Positions 1 through 64,000 of a stretch of 64,000 bases of DNA are shown here, one piece after another. Both the position numbers and the translations under genes were made by a program. The stretch is from Peredibacter starrii (lineage in GTDB: Bacteria > Bdellovibrionota > Bacteriovoracia > Bacteriovoracales > Bacteriovoracaceae): assembly GCF_034259205.1 (NCBI RefSeq), contig NZ_CP139487.1, positions 1,736,001-1,800,000 on the forward strand, in the 5' to 3' direction. The stretch's first letter is position 1, and every line of letters begins with the position of its first letter. Below the pieces are notes generated by a model. That model worked only from the letters and a program-made list of their open reading frames with translations. It searched no databases and had not been told where the DNA came from.

Positions 1-2
1 GG

Positions 3-71
3 AGACAAAATTCGAGAATAGAGAGCAAAAATGATCAATACCTCACCGCGGCACTTGGAGTTTTAAAGTGA
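3..71 (+). CDS. possible C-terminal tail of an upstream gene
   Basis: The third frame is open from the window edge to a TGA at 69-71 and ends in DQYLTAALGVLK, which reads like an amphipathic C-terminal helix. It stops shortly before the DUF1993 gene on the same strand, so it could be the end of the preceding gene in that operon. With only 22 codons visible I cannot name the family. Confidence 0.25.
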   Translation, partial: RQNSRIESKNDQYLTAALGVLK

Positions 72-124
72 CACGAGTTCGGGCCAGGAGTAGATTTAAG
101 GGATCACTAAAAGGAGTTCTTTTT

Positions 125-631
125 ATGCTATTTGATATGACTGTTCCGCAATTCATTAAGATGCTACATAACCTTGACCTTATTTTGGATAAAGGTGCTC
201 AACTTGCTACCGAGAAAAAGTTTGAAGTGGATGTACTTCTTAACTCTCGCCTTACTCCCAACCAATTCAATCTGATCAAACAAGTTCAGATTGCTTGTGA
301 TACGGCAAAGCTTTGTGCCGCTCGTTTATCTGGTAAAGAAGCTCCGACTCATAATGATTCAGAGAAAACACTTCCTGAACTTAAAACAAGAATTGCAGAA
401 ACAATCTCATTCTTAAAAACAATCACGGCAGCAGACTTTAAAGATGCTGCGACAAAACACATCTCTCAACCTCGTTGGGAAGGTAAGTATTTGACTGGTG
501 AAGAGTATGTGATTCATCATGCTGTTCCAAACATCTACTTCCACGTAACAACTGCTTACTCAATCCTTCGCCACAATGGTGTTGAAGTTGGTAAGAAAGA
601 TTACCTAGGTGAACTACCGTTTAAGAAGTAA
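125..631 (+). CDS. DUF1993 domain protein
   Basis: A 168-residue cytosolic protein of the DUF1993 family, an all-helical DinB-like fold of unknown function. Recognisable parts are the N-terminal TVPQFIKMLHNLDLILDKG helix, the central DSEKTLPELKTRIAET stretch and the His-rich YVIHHAVPNIYFHVTTAYSI helix with the following RHNGVEVGKKDYLG. The frame is open from a GTG at 68, but the ATG at 125 has an AAGGAG eight bases upstream and starts exactly where the family starts, so I use it. Its stop is two bases before the next gene, so the two are probably co-transcribed. Function unknown; metal-dependent DinB-type activity would be a guess. Confidence 0.85.
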   Translation: MLFDMTVPQFIKMLHNLDLILDKGAQLATEKKFEVDVLLNSRLTPNQFNLIKQVQIACDTAKLCAARLSGKEAPTHNDSEKTLPELKTRIAETISFLKTITAADFKDAATKHISQPRWEGKYLTGEEYVIHHAVPNIYFHVTTAYSILRHNGVEVGKKDYLGELPFKK

Positions 632-633
632 TT

Positions 634-1245
634 ATGGAAAAACCATTTTCAGCTGCTTGTGAAAGAAATGCGGGCCCCATTCTTGGGGTCCTGAAAGAGC
701 ATATTACTCATGAGCATAAGCGTTTATTAGAGATTGGTTCAGGAACCGGCCAGCATGCGGTTTATTTCGCCGGTGAATTTCCCTGGATGGAATGGCATCC
801 TTCGGATCTCAAAGTGAATCATGCAGGCATGATCCAGTGGTTTAAAGAGGCCAAGCTTCAGAACATCCTTCCTCCGGTGAAACTGGATGTGGGTAAGGAT
901 GATTTTCCAAAATTAAAGTTTGATGTAGTTTATACCGCCAACACGTTTCATATCATGCACTGGAAAGAGTGTAAGTCATTCATGAAGTTATTGGGGCACC
1001 GTTTGCGAGAGGGATCTCTTGCGATGATTTATGGTCCCTTTAACTATAACGGAGAGTTTACTTCTGAGAGTAACCGCGAGTTTGATCAGACTTTGAAAGC
1101 GAGAGACCCTCTAAGTGGGATTCGTTCTTTTGAAGATGTGAATAACAACATGGAGAAAAATGGCTTTGAGTTATTGGAGGATCAAGAGATGCCGGCCAAT
1201 AACCGAATGCTGGTTTATCGCCGTCTTAAATTCGTAAAATCTTAG
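634..1245 (+). CDS. DUF938 class I SAM-dependent methyltransferase
   Basis: A 203-residue methyltransferase-like protein. Motif I is RLLEIGSGTGQHAVYFA near residues 32-48, the acidic post-I region is WHPSDL, and VVYTANTFHIMHWKE is the motif IV region. The opening KPFSAACERNAGPIL is the signature of the DUF938 family. It would bind S-adenosylmethionine in the cytosol; the substrate is unknown. It follows the DUF1993 gene with a two-base gap. Its TAG stop interlocks with the TAA of the convergent gene in the tetranucleotide TTAG at 1242-1245. Confidence 0.85.
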   Translation: MEKPFSAACERNAGPILGVLKEHITHEHKRLLEIGSGTGQHAVYFAGEFPWMEWHPSDLKVNHAGMIQWFKEAKLQNILPPVKLDVGKDDFPKLKFDVVYTANTFHIMHWKECKSFMKLLGHRLREGSLAMIYGPFNYNGEFTSESNREFDQTLKARDPLSGIRSFEDVNNNMEKNGFELLEDQEMPANNRMLVYRRLKFVKS

Positions 1246-1934
1246 AATAGGTGGCTTGGGATTCTCCAGGCCGCCTGACTTTTTATATTCACCAGCACTA
1301 GGGATTGACCTGTCCCGTCCAATGATACATCACCGCCCTTATCGACGATTTGCTTAATGTACTTATCAAGCAGAGTTGTGTTTGCTGGTAATTGGGCAAT
1401 GATTTTATCCATGGCCTCTGAAGCGTCTTTAAACTGACCCCAACCAACTTTTCTATAAGCATCTGTTACTTGCTGAAGATTTGATTTCAATTCAATTAAT
1501 AGTTTTGTTTCAGTGGCGTTTTTCTGGGAGATGTTTTCAAAAGCAAAACGTTTCATCTCCGGCATGGGGGTTTGATAAGCATAGAATGGCTCAACACCAT
1601 CAAAGTCCCAACCCCAAGATACTTTTTTTACTTTAACACCTTGGCAGCCAGTATCAGTTGCATCTTCCTGCATATTTCTAACAGTGACGTTTTTAGTTCC
1701 CACAACGTCGATAAGACGACCGTTTACTTTACAATCATAGGTACATTCGAAAACCACAGTGCGGGGATAGCTCGTGCTAAAATGTGTATCGACATAGCGC
1801 TTTGAATCTACGCGTGGAGCGCAGTGATTCTCAGGAATCTTAACTTGTTCAGCAGCACGTGAGCCTAAGCTGAAAAGCAATGCGGCCAGAGATAGTGTAG
1901 AAAGACACAGAATTTTTAGTTTATGGTTTTTCAT
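1242..1934 (-). CDS. secreted protein of unknown function
   Basis: A 230-residue protein with a clear Sec signal peptide (KILCLSTLSLAALLFSLGSRAA, cleavage likely after residue 28). The mature part has four cysteines in its N-terminal half (HCAPR, FECTYDCKV, TGCQG), which suggests disulfides in the periplasm or outside. The C-terminal half is helical and ends in SQAAWRIPSHLF. I do not recognise the family. No Shine-Dalgarno is visible; a TAAAAT lies seven bases before the ATG in an AT-rich stretch, so the mRNA may be leaderless. Confidence 0.75.
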   Translation of the reverse strand: MKNHKLKILCLSTLSLAALLFSLGSRAAEQVKIPENHCAPRVDSKRYVDTHFSTSYPRTVVFECTYDCKVNGRLIDVVGTKNVTVRNMQEDATDTGCQGVKVKKVSWGWDFDGVEPFYAYQTPMPEMKRFAFENISQKNATETKLLIELKSNLQQVTDAYRKVGWGQFKDASEAMDKIIAQLPANTTLLDKYIKQIVDKGGDVSLDGTGQSLVLVNIKSQAAWRIPSHLF

Positions 1935-2009
1935 AAATAAAATTTTATATCAGTTTTAGTGGGAGGGAATTCAGATTGTAAGAGATACCGGGGCCGTCAA
2001 AAAGATAGT

Positions 2010-2043
2010 CACATCGCCTAAGTTTGAGTGCTTAGGCGACGTG
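2010..2043 (-). terminator. intrinsic terminator after the repeat protein
   Basis: An inverted repeat with a nine-base perfect stem (TCGCCTAAG/CTTAGGCGA), extended by CAC/GTG after one mismatch, and an eight-base loop. Read on the minus strand it lies just after the stop of the 2055-2714 gene and is followed by TATCTTTTT, so it probably ends that transcript. Confidence 0.6.
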
Positions 2044-2054
2044 AAATAAGAATA

Positions 2055-2714
2055 TTATTGTTTACTGAAGTTAATAACGAATTCAGTGTGGTCTTTGGTA
2101 GATCTTAAAGAGTTGTCTCCATCAATTTCAGCACAGAGTGATGATACTGAAACTCTTGCGATATTGTAAGTATCTACTCCTCTAACCGCAGTCGAACCTT
2201 GATTGAAGTTGATTGAAATTTTGTTGGCCCAAGGATTGATACCGATGATCTCTCCATCTGCATATTCCACTACTGCCATGTCTCCTACACAATATCCATT
2301 AAGGCAGCCTTTCCCGATTGATACACGACTAATATCATAAGTTCCAATCCCTCTGACTCCAGATACTCCATAATCAAATTGAACTGAAATTTTTTGGGTT
2401 TCAGGATTAATTCCAACTACTTTTCCATCAGCATGGTCAACGACTGCAGAATCTCCAACACAGTAGCTGAGGTAGCATCCTTTTTTGACAGTAACTTTAT
2501 CGATGTTATAAGTATCTATACCTCTTACATTGGTTGTGCCGTAATTAAAGTTAACCGACACCTGTTTCTTTGCTGGATTTACTCCAACAACCTTACCATC
2601 TGCATAATCCACTACGGCCATATCTCCTGGACATATTTTCATTCTGCCGTCATTAAGGCAGGCAAGTGCAGGTAAAGAAGATAGAAGAATTAAACTCGCA
2701 ATGATCTTTTTCAT
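2055..2714 (-). CDS. secreted protein with three tandem 57-residue repeats
   Basis: A 219-residue protein with a signal peptide (MKKIIASLILLSSLPALA). The mature protein is three tandem copies of a roughly 57-residue unit, starting near residues 28, 85 and 142. The unit consensus is C.GD.AVV.YADG..VG.NP...K.S..F..G...VRG..TY.I..V.V..GC. Each unit is predicted all-beta (an SH3-like or small barrel fold is a guess), and the cysteines recur at equivalent positions, so each unit may carry its own disulfide. A short C-terminal tail (STKDHTEFVINFSKQ) is unique. AAAGGAAA lies before the ATG. Function unknown; repeat architecture points to binding or a surface role. Confidence 0.8.
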   Translation of the reverse strand: MKKIIASLILLSSLPALACLNDGRMKICPGDMAVVDYADGKVVGVNPAKKQVSVNFNYGTTNVRGIDTYNIDKVTVKKGCYLSYCVGDSAVVDHADGKVVGINPETQKISVQFDYGVSGVRGIGTYDISRVSIGKGCLNGYCVGDMAVVEYADGEIIGINPWANKISINFNQGSTAVRGVDTYNIARVSVSSLCAEIDGDNSLRSTKDHTEFVINFSKQ

Positions 2715-2838
2715 GAGTTTCCTTTTGGGTGGTTAAATTTTTATGATCGTAATAATTTTTAGTCCCTCATTGAAGTGCTTTGAATTTTTTATTTATTGAT
2801 GTTTATAAATTAGACAATGAAGATTGATACGTCTCAGC

Positions 2839-2867
2839 TTGATTGAATACACAGGCGCAACTATTCT
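2839..2867 (+). promoter_or_regulatory. sigma70-type promoter for a leaderless dehydrogenase mRNA
   Basis: TTGATT at 2839-2844, a 17-base spacer and TATTCT at 2862-2867. The ATG at 2874 is six bases after the -10, where transcription would start, and no Shine-Dalgarno precedes it. Confidence 0.5.
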
Positions 2868-2873
2868 AACCCT

Positions 2874-3905
2874 ATGAAAAAGATCGTTATTCATAGGGCC
2901 GGGGACTATTCCCAATTAAAGTTTGAGACCCATCCAGACCTCATAATAAATGCTGACTCCATTCTTGTAGAAGTCAGGGCATCCGGAGTGAACTACGCCG
3001 ACATTGCCATCCGCTGGGGCTTGTATGAATCGGCCAAGAAGTTTGTGGGCTGGCCCATTACGCCGGGTTTTGAGTTCGCAGGGATAGTTAAGGCCACTGG
3101 TCAGAACATCACGAAATTTAAGGCCGGGGATAAGGTCTTTGGAGTGACTCTCTTTAATGCCTATGCCTCAGAAGTATTAGTTCCTGAGCATCAGCTGTTT
3201 CATTTACCAGAGAATATGAGCTTCGAGGAAGCGGCCGCTATCCCGGCGGTTTTTATGACTGCTTATCATGCTCTTTTTCAGAATGTGGTGATTCGTCCGG
3301 GAATGATTGCACTCATTCATTCCGCTGCTGGGGGAGTGGGAAGTTCGTTAGTGCAGTTATGTAAGATCGCGGGCATCACTTCCATTGGAGTAGTTGGGTC
3401 TTCTCACAAAGTTCAGACGTTAAAAGATCTGGGTTGTGATCACATCATTGATAAATCCAGCGAGGATTTATGGAAGAAGGTCGAGGTGTATGCTCCGTAT
3501 GGGGTGGATCTGGCCTTTGATGCTAATGGCCTGGAAACTCTTCAGGAGAGTTATAATCATCTCGCTCCTTGCGGGAAGCTCTTTGCTTACGGTGCTCATA
3601 CTATGTTGCCTAAGACCGGTGGCAAAGTGAACTGGCCGAAGCTCATTGTGGATTATTTACGGGCACCTCGATTTAATCCCATCAATATGACCTCTGAAAA
3701 TAAAAGTATTCTGGCGTTTAATTTGTCGTTTTTGTTTTCTCGGAAAGATCTCTTTAATGAGGCCTTCACGGATCTTATGAAATGGTTTGCGGAAGGGAAA
3801 CTCAGAGTTCCCAAAGTCACGACCTATGCTTTGGAGAAGGTCGGGGACGCGCACCGAGATCTGGAATCTGGGAAGACGGTAGGGAAGCTGATCCTTATTC
3901 CTTAG
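2874..3905 (+). CDS. medium-chain dehydrogenase, NADPH:quinone oxidoreductase-like
   Basis: A 343-residue cytosolic MDR-superfamily oxidoreductase close to quinone reductase/VAT-1-like proteins. The GroES-like domain covers roughly residues 1-125 (VRASGVNYADIAIRWGLY, PGFEFAGIV, GDKVFGVT). A Rossmann domain follows with LIHSAAGGVGSSLVQLCK, the nucleotide-binding AAGGVG loop. The cysteine set of the structural-zinc loop is absent, as expected for the zinc-free quinone-reductase branch. It should transfer hydride from NADPH to a quinone or enone; the physiological substrate is not visible. The TAG stop interlocks with the convergent gene at 3902-3905. Confidence 0.85.
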   Translation: MKKIVIHRAGDYSQLKFETHPDLIINADSILVEVRASGVNYADIAIRWGLYESAKKFVGWPITPGFEFAGIVKATGQNITKFKAGDKVFGVTLFNAYASEVLVPEHQLFHLPENMSFEEAAAIPAVFMTAYHALFQNVVIRPGMIALIHSAAGGVGSSLVQLCKIAGITSIGVVGSSHKVQTLKDLGCDHIIDKSSEDLWKKVEVYAPYGVDLAFDANGLETLQESYNHLAPCGKLFAYGAHTMLPKTGGKVNWPKLIVDYLRAPRFNPINMTSENKSILAFNLSFLFSRKDLFNEAFTDLMKWFAEGKLRVPKVTTYALEKVGDAHRDLESGKTVGKLILIP

Positions 3906-4690
3906 TTACATTTCCAGACATTTTCATCAAAGCTAATACAAGTGCGTTTTAATTCATGATTCACGGCAATTTTATAAGTGGTGAATTGATTCAGCTTTAA
4001 TTGATTGAGAGTTGAGAACTGAACAAAACTATTCAGATCTTTGAAGAACTTCTTTCCTTCAAAGTCCTCAAAGCTTCTTTCCAGATCAAGAATAAAATCA
4101 ACTCCGTTGAAATTCACCCAAGGAAGGAAGGCCTTCTCCGAGAAGTAATATGGTTTTCCTTCAATCTGAACAATGCCACTGTCTTTTTCAATCACTTCAG
4201 GTTTTGAAAGAAAATGGAGACGATTGTTCTTTACTTGGGCCTTTTCAGTCAAAAAGATCGTCTCAGAAGTTCTTAGGACGATGTTCTTTTTGAAGTCATA
4301 AACCATATACAGGAGCTGATCATTAAAGGGTCGATTGTCTCTTAGAAAGAACAAGGCGAGTTCTGATTCATTTAAACGAATGGAAAGCGCCTTGGTACAA
4401 TAATCGTTGGTCCCTTTAAGAAGACGATAGCGACCAATGTTGTCTGAATTGAATTTAAGCTGGGTCTTGTTACCATCAGCGATCACAAATAGGTCTTCAC
4501 CATATTCGGCCTCATCTAGAGCTGTATATTGATACAGGCTTTTAACTTCGATCTCGATGCGCTTTCCATCTACTCGACAGAAAGTATTGTCATGGGTGTA
4601 GGTCTTGTCGTAGTTGAAGTCCTGAGCATTCGCACAACTCATAAGGACCACAATCCCGATGAAGATTAAAATTTTAATGAAGGTGTTCAT
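3902..4690 (-). CDS. secreted protein or lipoprotein of unknown function
   Basis: A 262-residue exported protein. The N-terminus has a strong hydrophobic core followed by LMSCANAQDF; this is either a weak lipobox (LMSC) or a signal peptidase I site after CANA. The mature part is mainly beta-strand-like with scattered cysteines (TFCRVDGK, NDYCTK, KRTCIS, VWKCN). Its ATG overlaps the end of the YceI gene by four bases, so the two form a translationally coupled operon. I do not recognise the family. Confidence 0.7.
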   Translation of the reverse strand: MNTFIKILIFIGIVVLMSCANAQDFNYDKTYTHDNTFCRVDGKRIEIEVKSLYQYTALDEAEYGEDLFVIADGNKTQLKFNSDNIGRYRLLKGTNDYCTKALSIRLNESELALFFLRDNRPFNDQLLYMVYDFKKNIVLRTSETIFLTEKAQVKNNRLHFLSKPEVIEKDSGIVQIEGKPYYFSEKAFLPWVNFNGVDFILDLERSFEDFEGKKFFKDLNSFVQFSTLNQLKLNQFTTYKIAVNHELKRTCISFDENVWKCN

Positions 4691-5241
4691 CGAATGATCT
4701 CCTGAACTTCATTAAAGACCGAGGCGGTTTCTTTATTGGGACGATTAGCAAGAATACGGAGATCAATCTTCACTTCATCATCCCCATCCGATTCTTCTCC
4801 AAAATCACTGCGCTTAATTTTTGTCTGCCCGATAAAGGCCGCCTTATCATTGCCGTAACCATCCGCCACCACACCAAGGTAGTGGCTTTTAAATGTTACT
4901 TTTTGGGTTACTCCTTTAATGGTCAGGAGGCCTGTCAGGTTGAAACTAGCGAGTGTTCCAGAAATATTTGTGCTTATGAATTCAATTTGTGAGTTTCTTT
5001 CCGCGTCCAGAAAATCAATCAGGACATATACCTTTGAGTCTTCAAAGTTTTCTTTGAGATCAATGATTCCATCAATGTGAGTAAAACTGCCGTGAGCGGT
5101 GGAAATCATAAGGTGGGTAACTTCGAGGCCAACTTTGGATGATTCGGAGTCAATTTTGTAAGTGCCGGCAGAATAATTCCTGGCAACAGCTCCGTTCATA
5201 AGGATGAGACTAAAGAATGTTGTTAAAATGAATTGTTTCAT
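4687..5241 (-). CDS. YceI-family periplasmic protein
   Basis: A 184-residue exported lipocalin-like protein of the YceI family. The signal peptide is KQFILTTFFSLILMNGAVA, then YKIDSESSKVGLEVTHLM, the family opening, and further on LTGLLTIKGVTQKVTF. YceI proteins bind isoprenoid-like lipids in a beta barrel. The frame is open to 5325, but the ATG at 5241 is the one that directly precedes the signal peptide and has GGGGGCGGT in front of it. It is divergent from a LysR gene 104 bases away and coupled to the 3902-4690 gene downstream. Confidence 0.85.
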   Translation of the reverse strand: MKQFILTTFFSLILMNGAVARNYSAGTYKIDSESSKVGLEVTHLMISTAHGSFTHIDGIIDLKENFEDSKVYVLIDFLDAERNSQIEFISTNISGTLASFNLTGLLTIKGVTQKVTFKSHYLGVVADGYGNDKAAFIGQTKIKRSDFGEESDGDDEVKIDLRILANRPNKETASVFNEVQEIIR

Positions 5242-5345
5242 ACCGCCCCCGGCTTTGTTCTGAAACCAGTTTCGCCCAAAACGCTCTGTTTCAATAGTAG
5301 ACAAAACCCGGAAACTTTGTTGCAATAATAGGACAGTGAGGAAGT

Positions 5346-6239
5346 ATGGAAAATATCGATCTCAATCAGCTTAGAGTCTTCAATAAAGTCGTGACTAGCG
5401 GGAGCTTCTCGAAGGCGGCTGCACTCTTGAAGCAGCCGAAATCTCGTGTGAGCCGGAATATTCTGGCCCTGGAGAGGGATTTAGGTGTGCAACTCATTTA
5501 TCGTACGACTCGACAGTTCAAGCTCACGGAAGCGGGGAAGGACCTTTTTGAAAAGACCAATCCGGCCCTCACTGGGCTTTATAATTCTCTGGATGAAGTT
5601 GGAGTTGATTCTGAGGAAGTAAGTGGTCTCATTAAGGTCACGGTTCCAGAGGATCTTGGCTCTGAACTCATCGGTGGCTTTGGTCTGGAGTTCGCTCAAG
5701 AGCATCCAAAAGTTCAACTTATGATTCACGCTAGTAATCAGTATGTGGATCTCGTGAAAGATGCGATTGATCTCGCAGTTCGAATCGGGAAGATCAAAGA
5801 TAGTTCCATGCTCGTTCGAAAAGTAGGAGAAGTGGAAAGAGTCTTTGTGGTAAGTAGTGATCTCTTCCGCAAGCATCCTTTTAAAAAGATCAATGAACTG
5901 GATAAGATCCCGTTTTTATCTGCGGCCATTTCTGGAGTTAAAGGAAATGTGAAGATTCACAAGGGCCAGGAAATGAAGGAGCTCATCCCAAGTACTAACT
6001 TCATGAGTAATAACCACTTTATTTTAAGAACCATGGCCTTGGGCGGACATGGAGTGGCCTTAATTCCTAAATTTCTGGTGACTGAACACATCAACCGAGG
6101 CGAGTTAATTCAGGTCTACAAAGACTGGAAAATTGATTCTGTGCCGATTCAGATTCTTATTCCTCATCAAAAAGAAGTTCCGCGAAAAATCAGAAAGCTC
6201 AGTGATTTTCTGATTTTAAAACTCGCAAAATATTTCTAA
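5346..6239 (+). CDS. LysR-family transcriptional regulator
   Basis: A 297-residue LysR-type regulator. The N-terminal winged helix-turn-helix is LRVFNKVVTSGSFSKAAALL with KSRVSRNILALERDLGVQLI as recognition part. The effector-binding domain begins near residue 90 (GLIKVTVPEDLG) and includes the typical DLAVRIGKI and ALGGHGVALIPKFL stretches. GAGGAAGT precedes the ATG. The divergent YceI operon (3902-5241) is its most likely target by the usual arrangement of LysR genes; the inducer is unknown. Confidence 0.9.
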   Translation: MENIDLNQLRVFNKVVTSGSFSKAAALLKQPKSRVSRNILALERDLGVQLIYRTTRQFKLTEAGKDLFEKTNPALTGLYNSLDEVGVDSEEVSGLIKVTVPEDLGSELIGGFGLEFAQEHPKVQLMIHASNQYVDLVKDAIDLAVRIGKIKDSSMLVRKVGEVERVFVVSSDLFRKHPFKKINELDKIPFLSAAISGVKGNVKIHKGQEMKELIPSTNFMSNNHFILRTMALGGHGVALIPKFLVTEHINRGELIQVYKDWKIDSVPIQILIPHQKEVPRKIRKLSDFLILKLAKYF

Positions 6240-6288
6240 AAGCACCCAGTCTTGAGGGAGTCTCTCGATCATAGGAAGCTCAGGCACT

Positions 6289-7128
6289 ATGATTGAGAAC
6301 TTTTCTATTCAGGTCAGTTCCGTTTCCCATCACTACGACGAACTCGATGAGTTCTATCGGGACCATTGGGGTGTTCATCTTCATCATGGTCTTTGGGAGA
6401 AGGAAGGGATTTCCAAAGAAGAGGCAGTGATTGAATTATCACTTAAGGTGCTGTCTTACTTTGAACCACACTCAAAACTCTTGGACATTGGTTGTGGTTA
6501 TGGAGAGACCGCGAGATTGTCCCTTGCTATGGGGGCCAGTGAAGTAAGTGGTATCACCGTTTCGCGCAAACAATTTGAATATGCGGCCGCTCATCCTCAG
6601 GAAGGTGCTCGGTTTTTCCTGGGAGATTTTATTCAGAATCGTTTTCAGGATGGAGAGTTTAACGGGGCCTATTCTATTGAGTGTTTTTCCCACATCAAAG
6701 ATAAGAGCCGCTATTTTGAACAAGTCCGTCGAGTCTTAAAACCTGGTGGGAAGTTTGTGATGACTGCCTGGCTTTCGAGAGAAAAGCCTTCCGTTTGGGA
6801 GAGAAGGCATCTCCTTGGGCCAATCTGCGAGGAAGGCCGCTTACCATCACTTTGTTCCAGATCCGAAGTTCTTACGCTCATCCAAGATAGCGGCATGGAG
6901 CTTCTTGAAGATACTGACTTAAGCCAAAAGGTTTGGAAAACCTGGCTCATCAGTTCCAAAGAAGTTCTCAAACTATTAAAAGAGTCCAAAGGACTAAAAT
7001 ATTTCTTCAATCGTGATCATCGCGAGCGCCGTTTTGCTCTGACCGTTCCGAGGATCCTCATGGGATATCGAACAGGTGCTTTCAAATACGGGCTTTTTGT
7101 TATGCAGGTACCACGATCTGCTTCTTAA
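6289..7128 (+). CDS. class I SAM-dependent methyltransferase
   Basis: A 279-residue methyltransferase. Motif I is LLDIGCGYGETARLSLAMGA, followed by VSGITVSRKQFEYA (post-I), GAYSIECFSHIKDK (motif IV) and FEQVRRVLKPGGKFVMTAW (motifs V-VI). The N-terminal YRDHWGVHLHHGLWE resembles the tocopherol/sterol/mycolic-type lipid methyltransferases, which carry this W...HHG pattern before motif I, so a lipid or quinone-like substrate is likely but not proven. AGGAAG lies ten bases before the ATG. The 3' end overlaps the convergent receiver gene by 29 bases. Confidence 0.85.
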   Translation: MIENFSIQVSSVSHHYDELDEFYRDHWGVHLHHGLWEKEGISKEEAVIELSLKVLSYFEPHSKLLDIGCGYGETARLSLAMGASEVSGITVSRKQFEYAAAHPQEGARFFLGDFIQNRFQDGEFNGAYSIECFSHIKDKSRYFEQVRRVLKPGGKFVMTAWLSREKPSVWERRHLLGPICEEGRLPSLCSRSEVLTLIQDSGMELLEDTDLSQKVWKTWLISSKEVLKLLKESKGLKYFFNRDHRERRFALTVPRILMGYRTGAFKYGLFVMQVPRSAS

Positions 7129-7483
7129 TCGAATCACCCATTAATGTGCGAATTTTCCGATTAAACTCGTCCTTGCGGAATGGTTTAATAATGTACTCAA
7201 CAAATTGCAGGTGAAATCCGGTGAAGAAGTTCCCTTCAATGTCGCACATGAATAGCAAAGGCAAATTCTGATCCACTGAACGAATTCTATGGCACAGCTC
7301 CAGATCCGGAGTTTTCATTGAGGGCAGGTCAGCGATGACCAGATCGTATTGAGTCTCTCTTAATTTCTCTTGCGCATCTATCAAACATGAAGCGGCATGA
7401 GCATTAAAATTATTCGAGTTTAAATAATTAACGAGGATTTCTGCTAATTCCTCGTTTTCCGCTACGATTAAAACGTTCTCCAT
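7100..7483 (-). CDS. stand-alone receiver-domain protein, atypical
   Basis: A 127-residue CheY-like receiver with no output domain. The phosphoacceptor Asp is in YDLVIADLPSMKTP and the conserved Lys in EYIIKPFRKDEF. Two conserved positions differ from the usual pattern: the acidic pair after the first strand is ENEE, and the Thr/Ser after strand 4 is missing (LLFMCDIEG). Phosphorylation or its read-out may therefore be changed. The frame is open to 7603, but the ATG at 7483 has GGAG six bases upstream and starts MENVLIVAE, the first receiver strand. No kinase is adjacent. Confidence 0.75.
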   Translation of the reverse strand: MENVLIVAENEELAEILVNYLNSNNFNAHAASCLIDAQEKLRETQYDLVIADLPSMKTPDLELCHRIRSVDQNLPLLFMCDIEGNFFTGFHLQFVEYIIKPFRKDEFNRKIRTLMGDSIKKQIVVPA

Positions 7484-7676
7484 AACATTCTCCATGTTGT
7501 TTCGTGAATGCATCATCTCACAGATGCGCCTGGCCTTATAGACGGTAGAAAAATCGTGAAAATTGATTCCATACTTTTTCAAGAATTGGAGCGGAACATC
7601 CATTGCTTCTGGATGTGTCTTTCATCCGGGTTCTTGTTATAACTTTTCGACCCCTAAAACGACAAAGGAGTGTTCT

Positions 7677-7787
7677 ATGTCAAAGGGACAAGACAAAGGT
7701 AAAAAGAAACTTTCGATTAAAGAACGTCAGGAACGTAAGAAAGAAAAAATCAGAAACAAGCAGCAAGAAGGCAGTGTTGAAGAGTAG
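7677..7787 (+). CDS. small highly basic protein, 36 residues
   Basis: A short gene with an excellent AAAGGAG seven bases before its ATG and a hairpin right after its stop. The product MSKGQDKGKKKLSIKERQER... is about one third Lys/Arg and ends in an acidic GSVEE. It has no hydrophobic segment. Such peptides often bind nucleic acid or ribosomes, but that is inference. The isolated placement with its own ribosome-binding site and hairpin argues that it is real. Confidence 0.55.
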   Translation: MSKGQDKGKKKLSIKERQERKKEKIRNKQQEGSVEE

Positions 7788-7794
7788 CACTTTA

Positions 7795-7820
7795 AAGCAC
7801 CACCCTTTGTGGTGGTGCTT
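7795..7820. terminator. bidirectional hairpin between convergent genes
   Basis: A perfect ten-base stem (AAGCACCACC/GGTGGTGCTT) with loop CTTTGT. It follows the small basic gene and overlaps the stop codon of the convergent MocR gene. There is no strong U-tract on either side, so termination efficiency is uncertain. Confidence 0.45.
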
Positions 7821-9246
7821 ATCCCCCAAGAATTTTACAAAGTCTAATTAATTCCTGATTTCTTTTTTCATTAAATTCATGCGCGCAATTCACGCGAAGA
7901 TAATTCTGATACTGCCGTGTGGCCGAAAATAATGGGCCAGGGGTGAAAGAAATTTTCTGACGCTTGGCCTTTTGAAAAGCTTCCAGAGAATTTAAACCTT
8001 CAACTCTTACCCAGAGGAAATAAGAACCGGTTGGATCCGAGAGACAGGCCTTCTGTCCTAGTTGAGAATTGATGACATTGGAATAGATTTGAATGTTTTG
8101 TTGGTAATGGTTACCTAGATTCTGTCCCACTTTTAAAAGATCTTCATTTCTTAAAATGCTACTGACGACATATTGAGTGAGAGTAGAGGTGGAGAGATTA
8201 AGACTAAGTTTCTGGCGAATATAACGATCAGAGTTCTGCGCGGGAATACACCAACCAATTCTAAGTCCAGGTCCCAAAAACTTTGAAAATGATGAACAGT
8301 GGGTAACGATCCCTTCTTTATCAAAATATTTGTAGCTCTTAGGACGCTTCTTCTCAAATGAAAGTTCTCCATATAGATCATCTTCAATCAGTCGAATTTT
8401 ATATTTGTGACAGATAGCGAGGATTTGTTTCTTCCTTTCATCACTCATGGTGAAACCCAAAGGATTCTGAGCATTGGGAGTCGAGATGAGGGCCTTGATT
8501 TTATTGTTCTTGGCCAGCGTTTCCAGCGCTTCTGGATCTAGTCCTTCAGTCGGATCAGTTTTAACTTCTAAAGCCTTGAGACCATGGTGGTGAATGGCGT
8601 GCAGAAGTCCGAAATAACAAGGGGACTCAATTGCCACGATGTCTCCGGCGTCACACTCTGAAGCAAGAGCGATGTTTATCGCCTCAAGGCATCCATTAGT
8701 GACAAGAATGTCTTTATGAGAAGTCACTCCAATCCAAGGTCTCATCCAGCGGGAAAGTTCCTGGCGAAGATCCTCAAGACCCATGCCGAAAATGTAAGCA
8801 CCAGTTGAATGCGGTTGGTGCTTAATGGTTTGAACCATGTACTTATTCACCATGCGAGTTGGGAACTTTTCTAGAGCGGGAGTACCTACACCAAAGGGTG
8901 CCGTTTCAGAATCCATGGTTTGATTAATGAGTTCGATGATTTCATCGATATGATCGATCTCACTGATTTTTGAACGAAACTTCTCTGAAGGTCTAAGAAT
9001 ATTCTCACCTTGAGAGGGAAGACGAGCAGAATAACCACTACGGTCTTTGGCGGAGACATAACCAAAGAGTTCTAATTTTCGATAGGCCTCAACTGCGGTT
9101 GAAAGAGAAACGTCAAACTGATCTGAGATCTTTCGCAGGGATGGAAGCTTTTCACCCGGTAGGATGGAGCCCTTTTCGATATTCTCAACGAAGAAGTCAA
9201 CTATTGTCTGGTAAAGCATAAAAAATCTGTTCTGGTTGAAATTCAA
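7819..9246 (-). CDS. MocR/PdxR-family regulator (GntR HTH fused to PLP aminotransferase)
   Basis: A 475-residue MocR-type protein. Residues 1-75 are a GntR winged helix (GEKLPSLRKISDQFDVSLST, EAYRKLELFGYVSAKDRSGY). From about 110 on it is a class I aminotransferase fold, with ILVTNGCLEAINIALASECD, STPNAQNPLGFTMS, LIEDDLYGELSF and the PLP-lysine region HCSSFSKFLGPGLRIGW (Schiff-base Lys in SFSK). MocR regulators sense PLP or amino-acid-derived ligands and usually control a divergent neighbour. Here that is the EamA transporter at 9307, 60 bases away, so it probably controls amino-acid or metabolite efflux. Confidence 0.9.
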   Translation of the reverse strand: MNFNQNRFFMLYQTIVDFFVENIEKGSILPGEKLPSLRKISDQFDVSLSTAVEAYRKLELFGYVSAKDRSGYSARLPSQGENILRPSEKFRSKISEIDHIDEIIELINQTMDSETAPFGVGTPALEKFPTRMVNKYMVQTIKHQPHSTGAYIFGMGLEDLRQELSRWMRPWIGVTSHKDILVTNGCLEAINIALASECDAGDIVAIESPCYFGLLHAIHHHGLKALEVKTDPTEGLDPEALETLAKNNKIKALISTPNAQNPLGFTMSDERKKQILAICHKYKIRLIEDDLYGELSFEKKRPKSYKYFDKEGIVTHCSSFSKFLGPGLRIGWCIPAQNSDRYIRQKLSLNLSTSTLTQYVVSSILRNEDLLKVGQNLGNHYQQNIQIYSNVINSQLGQKACLSDPTGSYFLWVRVEGLNSLEAFQKAKRQKISFTPGPLFSATRQYQNYLRVNCAHEFNEKRNQELIRLCKILGG

Positions 9247-9306
9247 ATATTCTGTATCTGTTCTGATCTTATATTTTCTTTATTATTAAGATCAAGAGGA
9301 TGTCGC

Positions 9307-10206
9307 ATGAACATTAGAATTATCCTGTCTTTCGCTGTAATTTACATCATTTGGGGCTCGACCTTTACCGCCATTAAATGGGGACTGGATGCTTTCCCAC
9401 CATTTTTATTATCTGGCATGAGATTCTCCCTGGCCGGGATGGTGTTTTTTTTAATTGCAAAGGGAAGAGGCATCAGAGAGATGACGGGAAAAGAAATTCG
9501 TCGTGAAATGCTGGTGGGATTTTTCCTAACACTTGGTAACGCTGGTGTGTGCTGGGCGGAACAATATATTAGTTCAGGCATTGCGGCCCTGATTGTAGGT
9601 GCGATTCCGGTTATGTTTATTCTATTTAACTGGTTGGGATTTGAGAAAAAAGCACCAACAATTAGTGCACTCATAGCATTTGCCATTGGTCTGACAGGGA
9701 TTACACTGATTTCTTTGGGTGATGCTGAGGCCAGTAACTGGAAAGTTATTGTGGCCTTGATGCTGGCCAACTGTTCATGGGTAACAGGATCTCTTATCTT
9801 CAGAACCTCAACATCAAAAGCACCTTATTTCCCGCGCGCTTCGATTCAGACATTAAGTGGTGGGATGTTCATTATTTTCCTTTCAAATGTCGTGGGAGAG
9901 AGAAGTGTGAATTGGGGCAGTCTTCCGATCAGTGGCATCTTGAGTGTTGCCTACCTTGCCCTGGCGGGAACTATTCTTGCCTATACTTGTTATAGTTACC
10001 TACTTCGTAATGTTCGTACCGAACTGACTTCGACCTATGCTCTGGTGAATCCGATGCTTGCGATTTTATTCGGTGTAGTGTGGTTAAAAGAACCATTCAC
10101 ATTAAAAGTGGCAATTGCTGGCGGATTGATTTTGATGAGTGTGGTGATGGTGATTTATGGAGATAAGCTTTTCCCGAAACCAGTACCTGTTAATAAAAAG
10201 CAATAA
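9307..10206 (+). CDS. EamA/DMT-family exporter
   Basis: A 299-residue inner-membrane protein with ten predicted helices in two EamA repeats. Hallmarks are the opening IIWGSTFTAIKWGLDAFPPF with RFSLAGMVFFL, and GVVWLKEPFTLKVAIAGGLIL near the end, the conserved E-P motif in the second repeat. Relatives (RhaT, YdcZ and YedA types) export amino acids or other small metabolites. GAGGAT lies just before the ATG. It is divergent from the MocR gene, which is a common regulator-exporter pairing. Confidence 0.9.
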   Translation: MNIRIILSFAVIYIIWGSTFTAIKWGLDAFPPFLLSGMRFSLAGMVFFLIAKGRGIREMTGKEIRREMLVGFFLTLGNAGVCWAEQYISSGIAALIVGAIPVMFILFNWLGFEKKAPTISALIAFAIGLTGITLISLGDAEASNWKVIVALMLANCSWVTGSLIFRTSTSKAPYFPRASIQTLSGGMFIIFLSNVVGERSVNWGSLPISGILSVAYLALAGTILAYTCYSYLLRNVRTELTSTYALVNPMLAILFGVVWLKEPFTLKVAIAGGLILMSVVMVIYGDKLFPKPVPVNKKQ

Positions 10207-10482
10207 TCCAAACGATCGATGTCTTAAAGCAGATAAAGCAGAAATTTGAGATGCATTTCTCTTAATGGTCGCAATTTCCTACCGAAACTGGTCGTGAATA
10301 AAAGAACCCCGAAGAATTCTTCACTGATAAGACCCTGAAAGATAAAGGAAAACTGCTTGCAGTGAGGTTATTGGTCGAGTGCCTTGTCTAATCTTTATAC
10401 ACCCCTTGTAATCCTTTCCCGTGCTGACTGTGCTCCATACTTCAAGTGGTACTCTTGTTAAAAATACTCAACAGGAGATCCC
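10207..10482. other. 276-base intergenic region with no recognised feature
   Basis: No open frame with a ribosome-binding site and no strong intrinsic terminator. It contains a weak inverted repeat around GAAGAATTCTTC near 10311-10322. The last 60 bases must hold the promoter of the 10483 gene, but I see no confident -35/-10 pair. Confidence 0.4.
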
Positions 10483-11127
10483 ATGAAAAAGTCACTGGTA
10501 ATGCTGTCTCTAGTATTCGCTCAAGCTTTCTCATTTTCTGCAAACGCTGAACTTATTGGCCGCAGCTGGAGATACCTACACATTCCATCTGGGATGCAGG
10601 TTGAACTCAATAACGTAAACGAGCAGGAAGGAACTGCAACATATTTTGACTACGTTACTCATAAGAAAGTAAAAATCAATCTTTCTGAAGTTAGTCGTGA
10701 AATCGACGCCGGAGTAAATGGTGTTAAGACTGGTCACTTCGTTTTGGTTAACTTTGATAAAGATGACGTAAGACACTGCCAGGTTTACCGCGTGTTTGAA
10801 AACGGTATTGCTCGCATTGGTTGTCAGTCAGGTAAAATTCGCAAAAACATTGGTGTAGACCGTCCACAAGTTCATCAGTTCAATGCCAGCGTTTATGACG
10901 TAACAGGTGAAACTGAATCAATGGAAGGTTTTTCGAAAAAAGAAAAAGTTAAACTAGCGGTAGATGCTGGTAACCTTAAGGCCGGTACAACAGTTAGAAT
11001 TGAAGCCATTTTCAATAACGGTGAAGCTCTAATTCAAAAAATGGGCGCGAACCTTCTGGATACATCAGGTCTTCTTCTGAAGTTTAATATCGAAAGAGTA
11101 CGTTTAAACGATCTTGAAAAGAAATAG
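10483..11127 (+). CDS. secreted protein of unknown function
   Basis: A 214-residue protein with a signal peptide (SLVMLSLVFAQAFSFSANA). The mature part looks like two related beta-rich halves: one opens RSWRYLHIPSGMQVELNNVNEQEGTATYFD and the other AGNLKAGTTVRIEAIFNNGEALIQ, both with a V-x-I/L-x-N pattern as in SH3-like or regulatory-binding barrels. Two cysteines (RHCQVY, IGCQSG) probably pair. CAGGAG precedes the ATG, and a strong intrinsic terminator follows. Family not recognised. Confidence 0.75.
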   Translation: MKKSLVMLSLVFAQAFSFSANAELIGRSWRYLHIPSGMQVELNNVNEQEGTATYFDYVTHKKVKINLSEVSREIDAGVNGVKTGHFVLVNFDKDDVRHCQVYRVFENGIARIGCQSGKIRKNIGVDRPQVHQFNASVYDVTGETESMEGFSKKEKVKLAVDAGNLKAGTTVRIEAIFNNGEALIQKMGANLLDTSGLLLKFNIERVRLNDLEKK

Positions 11128-11135
11128 ATCAGATA

Positions 11136-11163
11136 AGAAGGCCCCTAACGGGGCCTTCTTTTT
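11136..11163. terminator. intrinsic terminator
   Basis: Stem AGAAGGCCCC/GGGGCCTTCT with loop TAAC, followed by a T-run on the plus strand. It ends the 10483-11127 transcript. The first base pairs next to it also hold the stop codon of the convergent 11162 gene, so it may serve both directions. Confidence 0.85.
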
Positions 11164-11482
11164 ATAGACGTGTACAACGAACTTCCATTAAGAATTCACG
11201 CTTCCAGATCGCCAGATCCACAAAAGCACCTGCCTTATCCAGACTTCCTGTCGCATATGTACGAGATGGTTCATAGGAATTGTAAGCTTCGAGCTCAACT
11301 ATATTCTGTGATTTGGCATTGGCCATGAAACGAAAGCCTTCCACTTCACCGATCACAGCTTTGTCTTTGAGGCAGATTGAGTTTGAAAGAACAGTTTCAG
11401 CATTGTGCTTGGCCTCGCACTTAAGTTCCATCGCAAATGCCGATGAGCTAACGAAGAGAGCAGTTAAAAGAAGTGTTTTCAT
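11162..11482 (-). CDS. small secreted protein
   Basis: A 106-residue protein with a signal peptide (KTLLLTALFVSSSAFA). The mature domain has paired cysteines (LKCEAKH, SICLKD, VRCTRL) and is beta-rich. Its ATG overlaps the stop of the upstream 11479 gene (ATGA), so the two are translated together. I do not recognise the family. The end of the gene abuts the terminator of the convergent gene. Confidence 0.7.
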   Translation of the reverse strand: MKTLLLTALFVSSSAFAMELKCEAKHNAETVLSNSICLKDKAVIGEVEGFRFMANAKSQNIVELEAYNSYEPSRTYATGSLDKAGAFVDLAIWKREFLMEVRCTRL

Positions 11483-11910
11483 TTGAGAGTTCCTTTAATG
11501 GTTAAAGCGATCTTTTCTCCATCATGCCATTGTTCATGATAGAGGATCTCGCCCTGTTGAGTTTTTGTGAGAGTTAAAAAGTAGGTCGAGCCATCCGCCG
11601 GATCAAAGATCTGGTACTTGATCTCGCGGTCACTGATTGTTCCTAGTTCTTCATCAAGGTTGAAGAGCTTACCATTACGAATAATCATCTTGAAGGGATC
11701 AAACGAAGCATTTAAAAGACCGCCACAATTATAGCCGCCATCTCTTAAACGAAAAAGTTCCGGTATCGTTTCTAAGCGCAGATAGATTTCATGACAATGA
11801 TGGGTGCGTCCGCTGGCAAAAACCGCTGTTCCGCTTCCTGAGAAACTTCCTGTGAAACTGGCATGAACTTGAAATGAAACAAACAATAGGAGAGTGATTA
11901 GTTTTTTCAT
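11479..11910 (-). CDS. secreted beta-rich protein
   Basis: A 143-residue protein with a signal peptide (KKLITLLLFVSFQVHA). The mature part begins SFTGSFSGSGTAVFASGRTH and has CHEIYLRLE and YNCGGLLNAS, giving two cysteines. The strand pattern resembles small lipocalin-like or beta-barrel domains. It is first gene of a two-gene operon with 11162-11482. No Shine-Dalgarno is visible; TACGCT lies exactly six bases before the ATG. Function unknown. Confidence 0.7.
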   Translation of the reverse strand: MKKLITLLLFVSFQVHASFTGSFSGSGTAVFASGRTHHCHEIYLRLETIPELFRLRDGGYNCGGLLNASFDPFKMIIRNGKLFNLDEELGTISDREIKYQIFDPADGSTYFLTLTKTQQGEILYHEQWHDGEKIALTIKGTLK

Positions 11911-11916
11911 TCATAA

Positions 11917-11970
11917 AGCGTAACAGATGGCGCAGCACCCTTCAAGAATACTGTCAGTCAATGTTAGACT
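11917..11970. promoter_or_regulatory. overlapping divergent leaderless-type promoters
   Basis: On the minus strand TTGAAG (11940-11945), a 17-base spacer and TACGCT (11917-11922) end six bases before the ATG at 11910. On the plus strand TTCAAG (11941-11946), an 18-base spacer and TAGACT (11965-11970) end six bases before the GTG at 11977. The two -35 boxes overlap, so the genes may compete for polymerase. Confidence 0.4.
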
Positions 11971-11976
11971 TCGAGC

Positions 11977-13491
11977 GTGAGAACATTAACACTGCTTCTC
12001 CTATTCATCAGTTGCTGTGCAAGGCTACCGGAGCCTTCCAAGAAAGAGCTGACTTATAGCTTTGATAGTTCACCTAAGACCAAGATTTATCAATCCATTC
12101 ACAAAGAACTTGTCGCGCATCCTGAACTCAATGGCTTTTATCCTTTGGGAGATGGCGAAGATGCATTGGCGGCAAGGCTTGCTGCGGTGTTGGAGGCGGA
12201 ACGTACTTTAGATCTTCAATATTATATCTGGCACGATGATGAAACTGGACGGGCCCTCTTAAAGCAGATTCTCACGGCCGCTGATCGCGGTGTGAGAGTT
12301 CGGTTGTTATTAGATGATTTAAATGAAGGTAAGCATGATAAAGGACTCCTCATTCTGGATTCCCATCCTTTTATCGAAGTCCGCCTGGCCAATCCCTTTG
12401 CTCACCGTAAAGCGCGTGTGATGGAAGCTTTCCGCTTTAGTCAGGTAAATCGTCGTATGCATAATAAGGTCTTTATTGCAGATAACCAAATTGGAATTTT
12501 TGGTGGTCGAAATATTGGGGATGAATATTTTGGGGCCAGTGATGATATGAACTTCGGGGACTTTGACCTGTGGTCGATTGGCCCACTGGTCAAAGAATTA
12601 TCAGAAGAGTTCGATACCTATTGGAACAGCGATGTGGCCTTCCCCGTGGCACAGCTCTCACAAGAAAAGATCACGAAAGAGGATATGGAGAAGTTTCATG
12701 AGAAATCGATCCTGGATCAAAAGAAGGTCAAGACCGATAAATATGCAGAACGTGTTTTGTCCCATCATCTCATCGAAAAGTTTCTGGATAAAGACTTTAA
12801 GCTCTATTGGGGCAAGGCCCGGGCATTTTATGATTCACCGGAAAAATTAAACCCTGATGAGAAGACCAAGCTATTGGCCGATGATCTTCGTACTAATTTA
12901 AATGCGGCCAATAAAGAATTAATTCTTATTTCGCCTTATTTTGTGCCTGGGAAAAAAGGGATGAAGACCTTTAAAGAACTTAGAAGGAAAGAAGTTGATA
13001 CTTGGGTCCTTACAAATTCTTTGGCCTCAAACGATGTGACGACAGTCTTCTCAGGATATCGGAAATACCGAAGGCCTCTAATTAAAAAAGGCGTCCATCT
13101 CTATGAACTCATGCCTCGATCTAATCGACAGGAAAAAGACAAATCGTCTATTGGGTCAAGTGCGACTTCCGGGCTTCATGGGAAACTGATTGTCTTTGAT
13201 CAGAAGAAAGTCGTCGTAGGATCAATGAACCTGGATCCCCGGTCTAAGAATTTAAATACCGAAATGGGAATTGTGGTGGATAGCCCTGAAATGGCCAGGG
13301 ACATTTCTCAAAAAGTGAAAACGATTGTGAAAGAAGATGCCTACCGTGTGATATTGAAAGGCGATGATTTACGATGGGAAGCTTTAAAAGATGATAAAAA
13401 GATAAAATACGATAAAGAGCCTGAAACAACCTGGTGGAAGAGGTTCAAGGCGAACCTCTCCGCCATTTTTGTGCCTGAAAAACTGCTTTAA
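11977..13491 (+). CDS. phospholipase D-family protein, cardiolipin synthase-like
   Basis: A 504-residue exported PLD-superfamily enzyme. It has two HKD motifs: HNKVFIADNQIGIFGGRN and HGKLIVFDQKKVVVGSMNLD, each with downstream G-G/S-x-N. The N-terminus LTLLLLFISCCARLPEP is a signal peptide, possibly a lipobox ending in SC. ALAARLAAVLEAERTLDLQYYIWHDD marks the usual PLD entry. It would hydrolyse or transfer phosphatidyl groups in the periplasm or outer membrane. A GTG start at 11977 fits both the signal peptide and the -10 six bases upstream. The stop interlocks with the convergent gene at TTAA 13488-13491. Confidence 0.85.
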   Translation: MRTLTLLLLFISCCARLPEPSKKELTYSFDSSPKTKIYQSIHKELVAHPELNGFYPLGDGEDALAARLAAVLEAERTLDLQYYIWHDDETGRALLKQILTAADRGVRVRLLLDDLNEGKHDKGLLILDSHPFIEVRLANPFAHRKARVMEAFRFSQVNRRMHNKVFIADNQIGIFGGRNIGDEYFGASDDMNFGDFDLWSIGPLVKELSEEFDTYWNSDVAFPVAQLSQEKITKEDMEKFHEKSILDQKKVKTDKYAERVLSHHLIEKFLDKDFKLYWGKARAFYDSPEKLNPDEKTKLLADDLRTNLNAANKELILISPYFVPGKKGMKTFKELRRKEVDTWVLTNSLASNDVTTVFSGYRKYRRPLIKKGVHLYELMPRSNRQEKDKSSIGSSATSGLHGKLIVFDQKKVVVGSMNLDPRSKNLNTEMGIVVDSPEMARDISQKVKTIVKEDAYRVILKGDDLRWEALKDDKKIKYDKEPETTWWKRFKANLSAIFVPEKLL

Positions 13492-13874
13492 CAATCCATA
13501 TATTCATAGTCGCGAACTTCACATTGCAATTCTACATGCTGAGTTTGATTGTTCTCATCTGAGTAGGTTAGTGAACCTGTTGTGTTCCCGGTTGAGTTCG
13601 CAAAAACTAGTTTCACATCATCAAAGTCGTATAAATCTTTATCATTTTTAAAAGAACGTTCTCCTGTTCGTAGACCTGAATTCTCTTCTCCATTAAAGCT
13701 AATGGCCCCATTACTTTTTGCCTTACAACCATCAAAGTCAGAATAATATGAAATGCTAACCGGTTGACCATTCTTTAGTTGTCCCGTGCACGTTCCTTCA
13801 ACTTTCATATTTGTGCCTGCATAAAGGTTATTCATGGAAAAAAGAACAAAAAGAGTGCTGATAAAGAATTTCAC
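13488..13874 (-). CDS. small secreted protein of unknown function
   Basis: A 128-residue protein. The frame runs to 13916, but the signal peptide (KFFISTLFVLFSMNNLYA) begins at a GTG at 13874 preceded by GGGGAC, so I place the start there. The mature part is a small beta-rich domain with four cysteines (EGTCTG, FDGCKA, LQCEVR, YMDC at the very end). It is convergent with the PLD gene, sharing the interlocked stop at 13488-13491. Family not recognised. Confidence 0.65.
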   Translation of the reverse strand: MKFFISTLFVLFSMNNLYAGTNMKVEGTCTGQLKNGQPVSISYYSDFDGCKAKSNGAISFNGEENSGLRTGERSFKNDKDLYDFDDVKLVFANSTGNTTGSLTYSDENNQTQHVELQCEVRDYEYMDC

Positions 13875-13983
13875 GTTGTCCCCACTTGTTTGGTTTTTTG
13901 TTGTGCGAACAAACATAACTCTCTGTGCACGGTGCCACCATTTAACTTAAACTAAAGATTTGATGGGCCATTTGCTCAGTTTA

Positions 13984-14011
13984 TTGTCACTCAGATCCTG
14001 GCCAATAAAAT
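13984..14011 (+). promoter_or_regulatory. promoter for a leaderless BON-protein mRNA
   Basis: TTGTCA at 13984-13989, a 16-base spacer and TAAAAT at 14006-14011. The ATG at 14018 follows the -10 by six bases, and there is no Shine-Dalgarno. Confidence 0.5.
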
Positions 14012-14017
14012 GAATGA

Positions 14018-14416
14018 ATGGAGATCATCCCAAAGAAGAAAAATAAAATTGATTATGATGATAATGAGGACCAGGATTGGTTTTCATATCTTCATGAAAA
14101 CATCGAAACTCACACTCCACTTGGGAGCCCATTTCCTGGATCGAGTTGGAGCTATGAAAGACGAGATTCACTCTTTGATCATGAAGATGGTTTAAAAAAA
14201 CCAGATGACGAACTTCATTGGGAAATCATGAGAAAACTATATGAGAATAAATGTGTCGATGCGTCTCTTATCGTTGTAATCGTTTTGAATGGCAATGTTC
14301 AGTTGAATGGAAAGGTTCGTTCAGAGGAAGCAAAAAAAAATGCAGAACGGGTCGTCACCATGCTGCCTGGTGTTTGGCGCGTGGAAAATAAACTCATTGT
14401 GGAGCAACCTTCTTAG
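14018..14416 (+). CDS. BON-domain protein
   Basis: A 132-residue protein with no signal peptide. Residues 1-65 are charged and low-complexity (KKKNKIDYDDNEDQDWF, YERRDSLFDHEDG). Residues 68-130 are a BON domain: IMRKLYENKCVDASLIVVIV, then NGNVQLNGKVRSEEAKKNAE and MLPGVWRVENKLIV, with the conserved glycines. BON domains usually bind phospholipid or pair with other envelope proteins; without a signal this one would stay in the cytosol. It lies just upstream of a histidine kinase but has its own promoter. Confidence 0.8.
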   Translation: MEIIPKKKNKIDYDDNEDQDWFSYLHENIETHTPLGSPFPGSSWSYERRDSLFDHEDGLKKPDDELHWEIMRKLYENKCVDASLIVVIVLNGNVQLNGKVRSEEAKKNAERVVTMLPGVWRVENKLIVEQPS

Positions 14417-14420
14417 TTAA

Positions 14421-14449
14421 TTTTCAAGTAGGGCAACTTCCTTTAAAAT
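14421..14449 (+). promoter_or_regulatory. promoter for a leaderless histidine-kinase mRNA
   Basis: TTTTCA at 14421-14426, a 17-base spacer and TAAAAT at 14444-14449. The ATG at 14456 follows by six bases. No Shine-Dalgarno is present. Confidence 0.5.
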
Positions 14450-14455
14450 CATTCT

Positions 14456-15799
14456 ATGAAAACAAGTCTCTCGTTCTTGTTTTTAACTGCCCTGATCCCT
14501 TCCATCCTTTCTATGGGATTGGCCTTCATCAAATACTATCAAACCAAAAAAGATGAATTCCTACATTTAGGAGAGTTTTACGCCTCCATGATATCAGTGG
14601 TTGGCGCCTCATTTTTCTTTGGTGTTTACAGTGTGATTCCTTGGGTGTGGACAGTCCGAACTGCGACTCTTGTCATGACGGATATGACGGGAACCAATTG
14701 TTTTAAAAGATTTCATCTCATAGCACTTGGTGCAGGTGCCATCATATCTTTGGGTTTAGGAAGCTTAGGCTCAGAATTACCTGTGGCCATCTCTCCCTTT
14801 GCGGTTGTGGTCGGTCTTATTGGTATTTCTTTCATTTTAGAGGCCTACCTTCGACCTGAGCGATCTAACTTCGGTTTACTTCATTATTGGACCTCACTGT
14901 TAATTTTGGGCTATTTTCTTTCGCGAATGACCTTTCCCCTTTGGGTCACGGATACCGATGTAAGAGAGCTTGGAGTCTGGGTCGATGGCTTCTTGCTGCT
15001 CCTTTTCAGTGTTTCATTGTACCCACTCTACGCGGAACTTGTTTTTGAGAAACAGGAAAGGTTTCTTGAGGAAGTTCTCCATGTTCGGAACAAGCAGTTA
15101 TTTAGTCACTCGATTTTTTCTGAATACAAAATTCTCTCGGCCGGTGTGACCCACGAAATCAATAATGCTCTCACGATTATCAACGCTAAGATCGAGCAAC
15201 TTCTTCGAAGAAAACACTCGGACGATGATGAAAAAGGTCTTCGGGTGATCCTAAATTCAACCAATCGGATTTCGCGAAGTGTGCGTGGACTTCGTGAGTT
15301 TATTTATCCCCATGATTTTGATGAGGTCCTGAGTGTCTCAGAAGTCATTGATCATGTCTTAATGCTTTATGGGCAACGATTAAAAAACCACAATGTGAAT
15401 GTCACTACTAACGGATTAGGAGGGAAGCTTGTAAAAGGTCACCGTATCCAACTTGAGCAGGTGTTTCTTACTCTTATCAATAACTCGGTGGAGAGTATTG
15501 ACCAACTGGATGAGAAGTGGATCGATATCAACTGTCGCAGCCGAGGGAATTCAGTAGAGATAGTGATTCGAGACTCAAGTACCGGTGAAGATATAGAAGT
15601 GGAGAACATGCTTTCATTGCCCTTCCTCTCGACCAAAGAAAATGTTGATAGCGGTATTAGGTTAGTTCTCGCCAAAGATATTGTGGAAAAGCATGGGGGC
15701 ACATTTAACTATGTGAAGGACGATGAAAACACCGCCTTTAAAATCCGACTCCCGCAAGTTGAGTCAGAAGAAAACCTGCAGAATAGAATGTATCAGTAA
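14456..15799 (+). CDS. membrane sensor histidine kinase
   Basis: A 447-residue histidine kinase. Residues 1-205 hold about seven membrane helices, a 7TM-type sensor without a periplasmic domain. The HisKA helix has SAGVTHEINNALTIINAKIE with the phospho-His at residue 233. The ATPase domain has the N box VFLTLINNSVESI, a shortened G1 region (IRDSSTGEDIEVENM) and a G2-like SGIRLVLAKDIVEKHGGTF. The usual D-G-x-G of the G1 box is replaced by S-S-T-G-E-D, so ATP binding may be weak. No response regulator is adjacent. The 3' end overlaps the convergent corA gene by seven bases. Confidence 0.85.
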   Translation: MKTSLSFLFLTALIPSILSMGLAFIKYYQTKKDEFLHLGEFYASMISVVGASFFFGVYSVIPWVWTVRTATLVMTDMTGTNCFKRFHLIALGAGAIISLGLGSLGSELPVAISPFAVVVGLIGISFILEAYLRPERSNFGLLHYWTSLLILGYFLSRMTFPLWVTDTDVRELGVWVDGFLLLLFSVSLYPLYAELVFEKQERFLEEVLHVRNKQLFSHSIFSEYKILSAGVTHEINNALTIINAKIEQLLRRKHSDDDEKGLRVILNSTNRISRSVRGLREFIYPHDFDEVLSVSEVIDHVLMLYGQRLKNHNVNVTTNGLGGKLVKGHRIQLEQVFLTLINNSVESIDQLDEKWIDINCRSRGNSVEIVIRDSSTGEDIEVENMLSLPFLSTKENVDSGIRLVLAKDIVEKHGGTFNYVKDDENTAFKIRLPQVESEENLQNRMYQ

Positions 15800-16713
15800 G
15801 ATTTTGCTCTCGGCTTAAACCAGCCTCGACGGTTGAAGTACCAAATGGCAATGAAAGTGAAAAAGACCATGAGAAGGATGGTTGCACCTAATCCGAATGT
15901 GGTATGAATTCCTGGTAAATGCTCGAAGTTCATTCCGTAAAAAGATGAGATAAAAGTCAAAGGCAGGAGAATTGTCGCGAAGATCGTGAGGACCTTCATG
16001 ACCTCATTACTTCTTTGTTCATTAATTGATAGATACAAAGCAAAGAGCTGATCGAAGTTATGAGAAAGATCATCCAGACGGAAATACATTTGATCAATAT
16101 CTTCTCTTAAATCTTGTAAGAGGGAATTATGAGTGCCCCAGAATTCCTTACAATGGAACAGGGCTATTTGATTCTGTTTTAACATACTCTTTAAGACGAA
16201 TATCTGGCGCCGAAAATGATACACGCGGTTAGTACTTAGAAATTCCGTAGATCGCGATAAAACCTCGTGCTCAAAATCCTCATAGTTGTTCTGAAGTTTC
16301 ATGATCGGCTCTTCATAGGTCAAAATAATCGCTCTCATCATCTGATGGGCCATGCCTGGAAGAGTGTCAGGAAAATTATCGCGATTGAGGTCTGCAAATT
16401 TTCGTAAGAAGTTGAGCTCAACATTATGCACAGTTATGATTCGCTCTTTCATGATGAAAATACCCAGCTTATTTGTGAGTCCGGGAACCGTGATGTCATC
16501 CATATCAGAAGCCGGATCAAAGGCGCGACTCAGGAGGAAGTGGCCTTCTTCCATATGTTCATACTTGGGTAAATGTCCGGGTTTAATACAGTCTTGGACC
16601 AATAGCTGAGGAAGTTTAAATTCCTCTTTCAGGAATTCATAGTCGACCTTGAGCGGTCGTTCAATATCGATCCAGGAGTAATGACGTTTGATAACAACGT
16701 TTTCCGTGATCAT
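15793..16713 (-). CDS. corA: CorA-family divalent cation transporter
   Basis: A 306-residue inner-membrane channel of the CorA family. The large cytosolic N-terminal domain covers about residues 1-240, including the long stalk helix ending in LFALYLSINEQRSNEVMKVL. Two C-terminal membrane helices follow, with the signature YGMNFEHLPG between them (GMN at the pore mouth). Length matches CorA (about 316 residues). It should import Mg2+ or related cations as a pentamer. I see no Mg2+-sensing leader in the short upstream region. Confidence 0.9.
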   Translation of the reverse strand: MITENVVIKRHYSWIDIERPLKVDYEFLKEEFKLPQLLVQDCIKPGHLPKYEHMEEGHFLLSRAFDPASDMDDITVPGLTNKLGIFIMKERIITVHNVELNFLRKFADLNRDNFPDTLPGMAHQMMRAIILTYEEPIMKLQNNYEDFEHEVLSRSTEFLSTNRVYHFRRQIFVLKSMLKQNQIALFHCKEFWGTHNSLLQDLREDIDQMYFRLDDLSHNFDQLFALYLSINEQRSNEVMKVLTIFATILLPLTFISSFYGMNFEHLPGIHTTFGLGATILLMVFFTFIAIWYFNRRGWFKPRAKSY

Positions 16714-16757
16714 GTCCCCATTGAAACATCACTTGGGACAAAAGACAATTTACTGAC

Positions 16758-17651
16758 TTAATTACTAACGTGGAAGTCTTGCCAGAACTTTTTGCGGCAG
16801 GCCTCAATGGTTCTCGCCACGGTTGTACCAGAAAGTCTTTTTACAAGTTCTTTTTGATTATAGGCCTGGCCATAGAAGTTCAAGTGATAGTTCCAGAAGA
16901 GACGATAGGTTTCTTTTAAAATGCTCTCATGATTGGGAGCTTTGAAGAGATCAATATCTTTTCCTTTCACAAACACATATTGAGGAGCGATTTCAGTTTG
17001 AAAAGCTTCTTGCGCATTTCCTAATAGTCCTACAAATTCTTCCAGACTCACGCCCTCTGCCAATTGCTTTTTAAGTTGTGCCGTCAGAAAGCAGCTGTTC
17101 TTCATTTTGTTGTAACCATTTAGCATGAAGATCTTATCAACTTCATTGTAAAAGAAGTCCACGAAGTCGGAACGGTAGTAAGAGAAGTGTTCATGGAAGA
17201 CCGTATGGGGATTAAAGCCGGGAAAGTTCTTTTTATAAAAAGGTTTGAGAGTACTTTCATAGAAGCTTACTAACTCTTCATCGATGGTTGTTTCTTTTTC
17301 CTCTATGAAAACATCAATTTCTGCATGACCCAACTCATGAAAGATGGTTGAGTTTTTGTAAGTCGCGTACTGTGGTCCTCTGATCTCACAGGCATCTTTA
17401 ATACTTGAACCATTTAAAAGTGCTTTATCAAGATTGATGAGATTGAGATTTCCATTATAAGTGGCCACTGCATCCGGACTCATCACTTGCCCTAGAGGAC
17501 CAAAGGGTCTGATCCTGACATGATGATGAAGTTCTTGCGCCCTGGATGTTTTTGAAAGGAGTAGATCTGCTTTAAGCCCCTCTATAAAAGGAGCAACGTT
17601 GTTAGCAAGAGCGGAAGTCGAGACTGCAAGAAGTAGAATAAAAGTTTTCAT
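16758..17651 (-). CDS. secreted protein with HExxH metallopeptidase motif
   Basis: A 297-residue exported protein with signal peptide KTFILLLAVSTSALA. A zinc-binding HExxH is present as STIFHELGHAEIDVF (His105, Glu106, His109). A possible third ligand lies in VFHEHFSYYRSDF about 45 residues later. The rest is helical with no family I recognise. If active it would be a periplasmic or extracellular zincin. It is separated by 45 bases from the corA start and transcribed in the same direction. HExxH alone is short, so the peptidase call is moderate. Confidence 0.6.
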   Translation of the reverse strand: MKTFILLLAVSTSALANNVAPFIEGLKADLLLSKTSRAQELHHHVRIRPFGPLGQVMSPDAVATYNGNLNLINLDKALLNGSSIKDACEIRGPQYATYKNSTIFHELGHAEIDVFIEEKETTIDEELVSFYESTLKPFYKKNFPGFNPHTVFHEHFSYYRSDFVDFFYNEVDKIFMLNGYNKMKNSCFLTAQLKKQLAEGVSLEEFVGLLGNAQEAFQTEIAPQYVFVKGKDIDLFKAPNHESILKETYRLFWNYHLNFYGQAYNQKELVKRLSGTTVARTIEACRKKFWQDFHVSN

Positions 17652-17675
17652 ACTTCATGCTAGAACAGTTGATCT

Positions 17676-18374
17676 TTAAGTCAAAGCACGAAGCTCGGCC
17701 AGTGCTCGTTTGATCGCCGGATTAGCGAGTTTTTTTGACTCTTCAATCTGAACTTCTCTTTCTTTTTCAATAGTTGGATTTTTCTCATAAATTCTTGCAA
17801 ACACTGCCAGGTCATGAACTTTTCCCAGATGGTCCTGCAAGTTTATTAAATAATCTGTCTTCTGACCTGTTGCCTCTAAAAGATAACGAACTTCCTTAAT
17901 GGTTTTTCGAAATGAATGGAGATCATCATTATCAAGGGGGTGCTCCCATTCATGAAGCCGCTTAATCATTTCCTGAGCTCTGGCCGGTACATTGGGATTT
18001 TGATTCACTTCATTGGTCGCTGATCTGACTTTGATGTTCAGCTTGTGGAGCTTTGAAGGTTTAAGGGATTTTTTTACTTTTTTACGAAGATGCTTTCTTT
18101 CTTTTTTGAGTTTTTTATTGTCCAGGTTGTAGGCCTTGGCGTTTCTGATGGCCACATCCAGATCGCGAACTTTACCCAAGGTCTTGCCTAATTTTTTGAA
18201 GATCTCATTATCTACAATGCTTCTCATCTTTCGAATGGATACTCGTAAATCATGGACTCTTTTTCTTTTAGGTCGATCTCCCGTCTTTTCTGCCAGGGAG
18301 GTGAGGGCCATGCTTTCATTTTTGATAAAGGATTTAAGTCTATACTTATGAAGATCTTTTTCTGACGGTTTCAT
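17676..18374 (-). CDS. CHAD-domain protein
   Basis: A 232-residue, very basic, all-helical protein. The CHAD signature is seen as KRVHDLRVSIRKMRSIVD near residues 38-55 and SFRKTIKEVRYLLEATGQ near 160, with LQDHLGKVHDLAVFARI close to the end. CHAD domains bind polyphosphate through conserved Lys/Arg/His. It has no catalytic CYTH partner fused. Its start overlaps the end of the upstream DUF475 gene by four bases, so they form an operon. Confidence 0.85.
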   Translation of the reverse strand: MKPSEKDLHKYRLKSFIKNESMALTSLAEKTGDRPKRKRVHDLRVSIRKMRSIVDNEIFKKLGKTLGKVRDLDVAIRNAKAYNLDNKKLKKERKHLRKKVKKSLKPSKLHKLNIKVRSATNEVNQNPNVPARAQEMIKRLHEWEHPLDNDDLHSFRKTIKEVRYLLEATGQKTDYLINLQDHLGKVHDLAVFARIYEKNPTIEKEREVQIEESKKLANPAIKRALAELRALT

Positions 18375-19363
18375 GAGTTCCTCGCATTGTAACGGATGGA
18401 GGAGATAATGGCGGCGCCTATAACAATAATTCCAATCAGTCCCGTGAAGACCTCCGGGATTTCTTTTATGGTTCCGACAAACATAATCATGGCAAGAATG
18501 CCAATGGCATAAAACGCCCCATGCTCCAGATACCGATACTGATGAAGGGTGTTTTTCTCGACTAACATAATCGTGATAGATCGGACAAAAAAGGCACCCA
18601 CACCAAGACCTATCATAATAATAAAAAGATTATTGGTGATCGCAAAGGCTCCGACCACTCCATCAAAAGAGAAGGACGCATCTAAAACTTCTAAATATAA
18701 AAAAAGACTCATACTCGTGCGATTCAGGTCAATATGTTTGCCTTGGCCACTCGAATTTAAAAACTCACTTAGTCCATCAACTAGAATGAAAGTAATGACT
18801 CCACCAATACCGGCGGCGAGAAAATTCATTTGTTCAGAGGGCATTTGAAAACGAGAAAAAAGATAGAGGGTGAAGAGAGTGACGGCAATTTCAGCAGCAT
18901 TGAGTCTTCCCATGGCGCTCAATGGTCTTTCAATGGAATGGATCCAATAGACTTCTTTTCGATGTTCAAAGAAATATTTCATCGCCACTAAGAATAGGAA
19001 CGCTCCTCCGAAGGCCGCAATACTGATTCGGGACTTCATCATGATGTGGGCATAGTCGGCCGGAGAAAAGAGGGCAAGTTTAAGGGCCTCTATGGGATTG
19101 ATGTGGCCCAGGACACCGACAAGAATAAGAGGGAAAACCAAACGCATTCCGAACACCGCAATTAAAATCCCCCAAGTCAGGAAACGATGCTGCCACTTAT
19201 GTGTCATCTTTTTTAAGATGAGGGCGTTCACTACGGCATTATCAAAGGAAAGAGATATTTCAAGGATGGAAAGCACCAGAGCAATGAACCAGGCCTTGAA
19301 AGCACCTCTGATTGTTCCAGTGTATGAGTGGCCCACCACCAGTGCTGCAATACCTCCTACCAC
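18371..19363 (-). CDS. DUF475 (TerC-like) integral membrane protein; start uncertain
   Basis: A membrane protein with about eight to nine helices. The TerC/DUF475 signature is ILEISLSFDNAVVNALILKK, with a second repeat SFSFDGVVGAFAITNNLFII. The acidic residues in these repeats probably bind metal. The first start codon in frame is the GTG at 19363, but it falls inside what looks like the first membrane helix. The frame continues upstream as IKYFKNAIIGA before any other ATG/GTG/TTG, and the AUA at 19394-19396 overlaps the GST stop as ATAA. See findings. Operon with the GST gene upstream and CHAD downstream. Confidence 0.75.
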   Translation of the reverse strand: MVGGIAALVVGHSYTGTIRGAFKAWFIALVLSILEISLSFDNAVVNALILKKMTHKWQHRFLTWGILIAVFGMRLVFPLILVGVLGHINPIEALKLALFSPADYAHIMMKSRISIAAFGGAFLFLVAMKYFFEHRKEVYWIHSIERPLSAMGRLNAAEIAVTLFTLYLFSRFQMPSEQMNFLAAGIGGVITFILVDGLSEFLNSSGQGKHIDLNRTSMSLFLYLEVLDASFSFDGVVGAFAITNNLFIIMIGLGVGAFFVRSITIMLVEKNTLHQYRYLEHGAFYAIGILAMIMFVGTIKEIPEVFTGLIGIIVIGAAIISSIRYNARNS

Positions 19364-19392
19364 CGCACCGATGATGGCGTTCTTAAAATATT

Positions 19393-20088
19393 TTATGGAC
19401 GTGGTCCCTGGCCGAAGAGAATCTTCTTCGCTTCATCCGTCATTGGGGCATCCGGATTCGTTATCTCTTTTGCCATCTCGTAGACTTTTTTCACCGCCTC
19501 ACGTTCGAAGATTCTATGAAACCATCGTTCAAGATGAGGATAGTCACTTAGTTTTTGTCCTTGATGCTGATAGGGTACAATCCAGGGATAGATCGCCATA
19601 TCGGCAATGGTATATTGATTGGCCGCGACCCAATCTCTGTCTGCCAGGTGTTTATTCAAGACGCCATACAGGCGGGAGGTTTCTTTTACGTATCTATCAA
19701 TGGCATAGGGTATTTTCTCGGGAGCATAGTTTCGAAAGTGGTGGTTCTGTCCGGCCATGGGACCCAGGCCCGCAACTTGCCAATACAACCACTGGGCCAC
19801 TTCAACTTTTGCGCGCACACTGGTAGGAAGAAACTGACGACGTTTTTCGGCCAGGTACCAGAGAATCGCTCCTGATTCAAAAATGGGAAGCGGGCCGTTT
19901 GCATCTTCAGGCCCTTGATCCACAATTGCTGGAATTCGATTATTGGGTGAAATGGCGAGAAATTCAGGCTTAAACTGCTCGCCCTTGCCAATGTTCACAG
20001 TATGCAGACGATACGGTGTTCCAGACTCTTCCAGGAAAATCCGTATTTTGTGTCCATTGGGAGTGGTCCAATAATATAAATCAATCAT
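19393..20088 (-). CDS. glutathione S-transferase family protein, YfcG-like
   Basis: A 231-residue GST. The N-terminal thioredoxin fold has LYYWTTPNGHKIRIFLEESG (the T-P-N-G loop typical of YfcG/Ure2-like GSTs), NNRIPAIVD with the cis-Pro, and the glutathione gamma-Glu-binding IFESGAILWYL. The C-terminal helical domain has YTIADMAIYPWI, the N-capping box. YfcG-like GSTs act as disulfide-bond reductases with glutathione. AAGGAAGG precedes the ATG. It heads an operon with DUF475 and CHAD. Confidence 0.85.
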   Translation of the reverse strand: MIDLYYWTTPNGHKIRIFLEESGTPYRLHTVNIGKGEQFKPEFLAISPNNRIPAIVDQGPEDANGPLPIFESGAILWYLAEKRRQFLPTSVRAKVEVAQWLYWQVAGLGPMAGQNHHFRNYAPEKIPYAIDRYVKETSRLYGVLNKHLADRDWVAANQYTIADMAIYPWIVPYQHQGQKLSDYPHLERWFHRIFEREAVKKVYEMAKEITNPDAPMTDEAKKILFGQGPRP

Positions 20089-20163
20089 GTTTCCTTCCTT
20101 GTTAGCTCTAATAAATGCTAATGAGGGCTTTATGAGTCATGCAAGACGGACTAGAATGGGGTC

Positions 20164-20370
20164 ATGGATTCAGGCCAAGTAAGTTTATTTATAAAAATGA
20201 TTAGAGAAGAGTATAAGTTGAGCGAAACAGAGCTCACTATTATCACACGTCGCATGCTGGCCGATGATCGTGAATTCGACCGCATCTGGAAACTATACAA
20301 AAGTAAGTCGATTCGAGTGTACGGCGGATTTGATGAATTCAAATCAGTGTTGCAGGACTTACTCAACTAG
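20164..20370 (+). CDS. small cytosolic protein, 68 residues
   Basis: A helical, charged protein (MDSGQVSLFIKMIREEY, ITRRMLADDREFDRIW, GGFDEFKSVLQDLLN). I do not recognise the family. It ends ten bases before the FrnE-like gene, so the two are probably co-transcribed. TAGAAT lies exactly six bases before the ATG and the GGGGT between them is a poor Shine-Dalgarno. Confidence 0.6.
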   Translation: MDSGQVSLFIKMIREEYKLSETELTIITRRMLADDREFDRIWKLYKSKSIRVYGGFDEFKSVLQDLLN

Positions 20371-20380
20371 GGAGGTCCCT

Positions 20381-21016
20381 ATGATTCAAATTGAAGTTTG
20401 GTCAGATATTAATTGTCCATTTTGTTATATTGGAAAGCGCCATCTTGAGGCCGCCCTGGAGAAATTTTCTGATAAGGGTGACGTGGTTGTTGAATGGAAA
20501 AGTTTTGAACTTGATCCCATGGCCAATCCTCCTAAGGGTGCTAACCATCACGAGCTTCTGGCGAAGAAATATAATAAAGATGTGGCATGGGCAAAAGAGA
20601 TGGATAAGAATCTCACCGACATGGCGAGAAAGTCAGGACTGGATTTCCATATGGAGAAACAAGTTCCGGCCAATTCCTTTAATGCTCACCGCTTAATTCA
20701 TCTGGCGAAACAAAATCATCTTCAAGATCAAATGAAAGAGCGTCTTCTTAAGGCCAAATTCACTGAGGGCAAAGACATTGGAGATACTGAAGTCCTTAAG
20801 CTATTAGGGATTGAATTAGGCCTTGATCAGAAAGAATTGGATGAGCTTTTCTCAGGAAACCGTTTTGTGACGGATGTCCGTGAAGATGAAGAAATTGCAA
20901 CAGAGCTTGGGATTCGAGGCGTGCCATTTTTTGTTTTTAACAAAAAATATGGTGTATCTGGTGCTCAGCCCGTAGAAGTGTTTTCGGAAATTTTAGATAA
21001 AGTGAACAATGAATAA
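20381..21016 (+). CDS. DsbA-family oxidoreductase, FrnE-like
   Basis: A 211-residue cytosolic thioredoxin-fold protein of the FrnE/2-hydroxychromene isomerase-like branch of DsbA. The active site is WSDINCPFCYIGKRHLE (CPFC at residues 12-15). The helical insert follows, with AHRLIHLAKQ, and the cis-Pro loop is RGVPFFVFN. No signal peptide, so it acts in the cytosol. The frame is open from 20264, but GGAGG directly before the ATG at 20381 and the family start fix the beginning. It overlaps the next gene by eight bases. Confidence 0.9.
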   Translation: MIQIEVWSDINCPFCYIGKRHLEAALEKFSDKGDVVVEWKSFELDPMANPPKGANHHELLAKKYNKDVAWAKEMDKNLTDMARKSGLDFHMEKQVPANSFNAHRLIHLAKQNHLQDQMKERLLKAKFTEGKDIGDTEVLKLLGIELGLDQKELDELFSGNRFVTDVREDEEIATELGIRGVPFFVFNKKYGVSGAQPVEVFSEILDKVNNE

Positions 21017-21971
21017 AGAGCAGTTTTATCAGAGTGGTTACGAGTTTCTCGAAAAGCTATTCACTGAATTCAGTGAAGAAGAAATTCAATTTGAAAAACA
21101 TTGGTCAATTGATCACTTGTGTTTTCGTACGGGCTCGGACGAGAGTTATGAACACTTTAAATCACTGTTCGTAGACTTTGGAAGACTTCTGATCGAAAGC
21201 CCGGTAAACGGCCGCTTGATTTCAACATTCAAGTTATTTGAACCTTTCCGCTATAAGCACTGGTTTATCGATTTGGTAGAACTTCCTGCGCCCAAGAAAG
21301 GGAAGGTGACCAAAGAGGGCTTTGAGCATATTGAAGTCGTGATTGATGTTCCTTTTGCTGACATCATCAATCGCTATCAGGGCAAGACTTTCGCTGGCGG
21401 CGGCCTTTCAAAACTTTTTAACCGAGAGTTGGAAATGGAATTAAAGTCCGGTGCCGTGAAATTTCACCATCTCTCCCTAGAAAGCGTGGTGAATCTTGAG
21501 GCCAACACCAAGGTCTTTCATGCACTGATGAACTCTCAGGTGCTCGAGAAATTGAAATTCTATGAACCTCTGGTGACCGGCACTTTCCCTCTCAATCTAC
21601 ATCGAACAGATTCGGATCTGGATATTCTAATCCCTGCAAAAGTAGAAGAAGTTAAAGCACTCTTTCCCGGGGCCACTGTTTCAGAAAACGTCCTTAGTTT
21701 CACTTTTGAGGGTGTCCCATTCGAAATTTACTGCGATTCAATTCCGGCAGTGAAACAAAAGGCTTCAATCCATTTCCAAGTGGAAGAAAAACTTTTAAAA
21801 CTCGGCGGTGAGCTTTTCTACCAAGACCTAAAAGAACTTCGCTCTCAAGGTCTAAAAACCGAGCCTGCTTTTGCACAAAGACTTCATCTCAAAGATGATC
21901 CTTATGAGGCCCTCTTAAATCTTCGCCATTACACTGAGGAAGAACTCGAGAAGCTCATTTATGGAGATTAA
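21009..21971 (+). CDS. YecM-like domain fused to DUF4269
   Basis: A 320-residue protein made of two known families. Residues 1-165 match YecM (a glyoxalase/VOC-like fold): SIDHLCFRTGSDESYEHFK, the ESPVNGRLISTFKL strand, FIDLVELPAPKKG and GFEHIEVVI. Residues 175-315 match DUF4269: LVTGTFPLNLHRTDSDLDIL, a nucleotidyltransferase-like G-T-x-P...S-D-L-D-I, then VPFEIYC and QGLKTEPAFAQRLHLKDDPY. Neither family has a proven function. It overlaps the FrnE-like gene by eight bases and the GNAT gene by eleven, so all three belong to one operon. Confidence 0.8.
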   Translation: MNKEQFYQSGYEFLEKLFTEFSEEEIQFEKHWSIDHLCFRTGSDESYEHFKSLFVDFGRLLIESPVNGRLISTFKLFEPFRYKHWFIDLVELPAPKKGKVTKEGFEHIEVVIDVPFADIINRYQGKTFAGGGLSKLFNRELEMELKSGAVKFHHLSLESVVNLEANTKVFHALMNSQVLEKLKFYEPLVTGTFPLNLHRTDSDLDILIPAKVEEVKALFPGATVSENVLSFTFEGVPFEIYCDSIPAVKQKASIHFQVEEKLLKLGGELFYQDLKELRSQGLKTEPAFAQRLHLKDDPYEALLNLRHYTEEELEKLIYGD

Positions 21972-22473
21972 AACTTCGCGGCTCCTCATTCGCCCCTGGA
22001 AAGATGAGGACGTTAAGCACTATCTCGCAATGTCTGTGGACGTGGGCTACAACTGCTTTACACCACCGGGAGTCTATCTCGTTAAAGACGAAGGTGAGGC
22101 CCTGACAAAAGTCCGCCTACGCATAAAAAACTTCACCGATTCCGGAATAGGGAAGTTTCCTATCTTCTTAAAAGAGACAGGAGAATTCATCGGAACCTGC
22201 GGTGCCGACAAATTTGATCTTGATGGAAAACAAGAATACGAACTTGGTTATCGCTTTATGCTAAATCATTGGAACAAGGGTTATGCCACGGAATCCGCAA
22301 ACGCTCTCCTTGATTACCTATTAAAAGATTTAAAACTTCCACAAGTTCATGCTTTTGCTGTTTATCAAAATCCAGCGTCTCTTAAAGTCATTGAGAAAGT
22401 TGGCTTTACCTATCTAAGAGACTTCATGTGGTCTAACCTAGTTCACAGGCTTTACATTAAGTCTTGTTCTTAG
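21961..22473 (+). CDS. GNAT-family N-acetyltransferase
   Basis: A 170-residue acetyltransferase of the RimJ/RimL type. It opens IKTSRLLIRPWKDEDVKHYL, has ELGYRFMLNHWNKGYATESA (acetyl-CoA-binding loop Q/R-x-x-G-x-G/A in variant form NKGYATE) and HAFAVYQNPASLKVIEKVGF. It would acetylate an amine or protein N-terminus in the cytosol; the substrate is unknown. It overlaps the YecM-DUF4269 gene by eleven bases and ends convergent with the 22457 gene, overlapping 17 bases. Confidence 0.85.
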   Translation: MEIKTSRLLIRPWKDEDVKHYLAMSVDVGYNCFTPPGVYLVKDEGEALTKVRLRIKNFTDSGIGKFPIFLKETGEFIGTCGADKFDLDGKQEYELGYRFMLNHWNKGYATESANALLDYLLKDLKLPQVHAFAVYQNPASLKVIEKVGFTYLRDFMWSNLVHRLYIKSCS

Positions 22474-22990
22474 GATCAAAAATCGGCGCCTCATGACGAA
22501 GCTCTCCGTCTTTTTTGATTTCAATTGTGCCACCGGTCTTATGTGAAAAGATCATTTGGCCTTCCATCTTTTGTTCCGTCTCAACTGCACAGTTTTCACA
22601 TTGAGTGATCTTTCCGGCCTGACCCTTACGATCTTCTAGATTGTATTCAGCTCCACAAGTCTCGCAAATGGCGGCGGTATACTTCTCGGAAGGCACCTGA
22701 TTCTTCACTTCAACTTTGTTTTTCGCCATGTTCTTTGTATGAGTCATGGTGCGACTGCTGGTTGACCCACTGATAAATGGCATTGAAGCAGTTTTCGGTT
22801 TTACAATTTCTGGCTCCGGCGCTTCTTGAATAATTTCGAGATCGCTCGCCCGAATATTGGCGCGAGTGCCATTGGCAAGCATACAGGCCGCATTCTTGCG
22901 CCCCATCTCGTCCTGACTGACATTCGTAATTCGGACAATTTCACCCAAATATCTTCCAGCTATGACCTTGGCTTTAATGATTTTACTCAT
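22457..22990 (-). CDS. zinc-ribbon protein with a KOW-like N-terminus
   Basis: A 177-residue cytosolic protein. Residues 1-55 look like a small beta-barrel (AKVIAGRYLGEIVRITNVSQ, RANIRASDLEII), similar to KOW/SH3 nucleic-acid-binding domains. A low-complexity linker follows (SGSTSSRTMTHTKNMAKN). Residues 108-135 hold a four-cysteine zinc ribbon: AICETCGAEY and ITQCENCAVE. The tail is another strand-rich stretch (SHKTGGTIEIKKDGEL). A role in RNA or DNA binding is inferred. TATAAT lies exactly six bases before the ATG; it is divergent from the HNH gene. Confidence 0.65.
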   Translation of the reverse strand: MSKIIKAKVIAGRYLGEIVRITNVSQDEMGRKNAACMLANGTRANIRASDLEIIQEAPEPEIVKPKTASMPFISGSTSSRTMTHTKNMAKNKVEVKNQVPSEKYTAAICETCGAEYNLEDRKGQAGKITQCENCAVETEQKMEGQMIFSHKTGGTIEIKKDGELRHEAPIFDPKNKT

Positions 22991-22996
22991 GCCTTC

Positions 22997-23024
22997 ATTA
23001 TAAACCTCCTTAGATAAGTGTCCA
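22997..23024 (-). promoter_or_regulatory. consensus promoter for a leaderless mRNA
   Basis: Minus strand: TGGACA (23019-23024), a 16-base spacer and a perfect TATAAT (22997-23002). Six bases separate it from the ATG at 22990. The AGGAGG further up lies before the -10 and so would not be in the transcript. Confidence 0.6.
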
Positions 23025-23043
23025 CCTCCTGAATCCGTCGATT

Positions 23044-23068
23044 ACTTTCGCCAGCGGAAGTGATTTTT
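23044..23068 (+). repeat. palindrome copy upstream of the HNH gene
   Basis: ACTTTCGCCAGCGGAAGT is an imperfect palindrome with an eight-base stem (one G-T type mismatch) around CA, followed by GATTTTT. Twenty-four bases from ACTTTCG to GATTTT are identical to the right-hand copy at 38.25-38.27 kb read on the minus strand. Confidence 0.75.
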
Positions 23069-23074
23069 AAATAG

Positions 23075-23103
23075 TTGACAGTTCCGTATCTTTTCCGTAT
23101 TGT
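23075..23103 (+). promoter_or_regulatory. HNH promoter with tandem CCGTAT repeats
   Basis: A perfect TTGACA (23075-23080), a 17-base spacer and TATTGT (23098-23103). The spacer holds CCGTAT-CTTTT-CCGTAT, a direct repeat with an 11-base period that overlaps the -10; a repressor operator is a possible reading. The ATG at 23111 is seven bases after the -10, without Shine-Dalgarno. Confidence 0.65.
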
Positions 23104-23110
23104 TTCTAGC

Positions 23111-23980
23111 ATGAGACTAAATCATGTTGCAAATAAAATTTTACTTGGTGATACAAAAAAGCTCACGGGGACCGAAAGGGCAGTGACGGTAAAACTGCTT
23201 CATCATCTCAAAGAGATAGAGAGAAGAAAGCTTTACAGCGACTTAAAGTACTCCTCATTATTCTCCTATTGTGTAAAAGAGCTTGGGTATTCTGAGGGAG
23301 CCGCCCAGAGACGAATTGTTGCCGCTCGAGCACTGGCCGAGATGCCAGAAATTGAGAAGAAAATCGAAGAGGGGAAATTAAATCTCACAAATATTTCATT
23401 AGTGAATCAATTTATAGATGATCCCATTCAAAAGCGCGAGGTCTTCAAGGAGGTTGAAAATTTAACTAAGAAAGAATGTGAGCAAAAACTTTTTGAGATC
23501 ACCGGTAAAGAAATCACACCGGATAAAAATAAACGAATTTCAAAAAATAAGATTCAAGTGGCCGTGGTGCTATCTGATGAAACGATGGAGTTAGTTGATC
23601 AACTCAAAAACCTGCTTGGTAAAGAGATGGAGATGGATCAATTGGTTCAGTTCATGGCAAAGAAGGCCATTGAATCAATTGAAAAAACGAAGTTCAGACA
23701 AACAAAGCCGCGCCAATCACTTTCGCCAGCGGTCCGCAGGCACGGAGTGAAAGTAGGAAGAGCAATTCCAGCGTCAGTAAAACGCACAGTCTATGCACGA
23801 GATAAAAAATGCACTAATTGTGGATCAACTCATAACTTAAACTATGACCACATCATTCCATATTCAATGGGTGGGCCAGCTTCAGTCGAGAATATAAGAC
23901 TTTTATGTAGGGAGTGTAATCAGAGAGGCAGAATAAGAGCGGGGCTAAAGGCGCCCCGCCCGAAAGTGATTATAATTTGA
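23111..23980 (+). CDS. HNH endonuclease
   Basis: A 289-residue protein. The N-terminal 190 residues are helical (SLFSYCVKELGYSEGAAQRR, an HTH-like stretch, and EMPEIEKKIEEGKLNLTNIS), as in the DUF222-type HNH proteins. The C-terminal HNH nuclease begins around residue 225: RDKKCTNCGSTHNLNYDHII, then MGGPASVENIRLLCRECNQR, with both zinc C-x2-C pairs and the D-H catalytic motif intact. The ATG at 23111 fits the promoter; the upstream GTG-type extension does not. The last 11 bases overlap the convergent nuclease gene. Possible role: cleavage at the repeated palindrome (inference). Confidence 0.85.
   Translation: MRLNHVANKILLGDTKKLTGTERAVTVKLLHHLKEIERRKLYSDLKYSSLFSYCVKELGYSEGAAQRRIVAARALAEMPEIEKKIEEGKLNLTNISLVNQFIDDPIQKREVFKEVENLTKKECEQKLFEITGKEITPDKNKRISKNKIQVAVVLSDETMELVDQLKNLLGKEMEMDQLVQFMAKKAIESIEKTKFRQTKPRQSLSPAVRRHGVKVGRAIPASVKRTVYARDKKCTNCGSTHNLNYDHIIPYSMGGPASVENIRLLCRECNQRGRIRAGLKAPRPKVIII
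23715..23754 (+). repeat. palindrome-related sequence inside the HNH gene
   Basis: AATCACTTTCGCCAGCGG at 23715-23732 is identical to the left half and centre of the upstream palindrome. GTGAAAGT at 23747-23754 gives an inverted outer arm. It lies in the linker just before the HNH domain. Confidence 0.55.
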
Positions 23981-24974
23981 AATCCATTCCGATACCAAGA
24001 TGGTCAGAAAAGCCAGTGGCCGATTCGTGATTAAAACGCATTGGAACCATCGCCTGACCTTCACGTTTCATGAGGAAGTCACGAACCATGATTTGGAAAG
24101 TGCCGAAGTTTGGAGCGAGACGAGAACTTTGATGAATCCACATTCTGTCCAGAGAAGTCCAACTGCCTTTGTAGAAGTGAGTACCAGGATTAAGATTACG
24201 GTTAACCTTACGGGCCTCTGTTTCTGCATTGATAAATCCATTCAGGTAATTGAATGGGTAAGGGCGATCTGTTTCAACTGTGTTGAAGTCACCAGTAGCG
24301 ATGATCAGATCTGCATTTCTTGAAGCTGCAAGATTTGTAAGTAGTTGAGCTGCAGCGATACGATCTTCTGCCGGATTGCTTTGAGAAGGCCAGTGGTTAC
24401 CGAAAACGATAACAGTGCGGCCTTCAACGTTGATCGCCACTTCTGTGATACCGCGAGTATCAAGTTTTTGGCCGTTAACAAAAATAGAGTGGTGCTGAGC
24501 TCTGATAACCGGGTACTTCGACATAATACCAACGTCGATTCCGCGAGCATCATCGCCTTCGATCAAAACTTGGTAAGTGTATCCAAGATTACGAAGGCCC
24601 TTTGCAGCAAGAGCATTTAGCACATTTAAGTTTTCAACTTCTTGAAGAATTAGAATGTCAGGACCTGCACCTGTGTTATCATATGAGCGAACAACACGAG
24701 AGACGTTTTCAACCTTTTTCATGAAACGAGCTTCGTTCCAGTCAAGGTTTAAACATTCTTTGATTGCAAAATTAGAACGCTGTTGCTGGCAAAGTTCTGT
24801 ATGCCCAGGGATTTTTCTTTTTTCCTGAAGTGAGATGTACGTGTAGTCTTCAGTGCCAGCATCGTGCTTGGTATCGAAGAAGTTCTCAGCATTGTAGTTC
24901 ATCACTGAGAACGAAGTTTTGGCTTGCGCTGCTAGTGTGAAGCTAAGAGCGAGAAGAGCGATTAGAGTTTTCAA
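23970..24974 (-). CDS. secreted endonuclease/exonuclease/phosphatase (EEP) family protein
   Basis: A 334-residue exported enzyme with signal peptide KTLIALLALSFTLAAQA. EEP motifs are SVMNYNAENFFD (Asn and the metal-binding Glu region), DILILQEVEN with the catalytic Glu, VFGNHWPSQ with His, IATGDFNTVETD with D-x-N, and GFSDHLGIGMDF with the D-H pair. It could be a secreted DNase or phosphatase; its export suits degradation of external nucleic acid. TTG is the start codon, with AAGAAGG upstream. The stop codon falls in the end of the HNH gene and its repeat. Confidence 0.85.
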   Translation of the reverse strand: MKTLIALLALSFTLAAQAKTSFSVMNYNAENFFDTKHDAGTEDYTYISLQEKRKIPGHTELCQQQRSNFAIKECLNLDWNEARFMKKVENVSRVVRSYDNTGAGPDILILQEVENLNVLNALAAKGLRNLGYTYQVLIEGDDARGIDVGIMSKYPVIRAQHHSIFVNGQKLDTRGITEVAINVEGRTVIVFGNHWPSQSNPAEDRIAAAQLLTNLAASRNADLIIATGDFNTVETDRPYPFNYLNGFINAETEARKVNRNLNPGTHFYKGSWTSLDRMWIHQSSRLAPNFGTFQIMVRDFLMKREGQAMVPMRFNHESATGFSDHLGIGMDFKL

Positions 24975-25108
24975 AATAAAACCTTCTTGTTTTTCGTTTG
25001 AAAAATCGTAGTTAAGGTTAATCTAGATGGTCAACTACTACTTATGTTAAGATGAAGTGAAACTAATAAAAATTTTTAATCTTTGATTGCGTTAAAGGCT
25101 TATTATTT

Positions 25109-25867
25109 ATGAATTACATTACCTCGCTCATTCTAGGGATTGTTGAAGGACTCACTGAGTTTCTCCCTGTGTCATCGACTGGACATTTGATCCTTGCGTC
25201 AAATGCTTTGGGAGTACCTAATGATGACTTCTTAAAAGTTTTTGAAATCGTTATTCAAACCGGTGCGATTCTCGCGGTGATTTATATTTATTGGAAAGAT
25301 CTCTTAAAAGATCACGCTTACATTTTAAAAATCGGTGTGGCCTTCATTCCAACTGCGATCCTGGGACTTCTTCTTCACGGTATTGTGAAAAAGTATCTCT
25401 TCACTCCAGTGGTGGTTTGTTCGTCGCTTTTCATTGGCGGTATTGTTCTTCTCTTTTTAGAAAATCTCACGGCAAAGATCCAGCCTAAGAAACTTACGTT
25501 CTTCCATTATTTTCTAATCGGTACAGGTCAGTGTCTGGCCTTCATTCCGGGGGTCTCCCGATCTGCTTCTTCGATTCTTGCAGCGAGACTGCTGGGAGCG
25601 AGCCGTGAAGAAGCAGTGAAGTTTTCTTTCTTACTCGCAATTCCAACGATTCTTTCAGCTTCGGCCTATTCACTTCTTAAAGTGAAAACGCAAATGGTTC
25701 AGGCAGAATATATCTACTTACTTCTGGGTCTACTCACTTCATTTGTGTTCGGCTTTTTAAGTGTGAAGTTTTTCCTTAGAATCCTTAATCACAAGACCTT
25801 CATCGTATGCGGTATCTATCGCATGATCATGGCCGTGGTTTATTACTTAGTTTTCATTAACGTATGA
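25109..25867 (+). CDS. uppP: undecaprenyl-diphosphatase
   Basis: A 252-residue inner-membrane enzyme of the UppP/BacA family. It has LGIVEGLTEFLPVSSTGHLIL, the (E/Q)-E-P-S-S-T-G-H motif region at residues 8-28, and FIPGVSRSASSILAARLLGASREEA, the P-G-x-S-R-S motif. Eight membrane helices are predicted. It dephosphorylates undecaprenyl diphosphate to recycle the lipid carrier for peptidoglycan and O-antigen. Its stop overlaps the dsbB-like start by four bases (ATGA), giving an unusual uppP-dsbB-dsbA operon. Confidence 0.95.
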   Translation: MNYITSLILGIVEGLTEFLPVSSTGHLILASNALGVPNDDFLKVFEIVIQTGAILAVIYIYWKDLLKDHAYILKIGVAFIPTAILGLLLHGIVKKYLFTPVVVCSSLFIGGIVLLFLENLTAKIQPKKLTFFHYFLIGTGQCLAFIPGVSRSASSILAARLLGASREEAVKFSFLLAIPTILSASAYSLLKVKTQMVQAEYIYLLLGLLTSFVFGFLSVKFFLRILNHKTFIVCGIYRMIMAVVYYLVFINV

Positions 25868-26280
25868 TGGGCTGGACGATACTTTTTCTTTCTTGGTTTA
25901 TGTCGGCGGTGGCCACACTGGGAAGTTTATTCTTCAGTGAGGTCATGAAGTTCCCGCCTTGTGTGCTTTGCTGGTACCAACGCATCTGTATGTATCCCTT
26001 GGTGCTGGTTCTTTTTATGGGGCTATTTCCTTATGAGAAGAAGGTCGCAAGATTTGCACTTCCGCTGGCGATAGTGGGCTGGTTCATTGCTCTTTATCAC
26101 AACCTTCTTTACTATCATATTCTTCCAGAGAGCGCGGCCCCTTGTGTTCAAGGTATCTCGTGCACAACCGTTCAGATTCAATGGTTTGGTTTTGTGACCA
26201 TTCCATTTATGTCGTTTGTGGCGTTCTCGTTTATTGTTGTTTCACTACTTTTATTGAAGAGGATCTCCCATGAAAAATAA
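25864..26280 (+). CDS. DsbB/BdbC-like disulfide-bond oxidase
   Basis: A 138-residue inner-membrane protein with four helices. The first redox pair is in PPCVLCWYQRICMYPLVL (C-x2-C with the W-Y-Q-R that follows in this family). The second pair is in APCVQGISCTTVQIQWFG (C-x6-C). It would reoxidise the DsbA-like partner and pass electrons to quinone. Its short length suits the BdbC branch. It overlaps uppP by four bases and the dsbA-like gene by eleven, so the redox pair is translated together. Confidence 0.9.
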   Translation: MMGWTILFLSWFMSAVATLGSLFFSEVMKFPPCVLCWYQRICMYPLVLVLFMGLFPYEKKVARFALPLAIVGWFIALYHNLLYYHILPESAAPCVQGISCTTVQIQWFGFVTIPFMSFVAFSFIVVSLLLLKRISHEK

Positions 26281-26929
26281 AATCATGATCGTTCTTATTG
26301 CTCTTATGTCTCTGGCCATCGTGTTTATGGTTGGAACAAAACTTTATAAAGGTCAGGAGCAAGAGCGCTTGAGTTTCATGGCGAAGTCAGATTTCTCTAC
26401 ATTTGTAAGAGATTATTCACCACGCTTGGGTCGAGCTGACGCCAAAGTTTACGTTGTGGAGTTTCTTGATCCTGAATGCGAAAGCTGTCGGGAGTTTTAT
26501 TCTTCTGTAAAAATGCTTTTACAAGAGTACGAAGGTAAAATTCAGTTAGTTGTTCGTTATGCTCCTTTTCATGGCAACTCAATCTTTATCATTAAGATTC
26601 TAGAGGCCGCTCGTAAGCAGAATCGTTACTGGGAAACCCTTGAAACTCTGTTCCGTTATCAGCCTGAGTGGGGGAATCACCACCACCCACGTCCAGAGCT
26701 CGTTTGGAACTACCTCCCTGAAGCCGGTGTGAACGTAGAGCAGATTAAGAAAGATATGGAAGATCCTGCCATTCAATCAATGATTGAACAGGAAATCGCT
26801 GATGGTAGGGCCCTGAATGTACAGGCGACACCAACATTTTTTGTTAACGGCAGACCGCTTGAGCGCTTTGGCTACGAAGGCCTAAAAGATCTCGTGGAAT
26901 CAACGATTCGTGCAGAAGGCGAAAATTAA
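26270..26929 (+). CDS. membrane-anchored DsbA/BdbD-like thiol oxidoreductase
   Basis: A 219-residue protein with an N-terminal membrane anchor (IMIVLIALMSLAIVFMVG). The thioredoxin-fold active site is EFLDPECESCREFY (C-E-S-C), and the cis-Pro loop is NVQATPTFFVNG. A helical insert follows the active site (NHHHPRPELVWNYL). It should introduce disulfides into exported proteins with the upstream DsbB-like oxidase. This fits the many cysteine-rich secreted proteins in the window. Confidence 0.9.
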   Translation: MKNKIMIVLIALMSLAIVFMVGTKLYKGQEQERLSFMAKSDFSTFVRDYSPRLGRADAKVYVVEFLDPECESCREFYSSVKMLLQEYEGKIQLVVRYAPFHGNSIFIIKILEAARKQNRYWETLETLFRYQPEWGNHHHPRPELVWNYLPEAGVNVEQIKKDMEDPAIQSMIEQEIADGRALNVQATPTFFVNGRPLERFGYEGLKDLVESTIRAEGEN

Positions 26930-26976
26930 AAATTTCTCTTCGCTGGGCCGATAAGTTGCTATAGACCGGAGGTCAC

Positions 26977-27711
26977 ATGAAGTACCTGGTTTTCACACTT
27001 ATATTTTTTGTACAAGCAAATGTCTGGGCGGCCCGGCCGTATTCAATTAAAGCGATGGTGGATCTCAGACCGGTTGAAGATCAGCGCTATTTTGAAGAGA
27101 CCTTGGGTGATGTTGGTAAATTGAATTTACCGGAACTCACATTCAACAACGATCAAGTTAGTTTCACCATACGTGGGAAAAGATTCACCGGCAAGGCCGT
27201 TGATGAATACAAACTCATGCTTCAAGGAAAGGAACTTGATTTCGGTCCAGGAAAACTTTTTAAGGCCCATGAGGAACTTGAAAAAATCTGGAGAGAGAAG
27301 AATTTCACTTATACGAGTTTCCTGATTCCAGAGGCCCACGCAGTTGGAGAGTTACTCGTGGTGGGGGGAGTGGTGGCCGCGATTGCTCTTTCACTGACTC
27401 ATTCTCATTATGTGGCTCAAACTCTGAATCGCCACTGTGAAGAACTACAGCTTTCTGATTCTCTCACTTCACAGGACGTAAAATCTGCTAAAACTGATCT
27501 TGGGAAGACCCGTCTGTGTAATGCTGGAAAGGATCAGTGGCCCGTCATCGTGAAGGCCTGTGAGGAAATGAGAAGTTGTATTATGGATCTGGAAGAGAAA
27601 CTGGGGCATTTTTCAGGGGCCATCAATAACTCGGGCCGAGGACTCATTAAGGACGTAAAAGAGATCCAGCGTGCACCTTCATCATCACTCAAGAAGGCCT
27701 CTAACCAGTAG
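26977..27711 (+). CDS. secreted protein of unknown function
   Basis: A 244-residue protein with a signal peptide (KYLVFTLIFFVQANVWA). A second hydrophobic stretch, GELLVVGGVVAAIALSL, near residues 122-138 may be a membrane helix or a glycine-rich helix. After it come four cysteines in a helical region (NRHCEELQ, RLCNAGK, KACEEMRSCIM). CGGAGG lies before the ATG. I do not recognise the family. Confidence 0.7.
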   Translation: MKYLVFTLIFFVQANVWAARPYSIKAMVDLRPVEDQRYFEETLGDVGKLNLPELTFNNDQVSFTIRGKRFTGKAVDEYKLMLQGKELDFGPGKLFKAHEELEKIWREKNFTYTSFLIPEAHAVGELLVVGGVVAAIALSLTHSHYVAQTLNRHCEELQLSDSLTSQDVKSAKTDLGKTRLCNAGKDQWPVIVKACEEMRSCIMDLEEKLGHFSGAINNSGRGLIKDVKEIQRAPSSSLKKASNQ

Positions 27712-27767
27712 ATTATTCGAGGGAATTTCTTCTAAAGAAATTGGCCGATCATGGCGATAAGCTATCC

Positions 27768-28343
27768 ATGGATCCCGTCCAATATTACACAACCACCCTG
27801 ATTAATGCTGCCACCAAACTGGGGCCTATTTTGGCGTTCCTCATTGGTGGGTATTTCATCTTTTTTAAACTGCCTTTCCTGTTCCTACTGAGAAATATGA
27901 ATATCACGAAGAAGGAGTTTGATAATCAACCTCCATCAGATCTTCTGCCAAAAGATTATTCAGTAAAAAACTATGAGGACTTCCAGCGCCGGATGAAGCT
28001 TTTGAAAACTCCGGAACCGAAGAAGGAAGAGCCAAAAAAGAAAGAGCAGCCTAAGCAAGAGCGCCCTAAACAAGAGAGTACAAAGCAAGAACGTCCTAAG
28101 CAGGAGCAGAAGCGCCCTGAAGCTCCTCCAAAGAGACCTGCACCTTCAAAAACTCCGGAAGAAATTCTGAATTTGAAACCGGGTTTTACCAAAGCTGAGT
28201 TAAAAAAGAACTATTACGATCTTCTTCGTCAGAATCATCCGGATAAAGTCGCCAGTATGGGAGCGGATTTTAAAAAGCTCGCCGATCAAAACACGAAAGA
28301 AATTAATCAGGCCTACGAAAAGTTAAAAAATAAGGCCGCTTAA
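27768..28343 (+). CDS. membrane-anchored J-domain protein
   Basis: An approximately 191-residue protein. It has one N-terminal membrane helix (LGPILAFLIGGYFIFFKLPF), then a Lys/Pro/Gln-rich linker with repeated PKQERPKQE units between about residues 80 and 130. The C-terminal J domain has ILNLKPGFTKAELKKNYYDL, then RQNHPDKVASMG with the essential HPD. It would recruit DnaK to the inner membrane. The frame extends to a TTG at 27741; I use the ATG at 27768, but the choice is open. Its stop interlocks with the FAD gene in TTAA 28340-28343. Confidence 0.8.
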   Translation: MDPVQYYTTTLINAATKLGPILAFLIGGYFIFFKLPFLFLLRNMNITKKEFDNQPPSDLLPKDYSVKNYEDFQRRMKLLKTPEPKKEEPKKKEQPKQERPKQESTKQERPKQEQKRPEAPPKRPAPSKTPEEILNLKPGFTKAELKKNYYDLLRQNHPDKVASMGADFKKLADQNTKEINQAYEKLKNKAA

Positions 28344-29845
28344 AATTCGTGCTCGATTCCTGAAACTTCCAGATACTTCTCCATATCGATAATTGATTTT
28401 TCACTCACATCGTTGGTCTGAAAAGCAATGTGGCCGTCCGGTCTTACCAGTACCAGACCATTGGTTTTAAAGCGACTAGAAGGCAAATGGTGGATTTCTA
28501 CATTGATGAGCCGCTCGTTATAAGGACGCTCACCAAAGACGAATAAATGGAATTTGTAACCTTTTAAGAGATCAAAGATTTCTTTGCCACCGATGGTTTC
28601 AAAGTTAGGCATTCTCTGTCCCGCACCGGCACTGACGACCAGGCTCGGAGAGTAATGAATATTTAACTGGGAAATAAATCCAAACATAAAGTCTCTCCCG
28701 CGTTTTCCCATCATCATGAACCTAGCGAAGAGAGGAAAAAACATCGTCCTAAGTCCAATCGCCGCTTTATTTTTAGTGGTCACGATACTGAATATTCTGT
28801 CAGTAAACTTCAGAAGTTTTTGGGCCACGGGCCAGCGTTCCGAATGATAGGTCTCTAAGATGTCTTCCTTGGCCTTTTTCTTAATCACCAGGGCAAGTTT
28901 CCAGGCGAGATTAGCAGCGTCCTGAAGCCCGGTATTCATTCCCTGCGCTCCCACCGGACTATGAATATGGGCCGCATCTCCCACCAGAAATGCTCGTCTG
29001 ACTTTGAGTTGTCTTACACACCGGTGATGAACATGAAAACGGGTCACCCATTCAGCATCATGAAGTTTCACATCCCGGTGGGTCGCCTCTTTAAAATGCT
29101 CTTCAATCTCTGACAGTGTAGCAGGATAGGATGTTGTTTCCGTCGTCTCAGGCATATCGTGGTTCTCGCGGACAGTAAGGACCCGGCTTCGATCTTTGAG
29201 CGGAAAATGAACTCCAATATTACCCGGATCAAGAAACACCATCAGACGATTATTATCAAGGTCCCAATCCACTTGAGTATCGGCCATGATGAATTCACTT
29301 TCATAGGACGCGCCCTCAAAAGGGAGATCAAGGATTTTTCTAATCTTACTGTGAGAGCCATCGCAGCCAATAATATAATCGGCGGTCACGATTTCTTCTT
29401 TTCCATTTCGTTTACGAATGGTGGCCGTGACTTTTTTATCGTCCTGATAAAAGTCTTCCAAAGTGGTCTGACGTTCCACATTGAGGTGATGCTTTTTAAG
29501 ATCATCCACCAGAATTTTTTCAGTCTCAGTTTGCGATAAGAAGAACACAAAGGGATAGGGCGTGTCTTCCCGGCCAATGTCTCCAAAATTAACGGTGACT
29601 CTTTCTTTGCCGTTCAGAAAGACCTTCGCTCCAGAACCAATTTGACCTCGTTCCAGAAACTGATCCACGATGCCTAAATTTTGAAAGAGTTCTAATGAAC
29701 GGGCCTGAATCCCAATGGCCCGTGATTCGCGGGTGATCTCTTCGCCTTCATCGATTAAACGACAATTCACATTCCAGCGACGAAGCAGAGAGCCCATCAT
29801 AAGCCCCGTGGGCCCACCGCCAACAATCAAGACCTGAGTATGCAT
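28340..29845 (-). CDS. FAD-dependent monooxygenase (PHBH/UbiH-like)
   Basis: A 501-residue flavoprotein of the aromatic hydroxylase family. The FAD ADP-binding motif is VLIVGGGPTGLMMGSLLRRW at the N-terminus. The D-G-type motif is YIIGCDGSHSKIRKIL, and the second FAD motif is FLVGDAAHIHSPVGAQGMNT with GLQDAANLAWKLALV. A C-terminal thioredoxin-like domain is likely (LLKGYKFHLFVFGERP). It would hydroxylate an aromatic or polyketide-like substrate with NAD(P)H and O2. GGAGGG precedes the ATG. Confidence 0.88.
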   Translation of the reverse strand: MHTQVLIVGGGPTGLMMGSLLRRWNVNCRLIDEGEEITRESRAIGIQARSLELFQNLGIVDQFLERGQIGSGAKVFLNGKERVTVNFGDIGREDTPYPFVFFLSQTETEKILVDDLKKHHLNVERQTTLEDFYQDDKKVTATIRKRNGKEEIVTADYIIGCDGSHSKIRKILDLPFEGASYESEFIMADTQVDWDLDNNRLMVFLDPGNIGVHFPLKDRSRVLTVRENHDMPETTETTSYPATLSEIEEHFKEATHRDVKLHDAEWVTRFHVHHRCVRQLKVRRAFLVGDAAHIHSPVGAQGMNTGLQDAANLAWKLALVIKKKAKEDILETYHSERWPVAQKLLKFTDRIFSIVTTKNKAAIGLRTMFFPLFARFMMMGKRGRDFMFGFISQLNIHYSPSLVVSAGAGQRMPNFETIGGKEIFDLLKGYKFHLFVFGERPYNERLINVEIHHLPSSRFKTNGLVLVRPDGHIAFQTNDVSEKSIIDMEKYLEVSGIEHEF

Positions 29846-29915
29846 AAAGGCCCTCCTGAATCATGAACTAGCATGACACAGGAGGAACCATTGGACTTTA
29901 CCTAGAGCAGTCTGA

Positions 29916-31505
29916 TTAGAATCCTTCGGCTTTTTTGATGGGAGCTTCTTCTTCAAAAGGAAGAACTGATTTTGCCGGTTTTTTGCTGGTAATGTAGTGA
30001 CTCACAAGCTTCAATTTTCGTTCAGGAGCTCGCGCGGCCGGAGTAATGGTTTTAACCGGAGCATTTCCACCCTCTACGAAGGTCTGAAGGTCATGCACCA
30101 GCTGAGACAGGCATTTTGCTTGCGAAGACATCTCTTCGGCGGAACTTGCCACTTCTTCCGAGGAAGATGCATTGGATTGAATCGCTGAATCAAGATGATG
30201 CATGGCCTTGGAAATTTGCTCAATGCCATTGGCCTGCTCTTGTGAGGCCGCAGAAATTTCAGAGTTAAGGTCGGCCACTTTCTTGGCGGAATTTACGATT
30301 TCTTTAAGGGCGGCACCCGATGCGTCTGCAATTTTAGAACTCTCTTGGGTCTTTTCCACGTTCTCTTTGATAAGGACGTTGATATCTTTTGCGGCCGAGG
30401 CCGATCTACCGGCGAGATTTCTCACGGCATCTGCTACGACTGCAAATCCTCGTCCTTGTTCTCCCGCACGGGCCGCTTCAACTGCGGCGTTTAAGGCAAG
30501 AAGATTCGTTTGAAAAGCAATGTCATCAATCACATTAATGATCTCTTCAATTTTTTTAGAAGATTTTCCCATGCTTTCCATAGAACTAATCAATCGAGTG
30601 ATTTCTTTGTCCCCTTGTTCGGCAGAAGTAAGAGAGCGCTGAGATAAAGTGTTGGCCTCTTTAGCGTGATCGGAATTGAGCTTCACCATACTTGAAAGTT
30701 CTTCCAATGAAGAGACGGTTTCTTCCAAGGAGGCGGCGGACTCAGTTGCTCCTTGAGAGAGTTGGGCAGAAGAGGAAGAAAGCTCAGTACTCGCCTGTGA
30801 AGTTTGATCAGAGGAAGTTGAAATCTCTTTTGAGATACCATTTAAGGTCTGACTGATTCTTGAAGAAATAAATAGACCCAGGAAAGTCGCAACAATGACT
30901 CCAATGACCGAGATCACAATTGTGATGACACTTGAAGATTTATAAACCGCAATAGCATCTTTGGTCTTCGTCGACGCTAAATTCTCATTAAACTGGATGA
31001 GCTCTTTGAGTGCCAAGGTCATGGCCTTGCGATAATTGGGAAGATCAATATAAAGTGTGACATAGGTCTCGTCTTTAACAGTTTGATTGTCCCAGCCGTT
31101 TTCGAGTTTGTTTAAGTAGGCGATAGATTTCTCATCATAGATTTTGAAGTTATCCATAAACTTCTGAACGATCTCTTTTTCTCCCGCCATGAAATCACTT
31201 TCCAGATACTTCTTCACACTTTCATGCACGATTCTGCTCTCATGCATGTAGGCCTCTTTTGATTCCTTCATGCCATTAAGGTCTGCCGCGAGATAGGCGC
31301 GAAATAAGTTGCGGTTACCGGTCAGCATCGCTTCGTTCATTTTAGCGACGAGAATCACGGTTTGCATGATATCAGTACTGACGTAATGAAATTCTTCGAA
31401 CACTTTTTTGGAAGAAAAGTGGCCAACTCCTGACACGATAATAAGAAAAGAAGAAACACCTAGAAAGGCCGTAAGAAGCCTGGTTTTAAGACTACTTTTT
31501 TGCAT
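29916..31505 (-). CDS. methyl-accepting chemotaxis protein
   Basis: A 529-residue chemoreceptor. TM1 is near residues 9-30, a helical periplasmic 4HB-type sensor covers about 35-185, and TM2 lies near 190-213. A full HAMP domain is hard to see; the sequence runs quickly into the coiled-coil signalling region. The conserved hairpin tip is [20 protein letters not shown] with [20 protein letters not shown]. No C-terminal CheR-binding pentapeptide. GGGAG precedes the ATG. The ligand cannot be told from the sequence. Confidence 0.92.
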
Positions 31506-31568
31506 GATGACTCCCGATTTTGGACGGGGTCTTGTCGACCGAATGCTCGGAAAAAATTAAAAATTATT

Positions 31569-32609
31569 TTATTTATTCTTTCCCGAATGGAGCTGGCCGC
31601 AAGCTGCTAGAATCTCATCACCCTTGGTCTTTCTAATGAGTGTGGGAATCTTATAGCTGTCGAGAATCGTTTTAAAATGATCCACCTCATGCATCTCAGG
31701 TCGCTCGTACTCGGTACCTGGAAATGGGTTAAAAGGAATGAGGCTGATGTAGACGTTCTTTCCTGCAAGAGCTCGCCCGGTGATGTGAGCGTCCTCATCC
31801 GAGTCATTGAAGTTTTTGATCATGAGATATTCATAAGTCACAAAACGTGTGCGACCTTCTGGAATCTCTTCCGCAAACTTCATCACGTCTTCCACTGGAT
31901 ATCGCTGATTGATCGGAATGAGTTTATCCCGCTTCTCTTTAATGACTGAGTGAAGAGAGACGGCGATATTTACTTTAGGCATCTCGGCCTTCCAGCGTTG
32001 AAGTCCAGGAAGGTAACCCGCAGTTGAAATCGTGATTTTATGAGGAGCAAGAGAGAGACCATGTTGTGTGAGAAAAATCTCACAGGCCTTTTTAACTGCA
32101 TCGAAGTTATGGAGAGGTTCACCCTGGCCCATAAAAACGATATTTAAAATACGATCATCCTCCGGACGATTGGCAGAGAGCCAACGCTGGGCCTCTAAAA
32201 ATTGACCTATGATTTCTTCTGTTGAAAGGTTGCGCTTTAACCCTTGGGTACCGGTATGGCAGAAGCTGCATTTCATGGCACAGCCGACTTGAGAAGAAAT
32301 ACAAATGGTGTACTTCCCGTTAAATGGAATGAGCACGGTTTCAACTTTCAGATCGTCTTTAAATTTGAAAAGAAACTTTACCGTTTTGTCCTGTGATTCA
32401 TGAACCGTATCAAGAGTTGGTAGGTCGAAGGAAAAATTCTCGGCCACATAAGCGATGCTTTTTTTAGCGAGATCAATCACACAGGGTTCGGTCTTTCTCT
32501 TTTTATAGTGCCAATTGAACATGAGGCCCGGTCCCGACGAAGGAAGGCCTTGAAGAGCAAAGAGCTCTTGTAGTTCCGGCAAAGTGTATTGATAAAAAGA
32601 GGTCCTCAT
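31569..32609 (-). CDS. rlmN: 23S rRNA/tRNA adenine C2-methyltransferase RlmN
   Basis: A 346-residue radical-SAM enzyme. The cluster motif is GCAMKCSFCHTGTQG (C-x3-C-x2-C). Also visible are NIVFMGQGEPLHNFD, ITISTAGYLPGL, NIAVSLHS and the methylated-cysteine region DEILAACGQLHSGK near the C-terminus. It methylates C2 of A2503 in 23S rRNA, and A37 of some tRNAs, in the cytosol. Length matches the family (about 350-400). Confidence 0.95.
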   Translation of the reverse strand: MRTSFYQYTLPELQELFALQGLPSSGPGLMFNWHYKKRKTEPCVIDLAKKSIAYVAENFSFDLPTLDTVHESQDKTVKFLFKFKDDLKVETVLIPFNGKYTICISSQVGCAMKCSFCHTGTQGLKRNLSTEEIIGQFLEAQRWLSANRPEDDRILNIVFMGQGEPLHNFDAVKKACEIFLTQHGLSLAPHKITISTAGYLPGLQRWKAEMPKVNIAVSLHSVIKEKRDKLIPINQRYPVEDVMKFAEEIPEGRTRFVTYEYLMIKNFNDSDEDAHITGRALAGKNVYISLIPFNPFPGTEYERPEMHEVDHFKTILDSYKIPTLIRKTKGDEILAACGQLHSGKNK

Positions 32610-32645
32610 TGCACCTTGTTACCATGAGGAAGGGGTCTTCGTCAT

Positions 32646-33125
32646 CTAGAGGAGTGGTTTAATTTCACCGCAGTCGGAGGAAATGAAGCTTCCGGTGTAC
32701 TTAATATCAGTAGGTTCGCCATTTGGGGTCACCATATGGAGCTTCCCATAGTAGTTTTTGGCGTTTTTAACCCTCCAGTTGGAGTTACCTGAGGTGCCGT
32801 CGTTGCATTTAAAACGGGTCGAAACCAGAGTGGGAGTGTCCTTCACCACATCGGTTTTGCAGTTTGATTGCCGGCTGCTAGTCAGGATTTCAGGACTATT
32901 GAGAAGTTTCTCGGAGTAGCACACCCGAAGTTTTCCATCCTCACCAATCGAGGCATGTTTACCCATCTGATCTTTTAGTTTCGTCATGTCCTTCTTCATT
33001 TCTTTGGTGATGTCGACCGTCTTGTTGTCATCATAGACTTTCATATCCACGGCCCATAGTCCGGGTTTCATATCAAGGGCCGCAAAGACCTCAGTACTCA
33101 CCAGAAATAGAAGAAGGAATTTCAT
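32646..33125 (-). CDS. DUF3617 secreted protein
   Basis: A 159-residue exported protein with signal peptide KFLLLFLVSTEVFA. It opens ALDMKPGLWAVDMKVYDDNK, the usual MxPGLWe start of DUF3617 proteins. Cysteines occur at RVCYSE, SNCKTD, FKCNDG and SDCGEI, so two disulfides are likely. Function unknown. Its start overlaps the stop of the small lipoprotein gene by four bases, in a run of genes that starts near 33997. Confidence 0.75.
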   Translation of the reverse strand: MKFLLLFLVSTEVFAALDMKPGLWAVDMKVYDDNKTVDITKEMKKDMTKLKDQMGKHASIGEDGKLRVCYSEKLLNSPEILTSSRQSNCKTDVVKDTPTLVSTRFKCNDGTSGNSNWRVKNAKNYYGKLHMVTPNGEPTDIKYTGSFISSDCGEIKPLL

Positions 33126-33316
33126 GGTTCATCCTTTTTGATTTCGTGATCTATGGGTTGATACTTTTTCGGAATCTTTCCTTGTTCCTCTGAAGCGGGT
33201 TTTCGAAACATATCTTCCGCCCGCTCAGAAGTGGTCATGATTTCACGATCGCCACTTCCATGACGGTCACATGCGACCATCATGAAAGTGAGGAGAATAA
33301 AAATAAAATACTTCAT
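33122..33316 (-). CDS. small lipoprotein, 64 residues
   Basis: The signal peptide KYFIFILLTFMMVAC ends in the lipobox MVAC, so a mature lipoprotein of about 49 residues is expected. The mature part is highly charged (RHGSGDREIMTTSERAEDMF, then EQGKIPKKYQPIDHEIKKDE). The frame is open to 33394, overlapping the PEBP gene, but the ATG at 33316 with GGAAGG upstream and the signal peptide fix the start. It sits between the PEBP and DUF3617 genes. Function unknown. Confidence 0.65.
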   Translation of the reverse strand: MKYFIFILLTFMMVACDRHGSGDREIMTTSERAEDMFRKPASEEQGKIPKKYQPIDHEIKKDEP

Positions 33317-33317
33317 A

Positions 33318-33800
33318 TTACCTTCCGTATTGAACTGTGAAGCTTGCCCTTGCGAGACTATTGGCCTCGATCTTTTTTTCAATCGAAACACCATTGGTAT
33401 TTGGTCTCACATCCAGTTCTTTTCTTAGAGCATGCACGGTGAAGATATAACGATGAGGCTTATCACCCTTAGGAGGACATGGCCCACCATAACCGGTCTT
33501 ATTGAAGTCGGTTATGACTTCAATCGCCTCTTTAGGAAGAGTGCGGTTATTGGATGCACCTTCTTCTAAAGAATTTACATGAGAAGGAATATTCACCACT
33601 GCCCAATGCCACCATCCGTGATCAGTGGGCGCATCTGGATCAAACACTGTGACCGCAAAACTTTTTGTCTCAACCGGTGCTCCTTCCCAACTAAGAGCAG
33701 GGGAGATGTTGTCGCCCTGACAACCAAATCCATTGAAGATGAAGTGTTTTGGAACTGATTGGCCAGGAGTCAAAGAGGTAGAAGAAAGTGTAAAATCCAT
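33318..33800 (-). CDS. YbhB/YbcL-family PEBP-like protein
   Basis: A 160-residue cytosolic protein related to phosphatidylethanolamine-binding proteins/Raf kinase inhibitors. The family motifs are present: FTLSSTSLTPGQSVPKHFIF, NISPALSWEGAPVETKSFAV, FDPDAPTDHGWWHWAVVNIP (DPDAP and GxxxHW) and GPCPPKGDKPHRYIFTVHAL. It binds small anionic ligands; the cellular role in bacteria is unclear. GGAGGA precedes the ATG. The gene follows the 62-residue ORF by eight bases. Confidence 0.92.
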   Translation of the reverse strand: MDFTLSSTSLTPGQSVPKHFIFNGFGCQGDNISPALSWEGAPVETKSFAVTVFDPDAPTDHGWWHWAVVNIPSHVNSLEEGASNNRTLPKEAIEVITDFNKTGYGGPCPPKGDKPHRYIFTVHALRKELDVRPNTNGVSIEKKIEANSLARASFTVQYGR

Positions 33801-33808
33801 AAGTCCTC

Positions 33809-33997
33809 CTATTGGAGAGTATTATAAACTTTTGAATTACGAATTTCTTTGTAACGGTCTTCGTATTCTCGCCACAGGAGTTTTATACGACTCTTTTTTC
33901 CTGCATCCAAAGTGTAGGCCTCATCCAGGTCTTTACGAAGCTCAGGAATAACCTTCGAAACTTTTTCCAGTTCGCTTTTTATTTCTGTGATTTTCAT
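33809..33997 (-). CDS. small helical protein, 62 residues
   Basis: A short gene with AAGGAG before its ATG. The product (MKITEIKSELEKVSKVIPEL...REYEDRYKEIRNSKVYNTLQ) has heptad-like spacing and probably forms a coiled coil. No hydrophobic segment. It is the first gene of a minus-strand run with PEBP, a lipoprotein and DUF3617. Family not recognised. Confidence 0.55.
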   Translation of the reverse strand: MKITEIKSELEKVSKVIPELRKDLDEAYTLDAGKKSRIKLLWREYEDRYKEIRNSKVYNTLQ

Positions 33998-34058
33998 GAA
34001 GAACTCCTTGTTACAGGAGTTATAAGGGTGCGCTTAGAGTGATGTCATTTGTGACGAG

Positions 34059-34892
34059 TTAAAACTGCCACATGACTGCCCGACTTTTTTTCTGGCCTTG
34101 GGACATTTCAATTGTTTGAACATTCTTGATTTTAACTTTTTCTAAAGCCCGATAAATCTGCTGTAGATTTTCGCTCTTAGACACCAGAGTAGAAAACCAT
34201 TCAACTTGAGATTTAAACTCTGCACTCTCGAGAATCATTTGTTTAATGAAAGCGATTTCTCCGCCCTTGGTCCAGAGCTCGGAACTTGTGCCACCGAAGT
34301 TCAGCACCGGTGCTTTATGTTTGCCAAGATTTTTCCATTTGCGAGTCGTGCCTGCTTCCGCTTCTTCTTTTGAAGAATGAAAAGGAGGATTACAGATGGT
34401 GAGATTAAAAAAATCTTTCTCTCCGATAATGCCTTTAAAAATTCCTGAAGTTTTTTGAAGTCTCAGTTCAACTTTTAAATTTGGATTCTTGTTAAGAATC
34501 TGCTGCGCGGCCTTCAATGCCTCTGGATTAATATCTGATCCTACAAATTCCCAACCATACTCAGAGTTTCCAATGATGGGATAAACGCAGTTGGCACCAA
34601 CACCAATATCCAGAACCTTCTTTGGTCCAGTTCCGATCACGTCTGCCATGAAGTGGATATAATCCGCGCGACCTGGGATAGGTGGAGTCAGGAAATTTTT
34701 CGGAATGTCCCAGTCGACTTGATAGAAGTGTTTGAGAATTGCCTGGTTAAGGGTCTTGACCGCATCAGGATTTGCGAAGTCCACTGACTCATCCCCAAAC
34801 TTATTTTTGATAATAAAAGGCGCCAGAGGAGGATGACTCTTCTTTAAGGCCTCTAAATCATAGCGGGACTGATGACGGTTTCTTGGATGCAT
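34059..34892 (-). CDS. rlmF: 23S rRNA adenine-1618 N6-methyltransferase RlmF
   Basis: A 277-residue methyltransferase. It opens HPRNRHQSRYDLEALKKSHP, the RlmF signature, has the SAM motif VLDIGVGANCVYPIIG and the catalytic NLTICNPPFHSSKEEA (N-P-P-F). It methylates A1618 in 23S rRNA. The frame is open far upstream, but RlmF proteins start just before HPRNRH, which supports the ATG at 34892; the ATGs at 34916 and 34928 are alternatives. TACTCT lies six bases before 34892. It is divergent from the MazG-like gene at 34938. Confidence 0.9.
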   Translation of the reverse strand: MHPRNRHQSRYDLEALKKSHPPLAPFIIKNKFGDESVDFANPDAVKTLNQAILKHFYQVDWDIPKNFLTPPIPGRADYIHFMADVIGTGPKKVLDIGVGANCVYPIIGNSEYGWEFVGSDINPEALKAAQQILNKNPNLKVELRLQKTSGIFKGIIGEKDFFNLTICNPPFHSSKEEAEAGTTRKWKNLGKHKAPVLNFGGTSSELWTKGGEIAFIKQMILESAEFKSQVEWFSTLVSKSENLQQIYRALEKVKIKNVQTIEMSQGQKKSRAVMWQF

Positions 34893-34937
34893 AAATCTAG
34901 AGTAGGCGCTTCGCATCTTATTGGCCATAATCAAGGT

Positions 34938-35297
34938 ATGAAAACCATCGATCTGCCTAAAATCCAACAAATCGTGAAACAGTTTGCCGAAGAACGTGAC
35001 TGGGATAAATTCCATTCCGTAAAAAATCTCTCGATGGCCCTGACGGTTGAGAGTTCGGAACTGATGGAGATCTTTCAGTGGCTCACGGAAGATGAATCTA
35101 ATCGCGCGCATCTAGATCCGAAACTTAAAACCAAGATTGAGGATGAAGTGGCGGATGTTTTTATTTATCTTTTAAGGATCGTTGGAAAGACCGACATGGA
35201 TTTAGAGCAGGCGATTTTAAATAAAATGCAGAAGAATATTGAGAAATACCCCGTGGACAAAGCACGGGGTAATTCTAAGAAGTATACTGATCTTTAG
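34938..35297 (+). CDS. MazG-like nucleotide pyrophosphohydrolase
   Basis: A 119-residue all-alpha NTP pyrophosphatase of the RS21-C6/dCTPase branch. The metal-binding E-x-x-E...E-x-x-D pattern is seen in ALTVESSELMEIFQWL and IEDEVADVFIYLL, and the C-terminal QNIEKYP is given as KNIEKYPVDKARG. It would hydrolyse dCTP or damaged dNTPs to monophosphates. CATAAT is six bases before the ATG, without a convincing -35. A CCCCGTG/CACGGGG inverted repeat lies inside its 3' end, and its stop interlocks with the next gene in TTAG. Confidence 0.88.
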   Translation: MKTIDLPKIQQIVKQFAEERDWDKFHSVKNLSMALTVESSELMEIFQWLTEDESNRAHLDPKLKTKIEDEVADVFIYLLRIVGKTDMDLEQAILNKMQKNIEKYPVDKARGNSKKYTDL

Positions 35298-36286
35298 TGA
35301 TGAACATCTCCGCGACCTAAGCGAACTGGGCGACGACGTCCACCAATGTCTTCCCAACGTCTTCTCCACCAATCAGAGACTCGATCAAGAATATCATCAT
35401 CGTCTTCTTCATCATCATCTTCCGGGCGTGGTTCCGGATTTGGTGTTGGAGTAGGGTTTGGATTTGGTTCAGGAGTTGGACCAACTTCTGGTTCTGGCTC
35501 CGGAGTTGGAGTTGGTACTGGAGTGGGTGTTGGTTCATGGACACTGCCATCTCCGCCACGAACTGGCCCGGAGTTGCCACTATCAATGTCGCCCGGAATC
35601 TGAGTGACTTGCTTAAAGACTCCGCAGGCGATCGGGAATGATTGTTCAGTTGAATGAGGCGAGCGCGCGGCCACTGTTCCAGGAATTGTCGCTTCTTTGT
35701 TAGCACCAAGAATCACGACCACTAGACCATTGAGATTGAGAGGGCCCACAAGTTTTGAAACATTATCACCCGTGTTTCGATCTTCTGAGATTAGATCTCT
35801 GTATAAAACATCGTAGTTGGTGAAACGTTCATAAAAATAATTTCCGGTCTCATCACCAATTGGGTAGCGGCCCTTTCCAGCGTCTTGTGAACTTAAATCA
35901 GCATCGAGAGGAATAAGGACATTTCCCCAAGCTTGCTGACCTTCTTCGATATCAATAAGTCCGTCACCGTTTTTATCATCGGCCTTCGTCGGACAACGGC
36001 GTCCCAGATGAATGTTCTGCTGATGCCAAATTCCAGCTCCACCGGCACTTGCCTTTACGAAGACTTGAAACTTTTCGCCCTCACGGATAATGACGGCCGT
36101 GCCAGGAACACTTCCATTCACGTCTGGATTGAGTGTGGTGAGATTGGCCATAAAGAGGCCACTGGTACTTGCTGCCAGTCCTCTTACTCCGACTGCATCG
36201 AGTGGAATACCGGCATCTGAATTACTTTTCCCACAGGAAGTTGCAAAAGCAAGGAAAGCGAGAGGCAGTAAAGGTAGGTATTTCAT
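35294..36286 (-). CDS. lipoprotein with EF-hand-like loop and Pro/Glu-rich tail
   Basis: A 330-residue lipoprotein. The signal peptide ends in the lipobox ATSC. Residues 20-220 form a domain shared with the 61344-62651 gene, with RRCPTKADDKNGDGLIDIEE containing a canonical 12-residue Ca2+-binding loop (D-K-N-G-D-G-L-I-D-I-E-E), LIPLDADLSSQ and ISEDRNTGDNVSKLVG. The tail is a P-T-P/E-P repeat, an acidic EDDDEEDDDD block and a Trp/Arg-rich end (DWWRRRWED). GGAGGG precedes the ATG at 36286. Surface role inferred; function unknown. Confidence 0.7.
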   Translation of the reverse strand: MKYLPLLPLAFLAFATSCGKSNSDAGIPLDAVGVRGLAASTSGLFMANLTTLNPDVNGSVPGTAVIIREGEKFQVFVKASAGGAGIWHQQNIHLGRRCPTKADDKNGDGLIDIEEGQQAWGNVLIPLDADLSSQDAGKGRYPIGDETGNYFYERFTNYDVLYRDLISEDRNTGDNVSKLVGPLNLNGLVVVILGANKEATIPGTVAARSPHSTEQSFPIACGVFKQVTQIPGDIDSGNSGPVRGGDGSVHEPTPTPVPTPTPEPEPEVGPTPEPNPNPTPTPNPEPRPEDDDEEDDDDILDRVSDWWRRRWEDIGGRRRPVRLGRGDVHH

Positions 36287-36365
36287 GGTCCCTCCATTAG
36301 CGGAGGACATCATTAACAATAGTGGTTTTGTTGTCTACTTAGTGGCAGCGCAAATTATGCTTATC

Positions 36366-36932
36366 TTAAAGAAGCGGTGCTTTGGCATACTGGCCAAAAT
36401 TAATGGTGCTCTTCATCGTTTCCACTAGATCCACAATCATCACGCCATTTAAGTGATCATACTCATGTTGCGCAATAATCGCCGCCATCCCGGAGAGTTC
36501 TTTCGAGATGTATTGGCCCTTACGATCCAGGTAACTGATGTGAATGCGTTTATAACGTTTCACCACCATGGTCTTGCCCGGAATTGAAAGACAGCCTTCC
36601 TGGGATTGAGTTTGGCCGTATTGCTCGAGGTATTCAATCTTCGGATTGATCACAACAGTTAGTGGAATCTTCGGTTTCATCCCCATGACAAACATTCTGA
36701 TCGAACGATTTATTTGAGGGGCGGCTAAACCAATCCCACCGGCGATCTTCATTGTTTGGGCCATATCATCGGCCAGTGTCTGAATCTCCGGAGACTCAAT
36801 TTCGGCCATAGAAAGCTCCTGGGCCTGGGCCCTAAGGATAGGATCCCCAATCTTGATGATCTCAAGAACCTTCGCTTCTACAGAGAGGGATAGGAGTAAA
36901 ACTAGCTTTAAAATTAAGAGTTTAGCCTTCAT
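36366..36932 (-). CDS. peptide deformylase with an export signal
   Basis: A 188-residue peptide deformylase. All three motifs are intact: GGIGLAAPQINRSIR (motif 1), EGCLSIPGKT (motif 2, metal Cys) and AAIIAQHEYDHLNGVMIVDL (motif 3, H-E-x-x-D-H). Before the enzyme is a hydrophobic KLLILKLVLLLSLSVEA that looks like a Sec signal peptide, not normal for this cytosolic enzyme. GGGGAT precedes the ATG at 36932. It is not next to fmt or def-type partner genes. Either a periplasmic deformylase or a repurposed metallohydrolase. Confidence 0.85.
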   Translation of the reverse strand: MKAKLLILKLVLLLSLSVEAKVLEIIKIGDPILRAQAQELSMAEIESPEIQTLADDMAQTMKIAGGIGLAAPQINRSIRMFVMGMKPKIPLTVVINPKIEYLEQYGQTQSQEGCLSIPGKTMVVKRYKRIHISYLDRKGQYISKELSGMAAIIAQHEYDHLNGVMIVDLVETMKSTINFGQYAKAPLL

Positions 36933-37059
36933 ATCCCCATCCAATCATAGAAGGGAAAACACTGTCTATCTTTTTGACATCATTGTCGTTTTTACCAAAG
37001 CCGGCGCGCTAAATTTGGATACCCCCTACAATATGAAAAAATTTTAAAGGGAGAATCAC

Positions 37060-38100
37060 ATGCACAAGCTACTTGCGCTACTTACGGCCTTCTACATCGC
37101 CGGTGCACAGGCCGCACCTTCTTGTCTTATCGATAACACTTGTATGGAGTACAACGGCCAGTTGATTGACCTTCGTACTAGTACAGATAAATATATGGAT
37201 AAGGCAAAAAACTGTGATCCTCTCATTGAAAGCTGTTCAACGCGCCAAATTCAATACGCTCGATCTCCAGAGCTTTCTAAAAAAGAATTCCAACGCCTGG
37301 TAGGTGAAGGTGGTTCTCAATACTTCATTCCACTAGATGTTAATAAATCAGATCTTCTTATCCTTGCCGGTGCTCTTTCACTTGGTACGGTAGTTTTCGC
37401 CAACGATCGCGAAATCATGGATTTCGTACAAGACAATAAAACAGAGTTCGGTCAACAAGTTGCGACAGTAGGTAACCTCCTTGGTCGCGAAGCCATTCTT
37501 CCAGTTGCTGCTGGTGCTTACTTCATGGGTGCTGTTCTTAAAGACGGCAAACTTAAACAAGTTGGTCTATTCACAGTTGCTGCCGGTATCGCTTCACAAA
37601 TCGTAGCTGAAGGCTTCAAGAAAACGTTCCACCGTGTTCGTCCTCACGATGGTGATTCTCCATACGATTTCTTCGAAGAAGGTAACAACTCATTTATCTC
37701 TGGTCACGCGGCCGGTGCTTTCTCTCTAGCAACAGTAATCGCTGAAGTTTATAAAGATAAACCTGCTGTTCCTTACATCGCTTACGGTCTTGCAACTCTT
37801 ACTGTATATGCTCGTATGCATGACAATAAACACTGGGGTTCAGACGTTCTTGCCGGTGCAGTTGCTGCTCACTTAGTAACTAAGATCCTTATGAGAACTG
37901 TTCTTAATCCAGAAAGAGCTGATGGTTCAGGTTTCCTCATCATTCCTCAGTTCGGTCGTGATATCTCTGGTAAGGCCTACACTGGTGTTGAAATCCAGTG
38001 GAGACCAAAAGCTCCTTCACGTCTTTCTCAGTGTGAGAAATCAAAACTAGAAGGCCGCGAACTTATGGCCCTATGTTTCGAAGAAGCTTTCAACAAATAA
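37060..38100 (+). CDS. secreted PAP2-family phosphatase
   Basis: A 346-residue exported acid phosphatase-like enzyme. Signal peptide: LLALLTAFYIAGAQA. The PAP2 motifs are FKKTFHRVRPHDGDSPYDF (K-x6-R-P), NNSFISGHAAGAFSLATV (P-S-G-H variant SISGH with the catalytic His) and YARMHDNKHWGSDVLAGAV (S-R-x5-H-x3-D variant). One or two hydrophobic helices flank the core. It may dephosphorylate lipid phosphates or nucleotides in the periplasm. AAAGGGAG precedes the ATG; a UUCG-loop terminator follows. Confidence 0.88.
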   Translation: MHKLLALLTAFYIAGAQAAPSCLIDNTCMEYNGQLIDLRTSTDKYMDKAKNCDPLIESCSTRQIQYARSPELSKKEFQRLVGEGGSQYFIPLDVNKSDLLILAGALSLGTVVFANDREIMDFVQDNKTEFGQQVATVGNLLGREAILPVAAGAYFMGAVLKDGKLKQVGLFTVAAGIASQIVAEGFKKTFHRVRPHDGDSPYDFFEEGNNSFISGHAAGAFSLATVIAEVYKDKPAVPYIAYGLATLTVYARMHDNKHWGSDVLAGAVAAHLVTKILMRTVLNPERADGSGFLIIPQFGRDISGKAYTGVEIQWRPKAPSRLSQCEKSKLEGRELMALCFEEAFNK

Positions 38101-38109
38101 TCTCCTACT

Positions 38110-38138
38110 AAAGGGGGCCTTCGGGCCCCTTTTTTTTG
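38110..38138 (+). terminator. intrinsic terminator with UUCG loop
   Basis: GGGGGCC/GGCCCC stem closed by a TTCG tetraloop, extended by A-T pairs, and followed by eight T. It ends the PAP2 transcript. Confidence 0.9.
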
Positions 38139-38143
38139 CCATT

Positions 38144-38275
38144 TCACTTTCGCTGGCGGAAGTAAAAATCTCTTGCCAATCAAAAATCACTTCGATAAAA
38201 ATACGGAAAAGGTACGGATTTGTCAAATGATAAATTCGGCCAATACAAAATCACTTCCGCTGGCGAAAGTGATTT
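38144..38275 (-). repeat. solo copy of the HNH promoter/palindrome unit
   Basis: Two copies of the palindrome face each other: TCACTTTCGCTGGCGGAAGT at 38144-38163 and TCACTTCCGCTGGCGAAAGT at 38251-38270. Between them on the minus strand is a promoter (TTGACA 38221-38226, 17-base spacer, TATTTT 38198-38203) whose spacer TCCGTACCTTTTCCG is nearly identical to that of the HNH promoter at 23075-23103. There is no coding sequence. It resembles a deletion derivative that keeps ends and promoter but has lost the gene. A short RNA with palindromic hairpin could be made from it. Confidence 0.7.
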
Positions 38276-38296
38276 GGAGGTAACTGTATGATTTAA

Positions 38297-38887
38297 TTAT
38301 TTTCTGAAGTTGTTCAGGTAATTGCGAATGAGATTTAACTCATAGGCCGAAAGTTTAGGATTATTTTTCGGCATGCGACCACTCTCTGTGGCCTTGATGA
38401 GTTTAGATTCAGACGGATTTTCTTGATCAATCCATCTCATGATGTTGGTCTCTTCGCCGGACTTCTTGTGACATTCAATACATTTTGGGACGAGGATCTT
38501 TTCTTTAAGTTCATCGTAGGTCACAACTCGTTCAATGCGAACGCTCTCCACATAACGGCGAACGATTTCTAGTTCGCGAGATTCTAGAGGCGGAGCCTTC
38601 TTCGGCATGCGACCAGTTTTAACACTTTGAAAGAGAGGGCTGATCTCTGGATCGTTTTCTTTGACGTGTTTTAAAATGCGGGTCTCGTCCGTGAAGCCTT
38701 TGTGGCAGGAGATACATTTTGGAACGAGGATTTCTTCTGAAAGAACTTTGAAATCTACTTCATCGGGGATTTCTGTTTCGCGAGTCTGAGTATTCAGTCG
38801 CGGGCTGGCATCATCAAAACGAAGGGAAGTTCTGTCTGGGAGACAAGAAGCAACTAGGAACAACGAAGTAAGAAGAAGGAGTTTCAT
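38297..38887 (-). CDS. lipoprotein with two CxxCH haem motifs
   Basis: A 196-residue lipoprotein; the signal peptide ends in VASC. It is an internal duplication: repeat 1 has LVPKCISCHKGFTDET and ends KTGRMPKKAPPLESRELEIV, repeat 2 has LVPKCIECHKKSGEET and ends ESGRMPKNNPKLSAYELNLI. Each repeat carries one C-x2-C-H haem-c motif and a downstream G-R-M-P that could give the axial Met. A di-haem electron carrier at the membrane is likely. Promoter signals are unclear. Confidence 0.8.
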   Translation of the reverse strand: MKLLLLTSLFLVASCLPDRTSLRFDDASPRLNTQTRETEIPDEVDFKVLSEEILVPKCISCHKGFTDETRILKHVKENDPEISPLFQSVKTGRMPKKAPPLESRELEIVRRYVESVRIERVVTYDELKEKILVPKCIECHKKSGEETNIMRWIDQENPSESKLIKATESGRMPKNNPKLSAYELNLIRNYLNNFRK

Positions 38888-38997
38888 TGGAGAGGCTATC
38901 TACCATAACGGAATAAGCTCTTAAAGGCTTCGAGAGGGGTTTGTAATGTTTACTCCCTAACGAGTGTTTAAAAGTAACGCAAAGCTCTTATTTTACG

Positions 38998-39027
38998 TTA
39001 AGACCGATATCTTTAGTCGGACATAAT
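38998..39027 (+). promoter_or_regulatory. possible promoter of the URC operon
   Basis: TTAAGA at 38998-39003, an 18-base spacer and CATAAT at 39022-39027, about 75 bases before the first gene. The leader that follows has no obvious riboswitch. The match is moderate. Confidence 0.3.
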
Positions 39028-39101
39028 TTAGCTTGGCACAGTAGCCTAGGCCCTTCAAAGTGTATTAGCGTTATTCTTTAGGTTTTTCACGAGGAATAAC
39101 T

Positions 39102-40580
39102 ATGACGACACTTAAAATGCCACTTGAAGTGGTTCAATGCTTGAATTTTATCAATGGTGAATGGGTAAAAGGCGAAGCTGGAACTCAAAACATTACATCT
39201 CCTTATCACGGAAAAAAAATCGGAGAGGTTTCAATCCCATCTCTGAACCAAATTAAAAATGCGATGAAGATCGCGAGCGATGCGCAAGTTGAATGGGGAA
39301 GAACTCCTCACAAAGAACGCGCACGTGTGCTGTTTAATTTTAGAAATATTCTTCTAAGAGACTTAGAAGAAATCTCACATTTAAAATCAGCAGAGTCAGG
39401 CAAGACCTTCAATGAAGGGATGGCCGGACTTATGAAAGGGATTGAAGTTCTTGAATATGCTCTTTCACTCCAGAACATGGATGTGGGCGGGCGTATGGAA
39501 GTGTCTCGTGGTGTTTCGTGTGAATACCGTCGTACTGCTCTTGGAGTGGTGGCGAACATTACGCCGTTTAACTTTCCGGCCATGGTTCCGATGTGGACGA
39601 TCCCTATCGCCTTGGGGCTTGGGAACGCTTACGTGTGGAAACCATCTGATAAAACTCCGCTGACTTCAATTAAGATCGCCAGCGCTCTTAAAGAAGCGGG
39701 TCTTCCGAATGGTTTATTCACTGTACTTCATGGTGGAGCAGAAACAGTTGATGCCATTATTGAAGCTCCTGAAGTGAAAGCAGTTGGTTTCGTAGGATCG
39801 ACAAAAATCGCAAAGCTTGTTTACACCAAGGCAACTTCACTTGGTAAACGCGCTCTTTGTATGGGTGGGGCGAAGAACCATATCGTGCTTCTACCGGACG
39901 CGACTCCGGACATTGCCGGTGTTGGTATTTCGGATTCATTCACAGGATGTGCGGGCCAGCGTTGTATGGCGGCCTCAGTTCTTCTGGCCGTGGGTGACGT
40001 AGATCAACACATTACTAAAATTAAAAATCGTGCTGAGTCGTTAAAGCTTGGTACAGATATGGGTGCGATTATTACTCGTGCTCAGCGTGATTTCCTTCTT
40101 GAGGCCATCACTCGTGCGGAAAAAGCAGGAGCGAAAGTGGTGCTCGATGGTCGAACGGCAAAAGCTCCGGCCGGCATGGAAGAAGGGAACTGGATTGGAC
40201 CAACGATCCTCGATAATATTCAACCGGGCTCAGAGGCCGCGACTGTTGAATTATTCGGACCAGTTCTTTCCGTCGTTCGTTGTAAGGACATCACCCACGC
40301 TATGCAAATTCAAAACTCAAGTGAGTACGGAAACGCCTGTTCTGTTTTCACCAACTCAGGTGCTCTCGCTGATCGCGTAACTCGTGAAGCAAAAGCAGGA
40401 ATGGTTGGTGTGAACGTTGGTGTTCCTGTTCCACGTGAACCATTTTCATTCGGCGGTATCGCCGCTTCGAAATTTGGTTCAGGAGATATCACTGGTGAAC
40501 ACTCTCTAAACTTCTGGTCAGATGTGAAGAAAGTGACAACTAAGTGGGAAAAACAAAACGACAATAACTGGATGTCATAA
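39102..40580 (+). CDS. mmsA: (methyl)malonate-semialdehyde dehydrogenase, CoA-acylating
   Basis: A 492-residue aldehyde dehydrogenase of the MmsA type. It starts CLNFINGEWVKGEAG, has VVANITPFNFPAMVPMWTIP, the NAD-binding VKAVGFVGSTKIAK and the catalytic Cys in FTGCAGQRCMAAS, the GQRCMA signature that separates MmsA from other ALDHs. It should turn malonate semialdehyde plus CoA and NAD+ into acetyl-CoA, CO2 and NADH. GAGGAATA precedes the ATG. It is the first gene of a five-gene operon with the URC proteins, so its probable substrate is the C3 product of uracil breakdown. Confidence 0.88.
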   Translation: MTTLKMPLEVVQCLNFINGEWVKGEAGTQNITSPYHGKKIGEVSIPSLNQIKNAMKIASDAQVEWGRTPHKERARVLFNFRNILLRDLEEISHLKSAESGKTFNEGMAGLMKGIEVLEYALSLQNMDVGGRMEVSRGVSCEYRRTALGVVANITPFNFPAMVPMWTIPIALGLGNAYVWKPSDKTPLTSIKIASALKEAGLPNGLFTVLHGGAETVDAIIEAPEVKAVGFVGSTKIAKLVYTKATSLGKRALCMGGAKNHIVLLPDATPDIAGVGISDSFTGCAGQRCMAASVLLAVGDVDQHITKIKNRAESLKLGTDMGAIITRAQRDFLLEAITRAEKAGAKVVLDGRTAKAPAGMEEGNWIGPTILDNIQPGSEAATVELFGPVLSVVRCKDITHAMQIQNSSEYGNACSVFTNSGALADRVTREAKAGMVGVNVGVPVPREPFSFGGIAASKFGSGDITGEHSLNFWSDVKKVTTKWEKQNDNNWMS

Positions 40581-40588
40581 GGAGTCTT

Positions 40589-41848
40589 ATGTCGACGAAT
40601 CACGATGTACGTAAGGAACACGTTGTACTCGCTACTCACTCGAATCTCCGTTACCCGGAGTCTCTGACACTTGATTGGGGGAATAAAGATCCCATGAAGC
40701 GTGGCCCGGTTGTGGCATCTCAGACAAATCCTAAAGCGAGAAACGCCATTGGAACTCACTCGGGTTCTTACACGGTTTATCGCGCACTCTCAATTGCGAG
40801 CGGAAAATTTTCTCCTGCCCACAGGCCGGACCTACACAATACTCACTCACCAGTGAAGATCGGGCCGTTCCCATCGTGGTTTGATGAAACAAAGATTGTT
40901 TCACTAGATCCATGGGGACTGGATCCTCAGAACCATTTCAAAGGTCACTTTGAAAAAGGTTATGACATTCGTCCTTCAATTGCAGTGACTCAAGCTCACT
41001 TACAAATTCCTGAAATCCACGATGCGATTCGTGCCGGTCGACTGAAGCCGGACGGAAAAATCATCAAAGAGAATATGGACATCAAGATCACCAAAGTTGC
41101 CATTGAGCCAGTTTGGTTCCTCCCAGGAATGGCAAAACGTCTCAACGTAGAAGAGGGTGTTCTTCGTCGTATTCTTTTCACGGAATCAGGAGGGATGTAC
41201 CCAGAGCTTATCACTCGTCCCGATCTAAAAGTCTGGTTACCACCTATCGGTTCAACGACGGTTTATATCTTCGGTAATCCGGAAGATCTATCAAATCCAA
41301 ATATCGAACTTTCTTGTCGTGTTCACGATGAGTGTAATGGTTCAGACGTATTTGGTTCTGATATTTGTACATGCAGACCTTACCTCATGTACGGAATTGA
41401 ACACGCGGCCGAGACTGCCCAGAAAGGTGGAGTAGGTATCATCGCTTACTACCGTAAAGAGGGTCGTGCTCTCGGGGAAGTAACAAAGTTCCTCGTGTAC
41501 AACGCTCGTAAACGTCAAGAAGGCGGAGATTCAGCAGCAACATACTTTAAGCGTACTGAATGTGTGGCCGGTGTTGAAGATGCTCGCTTCCAGGAATTCA
41601 TGCCGGACGTGTTGCATCTTTTCGGGATCACAAAAATTCATAATCTTCACTCGATGTCGAACATGAAATACAACGCCATTGTTGGTTCGGGTATCGAAGT
41701 GGTGAATCGTATTTCAATTCCAGCGGAACTTATTCCGGCGGATGCGAACGTCGAAATGGAAGCAAAGAAGGCCGCTGGTTACTTCACGGAAGGTGAAGTG
41801 AAAAAAGGCGAAGACCTACAGAAAGTTAAGGGGAGAGAGATTACGTGA
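40589..41848 (+). CDS. urc1: URC1-like GTP cyclohydrolase II homologue
   Basis: A 419-residue protein whose C-terminal half is a GTP cyclohydrolase II fold. The three zinc ligands are kept with RibA spacing (Cys249, Cys260, Cys262 in DECNGSDVFGSDICTCRP), as is IIAYYRKEGRALGEVTKFL. The N-terminal 190 residues (RNAIGTHSGSYTVYRALSIA, FPSWFDETKIVSLDPWG) are specific to the URC1 branch used in uracil catabolism, not riboflavin synthesis. No DHBP synthase is attached. AAGGAGT lies before the ATG, eight bases after mmsA. It probably opens the pyrimidine ring of a uracil nucleotide. Confidence 0.88.
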   Translation: MSTNHDVRKEHVVLATHSNLRYPESLTLDWGNKDPMKRGPVVASQTNPKARNAIGTHSGSYTVYRALSIASGKFSPAHRPDLHNTHSPVKIGPFPSWFDETKIVSLDPWGLDPQNHFKGHFEKGYDIRPSIAVTQAHLQIPEIHDAIRAGRLKPDGKIIKENMDIKITKVAIEPVWFLPGMAKRLNVEEGVLRRILFTESGGMYPELITRPDLKVWLPPIGSTTVYIFGNPEDLSNPNIELSCRVHDECNGSDVFGSDICTCRPYLMYGIEHAAETAQKGGVGIIAYYRKEGRALGEVTKFLVYNARKRQEGGDSAATYFKRTECVAGVEDARFQEFMPDVLHLFGITKIHNLHSMSNMKYNAIVGSGIEVVNRISIPAELIPADANVEMEAKKAAGYFTEGEVKKGEDLQKVKGREIT

Positions 41849-43026
41849 GCGATTTAGATTATATCCTGTCACCAGTTTGTGTTCGTGACGGGGCCAAAAA
41901 GATTTTTGACGAGACATTAAAAGGGAACACTCATTTTCATTATCATGAAGAGAAGATGGGACCGACAGTTGATTTCGTGATGCAAACCATCCGCGAGAAC
42001 TATCCGGATATGAACATTCCGTTTCACTCTCGTTGGGGACACTTTCGTCCGGGGAACGTTGATCGTTCACTTTGGTTGAAGGCGAAAATTAAAGACCTTG
42101 ATCCGATGGAGCAGGCGAGAATTAAATGGGACCTTGTGATCCCATCTGTTCTTCTTGATGCTGGTGCTGGTCCAGCGTGGAAGTATCATGAGAAAGAAAC
42201 CTCTCGTGATTATGCTCGTTCAGAGGGCCTGGGAGTTGCGAGTTATCACTTATTTATGTCGGGAGCTTTTTCTTCAGATGGAAAATCTCTTCGTTCAGAT
42301 GCGACTGGACTTTCAAAAGTAACTCCGAAACTGATTGAAGAGTATTTCCAAGTGACACCGAACAATCCACTTGTGGGTGTTGAAGGCAGAACGAACTTAC
42401 TTAAAAATCTTGGACGCGCACTTGAGAACAAAGCTCTCTTTAAAGATGGTCGTCCAGGAAATCTCATTGATTATCTTGTGGCAAAACATGGTAAAACGAT
42501 TCCGGCCTTAGCACTTCTTCGTGGTGTGCTGGATGGCCTGGGTCCAATCTGGCCTGGTCGTGAGACGCTTAATGGTGTGAACCTTGGCGATGCTTGGAAA
42601 CACACTAAGTATGGTTTGGTGGCCTTCCACAAACTTTCTCAATGGATGACTTACTCACTGGTTGAACCACTTCTTGAGGCCGGCATTACTGTAACTGGCA
42701 TTGAAGGTCTAACAGGTCTTCCAGAGTACAGAAACGGTGGTCTTCTTCTTGATACCGGAGTTCTCACTTTCAAAAATACCAAAGACGGTGAAGCAACTTG
42801 GGGACCTGAGAGTGATCTCATTATCGAGTGGCGAGCGCTGACTGTGTTCTTACTGGATAAAATCGGCGCGGAAGTTCAGAACCGCCTTGGTAAAACTCCA
42901 CAAGACTTTCCACTGGCGAAAGTTCTTGAAGGAGGCACTTGGTGGGCCGGAAGAAAAATCGCCGCTCAAAACCGCGCAGGCGGTACACCTCCACTTAATA
43001 TTAAATCTGATGGAACTGTATTCTAG
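41845..43026 (+). CDS. urc4: URC4/DUF1688 uracil-catabolism protein
   Basis: A 393-residue protein of the DUF1688 family (URC4/Urg3). Recognisable stretches are LSPVCVRDGAKKIFDETLKG, the central IPSVLLDAGAGPAWKYHEKE, FQVTPNNPLVGVEGRTNLLK, and ESDLIIEWRALTVFLLDKIG near the C-terminus. URC4 is needed with URC1 for uracil breakdown in fungi; the reaction is not well settled. The GTG start overlaps the URC1 stop as GTGA, with GGGGAGAG upstream, so the two are coupled. Confidence 0.9.
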   Translation: MSDLDYILSPVCVRDGAKKIFDETLKGNTHFHYHEEKMGPTVDFVMQTIRENYPDMNIPFHSRWGHFRPGNVDRSLWLKAKIKDLDPMEQARIKWDLVIPSVLLDAGAGPAWKYHEKETSRDYARSEGLGVASYHLFMSGAFSSDGKSLRSDATGLSKVTPKLIEEYFQVTPNNPLVGVEGRTNLLKNLGRALENKALFKDGRPGNLIDYLVAKHGKTIPALALLRGVLDGLGPIWPGRETLNGVNLGDAWKHTKYGLVAFHKLSQWMTYSLVEPLLEAGITVTGIEGLTGLPEYRNGGLLLDTGVLTFKNTKDGEATWGPESDLIIEWRALTVFLLDKIGAEVQNRLGKTPQDFPLAKVLEGGTWWAGRKIAAQNRAGGTPPLNIKSDGTVF

Positions 43027-43035
43027 GGGATAAAT

Positions 43036-43668
43036 ATGCATAAGAATCTCATTGAATTGAATCATCCGCTACTCTTGCACAAACTTGGCTACCTACGTGA
43101 CAAAACCACGTACTCTAATGAATTCAGAAATCTTGTGACTGAAGTGTCTAAGCTTCTCGCTTATGAGGCCATGAGAGATTGGAAAGATATGGATGCGGTT
43201 CGTGTGGAAACTCCGATTGCTCCAACAAAAGTTGATCGCATTATCAATCCTCCGGTTGCCGTGGCGATTCTTCGTGCTGGTAATGGGATGCTGGATGGGG
43301 TGCTTTCGATGATTCCTATCGCTTCGGCCGGCTTCATCGGGATCTACCGTGATAAGTTCATCCAGAATACTGTAGAGTACTACTTTAAACTCCCAGCAGA
43401 TGTGAAGGGTCGAGAAATTCTATTGTGTGACCCTCTAATTGCCACTGCGGACACCATGATTGCGGCCATCGATCGTCTAAAAAGTTATCACGTTGGGCCC
43501 ATTAAAGTGCTCTCAATTTTGACATCTGAGCATGCTCTAAAAAGACTTGAGCATTTTCATCCGGATGTTAAAGTCTTCGCCCTAAATGTCGAGAAGGAAA
43601 TGACTGAAAATGGATATCTCGTACCAGGATTAGGAGACGCGGGTGACCGACTCTACCAAACAAAGTAA
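43036..43668 (+). CDS. upp: uracil phosphoribosyltransferase
   Basis: A 210-residue UPRT. It has LHKLGYLRDKTTYSNEFRNL, PPVAVAILRAGNGMLDGVLS, and the PRPP-binding loop ILLCDPLIATADTMIAAIDR, where D-P-L/M-I-A-T takes the place of the common D-P-M-L-A-T. C-terminal LVPGLGDAGDRLYQTK binds uracil. It makes UMP from uracil and PRPP. Inside the URC operon it corresponds to URC6, the entry step of the pathway. It overlaps the next gene by 26 bases. Confidence 0.93.
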   Translation: MHKNLIELNHPLLLHKLGYLRDKTTYSNEFRNLVTEVSKLLAYEAMRDWKDMDAVRVETPIAPTKVDRIINPPVAVAILRAGNGMLDGVLSMIPIASAGFIGIYRDKFIQNTVEYYFKLPADVKGREILLCDPLIATADTMIAAIDRLKSYHVGPIKVLSILTSEHALKRLEHFHPDVKVFALNVEKEMTENGYLVPGLGDAGDRLYQTK

Positions 43669-44275
43669 AACATTTATTCTAGGTGTTGCCGGCGGCTCAG
43701 GCTCCGGCAAAACCTATTTCGCCAAAGCTCTACACCGTGCTTTGGGTGAACAGGCGACGATTGTTTACCAGGACAATTTCTACATCGATCAATCTCATCG
43801 CTTTGATCACGATGGAGGATCGGTAAACTTCGATCATCCGGAGAGTCTGGACTTAAAGCTTCTGGCCCAATGTTTGGGCGAACTTAAAACCGGATCTGTT
43901 ACCAATATTCCCATCTATGATTTCGTTACTCACTCCCGTAAACAAGAACAATTAAAAGTCGGACCTGCAAAGATCGTGATTGTAGATGGTATTCTTATTT
44001 TCCATCCTGAGTATTTGCGTGCGCAATTCGATGAAATGATCTTCTTTGATACGCCGGAGTCTCTTCGCTATGCCAGACGCCTGGAAAGAGACGTAAAGGA
44101 GCGTGGACGCACTCCTGAGGGTGTACAGGCCCAGTTCTTAAAACAAGTAAAGCCCATGCATGACGAGTTCGTAGAGCCATCTAAGCACCATGCTCATTCC
44201 ATCGTGAAAGATCTGGATGATTACTACGAGTACTTCGATTCTTATAAAGCAAAGCTTTTAAAAATTATTGGATAA
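43643..44275 (+). CDS. udk: uridine kinase
   Basis: A 210-residue P-loop kinase. The Walker A is LGVAGGSGSGKTYFAKALHR, IYQDNFYIDQSHRFDHDGG (here VYQDNFYIDQ) is the uridine-binding region, and IVIVDGILIFHPEYLRAQFD follows. It makes UMP or CMP from nucleosides. A GTG at 43643 with AGGAGACG upstream is used; it overlaps upp by 26 bases, so translation is coupled. With Upp it feeds both free uracil and uridine into the operon's pathway. Confidence 0.93.
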   Translation: MTDSTKQSKTFILGVAGGSGSGKTYFAKALHRALGEQATIVYQDNFYIDQSHRFDHDGGSVNFDHPESLDLKLLAQCLGELKTGSVTNIPIYDFVTHSRKQEQLKVGPAKIVIVDGILIFHPEYLRAQFDEMIFFDTPESLRYARRLERDVKERGRTPEGVQAQFLKQVKPMHDEFVEPSKHHAHSIVKDLDDYYEYFDSYKAKLLKIIG

Positions 44276-44302
44276 CCCTTATAATCTTCGTAGGAGATTC
44301 CT

Positions 44303-45511
44303 ATGAAGATTATAATTCCTCTTGTTCTCATTTCCTTTTCCTCATTCGCTGCCACGCTCGAACCCGTAAATATTGATTACGATTACCAGAATGCTCCTGA
44401 ATATCAGGCAATCATGACTAAGCTCAAAGAGTTTGGTGACTTCTCTAAGAAAGAAGAAACAGCACCTGCGCCCATCAAAACCATGTCTAAGGGAGAGCAG
44501 GCGGTTGAAGAAGCGAAGGCCCGTAACCGCGCCATCATTGCGGCCCAGACCAAAGCTGAGAAGGAAGCCGTTGATAAGAACCGTGATATGACGGAACTTC
44601 AAAAATGGAAGCTCGAAGAAAAGAAAACTCTTGAGGGTTGGAAGAAAGAGTCTCGTGATCAACTCAACGCCTGGAAGCGCGAGCAGGAAATTTTTTTGGG
44701 TCGAATTAAGGTCTATAAAGAGAACACTTTCGAACTGCCAGTAAAACAAGAAAAAATCGTAGAGAAGAAGGTGCCAGCAGAAACTCTGCCCGATGTGCAC
44801 ATCGTTCATTCGGCGTTTGCAGTACCGGTGCGTGATCAGTGGAATCGTCCAACTTGTTCTGCCTTCGCAGGAGTTCGAGTGCTGGAAATTCTTCTCGCTC
44901 AAAACAAAGTCACTCGCGATCTCTCAGAGCAGTATCTTTATTGGGCAAGTAAGCCCAAGTGTTACATGTCACCTTGCTCAGAAAAAGGTTCATGGATCAC
45001 TCCTGCTTATAAGCATTCACAGGGACAAACAACAGTCGACATTCCTCAAGAGTCGGAGTGTGGCTATAACGGTCAGCCGGTAGAAAATAATGAGACCCAG
45101 CTTCCTCTTAAGTCCACTTGTAAGAGTGGTGTGACTAAAGTTGTGAGCTACTCGGAACTTAAGACCCTCGCAGAGACGGTTGAGAGCATTAAGAAAAATA
45201 TCCCGGTGGTGATGGCGGCAAAACTCTCAGAGAACTTTTATAAGAACCAAGGTCTCGTGACTTTAAACGATGCTCATGGGGGAGTTGCGAAACTCGATGC
45301 CCATTCTATGGGACATGCTTTCGTTGGAGTAGGAGTGATCGAGCTTCCGGAAAAGCTAAAAGCAACTGAAGGCAACTATTGTATCGTTGTGGCCAATAGC
45401 TGGGGAAAAGGTTGGGGCGCCGGTGGTTACTCATGCCTCACTGAAAATTGGCTTACAAAGTTCAGACAGAAGTCTCCTTTCATTGGTGTAAATAAGGTTG
45501 CAGTGGAATAA
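44303..45511 (+). CDS. secreted papain-like (C1) cysteine protease
   Basis: A 402-residue exported protease. Signal peptide: KIIIPLVLISFSSFA. Residues 25-160 are a charged helical prodomain or coiled coil (GEQAVEEAKARNRAIIAAQT, LEEKKTLEGWKKES). The peptidase domain has the oxyanion Gln179 and Cys185 in VRDQWNRPTCSAFAG, His338 in DAHSMGHAFVGVGV and Asn365 in VVANSWGKGWGAGGYSCL, all in papain order and spacing. It would degrade protein outside the cell or in prey. TAGGAG precedes the ATG. Confidence 0.92.
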   Translation: MKIIIPLVLISFSSFAATLEPVNIDYDYQNAPEYQAIMTKLKEFGDFSKKEETAPAPIKTMSKGEQAVEEAKARNRAIIAAQTKAEKEAVDKNRDMTELQKWKLEEKKTLEGWKKESRDQLNAWKREQEIFLGRIKVYKENTFELPVKQEKIVEKKVPAETLPDVHIVHSAFAVPVRDQWNRPTCSAFAGVRVLEILLAQNKVTRDLSEQYLYWASKPKCYMSPCSEKGSWITPAYKHSQGQTTVDIPQESECGYNGQPVENNETQLPLKSTCKSGVTKVVSYSELKTLAETVESIKKNIPVVMAAKLSENFYKNQGLVTLNDAHGGVAKLDAHSMGHAFVGVGVIELPEKLKATEGNYCIVVANSWGKGWGAGGYSCLTENWLTKFRQKSPFIGVNKVAVE

Positions 45512-45514
45512 AAT

Positions 45515-46048
45515 ATGCTTCGACTTGAATCAAAAAGACTTTATTACGAGCATCTGGAAGAAAAACATTTTGAGGTATTTTACAGTCAGGAAAGTGATCC
45601 TGAAGTGATGAAATACATTCGTAAGGCCTCACAAGATAAAGATGAGGCGAGAAAAAAGTTTAACGATTATCTGTCTTATATGAAACTTCACCCAAAACTT
45701 GGTGTTTGGGCCGTATTCGAGAAAGAGACTCAAAATCAAATTGGTCTCGGGGTCTTATTTCATATCGAGATGAAACCAGAAAGCGGGCGGTATGAAGTTG
45801 GTTATCGCTTTAATCAAACTTCATGGGGCAAAGGTTATGCTACAGAGTTAACTCATAGGTTCCTTCAGTATGGCTTCAATGAGTTGGGTCTGAAAGAAAT
45901 CTGCGGAACGACAAACCCAGATAATATTGTTTCACAAAAAGTTCTCATGAAGACGGGAATGAAGGACATGGGCATCACCACTGAATTTAGAAGTGGGAGC
46001 CGCTTCTTTGTCCTTAACCGCGACGAATATCACCCCTCGGATGATTAA
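45515..46048 (+). CDS. GNAT-family N-acetyltransferase
   Basis: A 177-residue RimJ/RimL-like acetyltransferase. It starts RLESKRLYYEHLEEKHFEVF, has YEVGYRFNQTSWGKGYATEL (acetyl-CoA pyrophosphate loop W-G-K-G-Y-A-T-E) and EICGTTNPDNIVSQKVLMKT. It follows the protease gene by three bases but is likely to act independently. The substrate is unknown. Its last 35 bases overlap a candidate antisense gene. Confidence 0.88.
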   Translation: MLRLESKRLYYEHLEEKHFEVFYSQESDPEVMKYIRKASQDKDEARKKFNDYLSYMKLHPKLGVWAVFEKETQNQIGLGVLFHIEMKPESGRYEVGYRFNQTSWGKGYATELTHRFLQYGFNELGLKEICGTTNPDNIVSQKVLMKTGMKDMGITTEFRSGSRFFVLNRDEYHPSDD

Positions 46049-46310
46049 ATGTTCTAGTTGAAGAGTGCCGCGGTCCTTTTTGTTTTCTATCTCTAGCATG
46101 ATTATGGATGTGAGAGCGATCTACCTGCGGTCTTCTTGCGACAGCATAGGCCATCTGCGGTTGTTGAAAGAGTGGTGAATGTCTCACCTTGATGTTTCTG
46201 TCTGGAAGTTGGTTTACCACTGACGTAAAGCGACTCAGAATTGAGTTCGCGGCTCTTAACAAGTTTTTTAAAATTTTTAGTTTCATGGGTCCTCGACTTT
46301 TTAACTTCAT
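46014..46310 (-). CDS. candidate small basic protein, 98 residues
   Basis: An ORF of very basic, His-rich composition (FQQPQMAYAVARRPQVDRSH, KQKGPRHSSTRTFNHPRGD). GAGGA lies about nine bases before the ATG, and a second in-frame ATG (MKLKILKNLLRAANSILS) also has GAGG before it. It fills an otherwise empty 440-base gap and overlaps the GNAT 3' end. I see no known family; a chance ORF remains possible. Confidence 0.35.
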   Translation of the reverse strand: MKLKSRGPMKLKILKNLLRAANSILSRFTSVVNQLPDRNIKVRHSPLFQQPQMAYAVARRPQVDRSHIHNHARDRKQKGPRHSSTRTFNHPRGDIRRG

Positions 46311-46490
46311 GTCTTATTTTCCTCGAATAAAAACCCTATTGAGAACAGTGCAAAACTTCGACGCGAACGGTTTTCCCTGAACCATTAATTTTTCTCAGGT
46401 TAATTTATGACATTCATCATTTCTCCACATGACCAATATCAGGGGAGATATTATCCATTTCTGTCATGATATTTATAACAGGAGAGGCTT
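46311..46490. other. upstream region of the universal stress gene
   Basis: AT-rich stretch with GTCATGATATTTATAACAGG shortly before the start codon. The dyad TCATGA and the neighbouring Crp/Fnr gene make a regulatory site possible, but I see no clean TTGAT-N4-ATCAA box. Confidence 0.25.
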
Positions 46491-46943
46491 ATGGAATTTG
46501 GTAAAAGAGTTGTCATCGCAGTAGACATTGCCAAGGAAGCAAGGGGCCGTTTTGATGAATTGAAAGAGATTCATTTTTCTTCCGGATCAGACGTCCATCT
46601 GGTCTATGTCTTCCAGGAAATTGGTTTTAATTTCGCCATCGATGCCTACAGTATGGCCTATCCTCTGGCCGATGATAGGTTGGCGATCGAAAAGTCTGTC
46701 AATGATGCCCTAAAGAAAATTGGCCGGGAAGTTCTTCCCAAGGACGTAAAGGTCCACACTCATTGTATTTTTAGTGAAAATCAAAAAGAAAAACTTTGTG
46801 AAGTGGTGGAAGAAATCAAGGCAGATGTGGTCATTCTCGCGGCCAGAAAACGTCATGGTATCTTTGAAAGTTCCTTCGCCCAGTACATGCTGAAACACTC
46901 TGAGCGAAATCTTCTTATTCTGAAAGATCGGCAATCAGTTTAA
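46491..46943 (+). CDS. universal stress protein family member
   Basis: A 150-residue UspA-like protein. It has RVVIAVDIAKEARGRFDELK at the start, DVHLVYVFQEIG as strand 2, and EEIKADVVILAARKRHGIFE with a C-terminal HSERNLLILK. The ATP-binding G-x2-G-x9-G(S/T) loop is reduced (ARKRHGIFESSFAQYMLKHS), so it may not bind ATP. AGGAGAGG precedes the ATG. It ends convergent with and overlapping the Crp/Fnr gene by 29 bases; such pairs are often redox- or oxygen-linked. Confidence 0.85.
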   Translation: MEFGKRVVIAVDIAKEARGRFDELKEIHFSSGSDVHLVYVFQEIGFNFAIDAYSMAYPLADDRLAIEKSVNDALKKIGREVLPKDVKVHTHCIFSENQKEKLCEVVEEIKADVVILAARKRHGIFESSFAQYMLKHSERNLLILKDRQSV

Positions 46944-47532
46944 GCTTTTCAGTATCTTTTAAATAAAAGGTCTTATCAATTTCAGTGATAAGACCTTGTT
47001 CTTTAAAATCACTGATCACCCGAATGGCGGTTTCATTGGCGGTCCCGATCATGGATGCGATTTCTTCCCGTGATAAATGCAGACGAATACAATGGTTCTC
47101 CCCATAAAGTTTGTCCATGGTCAGAAAATACTCCGCCATCCTTTCGCGTACGTTCTTTTTGACTAAAACAGAATTTCGGTTGAGTGCCTCATCGAGTTCA
47201 TGGGACAGGCGAAGAAGTGTATCAATCGCGAGTTCAGGATTTTTGATGAACAGATCCTCAATGGTTTTATGTTCCACAAAATAGCATTCAGTATCTTCCA
47301 GCGCCTTAGCACTTTCTAAATTCATCTTGCACTTGAAGAGACTTCGGTGGCCGAGGATATCGCCACCCGTGGCAAGTCTTAAGATGTGTTCCTTCCCCTC
47401 AATTCCGTTGGTAAAGATCTTCACATGACCTTGCTTTATGAGATAAATCCCGAAAGAAGATGTTCCTTCGTGATAAATCGTTTCGCCTTTTCGGTAATGA
47501 TGAGACTGTTCACTGATGAGAGATTCCAGCAT
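46915..47532 (-). CDS. Crp/Fnr-family transcriptional regulator
   Basis: A 205-residue regulator. The cyclic-nucleotide-binding-like domain covers residues 5-120 (YRKGETIYHEGTSSFGIYLI, IEGKEHILRLATGGDILGHR), followed by the dimer helix and a winged HTH with LSREEIASMIGTANETAIRV. The N-terminal cysteine cluster of Fnr is absent, so it is not an Fe-S oxygen sensor of that type; the ligand is unknown. GAGGTGA precedes the ATG. Confidence 0.9.
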   Translation of the reverse strand: MLESLISEQSHHYRKGETIYHEGTSSFGIYLIKQGHVKIFTNGIEGKEHILRLATGGDILGHRSLFKCKMNLESAKALEDTECYFVEHKTIEDLFIKNPELAIDTLLRLSHELDEALNRNSVLVKKNVRERMAEYFLTMDKLYGENHCIRLHLSREEIASMIGTANETAIRVISDFKEQGLITEIDKTFYLKDTEKLKLIADLSE

Positions 47533-47602
47533 TCGTCACCTCGCATTCAAAGGTCTATTTTAAGACGTCTTTCTTAATATTTATTCATGCTCCGAACAAT
47601 GG

Positions 47603-47631
47603 TTGTAAAAAGTTGAGCACTTTGGGATTAT
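47603..47631 (+). promoter_or_regulatory. promoter for a leaderless symporter mRNA
   Basis: TTGTAA at 47603-47608, 17-base spacer, GATTAT at 47626-47631. The ATG at 47638 follows by six bases; there is no Shine-Dalgarno. Confidence 0.45.
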
Positions 47632-47637
47632 TTATTA

Positions 47638-48885
47638 ATGAAATACTTAAAAAGCCTTTATGTTCAGGTGTTAGTTGGGATTACTCTAGGGATAACGCTT
47701 GGACTCGTTTCTCCGGATCACGCGGTGAAAATGAAAATTTTGGGTGACAGTTTCATTGCACTTCTAAAAATGCTGATTGGACCTATCATTTTCACCACCG
47801 TCGTTCTTGGGATTTCTCATTCCGGCGACATGAAGAAAGTAGGACGAGTGGGTGGAAAGGCCCTGCTTTATTTTGAGACCATTTCAAATATTGCTCTGGC
47901 GCTCGGACTTGTGGCAGTCAATGTCTTTAAACCCGGTAAAGGTTTTAATGTTGATCCTTCGACACTCGATTCGGGTCCCATTGCTGAATACGCTAAAAAG
48001 GCCGAAAGCACTTCCATGTGGGACTTTCTTTTTAGCATCATCCCGAAGACTTTCACTGACGCTTTCACAAGTTCGGGTAACGTTCTCCAAATTCTCTTCA
48101 TCGCATTACTCTTTGGTTATGGTCTCACACATGTAGGAGACAAAGGTAAGGTCGTGAGAGAATTTTTTGAAGGCCTCTCGCAGATCCTGTTTAAGATTGT
48201 TCACTTTCTTATGTTGTTTGCGCCTATTGGTGCTTTCGGGGCAATGTCGTTTACGATTGGGAAGTATGGAGTTGATTCTCTGGCCCCATTGGCAAAACTC
48301 ATGGGTGTGTTTTATCTCACCTGCATCGTGTTTATCCTGGTAGTCTTGGGACCAATCGCTCGATACTGTGGCTTTAGCATCTTAAAATACATCAGGTACA
48401 TCCGCGAAGAACTCTTCACTGTACTTGGAACTTCATCATCAGAAAGTGTGTTGGCCCCTATGATGGAGAAGTCTGAGCGTTTAGGCTGTTCCAAGTCAGT
48501 TGTAGGATTGGTTATTCCTACTGGATATTCATTCAACTTAGATGGAACTAACATCTATCTCACTATGGCGGCCGTGTTCGTTGCTCAGGCCTTAAATATT
48601 GATCTCACTATCGGAGAACAGTTAAGTCTTCTCTTGGTGGCGACTGTGACTTCACAAGGGGCCTCAGGGGTAACTGGTGCGGGCTTTATTACGTTGGCCG
48701 CGACTCTTGCGGTTGTTCCATCTGTGCCTGTGGGGGGGCTCGCCCTGATCTTTGGGATTGATCGATTTATGTCAGAGGCACGTGCCCTTACGAATACCAT
48801 CGGTAATGGAGTTGCGACGATTGTGATTTCACGTTGGGAAAAAGAGCTTGATACGGAAAAGCTTACTCATGAGTTGAACCGTTAA
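47638..48885 (+). CDS. dicarboxylate/amino acid:cation symporter (DAACS)
   Basis: A 415-residue inner-membrane transporter of the GltP/DctA family. The hallmarks are [20 protein letters not shown] (the serine-rich reentrant loop), [20 protein letters not shown] (N-x-D-G-T substrate/cation site) and [20 protein letters not shown]. Eight helices with two reentrant loops. It imports C4-dicarboxylates, glutamate or aspartate with H+ or Na+. It is divergent from the Crp/Fnr gene, which may control it. The 3' end overlaps the sensor-like gene by 23 bases. Confidence 0.93.
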
Positions 48886-49747
48886 AATTCCTCTGGGCCT
48901 TCTCAATTTTTTCCAGATAGGCGAGAGTCTCTTCTTCTGTCATGAGTTCTTTAGAAAATACCGGGAACTGGGTCTCTAATTTTCCAAGGACCTTATTGAT
49001 TCTCTCGATGGTTTCTATAGAGTTTTCCAGCGGTCTCACCAGATGAGTCTTATCCGGACATTCTCTTTTTAAGATGGCGACGGCGAGTTTTTGTGACTGA
49101 AGAGGACTGTTCGTTCGATCTCTCATACTGAGAAATATCTGGGCCAGTTTTTCATGGACCTCATAGACCGCCTTTTCTCGGGTCAGTTTCTCGATCAGTT
49201 TTTGATCACGATAGCGGAAGGTTATGAGAGCAATGGCGATTGAGACATAGATGAAGCTCACCTGGGGCTCACTGGAGAGCACCACATTGGGTGAGTGAGG
49301 AAGATCCAGGTAATACCAAATAAAAATATTCTGAGCACATACCAAAAACATGAGAAATAAATTTACCCAATAAGGGCCGGGCACTAAAAAGGCCAAAAGA
49401 AGAATTTGGATTTTGCCGGAGACCAACGGAATCCATTCTTCACCACTGGCAAGATAATCCTGTTGAAGCGTCCAGTTGAAGTATGCATAAGGGAGAAACA
49501 AAGAGAGATACGCCCAGACACACTTTCTCCTGTCCCAAAGTTCTTTTTTAAAGACCAGGGCAATGAGCATCAGTATGGCGAAAACCAGATGAATGGACCT
49601 TTCTCTGACTTGTCGTGGAAAGATCTCCATATTCTCGAAGCGCCATATGGCGATTGATTGAACTAAGATAACAACGACCGCCAGAGTTAGAACAACGTTC
49701 CGAGATGATGAGTTATAAGGTTTATTGCTTGTAATGTAATGAACCAT
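48863..49747 (-). CDS. membrane sensor with a degenerate kinase dimerisation domain
   Basis: A 294-residue protein. Residues 15-190 contain six to seven membrane helices. A coiled-coil-like segment follows, with [20 protein letters not shown], in which the alignment to H-D-L-x-N-P-L of a HisKA helix is clear but the phospho-His is replaced. There is no ATPase domain; the protein ends at [19 protein letters not shown]. It is therefore not an active histidine kinase. The receiver gene directly upstream (49794) is a likely functional partner. The 3' end overlaps the symporter gene. Confidence 0.65.
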
Positions 49748-49753
49748 CGGGGA

Positions 49754-49782
49754 AGAGTAGCAACCCGAATAAGGCGATTCAA
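49754..49782 (-). promoter_or_regulatory. promoter for a leaderless sensor mRNA
   Basis: Minus strand: TTGAAT (49777-49782), 17-base spacer, TACTCT (49754-49759), six bases before the ATG at 49747. The same TACTCT-N6-ATG occurs before rlmF. Confidence 0.4.
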
Positions 49783-49793
49783 CTAAAGAGTAT

Positions 49794-50156
49794 CTATATG
49801 CTACTTAGGATCTCTTCGATGATTTCGAGTGCTGCAGGTTTTTCCAATACGGTCACATTGGGCTCACTGAGTTTGGCCTGAAGAAGAGGATAATTACGAG
49901 CGTGACCGGTGAAGAAGACAATTTTCTTTTGATACTTTTGTGACTTGACCCAATCGTATGCATCAATACCGTTTTTAGATCCTGTGCCAAGATTAATGTC
50001 CAGGAATATTAAATCAAAATTTTCTTTGGGCAGATTAATCTGAATAAGGTCGTTATAGGAATTCACACATACGCCTCTCAGTCCAAGTTCCTCGAAAATC
50101 GAACACATCAGTACGCATAAATCTTTATCATCATCTAAAAGTAACACGCTCTTCAT
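49794..50156 (-). CDS. stand-alone receiver-domain protein
   Basis: A 120-residue CheY-like receiver. SVLLLDDDKDLCVLMCSIFE gives the acidic cluster, FDLIFLDINLGTGSKNGIDA the phosphoacceptor Asp, KIVFFTGHARN the Thr and TVLEKPAALEIIEEI the Lys. All key residues are intact, unlike the receiver at 7100-7483. No output domain. It lies just before the kinase-like sensor gene, transcribed in the same direction. Confidence 0.9.
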   Translation of the reverse strand: MKSVLLLDDDKDLCVLMCSIFEELGLRGVCVNSYNDLIQINLPKENFDLIFLDINLGTGSKNGIDAYDWVKSQKYQKKIVFFTGHARNYPLLQAKLSEPNVTVLEKPAALEIIEEILSSI

Positions 50157-50217
50157 CGAAACCTGCTGAAAGGGAATAGCTAGACGTTAACAATTTATTT
50201 ATGGATTGAGAAATTTC

Positions 50218-51606
50218 TTAAAACTGACCAATGATCTCACGTGCCTTCATTGCTGTGACACCAAAATAGTTGTTAAACCAGGTATTCACAAACTCTGGAG
50301 GATAGGAATCTAATCTTTGGCAACGGACGACGTGGTCACCGACTGAAGCAATGCTGCGGTCATTGGGTAATGTACAGAAAAGCTTCTGCCAAACATTATT
50401 CATATCAGAGCGAAATTTTTGGGCAGCATCCTGTGAATAACCTTGGAACTTAGCAAGCGGCGAGCTTATATCGACCTGCTGCGGGTAAAGACCAATGTCA
50501 GGAATATTGATGTCGTGAAGAAACTTCTCTTCCGTTTCTTCCTTCATATAGGTGAATGCTTCGTTGTTATTATCGAAGATAACAGAGCCCTTCATATTAA
50601 GCGAAAGGGTTTGGGTCTTTTTAGTCGCCATGTATTCATAGACCCGGGCCTCAGTACGATAACGAGTCACCGGCTCGCGGTTTTGATAATACTCAGTTCT
50701 GTACTTGGTAACCATGACACCGTTTTCAACTGCAGAATACGGGATCTGACGGCTTCTTTGCACCATCTGATAATCAGTGTAGGGAACACTCACTTTATAG
50801 TTATGTACTTGTCTAACCATGCGAGAAAGTGGATTCCAATTATACTGGCCCGAGAGTTTCAGCTTAATAGAGCGGTGAGATTCCGGGTGATACCAAGGGG
50901 ATTCACGGAATGAATTATTCAGAGCGCTCTCCAGGGCCGTCACACTTGTACTGTCTAGATTCTTAATGTCAGAAGTTGCTTCAATCTTTGAAAAAAGTTT
51001 AGAGCTAATGGTTGTTTGCCCGAGTTCTCGTTCAGGTCCCCAGTATTTACAAAACTGAGTCACGAAGCTTCTGAAGAAAGGCCTGTCTTCACCGGTCTTT
51101 CTTAGTTCCCCGCATCTCTTAACGCCATTTTTGATGACCTTTGCCTGGACCTTATGCCACTCAGGCATAGACGAGAACACGTCTTGATAGTGTCTCTGAT
51201 CAGCTTCCGCGGAAAGGGGGAGATTTGATTTTACTTTAGTGCTGATACGATCCTGATAATGGGGCCAGAGGGAGCGAATTTCTTTTCCTTGAAAGCTAGA
51301 GGAGTTGAAGTCTAGTCTTAGCTGGAATTTCTTCTGAAGATCAGTCAGGCTCTTAAGCTCATCAATGGCAATTTGGTATTGGTTTGCTAAGCGCTTATCT
51401 CGGATGTTTGTTAGTTTATCGTTTGATACAACTTCCAGGGAACTCTGAAGCCCATTTTTCGCTTCCTCATCACTTGGATCTCCTTTAACTGCCTCGGCCC
51501 AATAATTGATGGCCTCTTCGTGAAGCCCTTTTTCACTCAATTCGATGGCCTTCTTCTTAGCACTTGAACAGGAACAAACAAGAAGCAGTATCAAAAGGTA
51601 TTTCAT
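50218..51606 (-). CDS. lipoprotein with an N-terminal TPR-like repeat
   Basis: A 462-residue protein. The signal peptide ends at a lipobox-like LVCSC. One or two TPR-like helical pairs follow (KKAIELSEKGLHEEAINYWA, VKGDPSDEEAKNGLQSSLE). The remaining 400 residues contain a Tyr/Arg-rich strand region (VPYTDYQMVQRSRQIPYSAV, QNREPVTRYRTEARVYEYMA), resembling repeated Y-x-T-x-R strands. I do not recognise the family; it may be an outer-membrane scaffold. GAGGTCTC precedes the ATG. Confidence 0.7.
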   Translation of the reverse strand: MKYLLILLLVCSCSSAKKKAIELSEKGLHEEAINYWAEAVKGDPSDEEAKNGLQSSLEVVSNDKLTNIRDKRLANQYQIAIDELKSLTDLQKKFQLRLDFNSSSFQGKEIRSLWPHYQDRISTKVKSNLPLSAEADQRHYQDVFSSMPEWHKVQAKVIKNGVKRCGELRKTGEDRPFFRSFVTQFCKYWGPERELGQTTISSKLFSKIEATSDIKNLDSTSVTALESALNNSFRESPWYHPESHRSIKLKLSGQYNWNPLSRMVRQVHNYKVSVPYTDYQMVQRSRQIPYSAVENGVMVTKYRTEYYQNREPVTRYRTEARVYEYMATKKTQTLSLNMKGSVIFDNNNEAFTYMKEETEEKFLHDINIPDIGLYPQQVDISSPLAKFQGYSQDAAQKFRSDMNNVWQKLFCTLPNDRSIASVGDHVVRCQRLDSYPPEFVNTWFNNYFGVTAMKAREIIGQF

Positions 51607-51612
51607 GAGACC

Positions 51613-52428
51613 TCAGGCGTTTGAAATGCAATTAGTAATGGGGCCAGGCACCGTTTTATACTGAGTCACAACAGCGCCTTCTGAGAAAAGAAGAAGAGTT
51701 CCAGGTTCATGAATACTCCAGACCTCGTTATCAGTCAGGGGATTCGTTGCGATGACCGCCACCTGATCTTTATTAGTGGTCACGGCACTGAAATCAATTT
51801 TTACGTCCTGATCTTTAAGTTGGGCCACATTAAATGGCGCTTTACGAATGATTGAAGCCAGTTTAGTCGAACAATGAGCGAGCATGAACTCACCATTAGA
51901 TAATAAGAAATTGAAAACTCCAAAAGTTGCCAGCGCCAGAGTAAGTTCATGAAGTTTATTACCTAAAGCTTCCATTGAAGGGGCCTCATCCCCAAAAGTT
52001 TTTTGCAGTTCTTGCAGAATAAAGCAAAAGGCCTTCTCGCTATCGGTATTGCCCACCGGACGATAGCGTCCATCAAATGCGGGTTCGAAATTTTTCAGGT
52101 CCCCATTATGCGCAAAAGACCAATAGCGACCCCACATCTCACGCACAAAGGGATGAGTGTTTTCAAGTTTCGTGTCACCTTGAGTGGCCTTACGAATGTG
52201 GGCGATCACATTTGTGGATTTAATGGGATAGGTGCGAATGAAGTCCGCAACCGGAGAATGGGCGGAGGGTTTGGGGTCCAGAAATTGTCTGACTCCTTTA
52301 CCTTCAAAGAAAGTGATTCCCCAACCATCGGTGTGATGGTCAGTGATACCTCCTCGGGCCTGAAAACCCGTGAAAGAGAAACAGATGTCCGTTGGCACGT
52401 TACAATTCATTCCTAATAATTGGCACAT
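51613..52428 (-). CDS. class II glutamine amidotransferase (YafJ-like)
   Basis: A 271-residue Ntn-type amidotransferase. Translation from the ATG at 52428 puts the catalytic Cys at residue 2 (MCQLLGMNCNVPTDICFSF), which fixes the start; an upstream extension of the frame would bury it. Other family marks are GGITDHHTDGWGITFFEGKG, IAHIRKATQGDTKLENTHPF and WSFAHNGDLKNF. It hydrolyses glutamine or a gamma-glutamyl amide; the acceptor is unknown. It has no Shine-Dalgarno but a -10 six bases upstream. Confidence 0.9.
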   Translation of the reverse strand: MCQLLGMNCNVPTDICFSFTGFQARGGITDHHTDGWGITFFEGKGVRQFLDPKPSAHSPVADFIRTYPIKSTNVIAHIRKATQGDTKLENTHPFVREMWGRYWSFAHNGDLKNFEPAFDGRYRPVGNTDSEKAFCFILQELQKTFGDEAPSMEALGNKLHELTLALATFGVFNFLLSNGEFMLAHCSTKLASIIRKAPFNVAQLKDQDVKIDFSAVTTNKDQVAVIATNPLTDNEVWSIHEPGTLLLFSEGAVVTQYKTVPGPITNCISNA

Positions 52429-52434
52429 GAAAAT

Positions 52435-52487
52435 ATTGTAAGTGCCACCTCGGATGGATGACAATGGGCAATTGTTCCTGCGATAAT
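52435..52487. promoter_or_regulatory. divergent leaderless-type promoters sharing one -35
   Basis: Minus strand: TTGTCA (52459-52464), 18-base spacer, TACAAT (52435-52440), six bases, ATG 52428. Plus strand: GATAAT (52482-52487), six bases, ATG 52494. Its -35 region is the complement TGACAA of the same six bases, with a 17-base spacer. Confidence 0.45.
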
Positions 52488-52493
52488 TCCCAG

Positions 52494-53165
52494 ATGGAAC
52501 CAACTCGAATTGTACACTGTGATGATGCCCTTGTTTGGCTAAGACAAACTCCACCACTTGAAGGCTGCTCACTGATAGCCTCTATGCCCGATATTTCGGA
52601 GTTTCCCCAATACACCCTTCCTCAGTGGAAGGAATGGTTTCAGTCCACTGCTGAGCTTGTTATGTCGAAAACTCCCGATGATGGAGTGGCGATCTTTTTT
52701 CAGTCAGATATTAAAGTTGAAGGCACTTGGGTGGATAAGGCCTACATCGTTCAGAAAGCGGCCGAGAAAGTTGGTCTGGAACTACTCTGGCACAAGATCT
52801 TTTGTCGGGCCCCAGCGGGAATGATTACCTTTGGTCGTCCGGCCTATTCACACATGCTGTGCTTTTCAAAAAATGTCAGAGTTGATGTTTCAAAATCCAC
52901 TCCCGATGTCATTCCTGATCTGGGTGAAAAGACCTGGGAAAGAGGCATGGGATTTGAGGCCTCGCTGCTGGCGAGTAAATTCATTTTAAAGCAAACCAAT
53001 TCAAAAACTGTGGTTCATCCCTTCTGTGGTGAAGGAAGTATGATGGCAGTGGCGAACTTTGTTGGGCTTAATGCTGTTGGCATTGAACGCAGCCCGAAGC
53101 GCGCTGAACGGGCACGTCTTCTTCAAGTGGCACCTGACGGTAAGAGCTTTCTTCAAGAAGGATAA
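52494..53165 (+). CDS. DNA-methyltransferase-like SAM-dependent methyltransferase
   Basis: A 223-residue protein with the permuted beta-type amino-methyltransferase order. IVHCDDALVWLRQTPPLEGC is the start of the catalytic part, but the usual D-P-P-Y is replaced by SMPDISEF. VVHPFCGEGSMMAVANFVGL with NAVGIERSPKRAERA is the SAM motif (F-x-G-x-G...G-I-E). With the altered catalytic motif its substrate is uncertain. The ATG at 52494 is supported by GATAAT six bases upstream; 52458 is the longest alternative. The 3' end overlaps the rhomboid gene by 98 bases. Confidence 0.7.
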   Translation: MEPTRIVHCDDALVWLRQTPPLEGCSLIASMPDISEFPQYTLPQWKEWFQSTAELVMSKTPDDGVAIFFQSDIKVEGTWVDKAYIVQKAAEKVGLELLWHKIFCRAPAGMITFGRPAYSHMLCFSKNVRVDVSKSTPDVIPDLGEKTWERGMGFEASLLASKFILKQTNSKTVVHPFCGEGSMMAVANFVGLNAVGIERSPKRAERARLLQVAPDGKSFLQEG

Positions 53166-53805
53166 TGTTTTCCATCTCATCGAAATGTTTCTCGATAGGG
53201 ACCCAAACTTCTGAGGCCCGGATCTTTTTAAAATTTAAAGCAAAATACAATAGCGCCAAAGGAACACCCAAGGCGAATCCTAGTCCGTGTGCCAGATAAC
53301 TTGTCTGAGGTTGAAAGGTCTCCGGGAAAAAGAAAATCAAAGACACTGCCACGGCGTGAACAAGTCTTGTCGTCACAGTTTGTCGTCTTTCAATCAAGAC
53401 ATAAAGTGTGAGCCAAAAAGAGGCCATGAAATAAACCACTCCTGATACACCAACTAAAGAAACATCAGGAGCGTAAAACCATATGGTCGCGAAATTAATT
53501 AATCCACCTGCAATAATGCTGAGAACCGGAAAGACCCAAAATCCAAAATAATTTGTTAATAGCGCCGCCAGTCCTGCAAAGAAAAAAGCGTTATGTGCCA
53601 GGTGAGTGAGGTCAGCATGGAGGAGGGCAGCTGTGAAGGCACGCCAGTATTCTCCTTGTTCGAACACCAGACGTTTTGTGGCCGAGAATTTCTGCGGATC
53701 TGCTCCGAAGAAAAGCATTAGAACGGCCAGGCTTATGGCACCGATGACAAAGCTCTTGTAGGCGGGCTTTTTTGAAAGAAAAGTTTTGGTAAGTTTATAT
53801 TCCAT
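53068..53805 (-). CDS. rhomboid-family intramembrane serine protease
   Basis: A 245-residue inner-membrane protease. The N-terminal helix is followed by the HLAHNAFFFAGLAALL helix (H-x3-N), the catalytic Ser is in LVGVSGVVYFMASFWLTLYV (G-x-S-G) and the catalytic His in TSYLAHGLGFALGVPLALLY. About six helices. It cleaves single-pass membrane substrates. The soluble C-terminus (EKHFDEMENIILLEE) ends in a cysteine pair (SGCVQCQQH). GAGGCACC precedes the ATG. Its last 98 bases are antisense to the end of the methyltransferase gene. Confidence 0.9.
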   Translation of the reverse strand: MEYKLTKTFLSKKPAYKSFVIGAISLAVLMLFFGADPQKFSATKRLVFEQGEYWRAFTAALLHADLTHLAHNAFFFAGLAALLTNYFGFWVFPVLSIIAGGLINFATIWFYAPDVSLVGVSGVVYFMASFWLTLYVLIERRQTVTTRLVHAVAVSLIFFFPETFQPQTSYLAHGLGFALGVPLALLYFALNFKKIRASEVWVPIEKHFDEMENIILLEESSYRQVPLEEDVPVQRASGCVQCQQH

Positions 53806-53931
53806 TGGTGCCTCACTCTTAAAACATAAGATGGTGGCATATCCGTTAATGTCAAGTTTGCCTAATTTTTTAAGGAGAATTTAAAATAACTTTTGTTAGT
53901 GAAAGTCATAAGATGAGACATCGGAGAGAGT

Positions 53932-55554
53932 ATGTTAAATGCGCAACAACATTCTTCCAATCCACAGTCTGATTACCGCAAGTTAGTTGCGAGTCTTCCA
54001 GGTATGTATATTGTCATGCTTCCAGATGCTCCCCATTTTACAATAGTCGATTGTAATAGTGATTTGTTTCGAATTACTAAAAGAAGGCCGGAAGAGGTGA
54101 TTGGAAAACCTCTGTTTGAAGCTTTCCCGGACAATCCCGATCATCCTGAAGCAAATGGAGTTAAAAATCTATTACGCTCTCTTTTGGTCGTGATGGAAAC
54201 AAAGTCTCCTCATACCATGGCCATTCAGCGTTATGACGTAAAAAATGAGAAAGGTATTTTTGAAGAGCGATATTGGAATCCCATTAACTATCCGGTTTTG
54301 GATGATGCTGGAAATATTTTATATGTCATCAATCAAGGCGAAGATGTTACAGAACTTATTCGCACCAAACAGGTGAATGAAAAGTTAGAGCGCATGGAAA
54401 CCGAAGTTTATATTCGTGCCCGCGAGATTCAGGAAGTGAATGAAAAACTTCGAAGTGCAGAAGCAAAGTACCGAGGTCTTTTTGAGTCCGCTCAGGACGC
54501 CATCGTTGTGCTGGATAAATGGGGGAAAATTAAATTTGTAAATCATCAAACCATTCATCAGTTCGGTTATACTGAAGAAGAACTTGTGAATCGCGATGTG
54601 GAACTTTTGGTTCCTGAACGTTTAAAAAAATCTCATCTCGCATTCAGACTGACGTACTTTGATAATCCCATTCCAAAACATATAGGAGAAAGACAAGTCG
54701 AGCTTTGTGGACTTCACAAGGACGGTCATGAATTTCCCATCAGTGTGACCTTGAGTCCACTCCTTACCCGTGAGGGCCTTTGGATCACTGCCATCATAAG
54801 AGATATCAGTGAGACCAAGAGATTAATGGCAGAGTCCATTCATGCCCGTGAGGACATTATTGCAACAGTTTCTCATGATCTGAAAAATCCTCTTTCCAGT
54901 ATTGTGGGAAATGTTGCTTTACTTACAAAATTCAACAATAAGCAAACTGACCCTGATCCAAAGTTAGAAAAAATTATTCATGGACTTCAAAAGGCCGCGG
55001 GCCAGATGACATCCTTAATTCAGAATTTGCTAGATTTTAGTAAGCTTGAGGCGAAGTGTTTCGTTGTGAATAAAAATCCTCAGAATGTTTCTGATATTGT
55101 TCAGGGAGTGACACAGATTTTTGAACCGCTCGCTTGGGACAAAAAGATCAAACTCACAGTTTCAGTTGAACCTAATCTTCCCATTCTGAATTGTGATAAC
55201 TTGTGTGTGAATCGGGTCCTCTCAAATCTCCTGAGTAATGCCATTAAGTTCACTCCGAAAGGTGGTTCAATTGAGGTCCAGGTTAAAAAGGACATTGAGT
55301 CGATCGTTTTTATGGTGAAGGACAATGGCCCGGGAATTTCAGAGGAAGAAATTGAACATGTCTTTGATCGTTATTGGCAGTCTAAGCGAACTGCCATCAA
55401 GGGAACTGGCCTGGGACTGGCGATCGTGAAGGGGATCATTGATGCCCATGATGGTTATGTCTGGGTAGAATGTAAGGTCGGAGTAGGCAGTGCTTTTTAT
55501 TTCACACTGCCTCTCAACGCAAGCGCTACAACTGAATTAGAGAGCTTCCACTGA
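53932..55554 (+). CDS. PAS-domain sensor histidine kinase
   Basis: A 540-residue kinase without membrane helices. PAS 1 covers about residues 20-140 (VMLPDAPHFTIVDCNSDLFR, GKPLFEAFPDNPDHP), then a coiled coil, then PAS 2 about 180-300 (AIVVLDKWGKIKFVNHQTIH, RDVELLVPERLKKSH). HisKA has ATVSHDLKNPLSSIVGNVAL with His315. The ATPase domain has RVLSNLLSNAIKFTPKGGSI (N), VKDNGPGISEEEIEHVFDRY (G1/F) and KGTGLGLAIVKGIIDAHDG (G2), all intact. GGAGAG precedes the ATG. No partner regulator is adjacent. Confidence 0.93.
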   Translation: MLNAQQHSSNPQSDYRKLVASLPGMYIVMLPDAPHFTIVDCNSDLFRITKRRPEEVIGKPLFEAFPDNPDHPEANGVKNLLRSLLVVMETKSPHTMAIQRYDVKNEKGIFEERYWNPINYPVLDDAGNILYVINQGEDVTELIRTKQVNEKLERMETEVYIRAREIQEVNEKLRSAEAKYRGLFESAQDAIVVLDKWGKIKFVNHQTIHQFGYTEEELVNRDVELLVPERLKKSHLAFRLTYFDNPIPKHIGERQVELCGLHKDGHEFPISVTLSPLLTREGLWITAIIRDISETKRLMAESIHAREDIIATVSHDLKNPLSSIVGNVALLTKFNNKQTDPDPKLEKIIHGLQKAAGQMTSLIQNLLDFSKLEAKCFVVNKNPQNVSDIVQGVTQIFEPLAWDKKIKLTVSVEPNLPILNCDNLCVNRVLSNLLSNAIKFTPKGGSIEVQVKKDIESIVFMVKDNGPGISEEEIEHVFDRYWQSKRTAIKGTGLGLAIVKGIIDAHDGYVWVECKVGVGSAFYFTLPLNASATTELESFH

Positions 55555-55948
55555 ACTTAGTATTAACCAGTTCAATTTCTCCTTCAAAAGGCACCTGAAG
55601 AGTGATCTGTTCCGATGGAGCTTTTACACACATCACACGTCTGGAAACTTCATTTGAAATATTAACTGCCGAGAGAAAGATCTTTCCTTTTCCATCCACC
55701 ACTTCGAAGTGAGTGAAGTATCCTCCCAGGCGATCCAGGCACCCTTGAAGTGCGATTTCAATTTCTACGACTGAACCAATCGCCATACAAGTGGCGCGTC
55801 CTGGAATTCTCGGACAAATTTCTTTCACTGAAATGATCTCACCCTTGGCCTGTGACAAATTGAGATCACCTTTTTTGATTGGAACGATCCCGCGTGCATA
55901 GATTGATTGTGAAATTATAAAACTTAAAATCAGAAGCATGGTTTTCAT
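55526..55948 (-). CDS. small secreted protein of unknown function
   Basis: A 140-residue protein with signal peptide KTMLLILSFIISQSIYA. The mature part has cysteines in KEICPRIPGRATCMAIG, LQGCLDR and RRVMCVKA, so disulfides are likely. It is beta-rich with VVEIEIALQGCLDRLGGYF and GKGKIFLSAVNIS. GGAGAC precedes the ATG. Its end overlaps the PAS kinase by 29 bases. Family not recognised. Confidence 0.7.
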   Translation of the reverse strand: MKTMLLILSFIISQSIYARGIVPIKKGDLNLSQAKGEIISVKEICPRIPGRATCMAIGSVVEIEIALQGCLDRLGGYFTHFEVVDGKGKIFLSAVNISNEVSRRVMCVKAPSEQITLQVPFEGEIELVNTKFSGSSLIQL

Positions 55949-56052
55949 TTTGTCTCCGGGTTTAAGAAGATAAGAAGGGAAAGTTAAAACGGCCGAAGGA
56001 CAAAATCAAAATGTTCAAGCTTAAGGGAAGTTTAATTTATTGGAAGAGAAAC

Positions 56053-56072
56053 CCTGCCTGGATTCAGGCAGG
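56053..56072 (-). terminator. hairpin after exbD
   Basis: A perfect eight-base stem (CCTGCCTG/CAGGCAGG) with a four-base loop, just downstream of the exbD stop on the minus strand and followed by a pyrimidine-rich GTTTCTCTTCC. A run of A on the plus side would suit termination of plus-strand transcripts less well. Confidence 0.5.
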
Positions 56073-56083
56073 ATTAAAAAAAA

Positions 56084-56506
56084 TTATTGAGCGGTTTTAA
56101 GACGGGCAGCGATTGAGAAGTTTTTGGCACCGGCGCTACGAGCTGTGTCCATAATCGTCATGACCTTATCAAGTTGCGATTCTGCATCACCCTCAAGGAT
56201 CACAGATTCAGTCTTCAGGCTTACAAGTTTCGCTTTAATGCGCTCTTGAAGTTCCTCTAACTTAACTTCTTCACCTTGAACGGCAATGCCGCCATTCTTA
56301 GATAGCGAAACAACCAGTGTTTCGCCGTTTTTATCACTTACAGCATTCATTTCAGGGAGATCAACATCCAATCCTGATTCAATCGCGGCCGATGAGCTCA
56401 CCATAAAAATGATGAGAAGCACAAGCATGATATCAATCAGCGGAGTCATGTTAATGTCTGAAACGATTTGCTCTTCGTCGTTTCCGTTTTTGTTACTAAA
56501 AGCCAT
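56084..56506 (-). CDS. exbD: ExbD/TolR-family energy-transduction protein
   Basis: A 140-residue protein. It has SDINMTPLIDIMLVLLIIFM, the family N-terminus with the essential Asp in the membrane helix, and a periplasmic domain (VDLPEMNAVSDKNGETLVVS, then KVMTIMDTARSAGAKNFSIA). With the ExbB-like protein it forms a proton channel that drives TonB or Tol systems, or gliding-type machines. AGGTCA precedes the ATG. It is six bases after the exbB-like gene. No tonB/tolA gene is next to it. Confidence 0.93.
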   Translation of the reverse strand: MAFSNKNGNDEEQIVSDINMTPLIDIMLVLLIIFMVSSSAAIESGLDVDLPEMNAVSDKNGETLVVSLSKNGGIAVQGEEVKLEELQERIKAKLVSLKTESVILEGDAESQLDKVMTIMDTARSAGAKNFSIAARLKTAQ

Positions 56507-56512
56507 AATGAC

Positions 56513-57133
56513 CTACTTTGTCTTTCTGGCCAAAAGAACTAGTTCTGCAATGTCTTCAACCTGGTGCCTGAACGACTGCGCAGTTTTATTCACTTTAGTC
56601 TGGAAGTAGTTGTAGAAAAGAACGGCAATAACCGCCACGATAATACCAGCGGCAGTTGCGATCAATGATTCAGAAATACCTGCTGCCACTACCGAAAATC
56701 CACTCTTACCAGTTGCACCGATGGCCTTGAATGAGGCCATGATACCTAGAACCGTACCAAATAGACCCACGAATGGAGCAGATGAGGCGATTGTACCAAG
56801 GATCCAAAGATTCTCTTTTAGGCTAGAATTTGTCTCAGAGAGACGGCGAGATAACTTATCTGCCATGTCTTCTTTAGAAGTATGGGTCTCTTCCATCAGC
56901 ACTTCATAAGGACGGCTGATAGATTCAGGGAATCTTTTTAAAGTATGTTTAAGATCATCGAAGCGTCTGCTTGCGATGGCCTGATTGATTTCTTGATTAA
57001 GCTTTTCAGATTCTCTGATGAAGGCGCGAAGGAAGAATATCTTATGAGTTGCCACTGTCCAGGCAAGAATTGAGAAAACCAGAAGGGGATACATAATAAA
57101 TCCGCCCTGGTGAAAGAGTTCCATCATTGACAT
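56513..57133 (-). CDS. exbB: ExbB/TolQ-family proton channel protein
   Basis: A 206-residue inner-membrane protein of the MotA/TolQ/ExbB family. The first helix is IMYPLLVFSILAWTVATHKI, a long cytosolic stretch follows, and the second and third helices are in LWILGTIASSAPFVGLFGTV, IMASFKAIGATGKSGFSVVA and ISESLIATAAGIIVAVIAVL, the family pattern. The frame is open to 57175, but AAAGGAT before the ATG at 57133 fixes the start. Operon with exbD. Confidence 0.93.
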   Translation of the reverse strand: MSMMELFHQGGFIMYPLLVFSILAWTVATHKIFFLRAFIRESEKLNQEINQAIASRRFDDLKHTLKRFPESISRPYEVLMEETHTSKEDMADKLSRRLSETNSSLKENLWILGTIASSAPFVGLFGTVLGIMASFKAIGATGKSGFSVVAAGISESLIATAAGIIVAVIAVLFYNYFQTKVNKTAQSFRHQVEDIAELVLLARKTK

Positions 57134-57307
57134 AAATTCGATCCTTTTGAATAAAACGAAGAGCAAATATTGCATTAAATTATCGCCATTTAGCAGCGAT
57201 AGACAACTTCTAAAATGCCTTTGCTCGAGATAGAAAGCCGTGAATAAAGACGGAGCGATGAATTGAGAGTACTACTCTGAAGTTTCTTTAATATCAATAG
57301 GTTGAAG

Positions 57308-59266
57308 TCATGGTGTGTCGAAGGTTTTCTTCACCAGTTCATTCCATTCGGTTTCTTTAAATTCGAATCGTCTGGATTTCTGACTTTGGGCCTCAGTGCA
57401 CACTTTTTGAAAACCTGAAATGGGAGCTCCGGATTTAACACCATAATAGTCTGTGAAAGTAGTTCCGGCCCCATAGGTTTGAGCACAGAATTCTTCCGGA
57501 GTGAGCTTTTTCCAATCATTCAATTGAGAGACTTTTCTACTCACTTCGTAGCGGTGTCCCCGCATTTGTTCCTGGAAATCTTTAACCATGATCTCCTTGG
57601 CCTCCTGGGCGGATGGCTGCTTCAGCACATACTCCAGAAGTTTCTCTTCACGGGCCTTTGCAAATTGACCTTTGGCAGACTCCGCCACGATCTCAGGAAG
57701 CTTATATTGAGGGAACTGACCAGCGTTCCATTTTTGCATGCTTCGGTCTTTGGCGATGATTTGTTTTGCCTGACATTCAAGGGTCTCTTTGGCCTTACCT
57801 TCAAACAATGCTCCTGAGCATTTTTCAAATTCCAAGCGCCAACTATAATCAGTTGCAGTCAAAGGACGAGTAAAAGCATTGGCGTCTTCAAAAGACTTCT
57901 CAACAATTTGTGATACGGTCTGATTCAATTTAGTCATTTTCTGACTGATCTCTTGCTGAAGGGGATCGTTAAGTAAAAGTTCATCAACCAGACCTTCTAA
58001 AACCATATTGCGATTTGCACTGGTAGGTTCAGCCCCGACCTTTTTTAAGGCCTGGTTAATCAGCTCTTTCGTCTTGGAGCTTTCTGCATGAAGCTTAACT
58101 CCACAAAATGCGACTTCGTTTCGGGCCACTGGGTAGTGCTGAATCATTCCACGGCAAGCTCCGGTGACTTCTTCTTGAGAGAAGGATTTGTCCTCAATTG
58201 ATTGCACCAACTCTCGAGCAACGTCTTTCTGAACTTGCTCAAGTTTATTCATTGAAATCGGGGAACATAGTTTTGAATCTAAATACTCAATGCCCTGATA
58301 AACTCGATCTTTAATAAAAGCATATTTTTCGGGACAACTCTTTTTAAGTCCCTGAGCATTGTAACGATAAGCTGATACAACTTCTGAGAAGTCTTCCCAA
58401 GGATTGGTCGTTCCGTAGTTTGAAATGAAGCAAGCGTTGTCCTGGGCCTTCCAGGTATCACCCTTTTTAATCCAACCACTAAGTTTTAGCCATTCCGGTG
58501 ATTCATCCATATTTTTATTTCGAGACGCGAGATTGTGGGCCACCTCATGGAAGATTGTGTATTGCATCTCATCCGCACTCTGATTGCCCCAGGAATCGAA
58601 AAGCATAATCACGGCATTTGCCAGAGTGTATTCACTGTAATCTTTAAGCGTATACCCACGTTTAAAATGTGTCAGACGTTGATTGGGTTTACCTACTGGC
58701 ACAAGTCTTTCCGGAACATCTTCCAGTCCGATTAAAACCTGGCCCATTTCTTCTGGAGTAAAAGGAGAAGAGTTGGAGAAGGCGAGATCAGAAGTGTTGT
58801 AATTGTGCTTCAATTTTATATAAAGCATCTTGATGGCATTCTCTCTGCCCCAGATCTTTTCCATGGCACACAGAACTTTTTCGCATTCCGGATTAATCTT
58901 ATACTCGTTCTGAATTTTTTTCTGGTTCTTTGAGTCTTTATAAAATCCAAAACCGTCCATCGCAGTGGTGAAATCTTCAAACGCCTCGATCAGTGCAGGA
59001 CTTTCATTTCTAAATTGCACTCCGTGAACCGAGCCTCGGGATTTACCAGTTGATTTTTTTGCGATGAAATTCAACATCTCTTCTTCGGGCAAAGGTGCTT
59101 TCGTTTTACAAGGAGCATTTCGAATCTGACTTTCCTGAGCGCCACTCCACTCAAGAAGCTTTTGAATATCCGCTATGTCAAGGCCATGGTTTGGAACACA
59201 ATTGGGATCGCCATGAGCAAAAGCCGAGAGATTCAACATGAGAGACAGGATCAAAAATTTTTTCAT
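57308..59266 (-). CDS. secreted zinc metallopeptidase-like protein
   Basis: A 652-residue exported protein; signal peptide KKFLILSLMLNLSAFA. The zincin motif is QYTIFHEVAHNLASRN (His240, Glu241, His244), and about 47 residues later NPWEDFSEVVSAY supplies the likely third ligand Glu, the spacing and E-D-F-A/S-E form of gluzincins. The C-terminal 350 residues are helical with many Cys, possibly a substrate-recognition region. It is the second gene after a short secreted protein, overlapping it by four bases. Probably an extracellular protease; substrate unknown. Confidence 0.75.
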   Translation of the reverse strand: MKKFLILSLMLNLSAFAHGDPNCVPNHGLDIADIQKLLEWSGAQESQIRNAPCKTKAPLPEEEMLNFIAKKSTGKSRGSVHGVQFRNESPALIEAFEDFTTAMDGFGFYKDSKNQKKIQNEYKINPECEKVLCAMEKIWGRENAIKMLYIKLKHNYNTSDLAFSNSSPFTPEEMGQVLIGLEDVPERLVPVGKPNQRLTHFKRGYTLKDYSEYTLANAVIMLFDSWGNQSADEMQYTIFHEVAHNLASRNKNMDESPEWLKLSGWIKKGDTWKAQDNACFISNYGTTNPWEDFSEVVSAYRYNAQGLKKSCPEKYAFIKDRVYQGIEYLDSKLCSPISMNKLEQVQKDVARELVQSIEDKSFSQEEVTGACRGMIQHYPVARNEVAFCGVKLHAESSKTKELINQALKKVGAEPTSANRNMVLEGLVDELLLNDPLQQEISQKMTKLNQTVSQIVEKSFEDANAFTRPLTATDYSWRLEFEKCSGALFEGKAKETLECQAKQIIAKDRSMQKWNAGQFPQYKLPEIVAESAKGQFAKAREEKLLEYVLKQPSAQEAKEIMVKDFQEQMRGHRYEVSRKVSQLNDWKKLTPEEFCAQTYGAGTTFTDYYGVKSGAPISGFQKVCTEAQSQKSRRFEFKETEWNELVKKTFDTP

Positions 59267-59703
59267 GGTAATTGCACCGAATGAATGGTTTTTGATACTG
59301 GATCAATAATAAGTTCAGCGTTCTTTTCTTTATAAATGAGGAAACGCCCCGCGGCCTTACCGTGAGTAGGATAGGGACGCATTTCCGAGAGAGGAAGTTT
59401 CGTCTTTAATTTATCTAACGAGGGTCGTTCGCCGCTGAAGGTGTAATGGAGAGTCGTTAGAATTTTTTTATCGTTAACAGTTAGCTTGAGAGCGTATTTA
59501 AATCCTTCTCGTTCCCAGTAATAATCTTTGCCTTCGACCAGATGCGCTTTACCCAAAAGCTTTTCAATATCGGTAAGCGTTGTTTTCTGTGGTTGCAGCT
59601 GACTTAAAGGAGATGGTAAAAGTTTTTGGACCTGCGTTTTCCAGGATGTCTCCGCTGAGACATTGGTTGCCATGAACAAGGTAAAAAGCAGGATTTTAAT
59701 CAT
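59263..59703 (-). CDS. secreted protein of unknown function
   Basis: A 146-residue protein with signal peptide IKILLFTLFMATNVSA. The mature part has LTDIEKLLGKAHLVEGKDYY, similar to the SmpA/BamE-like loop, then FKYALKLTVNDKKILTTLHY and TFSGERPSLDKLKTKLP. Fold is probably alpha/beta as in BamE-like domains; this is inference. It overlaps the metallopeptidase gene by four bases, so it might be a partner or inhibitor of that enzyme. Confidence 0.65.
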   Translation of the reverse strand: MIKILLFTLFMATNVSAETSWKTQVQKLLPSPLSQLQPQKTTLTDIEKLLGKAHLVEGKDYYWEREGFKYALKLTVNDKKILTTLHYTFSGERPSLDKLKTKLPLSEMRPYPTHGKAAGRFLIYKEKNAELIIDPVSKTIHSVQLP

Positions 59704-59757
59704 AGTTTTCTTGTCGGATAATCTTCCTTAAAGCTTTAGCCTATAAAGAGTAAGCCT

Positions 59758-60558
59758 ATGAAATTAATGGCCCTTTTTTTAACCCTATTGACCCTTGGAG
59801 CTTGGGCCCAGGGTGAGCCCCCCAAACCTGAAGAGTTAGAAACTGAGAAAAACATTGAGTCGGTTTTTGGGGTCGATCAGAATAAAAAGTTTTCCTTCCA
59901 TCAACCCACCTACTTTGTTTTTGGTGATGATGATTTGAAGCTTCAGTTTAGTTTTAAGTATCGACTGGCGAGGTCTCTTGATCTTTATTTTGCTTACTCA
60001 CAAGTTATGTTCTGGGACATTTGGAAAGAGTCGAGACCCTTTGAAGATGTGAACTATAAACCGGAACTGTTCTACCGTTTATTGGAAACAAAAACCGGAT
60101 TCTTTCAGAGTTTTGATATTGGATGGCTTCACACTTCCAATGGCCAGGATAAAGAGGATTCTCGTTCTTTGGACCGAGTTTTTATTCGTTCTAATATTGC
60201 CACAAAATTTCGTCGTCATAATGTTGGTGCCGTCATCATGATCTACAATATTTATAATGAAGATGCGACCAATGAAGATATTGTCGATCACTATGGATAC
60301 TGGGACGCACTCTTTTATCTTTCAGACTTGGTTCATATTGAGAAACAAAGATTGGACCTTGAAGTCAGGGCCTATGCCGGTAAGAAGATCTATGACATTG
60401 ATCAGGGGGCCTATCAAATTGGACTCATCTATAGAGTAGGAAGTGATAACTTTAATCCCTCCATTTATTTTCAAAGATTCGAAGGATATGGTGAAAATTT
60501 ACTTGGTTACAACAAGCGACGCACGGAGCATCGACTGGGTCTAATGCTGTACTTCTAA
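59758..60558 (+). CDS. pldA: outer-membrane phospholipase A-like protein
   Basis: A 266-residue beta-barrel enzyme of the OMPLA family. Signal peptide: KLMALFLTLLTLGAWA. The catalytic region DIGWLHTSNGQDKEDSRSLD keeps the His and Ser of H-x-S-N-G. The residue 14 after the His, Asn156 in E. coli OMPLA, is Asp here. The barrel strands follow (KLQFSFKYRLARSLDLYFAY, FDPSIYFQRFEGYGENLL-like) and end in GLMLYF with a terminal Phe, as in outer-membrane proteins. It would hydrolyse phospholipids in the outer membrane. Confidence 0.88.
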   Translation: MKLMALFLTLLTLGAWAQGEPPKPEELETEKNIESVFGVDQNKKFSFHQPTYFVFGDDDLKLQFSFKYRLARSLDLYFAYSQVMFWDIWKESRPFEDVNYKPELFYRLLETKTGFFQSFDIGWLHTSNGQDKEDSRSLDRVFIRSNIATKFRRHNVGAVIMIYNIYNEDATNEDIVDHYGYWDALFYLSDLVHIEKQRLDLEVRAYAGKKIYDIDQGAYQIGLIYRVGSDNFNPSIYFQRFEGYGENLLGYNKRRTEHRLGLMLYF

Positions 60559-60600
60559 GCATAAATGTTGTAGCGTTGTGCTCCTCATAGGAGAACATTT

Positions 60601-61302
60601 ATGCGTTTTTTCATTCTATTAGCGCTGCTGCTAAGCTCGCAGGCATTCGCGCAACTTACAAATGAATCTGAGCTTGCTTACGTTCAAACTGGTGGTAACT
60701 CTGACGTTCAAACTGCCAATGCTAAAACCGTTAACATCTACACCTGGCCATCTCACAAATTCACTTTCGGCGGTCACTACATTTATGGTGAAACCAATAA
60801 TGGTGTTTCTGCCAGAAACTGGGACGGAAACGGAAGAGTTGAAAAATCTTTAAGTGAGCATTTGTCTCTTACTCTGGGTGAAGTGATTGAAGGAAACAGA
60901 TTCACAGGCATCAAAACTCGTTACAACTCCGACGTTGGCGCCAAATACTATTACATCAAAACGGACATGAAGACCTTCTTCTCTGAATTGGGTTACCGAT
61001 ATACGATTGAAGATCGTTATGCTCCGATTGAAAACACTTACGATAACAAAGGTCGTTTTTATAACGAATGGAACCACAAGGTCTCGGCCACGGTTCAATA
61101 CAAGTTCTGGCTTGAATACATTCCAAACTTCACAGACTCTCGCGACTATATGGTCAACGGAGAGGCCTCATTAACTTCAATTCTTAATTCGGTATTTTCT
61201 CTGAAGATCGCTTATCTAGGGATGTATGATAATCGTCCGGCGTTTCTTGGATTTAAGAACTACGATTACACTCAGACCACATCTATTGTTGCTAAGTTTT
61301 AA
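60601..61302 (+). CDS. DUF481 outer-membrane beta-barrel protein
   Basis: A 233-residue protein. Signal peptide: RFFILLALLLSSQAFA. The DUF481 opening is ESELAYVQTGGNSDVQTANA, then alternating strands (YYIKTDMKTFFSELGYRYTI) and a terminal FKNYDYTQTTSIVAKF with C-terminal Phe. Role unknown; YdiY-type proteins are acid-induced barrels in E. coli. AGGAGAAC precedes the ATG. It is 42 bases after the phospholipase gene and probably in its operon. Confidence 0.85.
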   Translation: MRFFILLALLLSSQAFAQLTNESELAYVQTGGNSDVQTANAKTVNIYTWPSHKFTFGGHYIYGETNNGVSARNWDGNGRVEKSLSEHLSLTLGEVIEGNRFTGIKTRYNSDVGAKYYYIKTDMKTFFSELGYRYTIEDRYAPIENTYDNKGRFYNEWNHKVSATVQYKFWLEYIPNFTDSRDYMVNGEASLTSILNSVFSLKIAYLGMYDNRPAFLGFKNYDYTQTTSIVAKF

Positions 61303-61310
61303 TGAAATAG

Positions 61311-61336
61311 GGGAGCATGATTTTGGTCATGCTCCC
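61311..61336. terminator. bidirectional hairpin between convergent genes
   Basis: A perfect ten-base stem (GGGAGCATGA/TCATGCTCCC) with a six-base loop lies between the DUF481 stop and the stop of the minus-strand EF-hand lipoprotein gene. No long U-tract follows on either strand, though CTATTTCATT on the minus strand is T-rich. Confidence 0.55.
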
Positions 61337-61343
61337 AGCGGTT

Positions 61344-62651
61344 TCAGACTCCTGAGCTAGAATCTAAACTGTCTCCGGTTGATGTCCCGGTGGAAGAAGA
61401 GCTTCCACTACCTGAGGACGAACTTCCAGTAGTGGTAGTTGTTGTTTCACTTGATGAGGACGATGATGAAGTTGAATCAGAAGATGAACCACCCTCACGA
61501 CCACCTGTCGTAGAGCCACTTCCTCCGCCACTTGTTCTACCGCCTGAAGATCCTCCGACGAATCCACCCACAAATCCCCCGACAAAGCCTCCGCCTGTCC
61601 AGCCACTTGTTCTGCCACCGGAAGAGCCACCAGATGTTCCACCTGAAGTTGTTCCTCCACCAGTAGTACTTTCTTCACGGCCTCCTGATGTTCCACCAGA
61701 AGTTCTGCCAGTAGATGAGCCTCCACTGGTTCCGCCCGAGACTGTGCCATCCTGACCATCTGATACTGGACCCTGGCCATCATCAGATTCATTAGTTCCG
61801 CCACCAGTTGTCGTACCGGTTGATGGATCAGATTCACCTGCTTCAGGAGGTGCTGGACGATCCTGGTTTTCATCAACTTCAGCAATTGGACCTGGAATTT
61901 CATCTGTCACATATGGGTTACCTGGAGTCTCGCCAATTTTTTTATAAATACCGCAAACGATCGGAAGAGTTTGGAAGGCACGCCATCTGCCGAAGGTTCC
62001 AACAGTGTCCGGAAGATCGGTCTCTTCACTAATACCTTGGATCATGACCACTTTGCCTTCAAGAGCAAGGCCCTGGCCCGCACCGAGTTTTGCAATGTGA
62101 TCACCCGGTTCACGGTCTTCACTTTGAAGATCGGTCAGGAAGCGACGGAAGCTCACAACACGTTCATAGTGATAACTTCCTGAAGGGTCACCCAGTGGAT
62201 AGAAGGCGCGGCCCCCAGCTTGAGTACTTGGATCTGAATCCAGAGGAATCAGAAGTTTTCCTACGACATTATAGGCCTCATTGATATCAATGAATCCATC
62301 ACCGTTTGTATCATCGGCAGCGGTCGGACATCTCGTTCCGGTATACACACCTTGCATGTGCCAGGCCTTGGGAGCTCCGGCAAACAATCTTAGATAAACA
62401 AAGAGTCTGTCTTCTTTACGTGTGAAAGAAGCCGAGCCGGGAATGGTACCCACTAAGTGACCATTCATGGTTTGAAAGGTCGCCTGGTAGAATCCATCAA
62501 TATTGGATCCATCAACCGCCGCTTCTTCTTGTCGCTCTACCACGTCTCCCTCAGTGGGCGACTTGCTGGAAGAAGAATCTTTTTCTCCACAGGAAGTCAT
62601 AAGGGAGAGAACAGCGAGGGCAGGGAGAAGCTTTTTGGTAATTTTTTTCAT
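61344..62651 (-). CDS. lipoprotein with EF-hand-like loop and Ser/Gly/Thr-rich tail
   Basis: A 435-residue lipoprotein; lipobox MTSC. Residues 50-240 are a paralogue of the 35294-36286 domain: HMQGVYTGTRCPTAADDTNG, an EF-hand loop D-T-N-G-D-G-F-I-D-I-N-E, LIPLDSDPSTQAGGRAFYPL, LQSEDREPGDHIAKL and LPIVCGIYKK. From residue 270 on the tail is low-complexity (SGGTSGG, TTGGG and SSSS runs). AAGGAGAG precedes the ATG. The tail differs fully from that of the paralogue. Probably a surface or stalk-like protein. Confidence 0.72.
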   Translation of the reverse strand: MKKITKKLLPALAVLSLMTSCGEKDSSSSKSPTEGDVVERQEEAAVDGSNIDGFYQATFQTMNGHLVGTIPGSASFTRKEDRLFVYLRLFAGAPKAWHMQGVYTGTRCPTAADDTNGDGFIDINEAYNVVGKLLIPLDSDPSTQAGGRAFYPLGDPSGSYHYERVVSFRRFLTDLQSEDREPGDHIAKLGAGQGLALEGKVVMIQGISEETDLPDTVGTFGRWRAFQTLPIVCGIYKKIGETPGNPYVTDEIPGPIAEVDENQDRPAPPEAGESDPSTGTTTGGGTNESDDGQGPVSDGQDGTVSGGTSGGSSTGRTSGGTSGGREESTTGGGTTSGGTSGGSSGGRTSGWTGGGFVGGFVGGFVGGSSGGRTSGGGSGSTTGGREGGSSSDSTSSSSSSSETTTTTTGSSSSGSGSSSSTGTSTGDSLDSSSGV

Positions 62652-62663
62652 GACATTCTCTCC

Positions 62664-63518
62664 TTAAATTCTTTCGTCGAAGGCCTCTAAGTACGCGCCT
62701 CTGACTTCATCCATGTTGAATTTATCTTTTTGATATCCCCAGGAGTCGTACATCTGTAGGTCCGCCGGTTGATAAGTGTACATGTGTGTGCGGATGATGT
62801 AGCACTCGCCTGTATAAGGGAAGTCAGCATATTCGCTGTACTTTGTGATGACCGGACAAGGGGCATCGTTACGCATGAAAATATTGGTCCACTTTGTGAA
62901 TTCGATCGGGCCGCGGGAATATTTCACGTCCATTACTCGTTCAACCACTTTGTCTCCGTCCTTGATATGAACGTAAGGAGCAATGTGGAACCACCATTCA
63001 AAGTTGTAACGACGGATATAGGTACGAGTAAAGAAGATCAGGATCTTATTTGATTTTAAGCTGTGCTTTCTCCACCATTCATAACTCCAAACCATGGCAC
63101 GGTTAAAACACTGAGAGTCTTTTGGATTATAGCGTGCCTCTTTGAAATATTTCTTGGCGGTGTCCATGTCCTTGATAGTGGTAGGAACATACTCGCTGGT
63201 CGTGTTCATGGGAGTGAAGAACTTCTCATCTTCTTCTGGAGGCAGTGGTGGTGTTTCACTCGGATCCATTTTTACCACAAACCGATCATCATCCATAGTG
63301 AATGTGAACCAACGTCTGGCAGATTTTTCTGCCGTAAATTTTTTTAAAAGGGCCTGATCTTCACGTTTAACTTTCACGACATTCCCGCTCGTAAGGAAGA
63401 TCAGAATTTCATCTTGAGCAGTTTTACCGTAGTCGATGTCGTAAATTTGAGTCGTAAGTTGAGTACCAGCGAAGAGAGGCAAGCTCAGGAAACAAAACAG
63501 TAGTCCGAAAACACGCAT
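62664..63518 (-). CDS. secreted protein-glutaminase-like protein
   Basis: A 284-residue exported protein. GGAGGG lies between the two possible ATGs and serves the second, at 63518, which starts MRVFGLLFCFLSLPLFAG, a signal peptide. A pro-region is followed by a Cys-His-Asp set in the order of protein-glutamine deamidases: NPKDSQCFNRAMVWSYEWWR, NFEWWFHIAPYVHIKDG and VERVMDVKYSRGPIEF (about Cys137, His178, Asp197). It would deamidate protein glutamines outside the cell or inside prey. Placement by motif only; similar folds exist in other thiol enzymes. Confidence 0.75.
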   Translation of the reverse strand: MRVFGLLFCFLSLPLFAGTQLTTQIYDIDYGKTAQDEILIFLTSGNVVKVKREDQALLKKFTAEKSARRWFTFTMDDDRFVVKMDPSETPPLPPEEDEKFFTPMNTTSEYVPTTIKDMDTAKKYFKEARYNPKDSQCFNRAMVWSYEWWRKHSLKSNKILIFFTRTYIRRYNFEWWFHIAPYVHIKDGDKVVERVMDVKYSRGPIEFTKWTNIFMRNDAPCPVITKYSEYADFPYTGECYIIRTHMYTYQPADLQMYDSWGYQKDKFNMDEVRGAYLEAFDERI

Positions 63519-63874
63519 AGAACCCTCCATTGTTTTCTACGTACGAACAGCCCATGTATCATGTGAAGTTGACCTTTTCCTGTCTACTTAAGCTCTCTCT
63601 TTAGATTCCGAAAGATGGGCGCAAAGACGGACCTTAGAAATCTGGAAAATATGCAATAAAGCTTTGAATCGTTTTAATTTTCAATTGATGGCCTGTTTTG
63701 CAGATGAGCACATGCGATCCATTAAATGCTCTGACTCCTTCATCGGAGATCAGTGTCGAGGTCCAAAAAAAGTGTAATTTTCTGACAAAGAGGTTTAATG
63801 CTCAGGTTTTCTTGCCAATCGCCAAAATAAATTTCTAGAATTATCTGTAGCCCAAAAAAACAAAGAGAGAAAAA
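63519..63874. other. 356-base intergenic region with possible structured RNA
   Basis: No open frame with a ribosome-binding site. At 63603-63643 the stem AGATT/AATCT encloses CCGAAAGATGGGCGCAAAGACGG, which has the GAAA and GCAAAG elements found in c-di-GMP-I (GEMM) aptamers, but the usual 5' GGCAAACC part is not seen. A second hairpin (CTGACTCC/GGAG-A-TCAG) lies at 63731-63753. Both would be in the leader of the permease gene if transcription starts upstream of them. Confidence 0.3.
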
Positions 63875-64000
63875 TGTCGAAAGAACTGGTTCGAGGTCTG
63901 ACCCTCGTTGATGCCGCCTCTATCGTTGTAGGAAGTATTATTGGAACCGGTGTTTTCTTAAAAACCGCCACCATGTCGAGCCTGGTAGGTAGTCCAGGAA
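63875..64000 (+). CDS. amino acid permease (APC family), 5' part only
   Basis: The first 42 codons are in the window: [20 protein letters not shown] followed by [30 protein letters not shown] is the unwound TM1 substrate-binding motif of APC-superfamily amino acid transporters. GAGAG precedes the ATG at 63875. The rest lies beyond the window edge. Confidence 0.8.

What the first reader, a model, noticed from the sequence alone, without database searches (positions are those of the whole stretch)
23042..23974. HNH gene carries a repeated palindrome before, inside and at its 3' end
ACTTTCGCCAGCGGAAGT precedes the HNH gene; AATCACTTTCGCCAGCGG recurs inside it just before the nuclease domain; an inverted CGAAAGTGATT closes the 3' end. 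Three copies in under 1 kb, with one in coding sequence, are unlikely by chance. The palindrome could be the cleavage or recognition site of the HNH protein, which would make this an undescribed self-associated element similar in logic to REP/RAYT pairs or homing endonucleases but with an HNH enzyme.
Basis: partly seen in the sequence, partly recalled or inferred. Interest (0 to 1): 0.65.

Follow-up and report, generated by a model that had tools for sequence, protein, structure and literature searches.

The report
HNH-nuclease mobile element with cognate palindrome
A relative of predatory bacteria carries about ten scattered copies of a DNA-cutting-enzyme gene, each starting at and carrying inside it the same short palindrome that is also spread alone around the genome, often beside transcription stop signals, which looks like a self-spreading DNA element run by an enzyme type not known to do this.

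Summary
The palindrome is real, genome-wide and tied to the HNH gene. The genome (a Bacteriovoracaceae relative) holds about 43 palindromes and 10 close HNH copies at unrelated sites. All 10 begin at the palindrome and carry a second one inside the reading frame, at codons with no synonymous variation. Short derivatives (two inverted palindromes around a relic of the HNH promoter) and solo palindromes also occur. In relatives the palindrome occurs where a close HNH gene does; some more divergent HNH genes carry different palindromes at corresponding places. Two relatives with such elements have no detectable RAYT-type transposase. All 24 scorable HNH copies in the genus point into a convergent gene, normally ending near its stop codon and terminator; orthologous sites without the element mostly have an ordinary terminator there. 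The predicted N-domain resembles ParB/Noc/KorB palindrome-binding domains and weakly matches DUF222. I conclude it is a REPIN-like mobile element family associated with a DUF222-like HNH protein that probably binds the palindrome. Cleavage and HNH-driven mobility are inferred, not shown.

The parts
23044..23061 (+). left-end palindrome ACTTTCGCCAGCGGAAGT; element boundary
   Evidence: Across 10 copies base agreement rises from about 0.4 to 1.0 at its first base, usually preceded by T-Y; flanks of the paralogues differ to the left of it
23075..23103 (+). HNH promoter (TTGACA-17-TATTGT), so close to the ATG that the mRNA may be leaderless
   Evidence: Consensus scan, 10 of 12 matches; conserved in the close paralogues and recognisable in the short derivatives
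23111..23980 (+). HNH gene, 289 aa: ParB-like/DUF222-like N-domain (aa 1 to about 133), helical middle, linker, C-terminal HNH nuclease (aa 234-272)
   Evidence: Pfam HNH 1.4e-10 and DUF222 0.0014, below its cut-off; AF2 model and fold comparison; HNH residues H247 and N261 invariant and D246 nearly invariant in 22 relatives
23719..23754 (+). internal palindrome in the linker coding sequence: left part 23719-23730, 18-bp insertion 23731-23748, right part 23749-23754; unbroken in the other nearly full paralogues
   Evidence: zero synonymous differences at these codons in 8 paralogues
23937..23961 (-). right-end hairpin, overlapping the HNH 3' coding end; at the terminator position of the convergent gene
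   Evidence: Terminator scan; comparable right-end hairpins in other copies; orthologous sites without the element mostly have a plain terminator there
23961..23971 (+).
22457..22990 (-). left neighbour gene (reads away from the element)
   Evidence: ORF table
23970..24974 (-). right neighbour, convergent gene; its stop codon is at the element's right end
38146..38270 (-). short derivative (REPIN-like doublet): two inverted palindromes around an HNH promoter relic; the palindrome at 38146 lies a few bases past a host terminator T-tract
   Evidence: (89% over 38 bp to the HNH promoter region, E 3e-8)
26058..26075 (.). palindrome with one mismatch inside a 138-aa coding frame (25864-26280)

Best explanation
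This is one copy of a dispersed mobile element. From left to right it has a palindrome, a promoter, a gene for a DNA-binding HNH protein with a second palindrome in its linker codons, and a right-end hairpin. Most likely the ParB-like N-domain binds the 18-bp palindrome as a dimer, and the HNH domain nicks DNA so that the element is copied to new sites, preferentially at intrinsic terminators and in one orientation, so that its right-end hairpin takes the place of the host terminator. Deletion derivatives with two palindromes and solo palindromes are non-autonomous copies or scars spread in the same way, as REPINs are by RAYTs. Shown: dispersal, conserved end structure, cognate palindrome, DNA-level constraint on the internal palindrome, terminator polarity, sites lacking the element in relatives. 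Inferred: binding, nicking, and that the HNH protein itself drives copying.
For: (1) Ten close copies in G000 at unrelated sites; all have the left palindrome and the internal one. (2) Palindrome with up to 1 mismatch: about 43 distinct sites in G000, present in G001 and G018, whose HNH genes are 60-64% identical and carry it at the same two places, one hit in G009, none in the other relatives searched; reversed control 0. (3) Other palindromes at corresponding places: G014 TGACTTCATC-YR-GATGAAGTCA near -60 and at the 3' end, 6 copies in G014 and 0 in G000; G010 a partly degenerate ACCGCCACCGGTGGCGGT type at both places; G017 and G009 linker only; G022 upstream only. (4) G010 and G014 each have their own solo palindrome after the same tRNA-Glu terminator. 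(5) Zero synonymous differences at the internal palindrome codons in 8 paralogues, gene mean 0.406. (6) Five two-palindrome derivatives; four keep detectable HNH-promoter sequence. (7) Right neighbour convergent in 24/24 genus copies; with baseline 0.44, 21/21 gives 4e-8; distant-order relatives are mixed. (8) Citrate synthase and speA 3' ends: element in some species, plain terminator in most others. (9) Six of about 18 non-HNH intergenic palindrome units lie within 30 bp past a terminator, against 4.2% of control positions. (10) Two AF2 models: the best N-domain matches are ParB/Noc/KorB DNA-binding domains, Z up to 10.2 and 8.1.
Against: No experiment shows binding, cutting or movement. The ParB resemblance is structural; the sequence profile test is weak (E 0.0056, probability 6.6%, and 1 of 60 shuffles scored almost as high), and Z near 8-10 for a helical domain can arise by chance (note). 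HNH nucleases are not known to act alone as transposases (own knowledge). G000 has four Y1 (RAYT-type) genes, so trans-mobilisation cannot be fully excluded there. Many solos are not beside terminators. Many family members in the same genus lack detectable palindromes. No direct pair of occupied and vacant sites was found for the window copy itself.
Confidence: 0.62

Rival explanations
1. The HNH gene is a passenger or non-autonomous element whose palindromic ends are moved in trans by a Y1/HUH (RAYT or TnpA) transposase, as in IscB- or TnpB-only IS605 derivatives.
For: Palindromic ends, doublets and solos are typical of RAYT systems; G000 has four Y1_Tnp genes.
Against: No Y1_Tnp match in G001 (listed 100% complete) or G014 (84%), which carry the palindrome and element; the four G000 Y1 genes lie more than 50 kb from any listed palindrome; genomes with Y1 genes but no close HNH gene lack the palindrome (G009 has one hit); the palindrome type varies with the HNH gene. 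G018 was not in the Y1 search.
Confidence: 0.15
2. The palindrome is mainly an operator: the HNH protein is a KorB-like regulator of itself and of other genes, and copies spread by ordinary recombination.
For: Palindrome upstream of the promoter; ParB/KorB-like N-domain.
Against: Many extra copies lie past terminators rather than in promoters; an in-frame copy in the coding sequence; dispersal to unrelated sites with sharp boundaries and truncated derivatives; HNH residues kept.
Confidence: 0.13
3. Homing-type element: the protein cuts solo palindromes and the gene is copied into them by repair, with gene conversion between copies.
For: Copies cluster by genome although two sites are shared between species; solo palindromes could be vacant homing sites; REP13E12, a DUF222-HNH family, is a gene-conversion hotspot (PMC13061034).
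Against: Most copies are at sites not shared between species, and the orthologous sites without the element that were read have a terminator and no palindrome, so insertion is not limited to existing palindromes.
Confidence: 0.15
4. Chance or coding-constraint repeats with no functional link.
For: The window's third copy is a half-site and one hit lies in an unrelated coding sequence.
Against: 0 control matches, genome-wide enrichment, linkage to all 10 close copies, synonymous constraint.
Confidence: 0.02

Closest known systems
REP/REPIN sequences with RAYT transposases (PMC3116915)
   Same: Short palindrome in many dispersed copies, singles and inverted doublets, tandem arrays, linked to a nuclease-type gene with the same palindrome; cognate pairs differ between species
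   Different: The partner is an HNH protein with a ParB-like domain, not a Y1/HUH tyrosine transposase; one palindrome lies inside its coding sequence; the right end stands in place of a terminator with fixed polarity
REP13E12 / DUF222-HNH repeat family of mycobacteria
   Same: DUF222-like N-domain plus C-terminal HNH, multicopy, no defined function (PMC13061034)
   Different: DUF222 match is below Pfam's cut-off here; palindromes and terminator polarity were not examined in mycobacteria
IS200/IS605 elements with IscB
   Same: Palindromic or hairpin ends, an HNH domain
   Different: HNH part only matches IscB, no guide-RNA family match in Rfam, no Y1 gene in the element
Group IIC introns
   Same: Use DNA hairpins such as gene terminators as insertion determinants (PMC3898094)
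   Different: No reverse transcriptase, no intron RNA found
ParB/Noc/KorB
   Same: Predicted N-domain fold; these bind short palindromes as dimers (own knowledge)
   Different: HNH nuclease fused; sequence similarity marginal; no partition partner sought

Membership tests
REP/RAYT (REPIN) system | Y1/HUH tyrosine transposase as the linked gene | tested here: not met
   Linked gene is HNH; Y1 genes not near any listed palindrome, none in G001 or G014
REP/RAYT (REPIN) system | Dispersed palindromes, inverted doublets and singlets, species-specific | tested here: met
REP13E12 / DUF222-HNH | DUF222 N-domain with C-terminal HNH | tested here: inconclusive
   HNH clear; DUF222 18.4 bits against cut-off 24.4, N-terminal in 5 of 9 members
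REP13E12 / DUF222-HNH | Multicopy dispersed gene | tested here: met
IS200/IS605-IscB | IscB architecture with RuvC and HNH, and omega RNA | tested here: not met
   IscB model 36.8 bits against cut-off 175, HNH part only; no Rfam match
Group IIC intron | Intron RNA and reverse transcriptase | tested here: not met
   Only HNH and a weak DUF222 match of note in the ORF; no Rfam match
Homing endonuclease gene | Insertion at homologous vacant sites of one cognate locus | tested here: not met
   Copies at many unrelated sites; only two sites shared between species apart from one near-identical pair of genomes
ParB-family DNA-binding domain | ParB HTH fold | tested here: inconclusive
   Top structural matches in two models; profile comparison marginal
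ParB-family DNA-binding domain | Specific binding of a palindrome | not testable with these tools
   Needs purified protein

The most novel reading that the evidence does not exclude
An autonomous bacterial transposable element whose only enzyme is a ParB-like/DUF222-like HNH protein: it recognises a cognate palindrome, inserts with fixed polarity at transcription terminators so that its end rebuilds the terminator, and spreads REPIN-like derivatives; the REP13E12/DUF222-HNH proteins of actinobacteria would be distant relatives doing something similar.
Probability: 0.4. Interest if true: 0.88.

Novelty: new variant of a known kind. Interest (0 to 1): 0.72.

Why it matters
REP-like palindromes spread by anything other than a Y1/HUH transposase are, to my knowledge, not described; the searches for papers on DUF222 with HNH, or on REP palindromes with HNH, returned none that reports it. 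It gives a testable function to DUF222-HNH proteins (REP13E12), described as lacking a defined function (PMC13061034), predicts a binding site for each, and suggests that DUF222 may be a ParB-like palindrome-binding domain. Insertion that rebuilds the host terminator would be a low-cost niche for a mobile element.

Tried and rejected
Rfam search of the element: nothing. Relatives in viral contigs: none; plasmid and phage searches gave partial hits only, none covering 80% of the protein. Vacant-site search with the window's own right neighbour: only 48-57% identical homologues, so no usable vacant site; citrate synthase and speA sites were used instead. Combined pattern for G010, G017 and G022 palindromes: too degenerate, near control level except an exact solo in G010. 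Upstream palindromes in distant orders (G056, G057, G054): none found. Sequence profile search of the N-domain against PDB: no ParB hit. Chance as an explanation was rejected on the control counts.

Full report
Observation. ACTTTCGCCAGCGGAAGT stands at 23044-23061 and its left part again at 23719 inside the HNH frame. In the window copy the internal palindrome is split by an 18-bp insertion; in the other nearly full paralogues it is unbroken or has a changed base or two. The 3'-end CGAAAGTGATT at 23961 is a half-site absent from the other paralogues. The exact 14-mer occurs 19 times in the 4.15-Mb genome against 0 for the reversed control, and the 19-bp form with one mismatch allowed gives about 43 distinct places, counted by me from the listings.

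Copies. The genome has 11 HNH matches: nine nearly full copies (78-100% identical), one (L029) whose match ends at the internal palindrome, and one distant copy (46%) without palindrome. In the ten close copies the base agreement rises from about 0.4 to 1.0 at the first base of the left palindrome. The C-terminal residues differ from copy to copy where the frame runs into the flank.

DNA-level constraint. Across eight G000 paralogues the codons of the internal palindrome show no synonymous difference, against a mean of 0.406; with G001 and G018 added they are among the lowest windows, together with the first codons of the gene.

Derivatives. Five places have two inverted palindromes, four of them 95-107 bp apart and one about 180 bp apart; four keep significant similarity to the HNH promoter region, among them window 38146-38270. 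Other palindromes are solo or in tandem arrays.

Species specificity. Among 58 genomes the palindrome occurs in G000, G001 and G018, with one hit in G009. In G001 and G018, HNH copies carry it at the same two places. G014 has another palindrome near -60 and at the 3' end, with two solos, both past tRNA terminators. G010 has a partly degenerate pair and one perfect solo at the same tRNA-Glu terminator as a G014 solo. G017 and G009 have other perfect palindromes in the linker, G022 one upstream. Many further family members have none detectable. The Y1_Tnp search found no match in G001 or G014 and four in G000 away from the palindromes.

Terminators. In 24 of 24 scorable genus copies the right neighbour is convergent; with about 21 independent sites and a baseline of 0.44 this has probability 4e-8. 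The baseline comes from a simple ORF caller on the window. Relatives from other orders show mixed orientation. At citrate synthase, G018 and G001 have the element and the other genomes read mostly show a terminator; at speA, G000 and G018 have it and most others show a terminator. Of about 18 non-HNH units in G000, six lie within 30 bp past a terminator against 4.2% of control positions. In the window the terminator of the convergent gene falls inside the HNH 3' end.

Protein. Pfam finds HNH (1.4e-10) and DUF222 below its cut-off. Two AF2 models of members 45% identical (pLDDT about 73) give ParB, Noc and KorB DNA-binding domains as the best N-domain matches (Z 10.2 and 8.1). A profile comparison with ParB domains of the same lineage is collinear but weak. 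HNH residues are kept.

Reading. The simplest account is a REPIN-like mobile element family associated with a palindrome-binding HNH protein. What is shown is structure, dispersal, linkage and polarity. Binding, nicking and HNH-driven copying are inferred. Movement by a trans-acting Y1 enzyme is less likely but not excluded in G000.

Comparison. The logic is that of REPINs and RAYTs (PMC3116915), but the defining Y1/HUH enzyme is not the linked gene, so it is not a member. Terminator hairpins as insertion determinants are known for group IIC introns (PMC3898094), which this is not. The gene's domain make-up resembles the mycobacterial REP13E12 repeats, whose function is undefined (PMC13061034).

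Noticed in passing
G000:C1:1235188-1235380 (L156): Tandem array of eight degenerate palindromes with 25-bp period.
   Followed up: no
G000:C1:3180569-3180749 (L129): Four palindromes with about 54-bp period next to a terminator, followed by a derivative with an HNH promoter relic.
   Followed up: partly
window 26058-26075: One-mismatch palindrome inside a 138-aa coding frame; insertion remnant or chance.
   Followed up: no
window 23098-23113: The -10 box ends 7 bp before the ATG; HNH mRNA may be leaderless, and the first codons are also synonymously conserved.
   Followed up: no
G056 (loci L209-L220): A genome of another family in the phylum has 30 match segments to this HNH family; the 12 copies read showed no upstream palindrome and mixed neighbour orientation.
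   Followed up: partly
L219: Perfect 20-bp palindrome AATCCCGTCCGGACGGGATT inside a distant HNH family gene, before the HNH domain.
   Followed up: no
G000:C1:748515, 1339564, 2817110, 3866446: Four Y1_Tnp (RAYT-type) matches, none near the palindrome; their own REP sequences were not sought.
   Followed up: no
G014:C29 (L163), about 761 bp after the ATG: A third G014 HNH copy has a different perfect palindrome TTCTAGGGCGCCCTAGAA near its 3' end.
   Followed up: no
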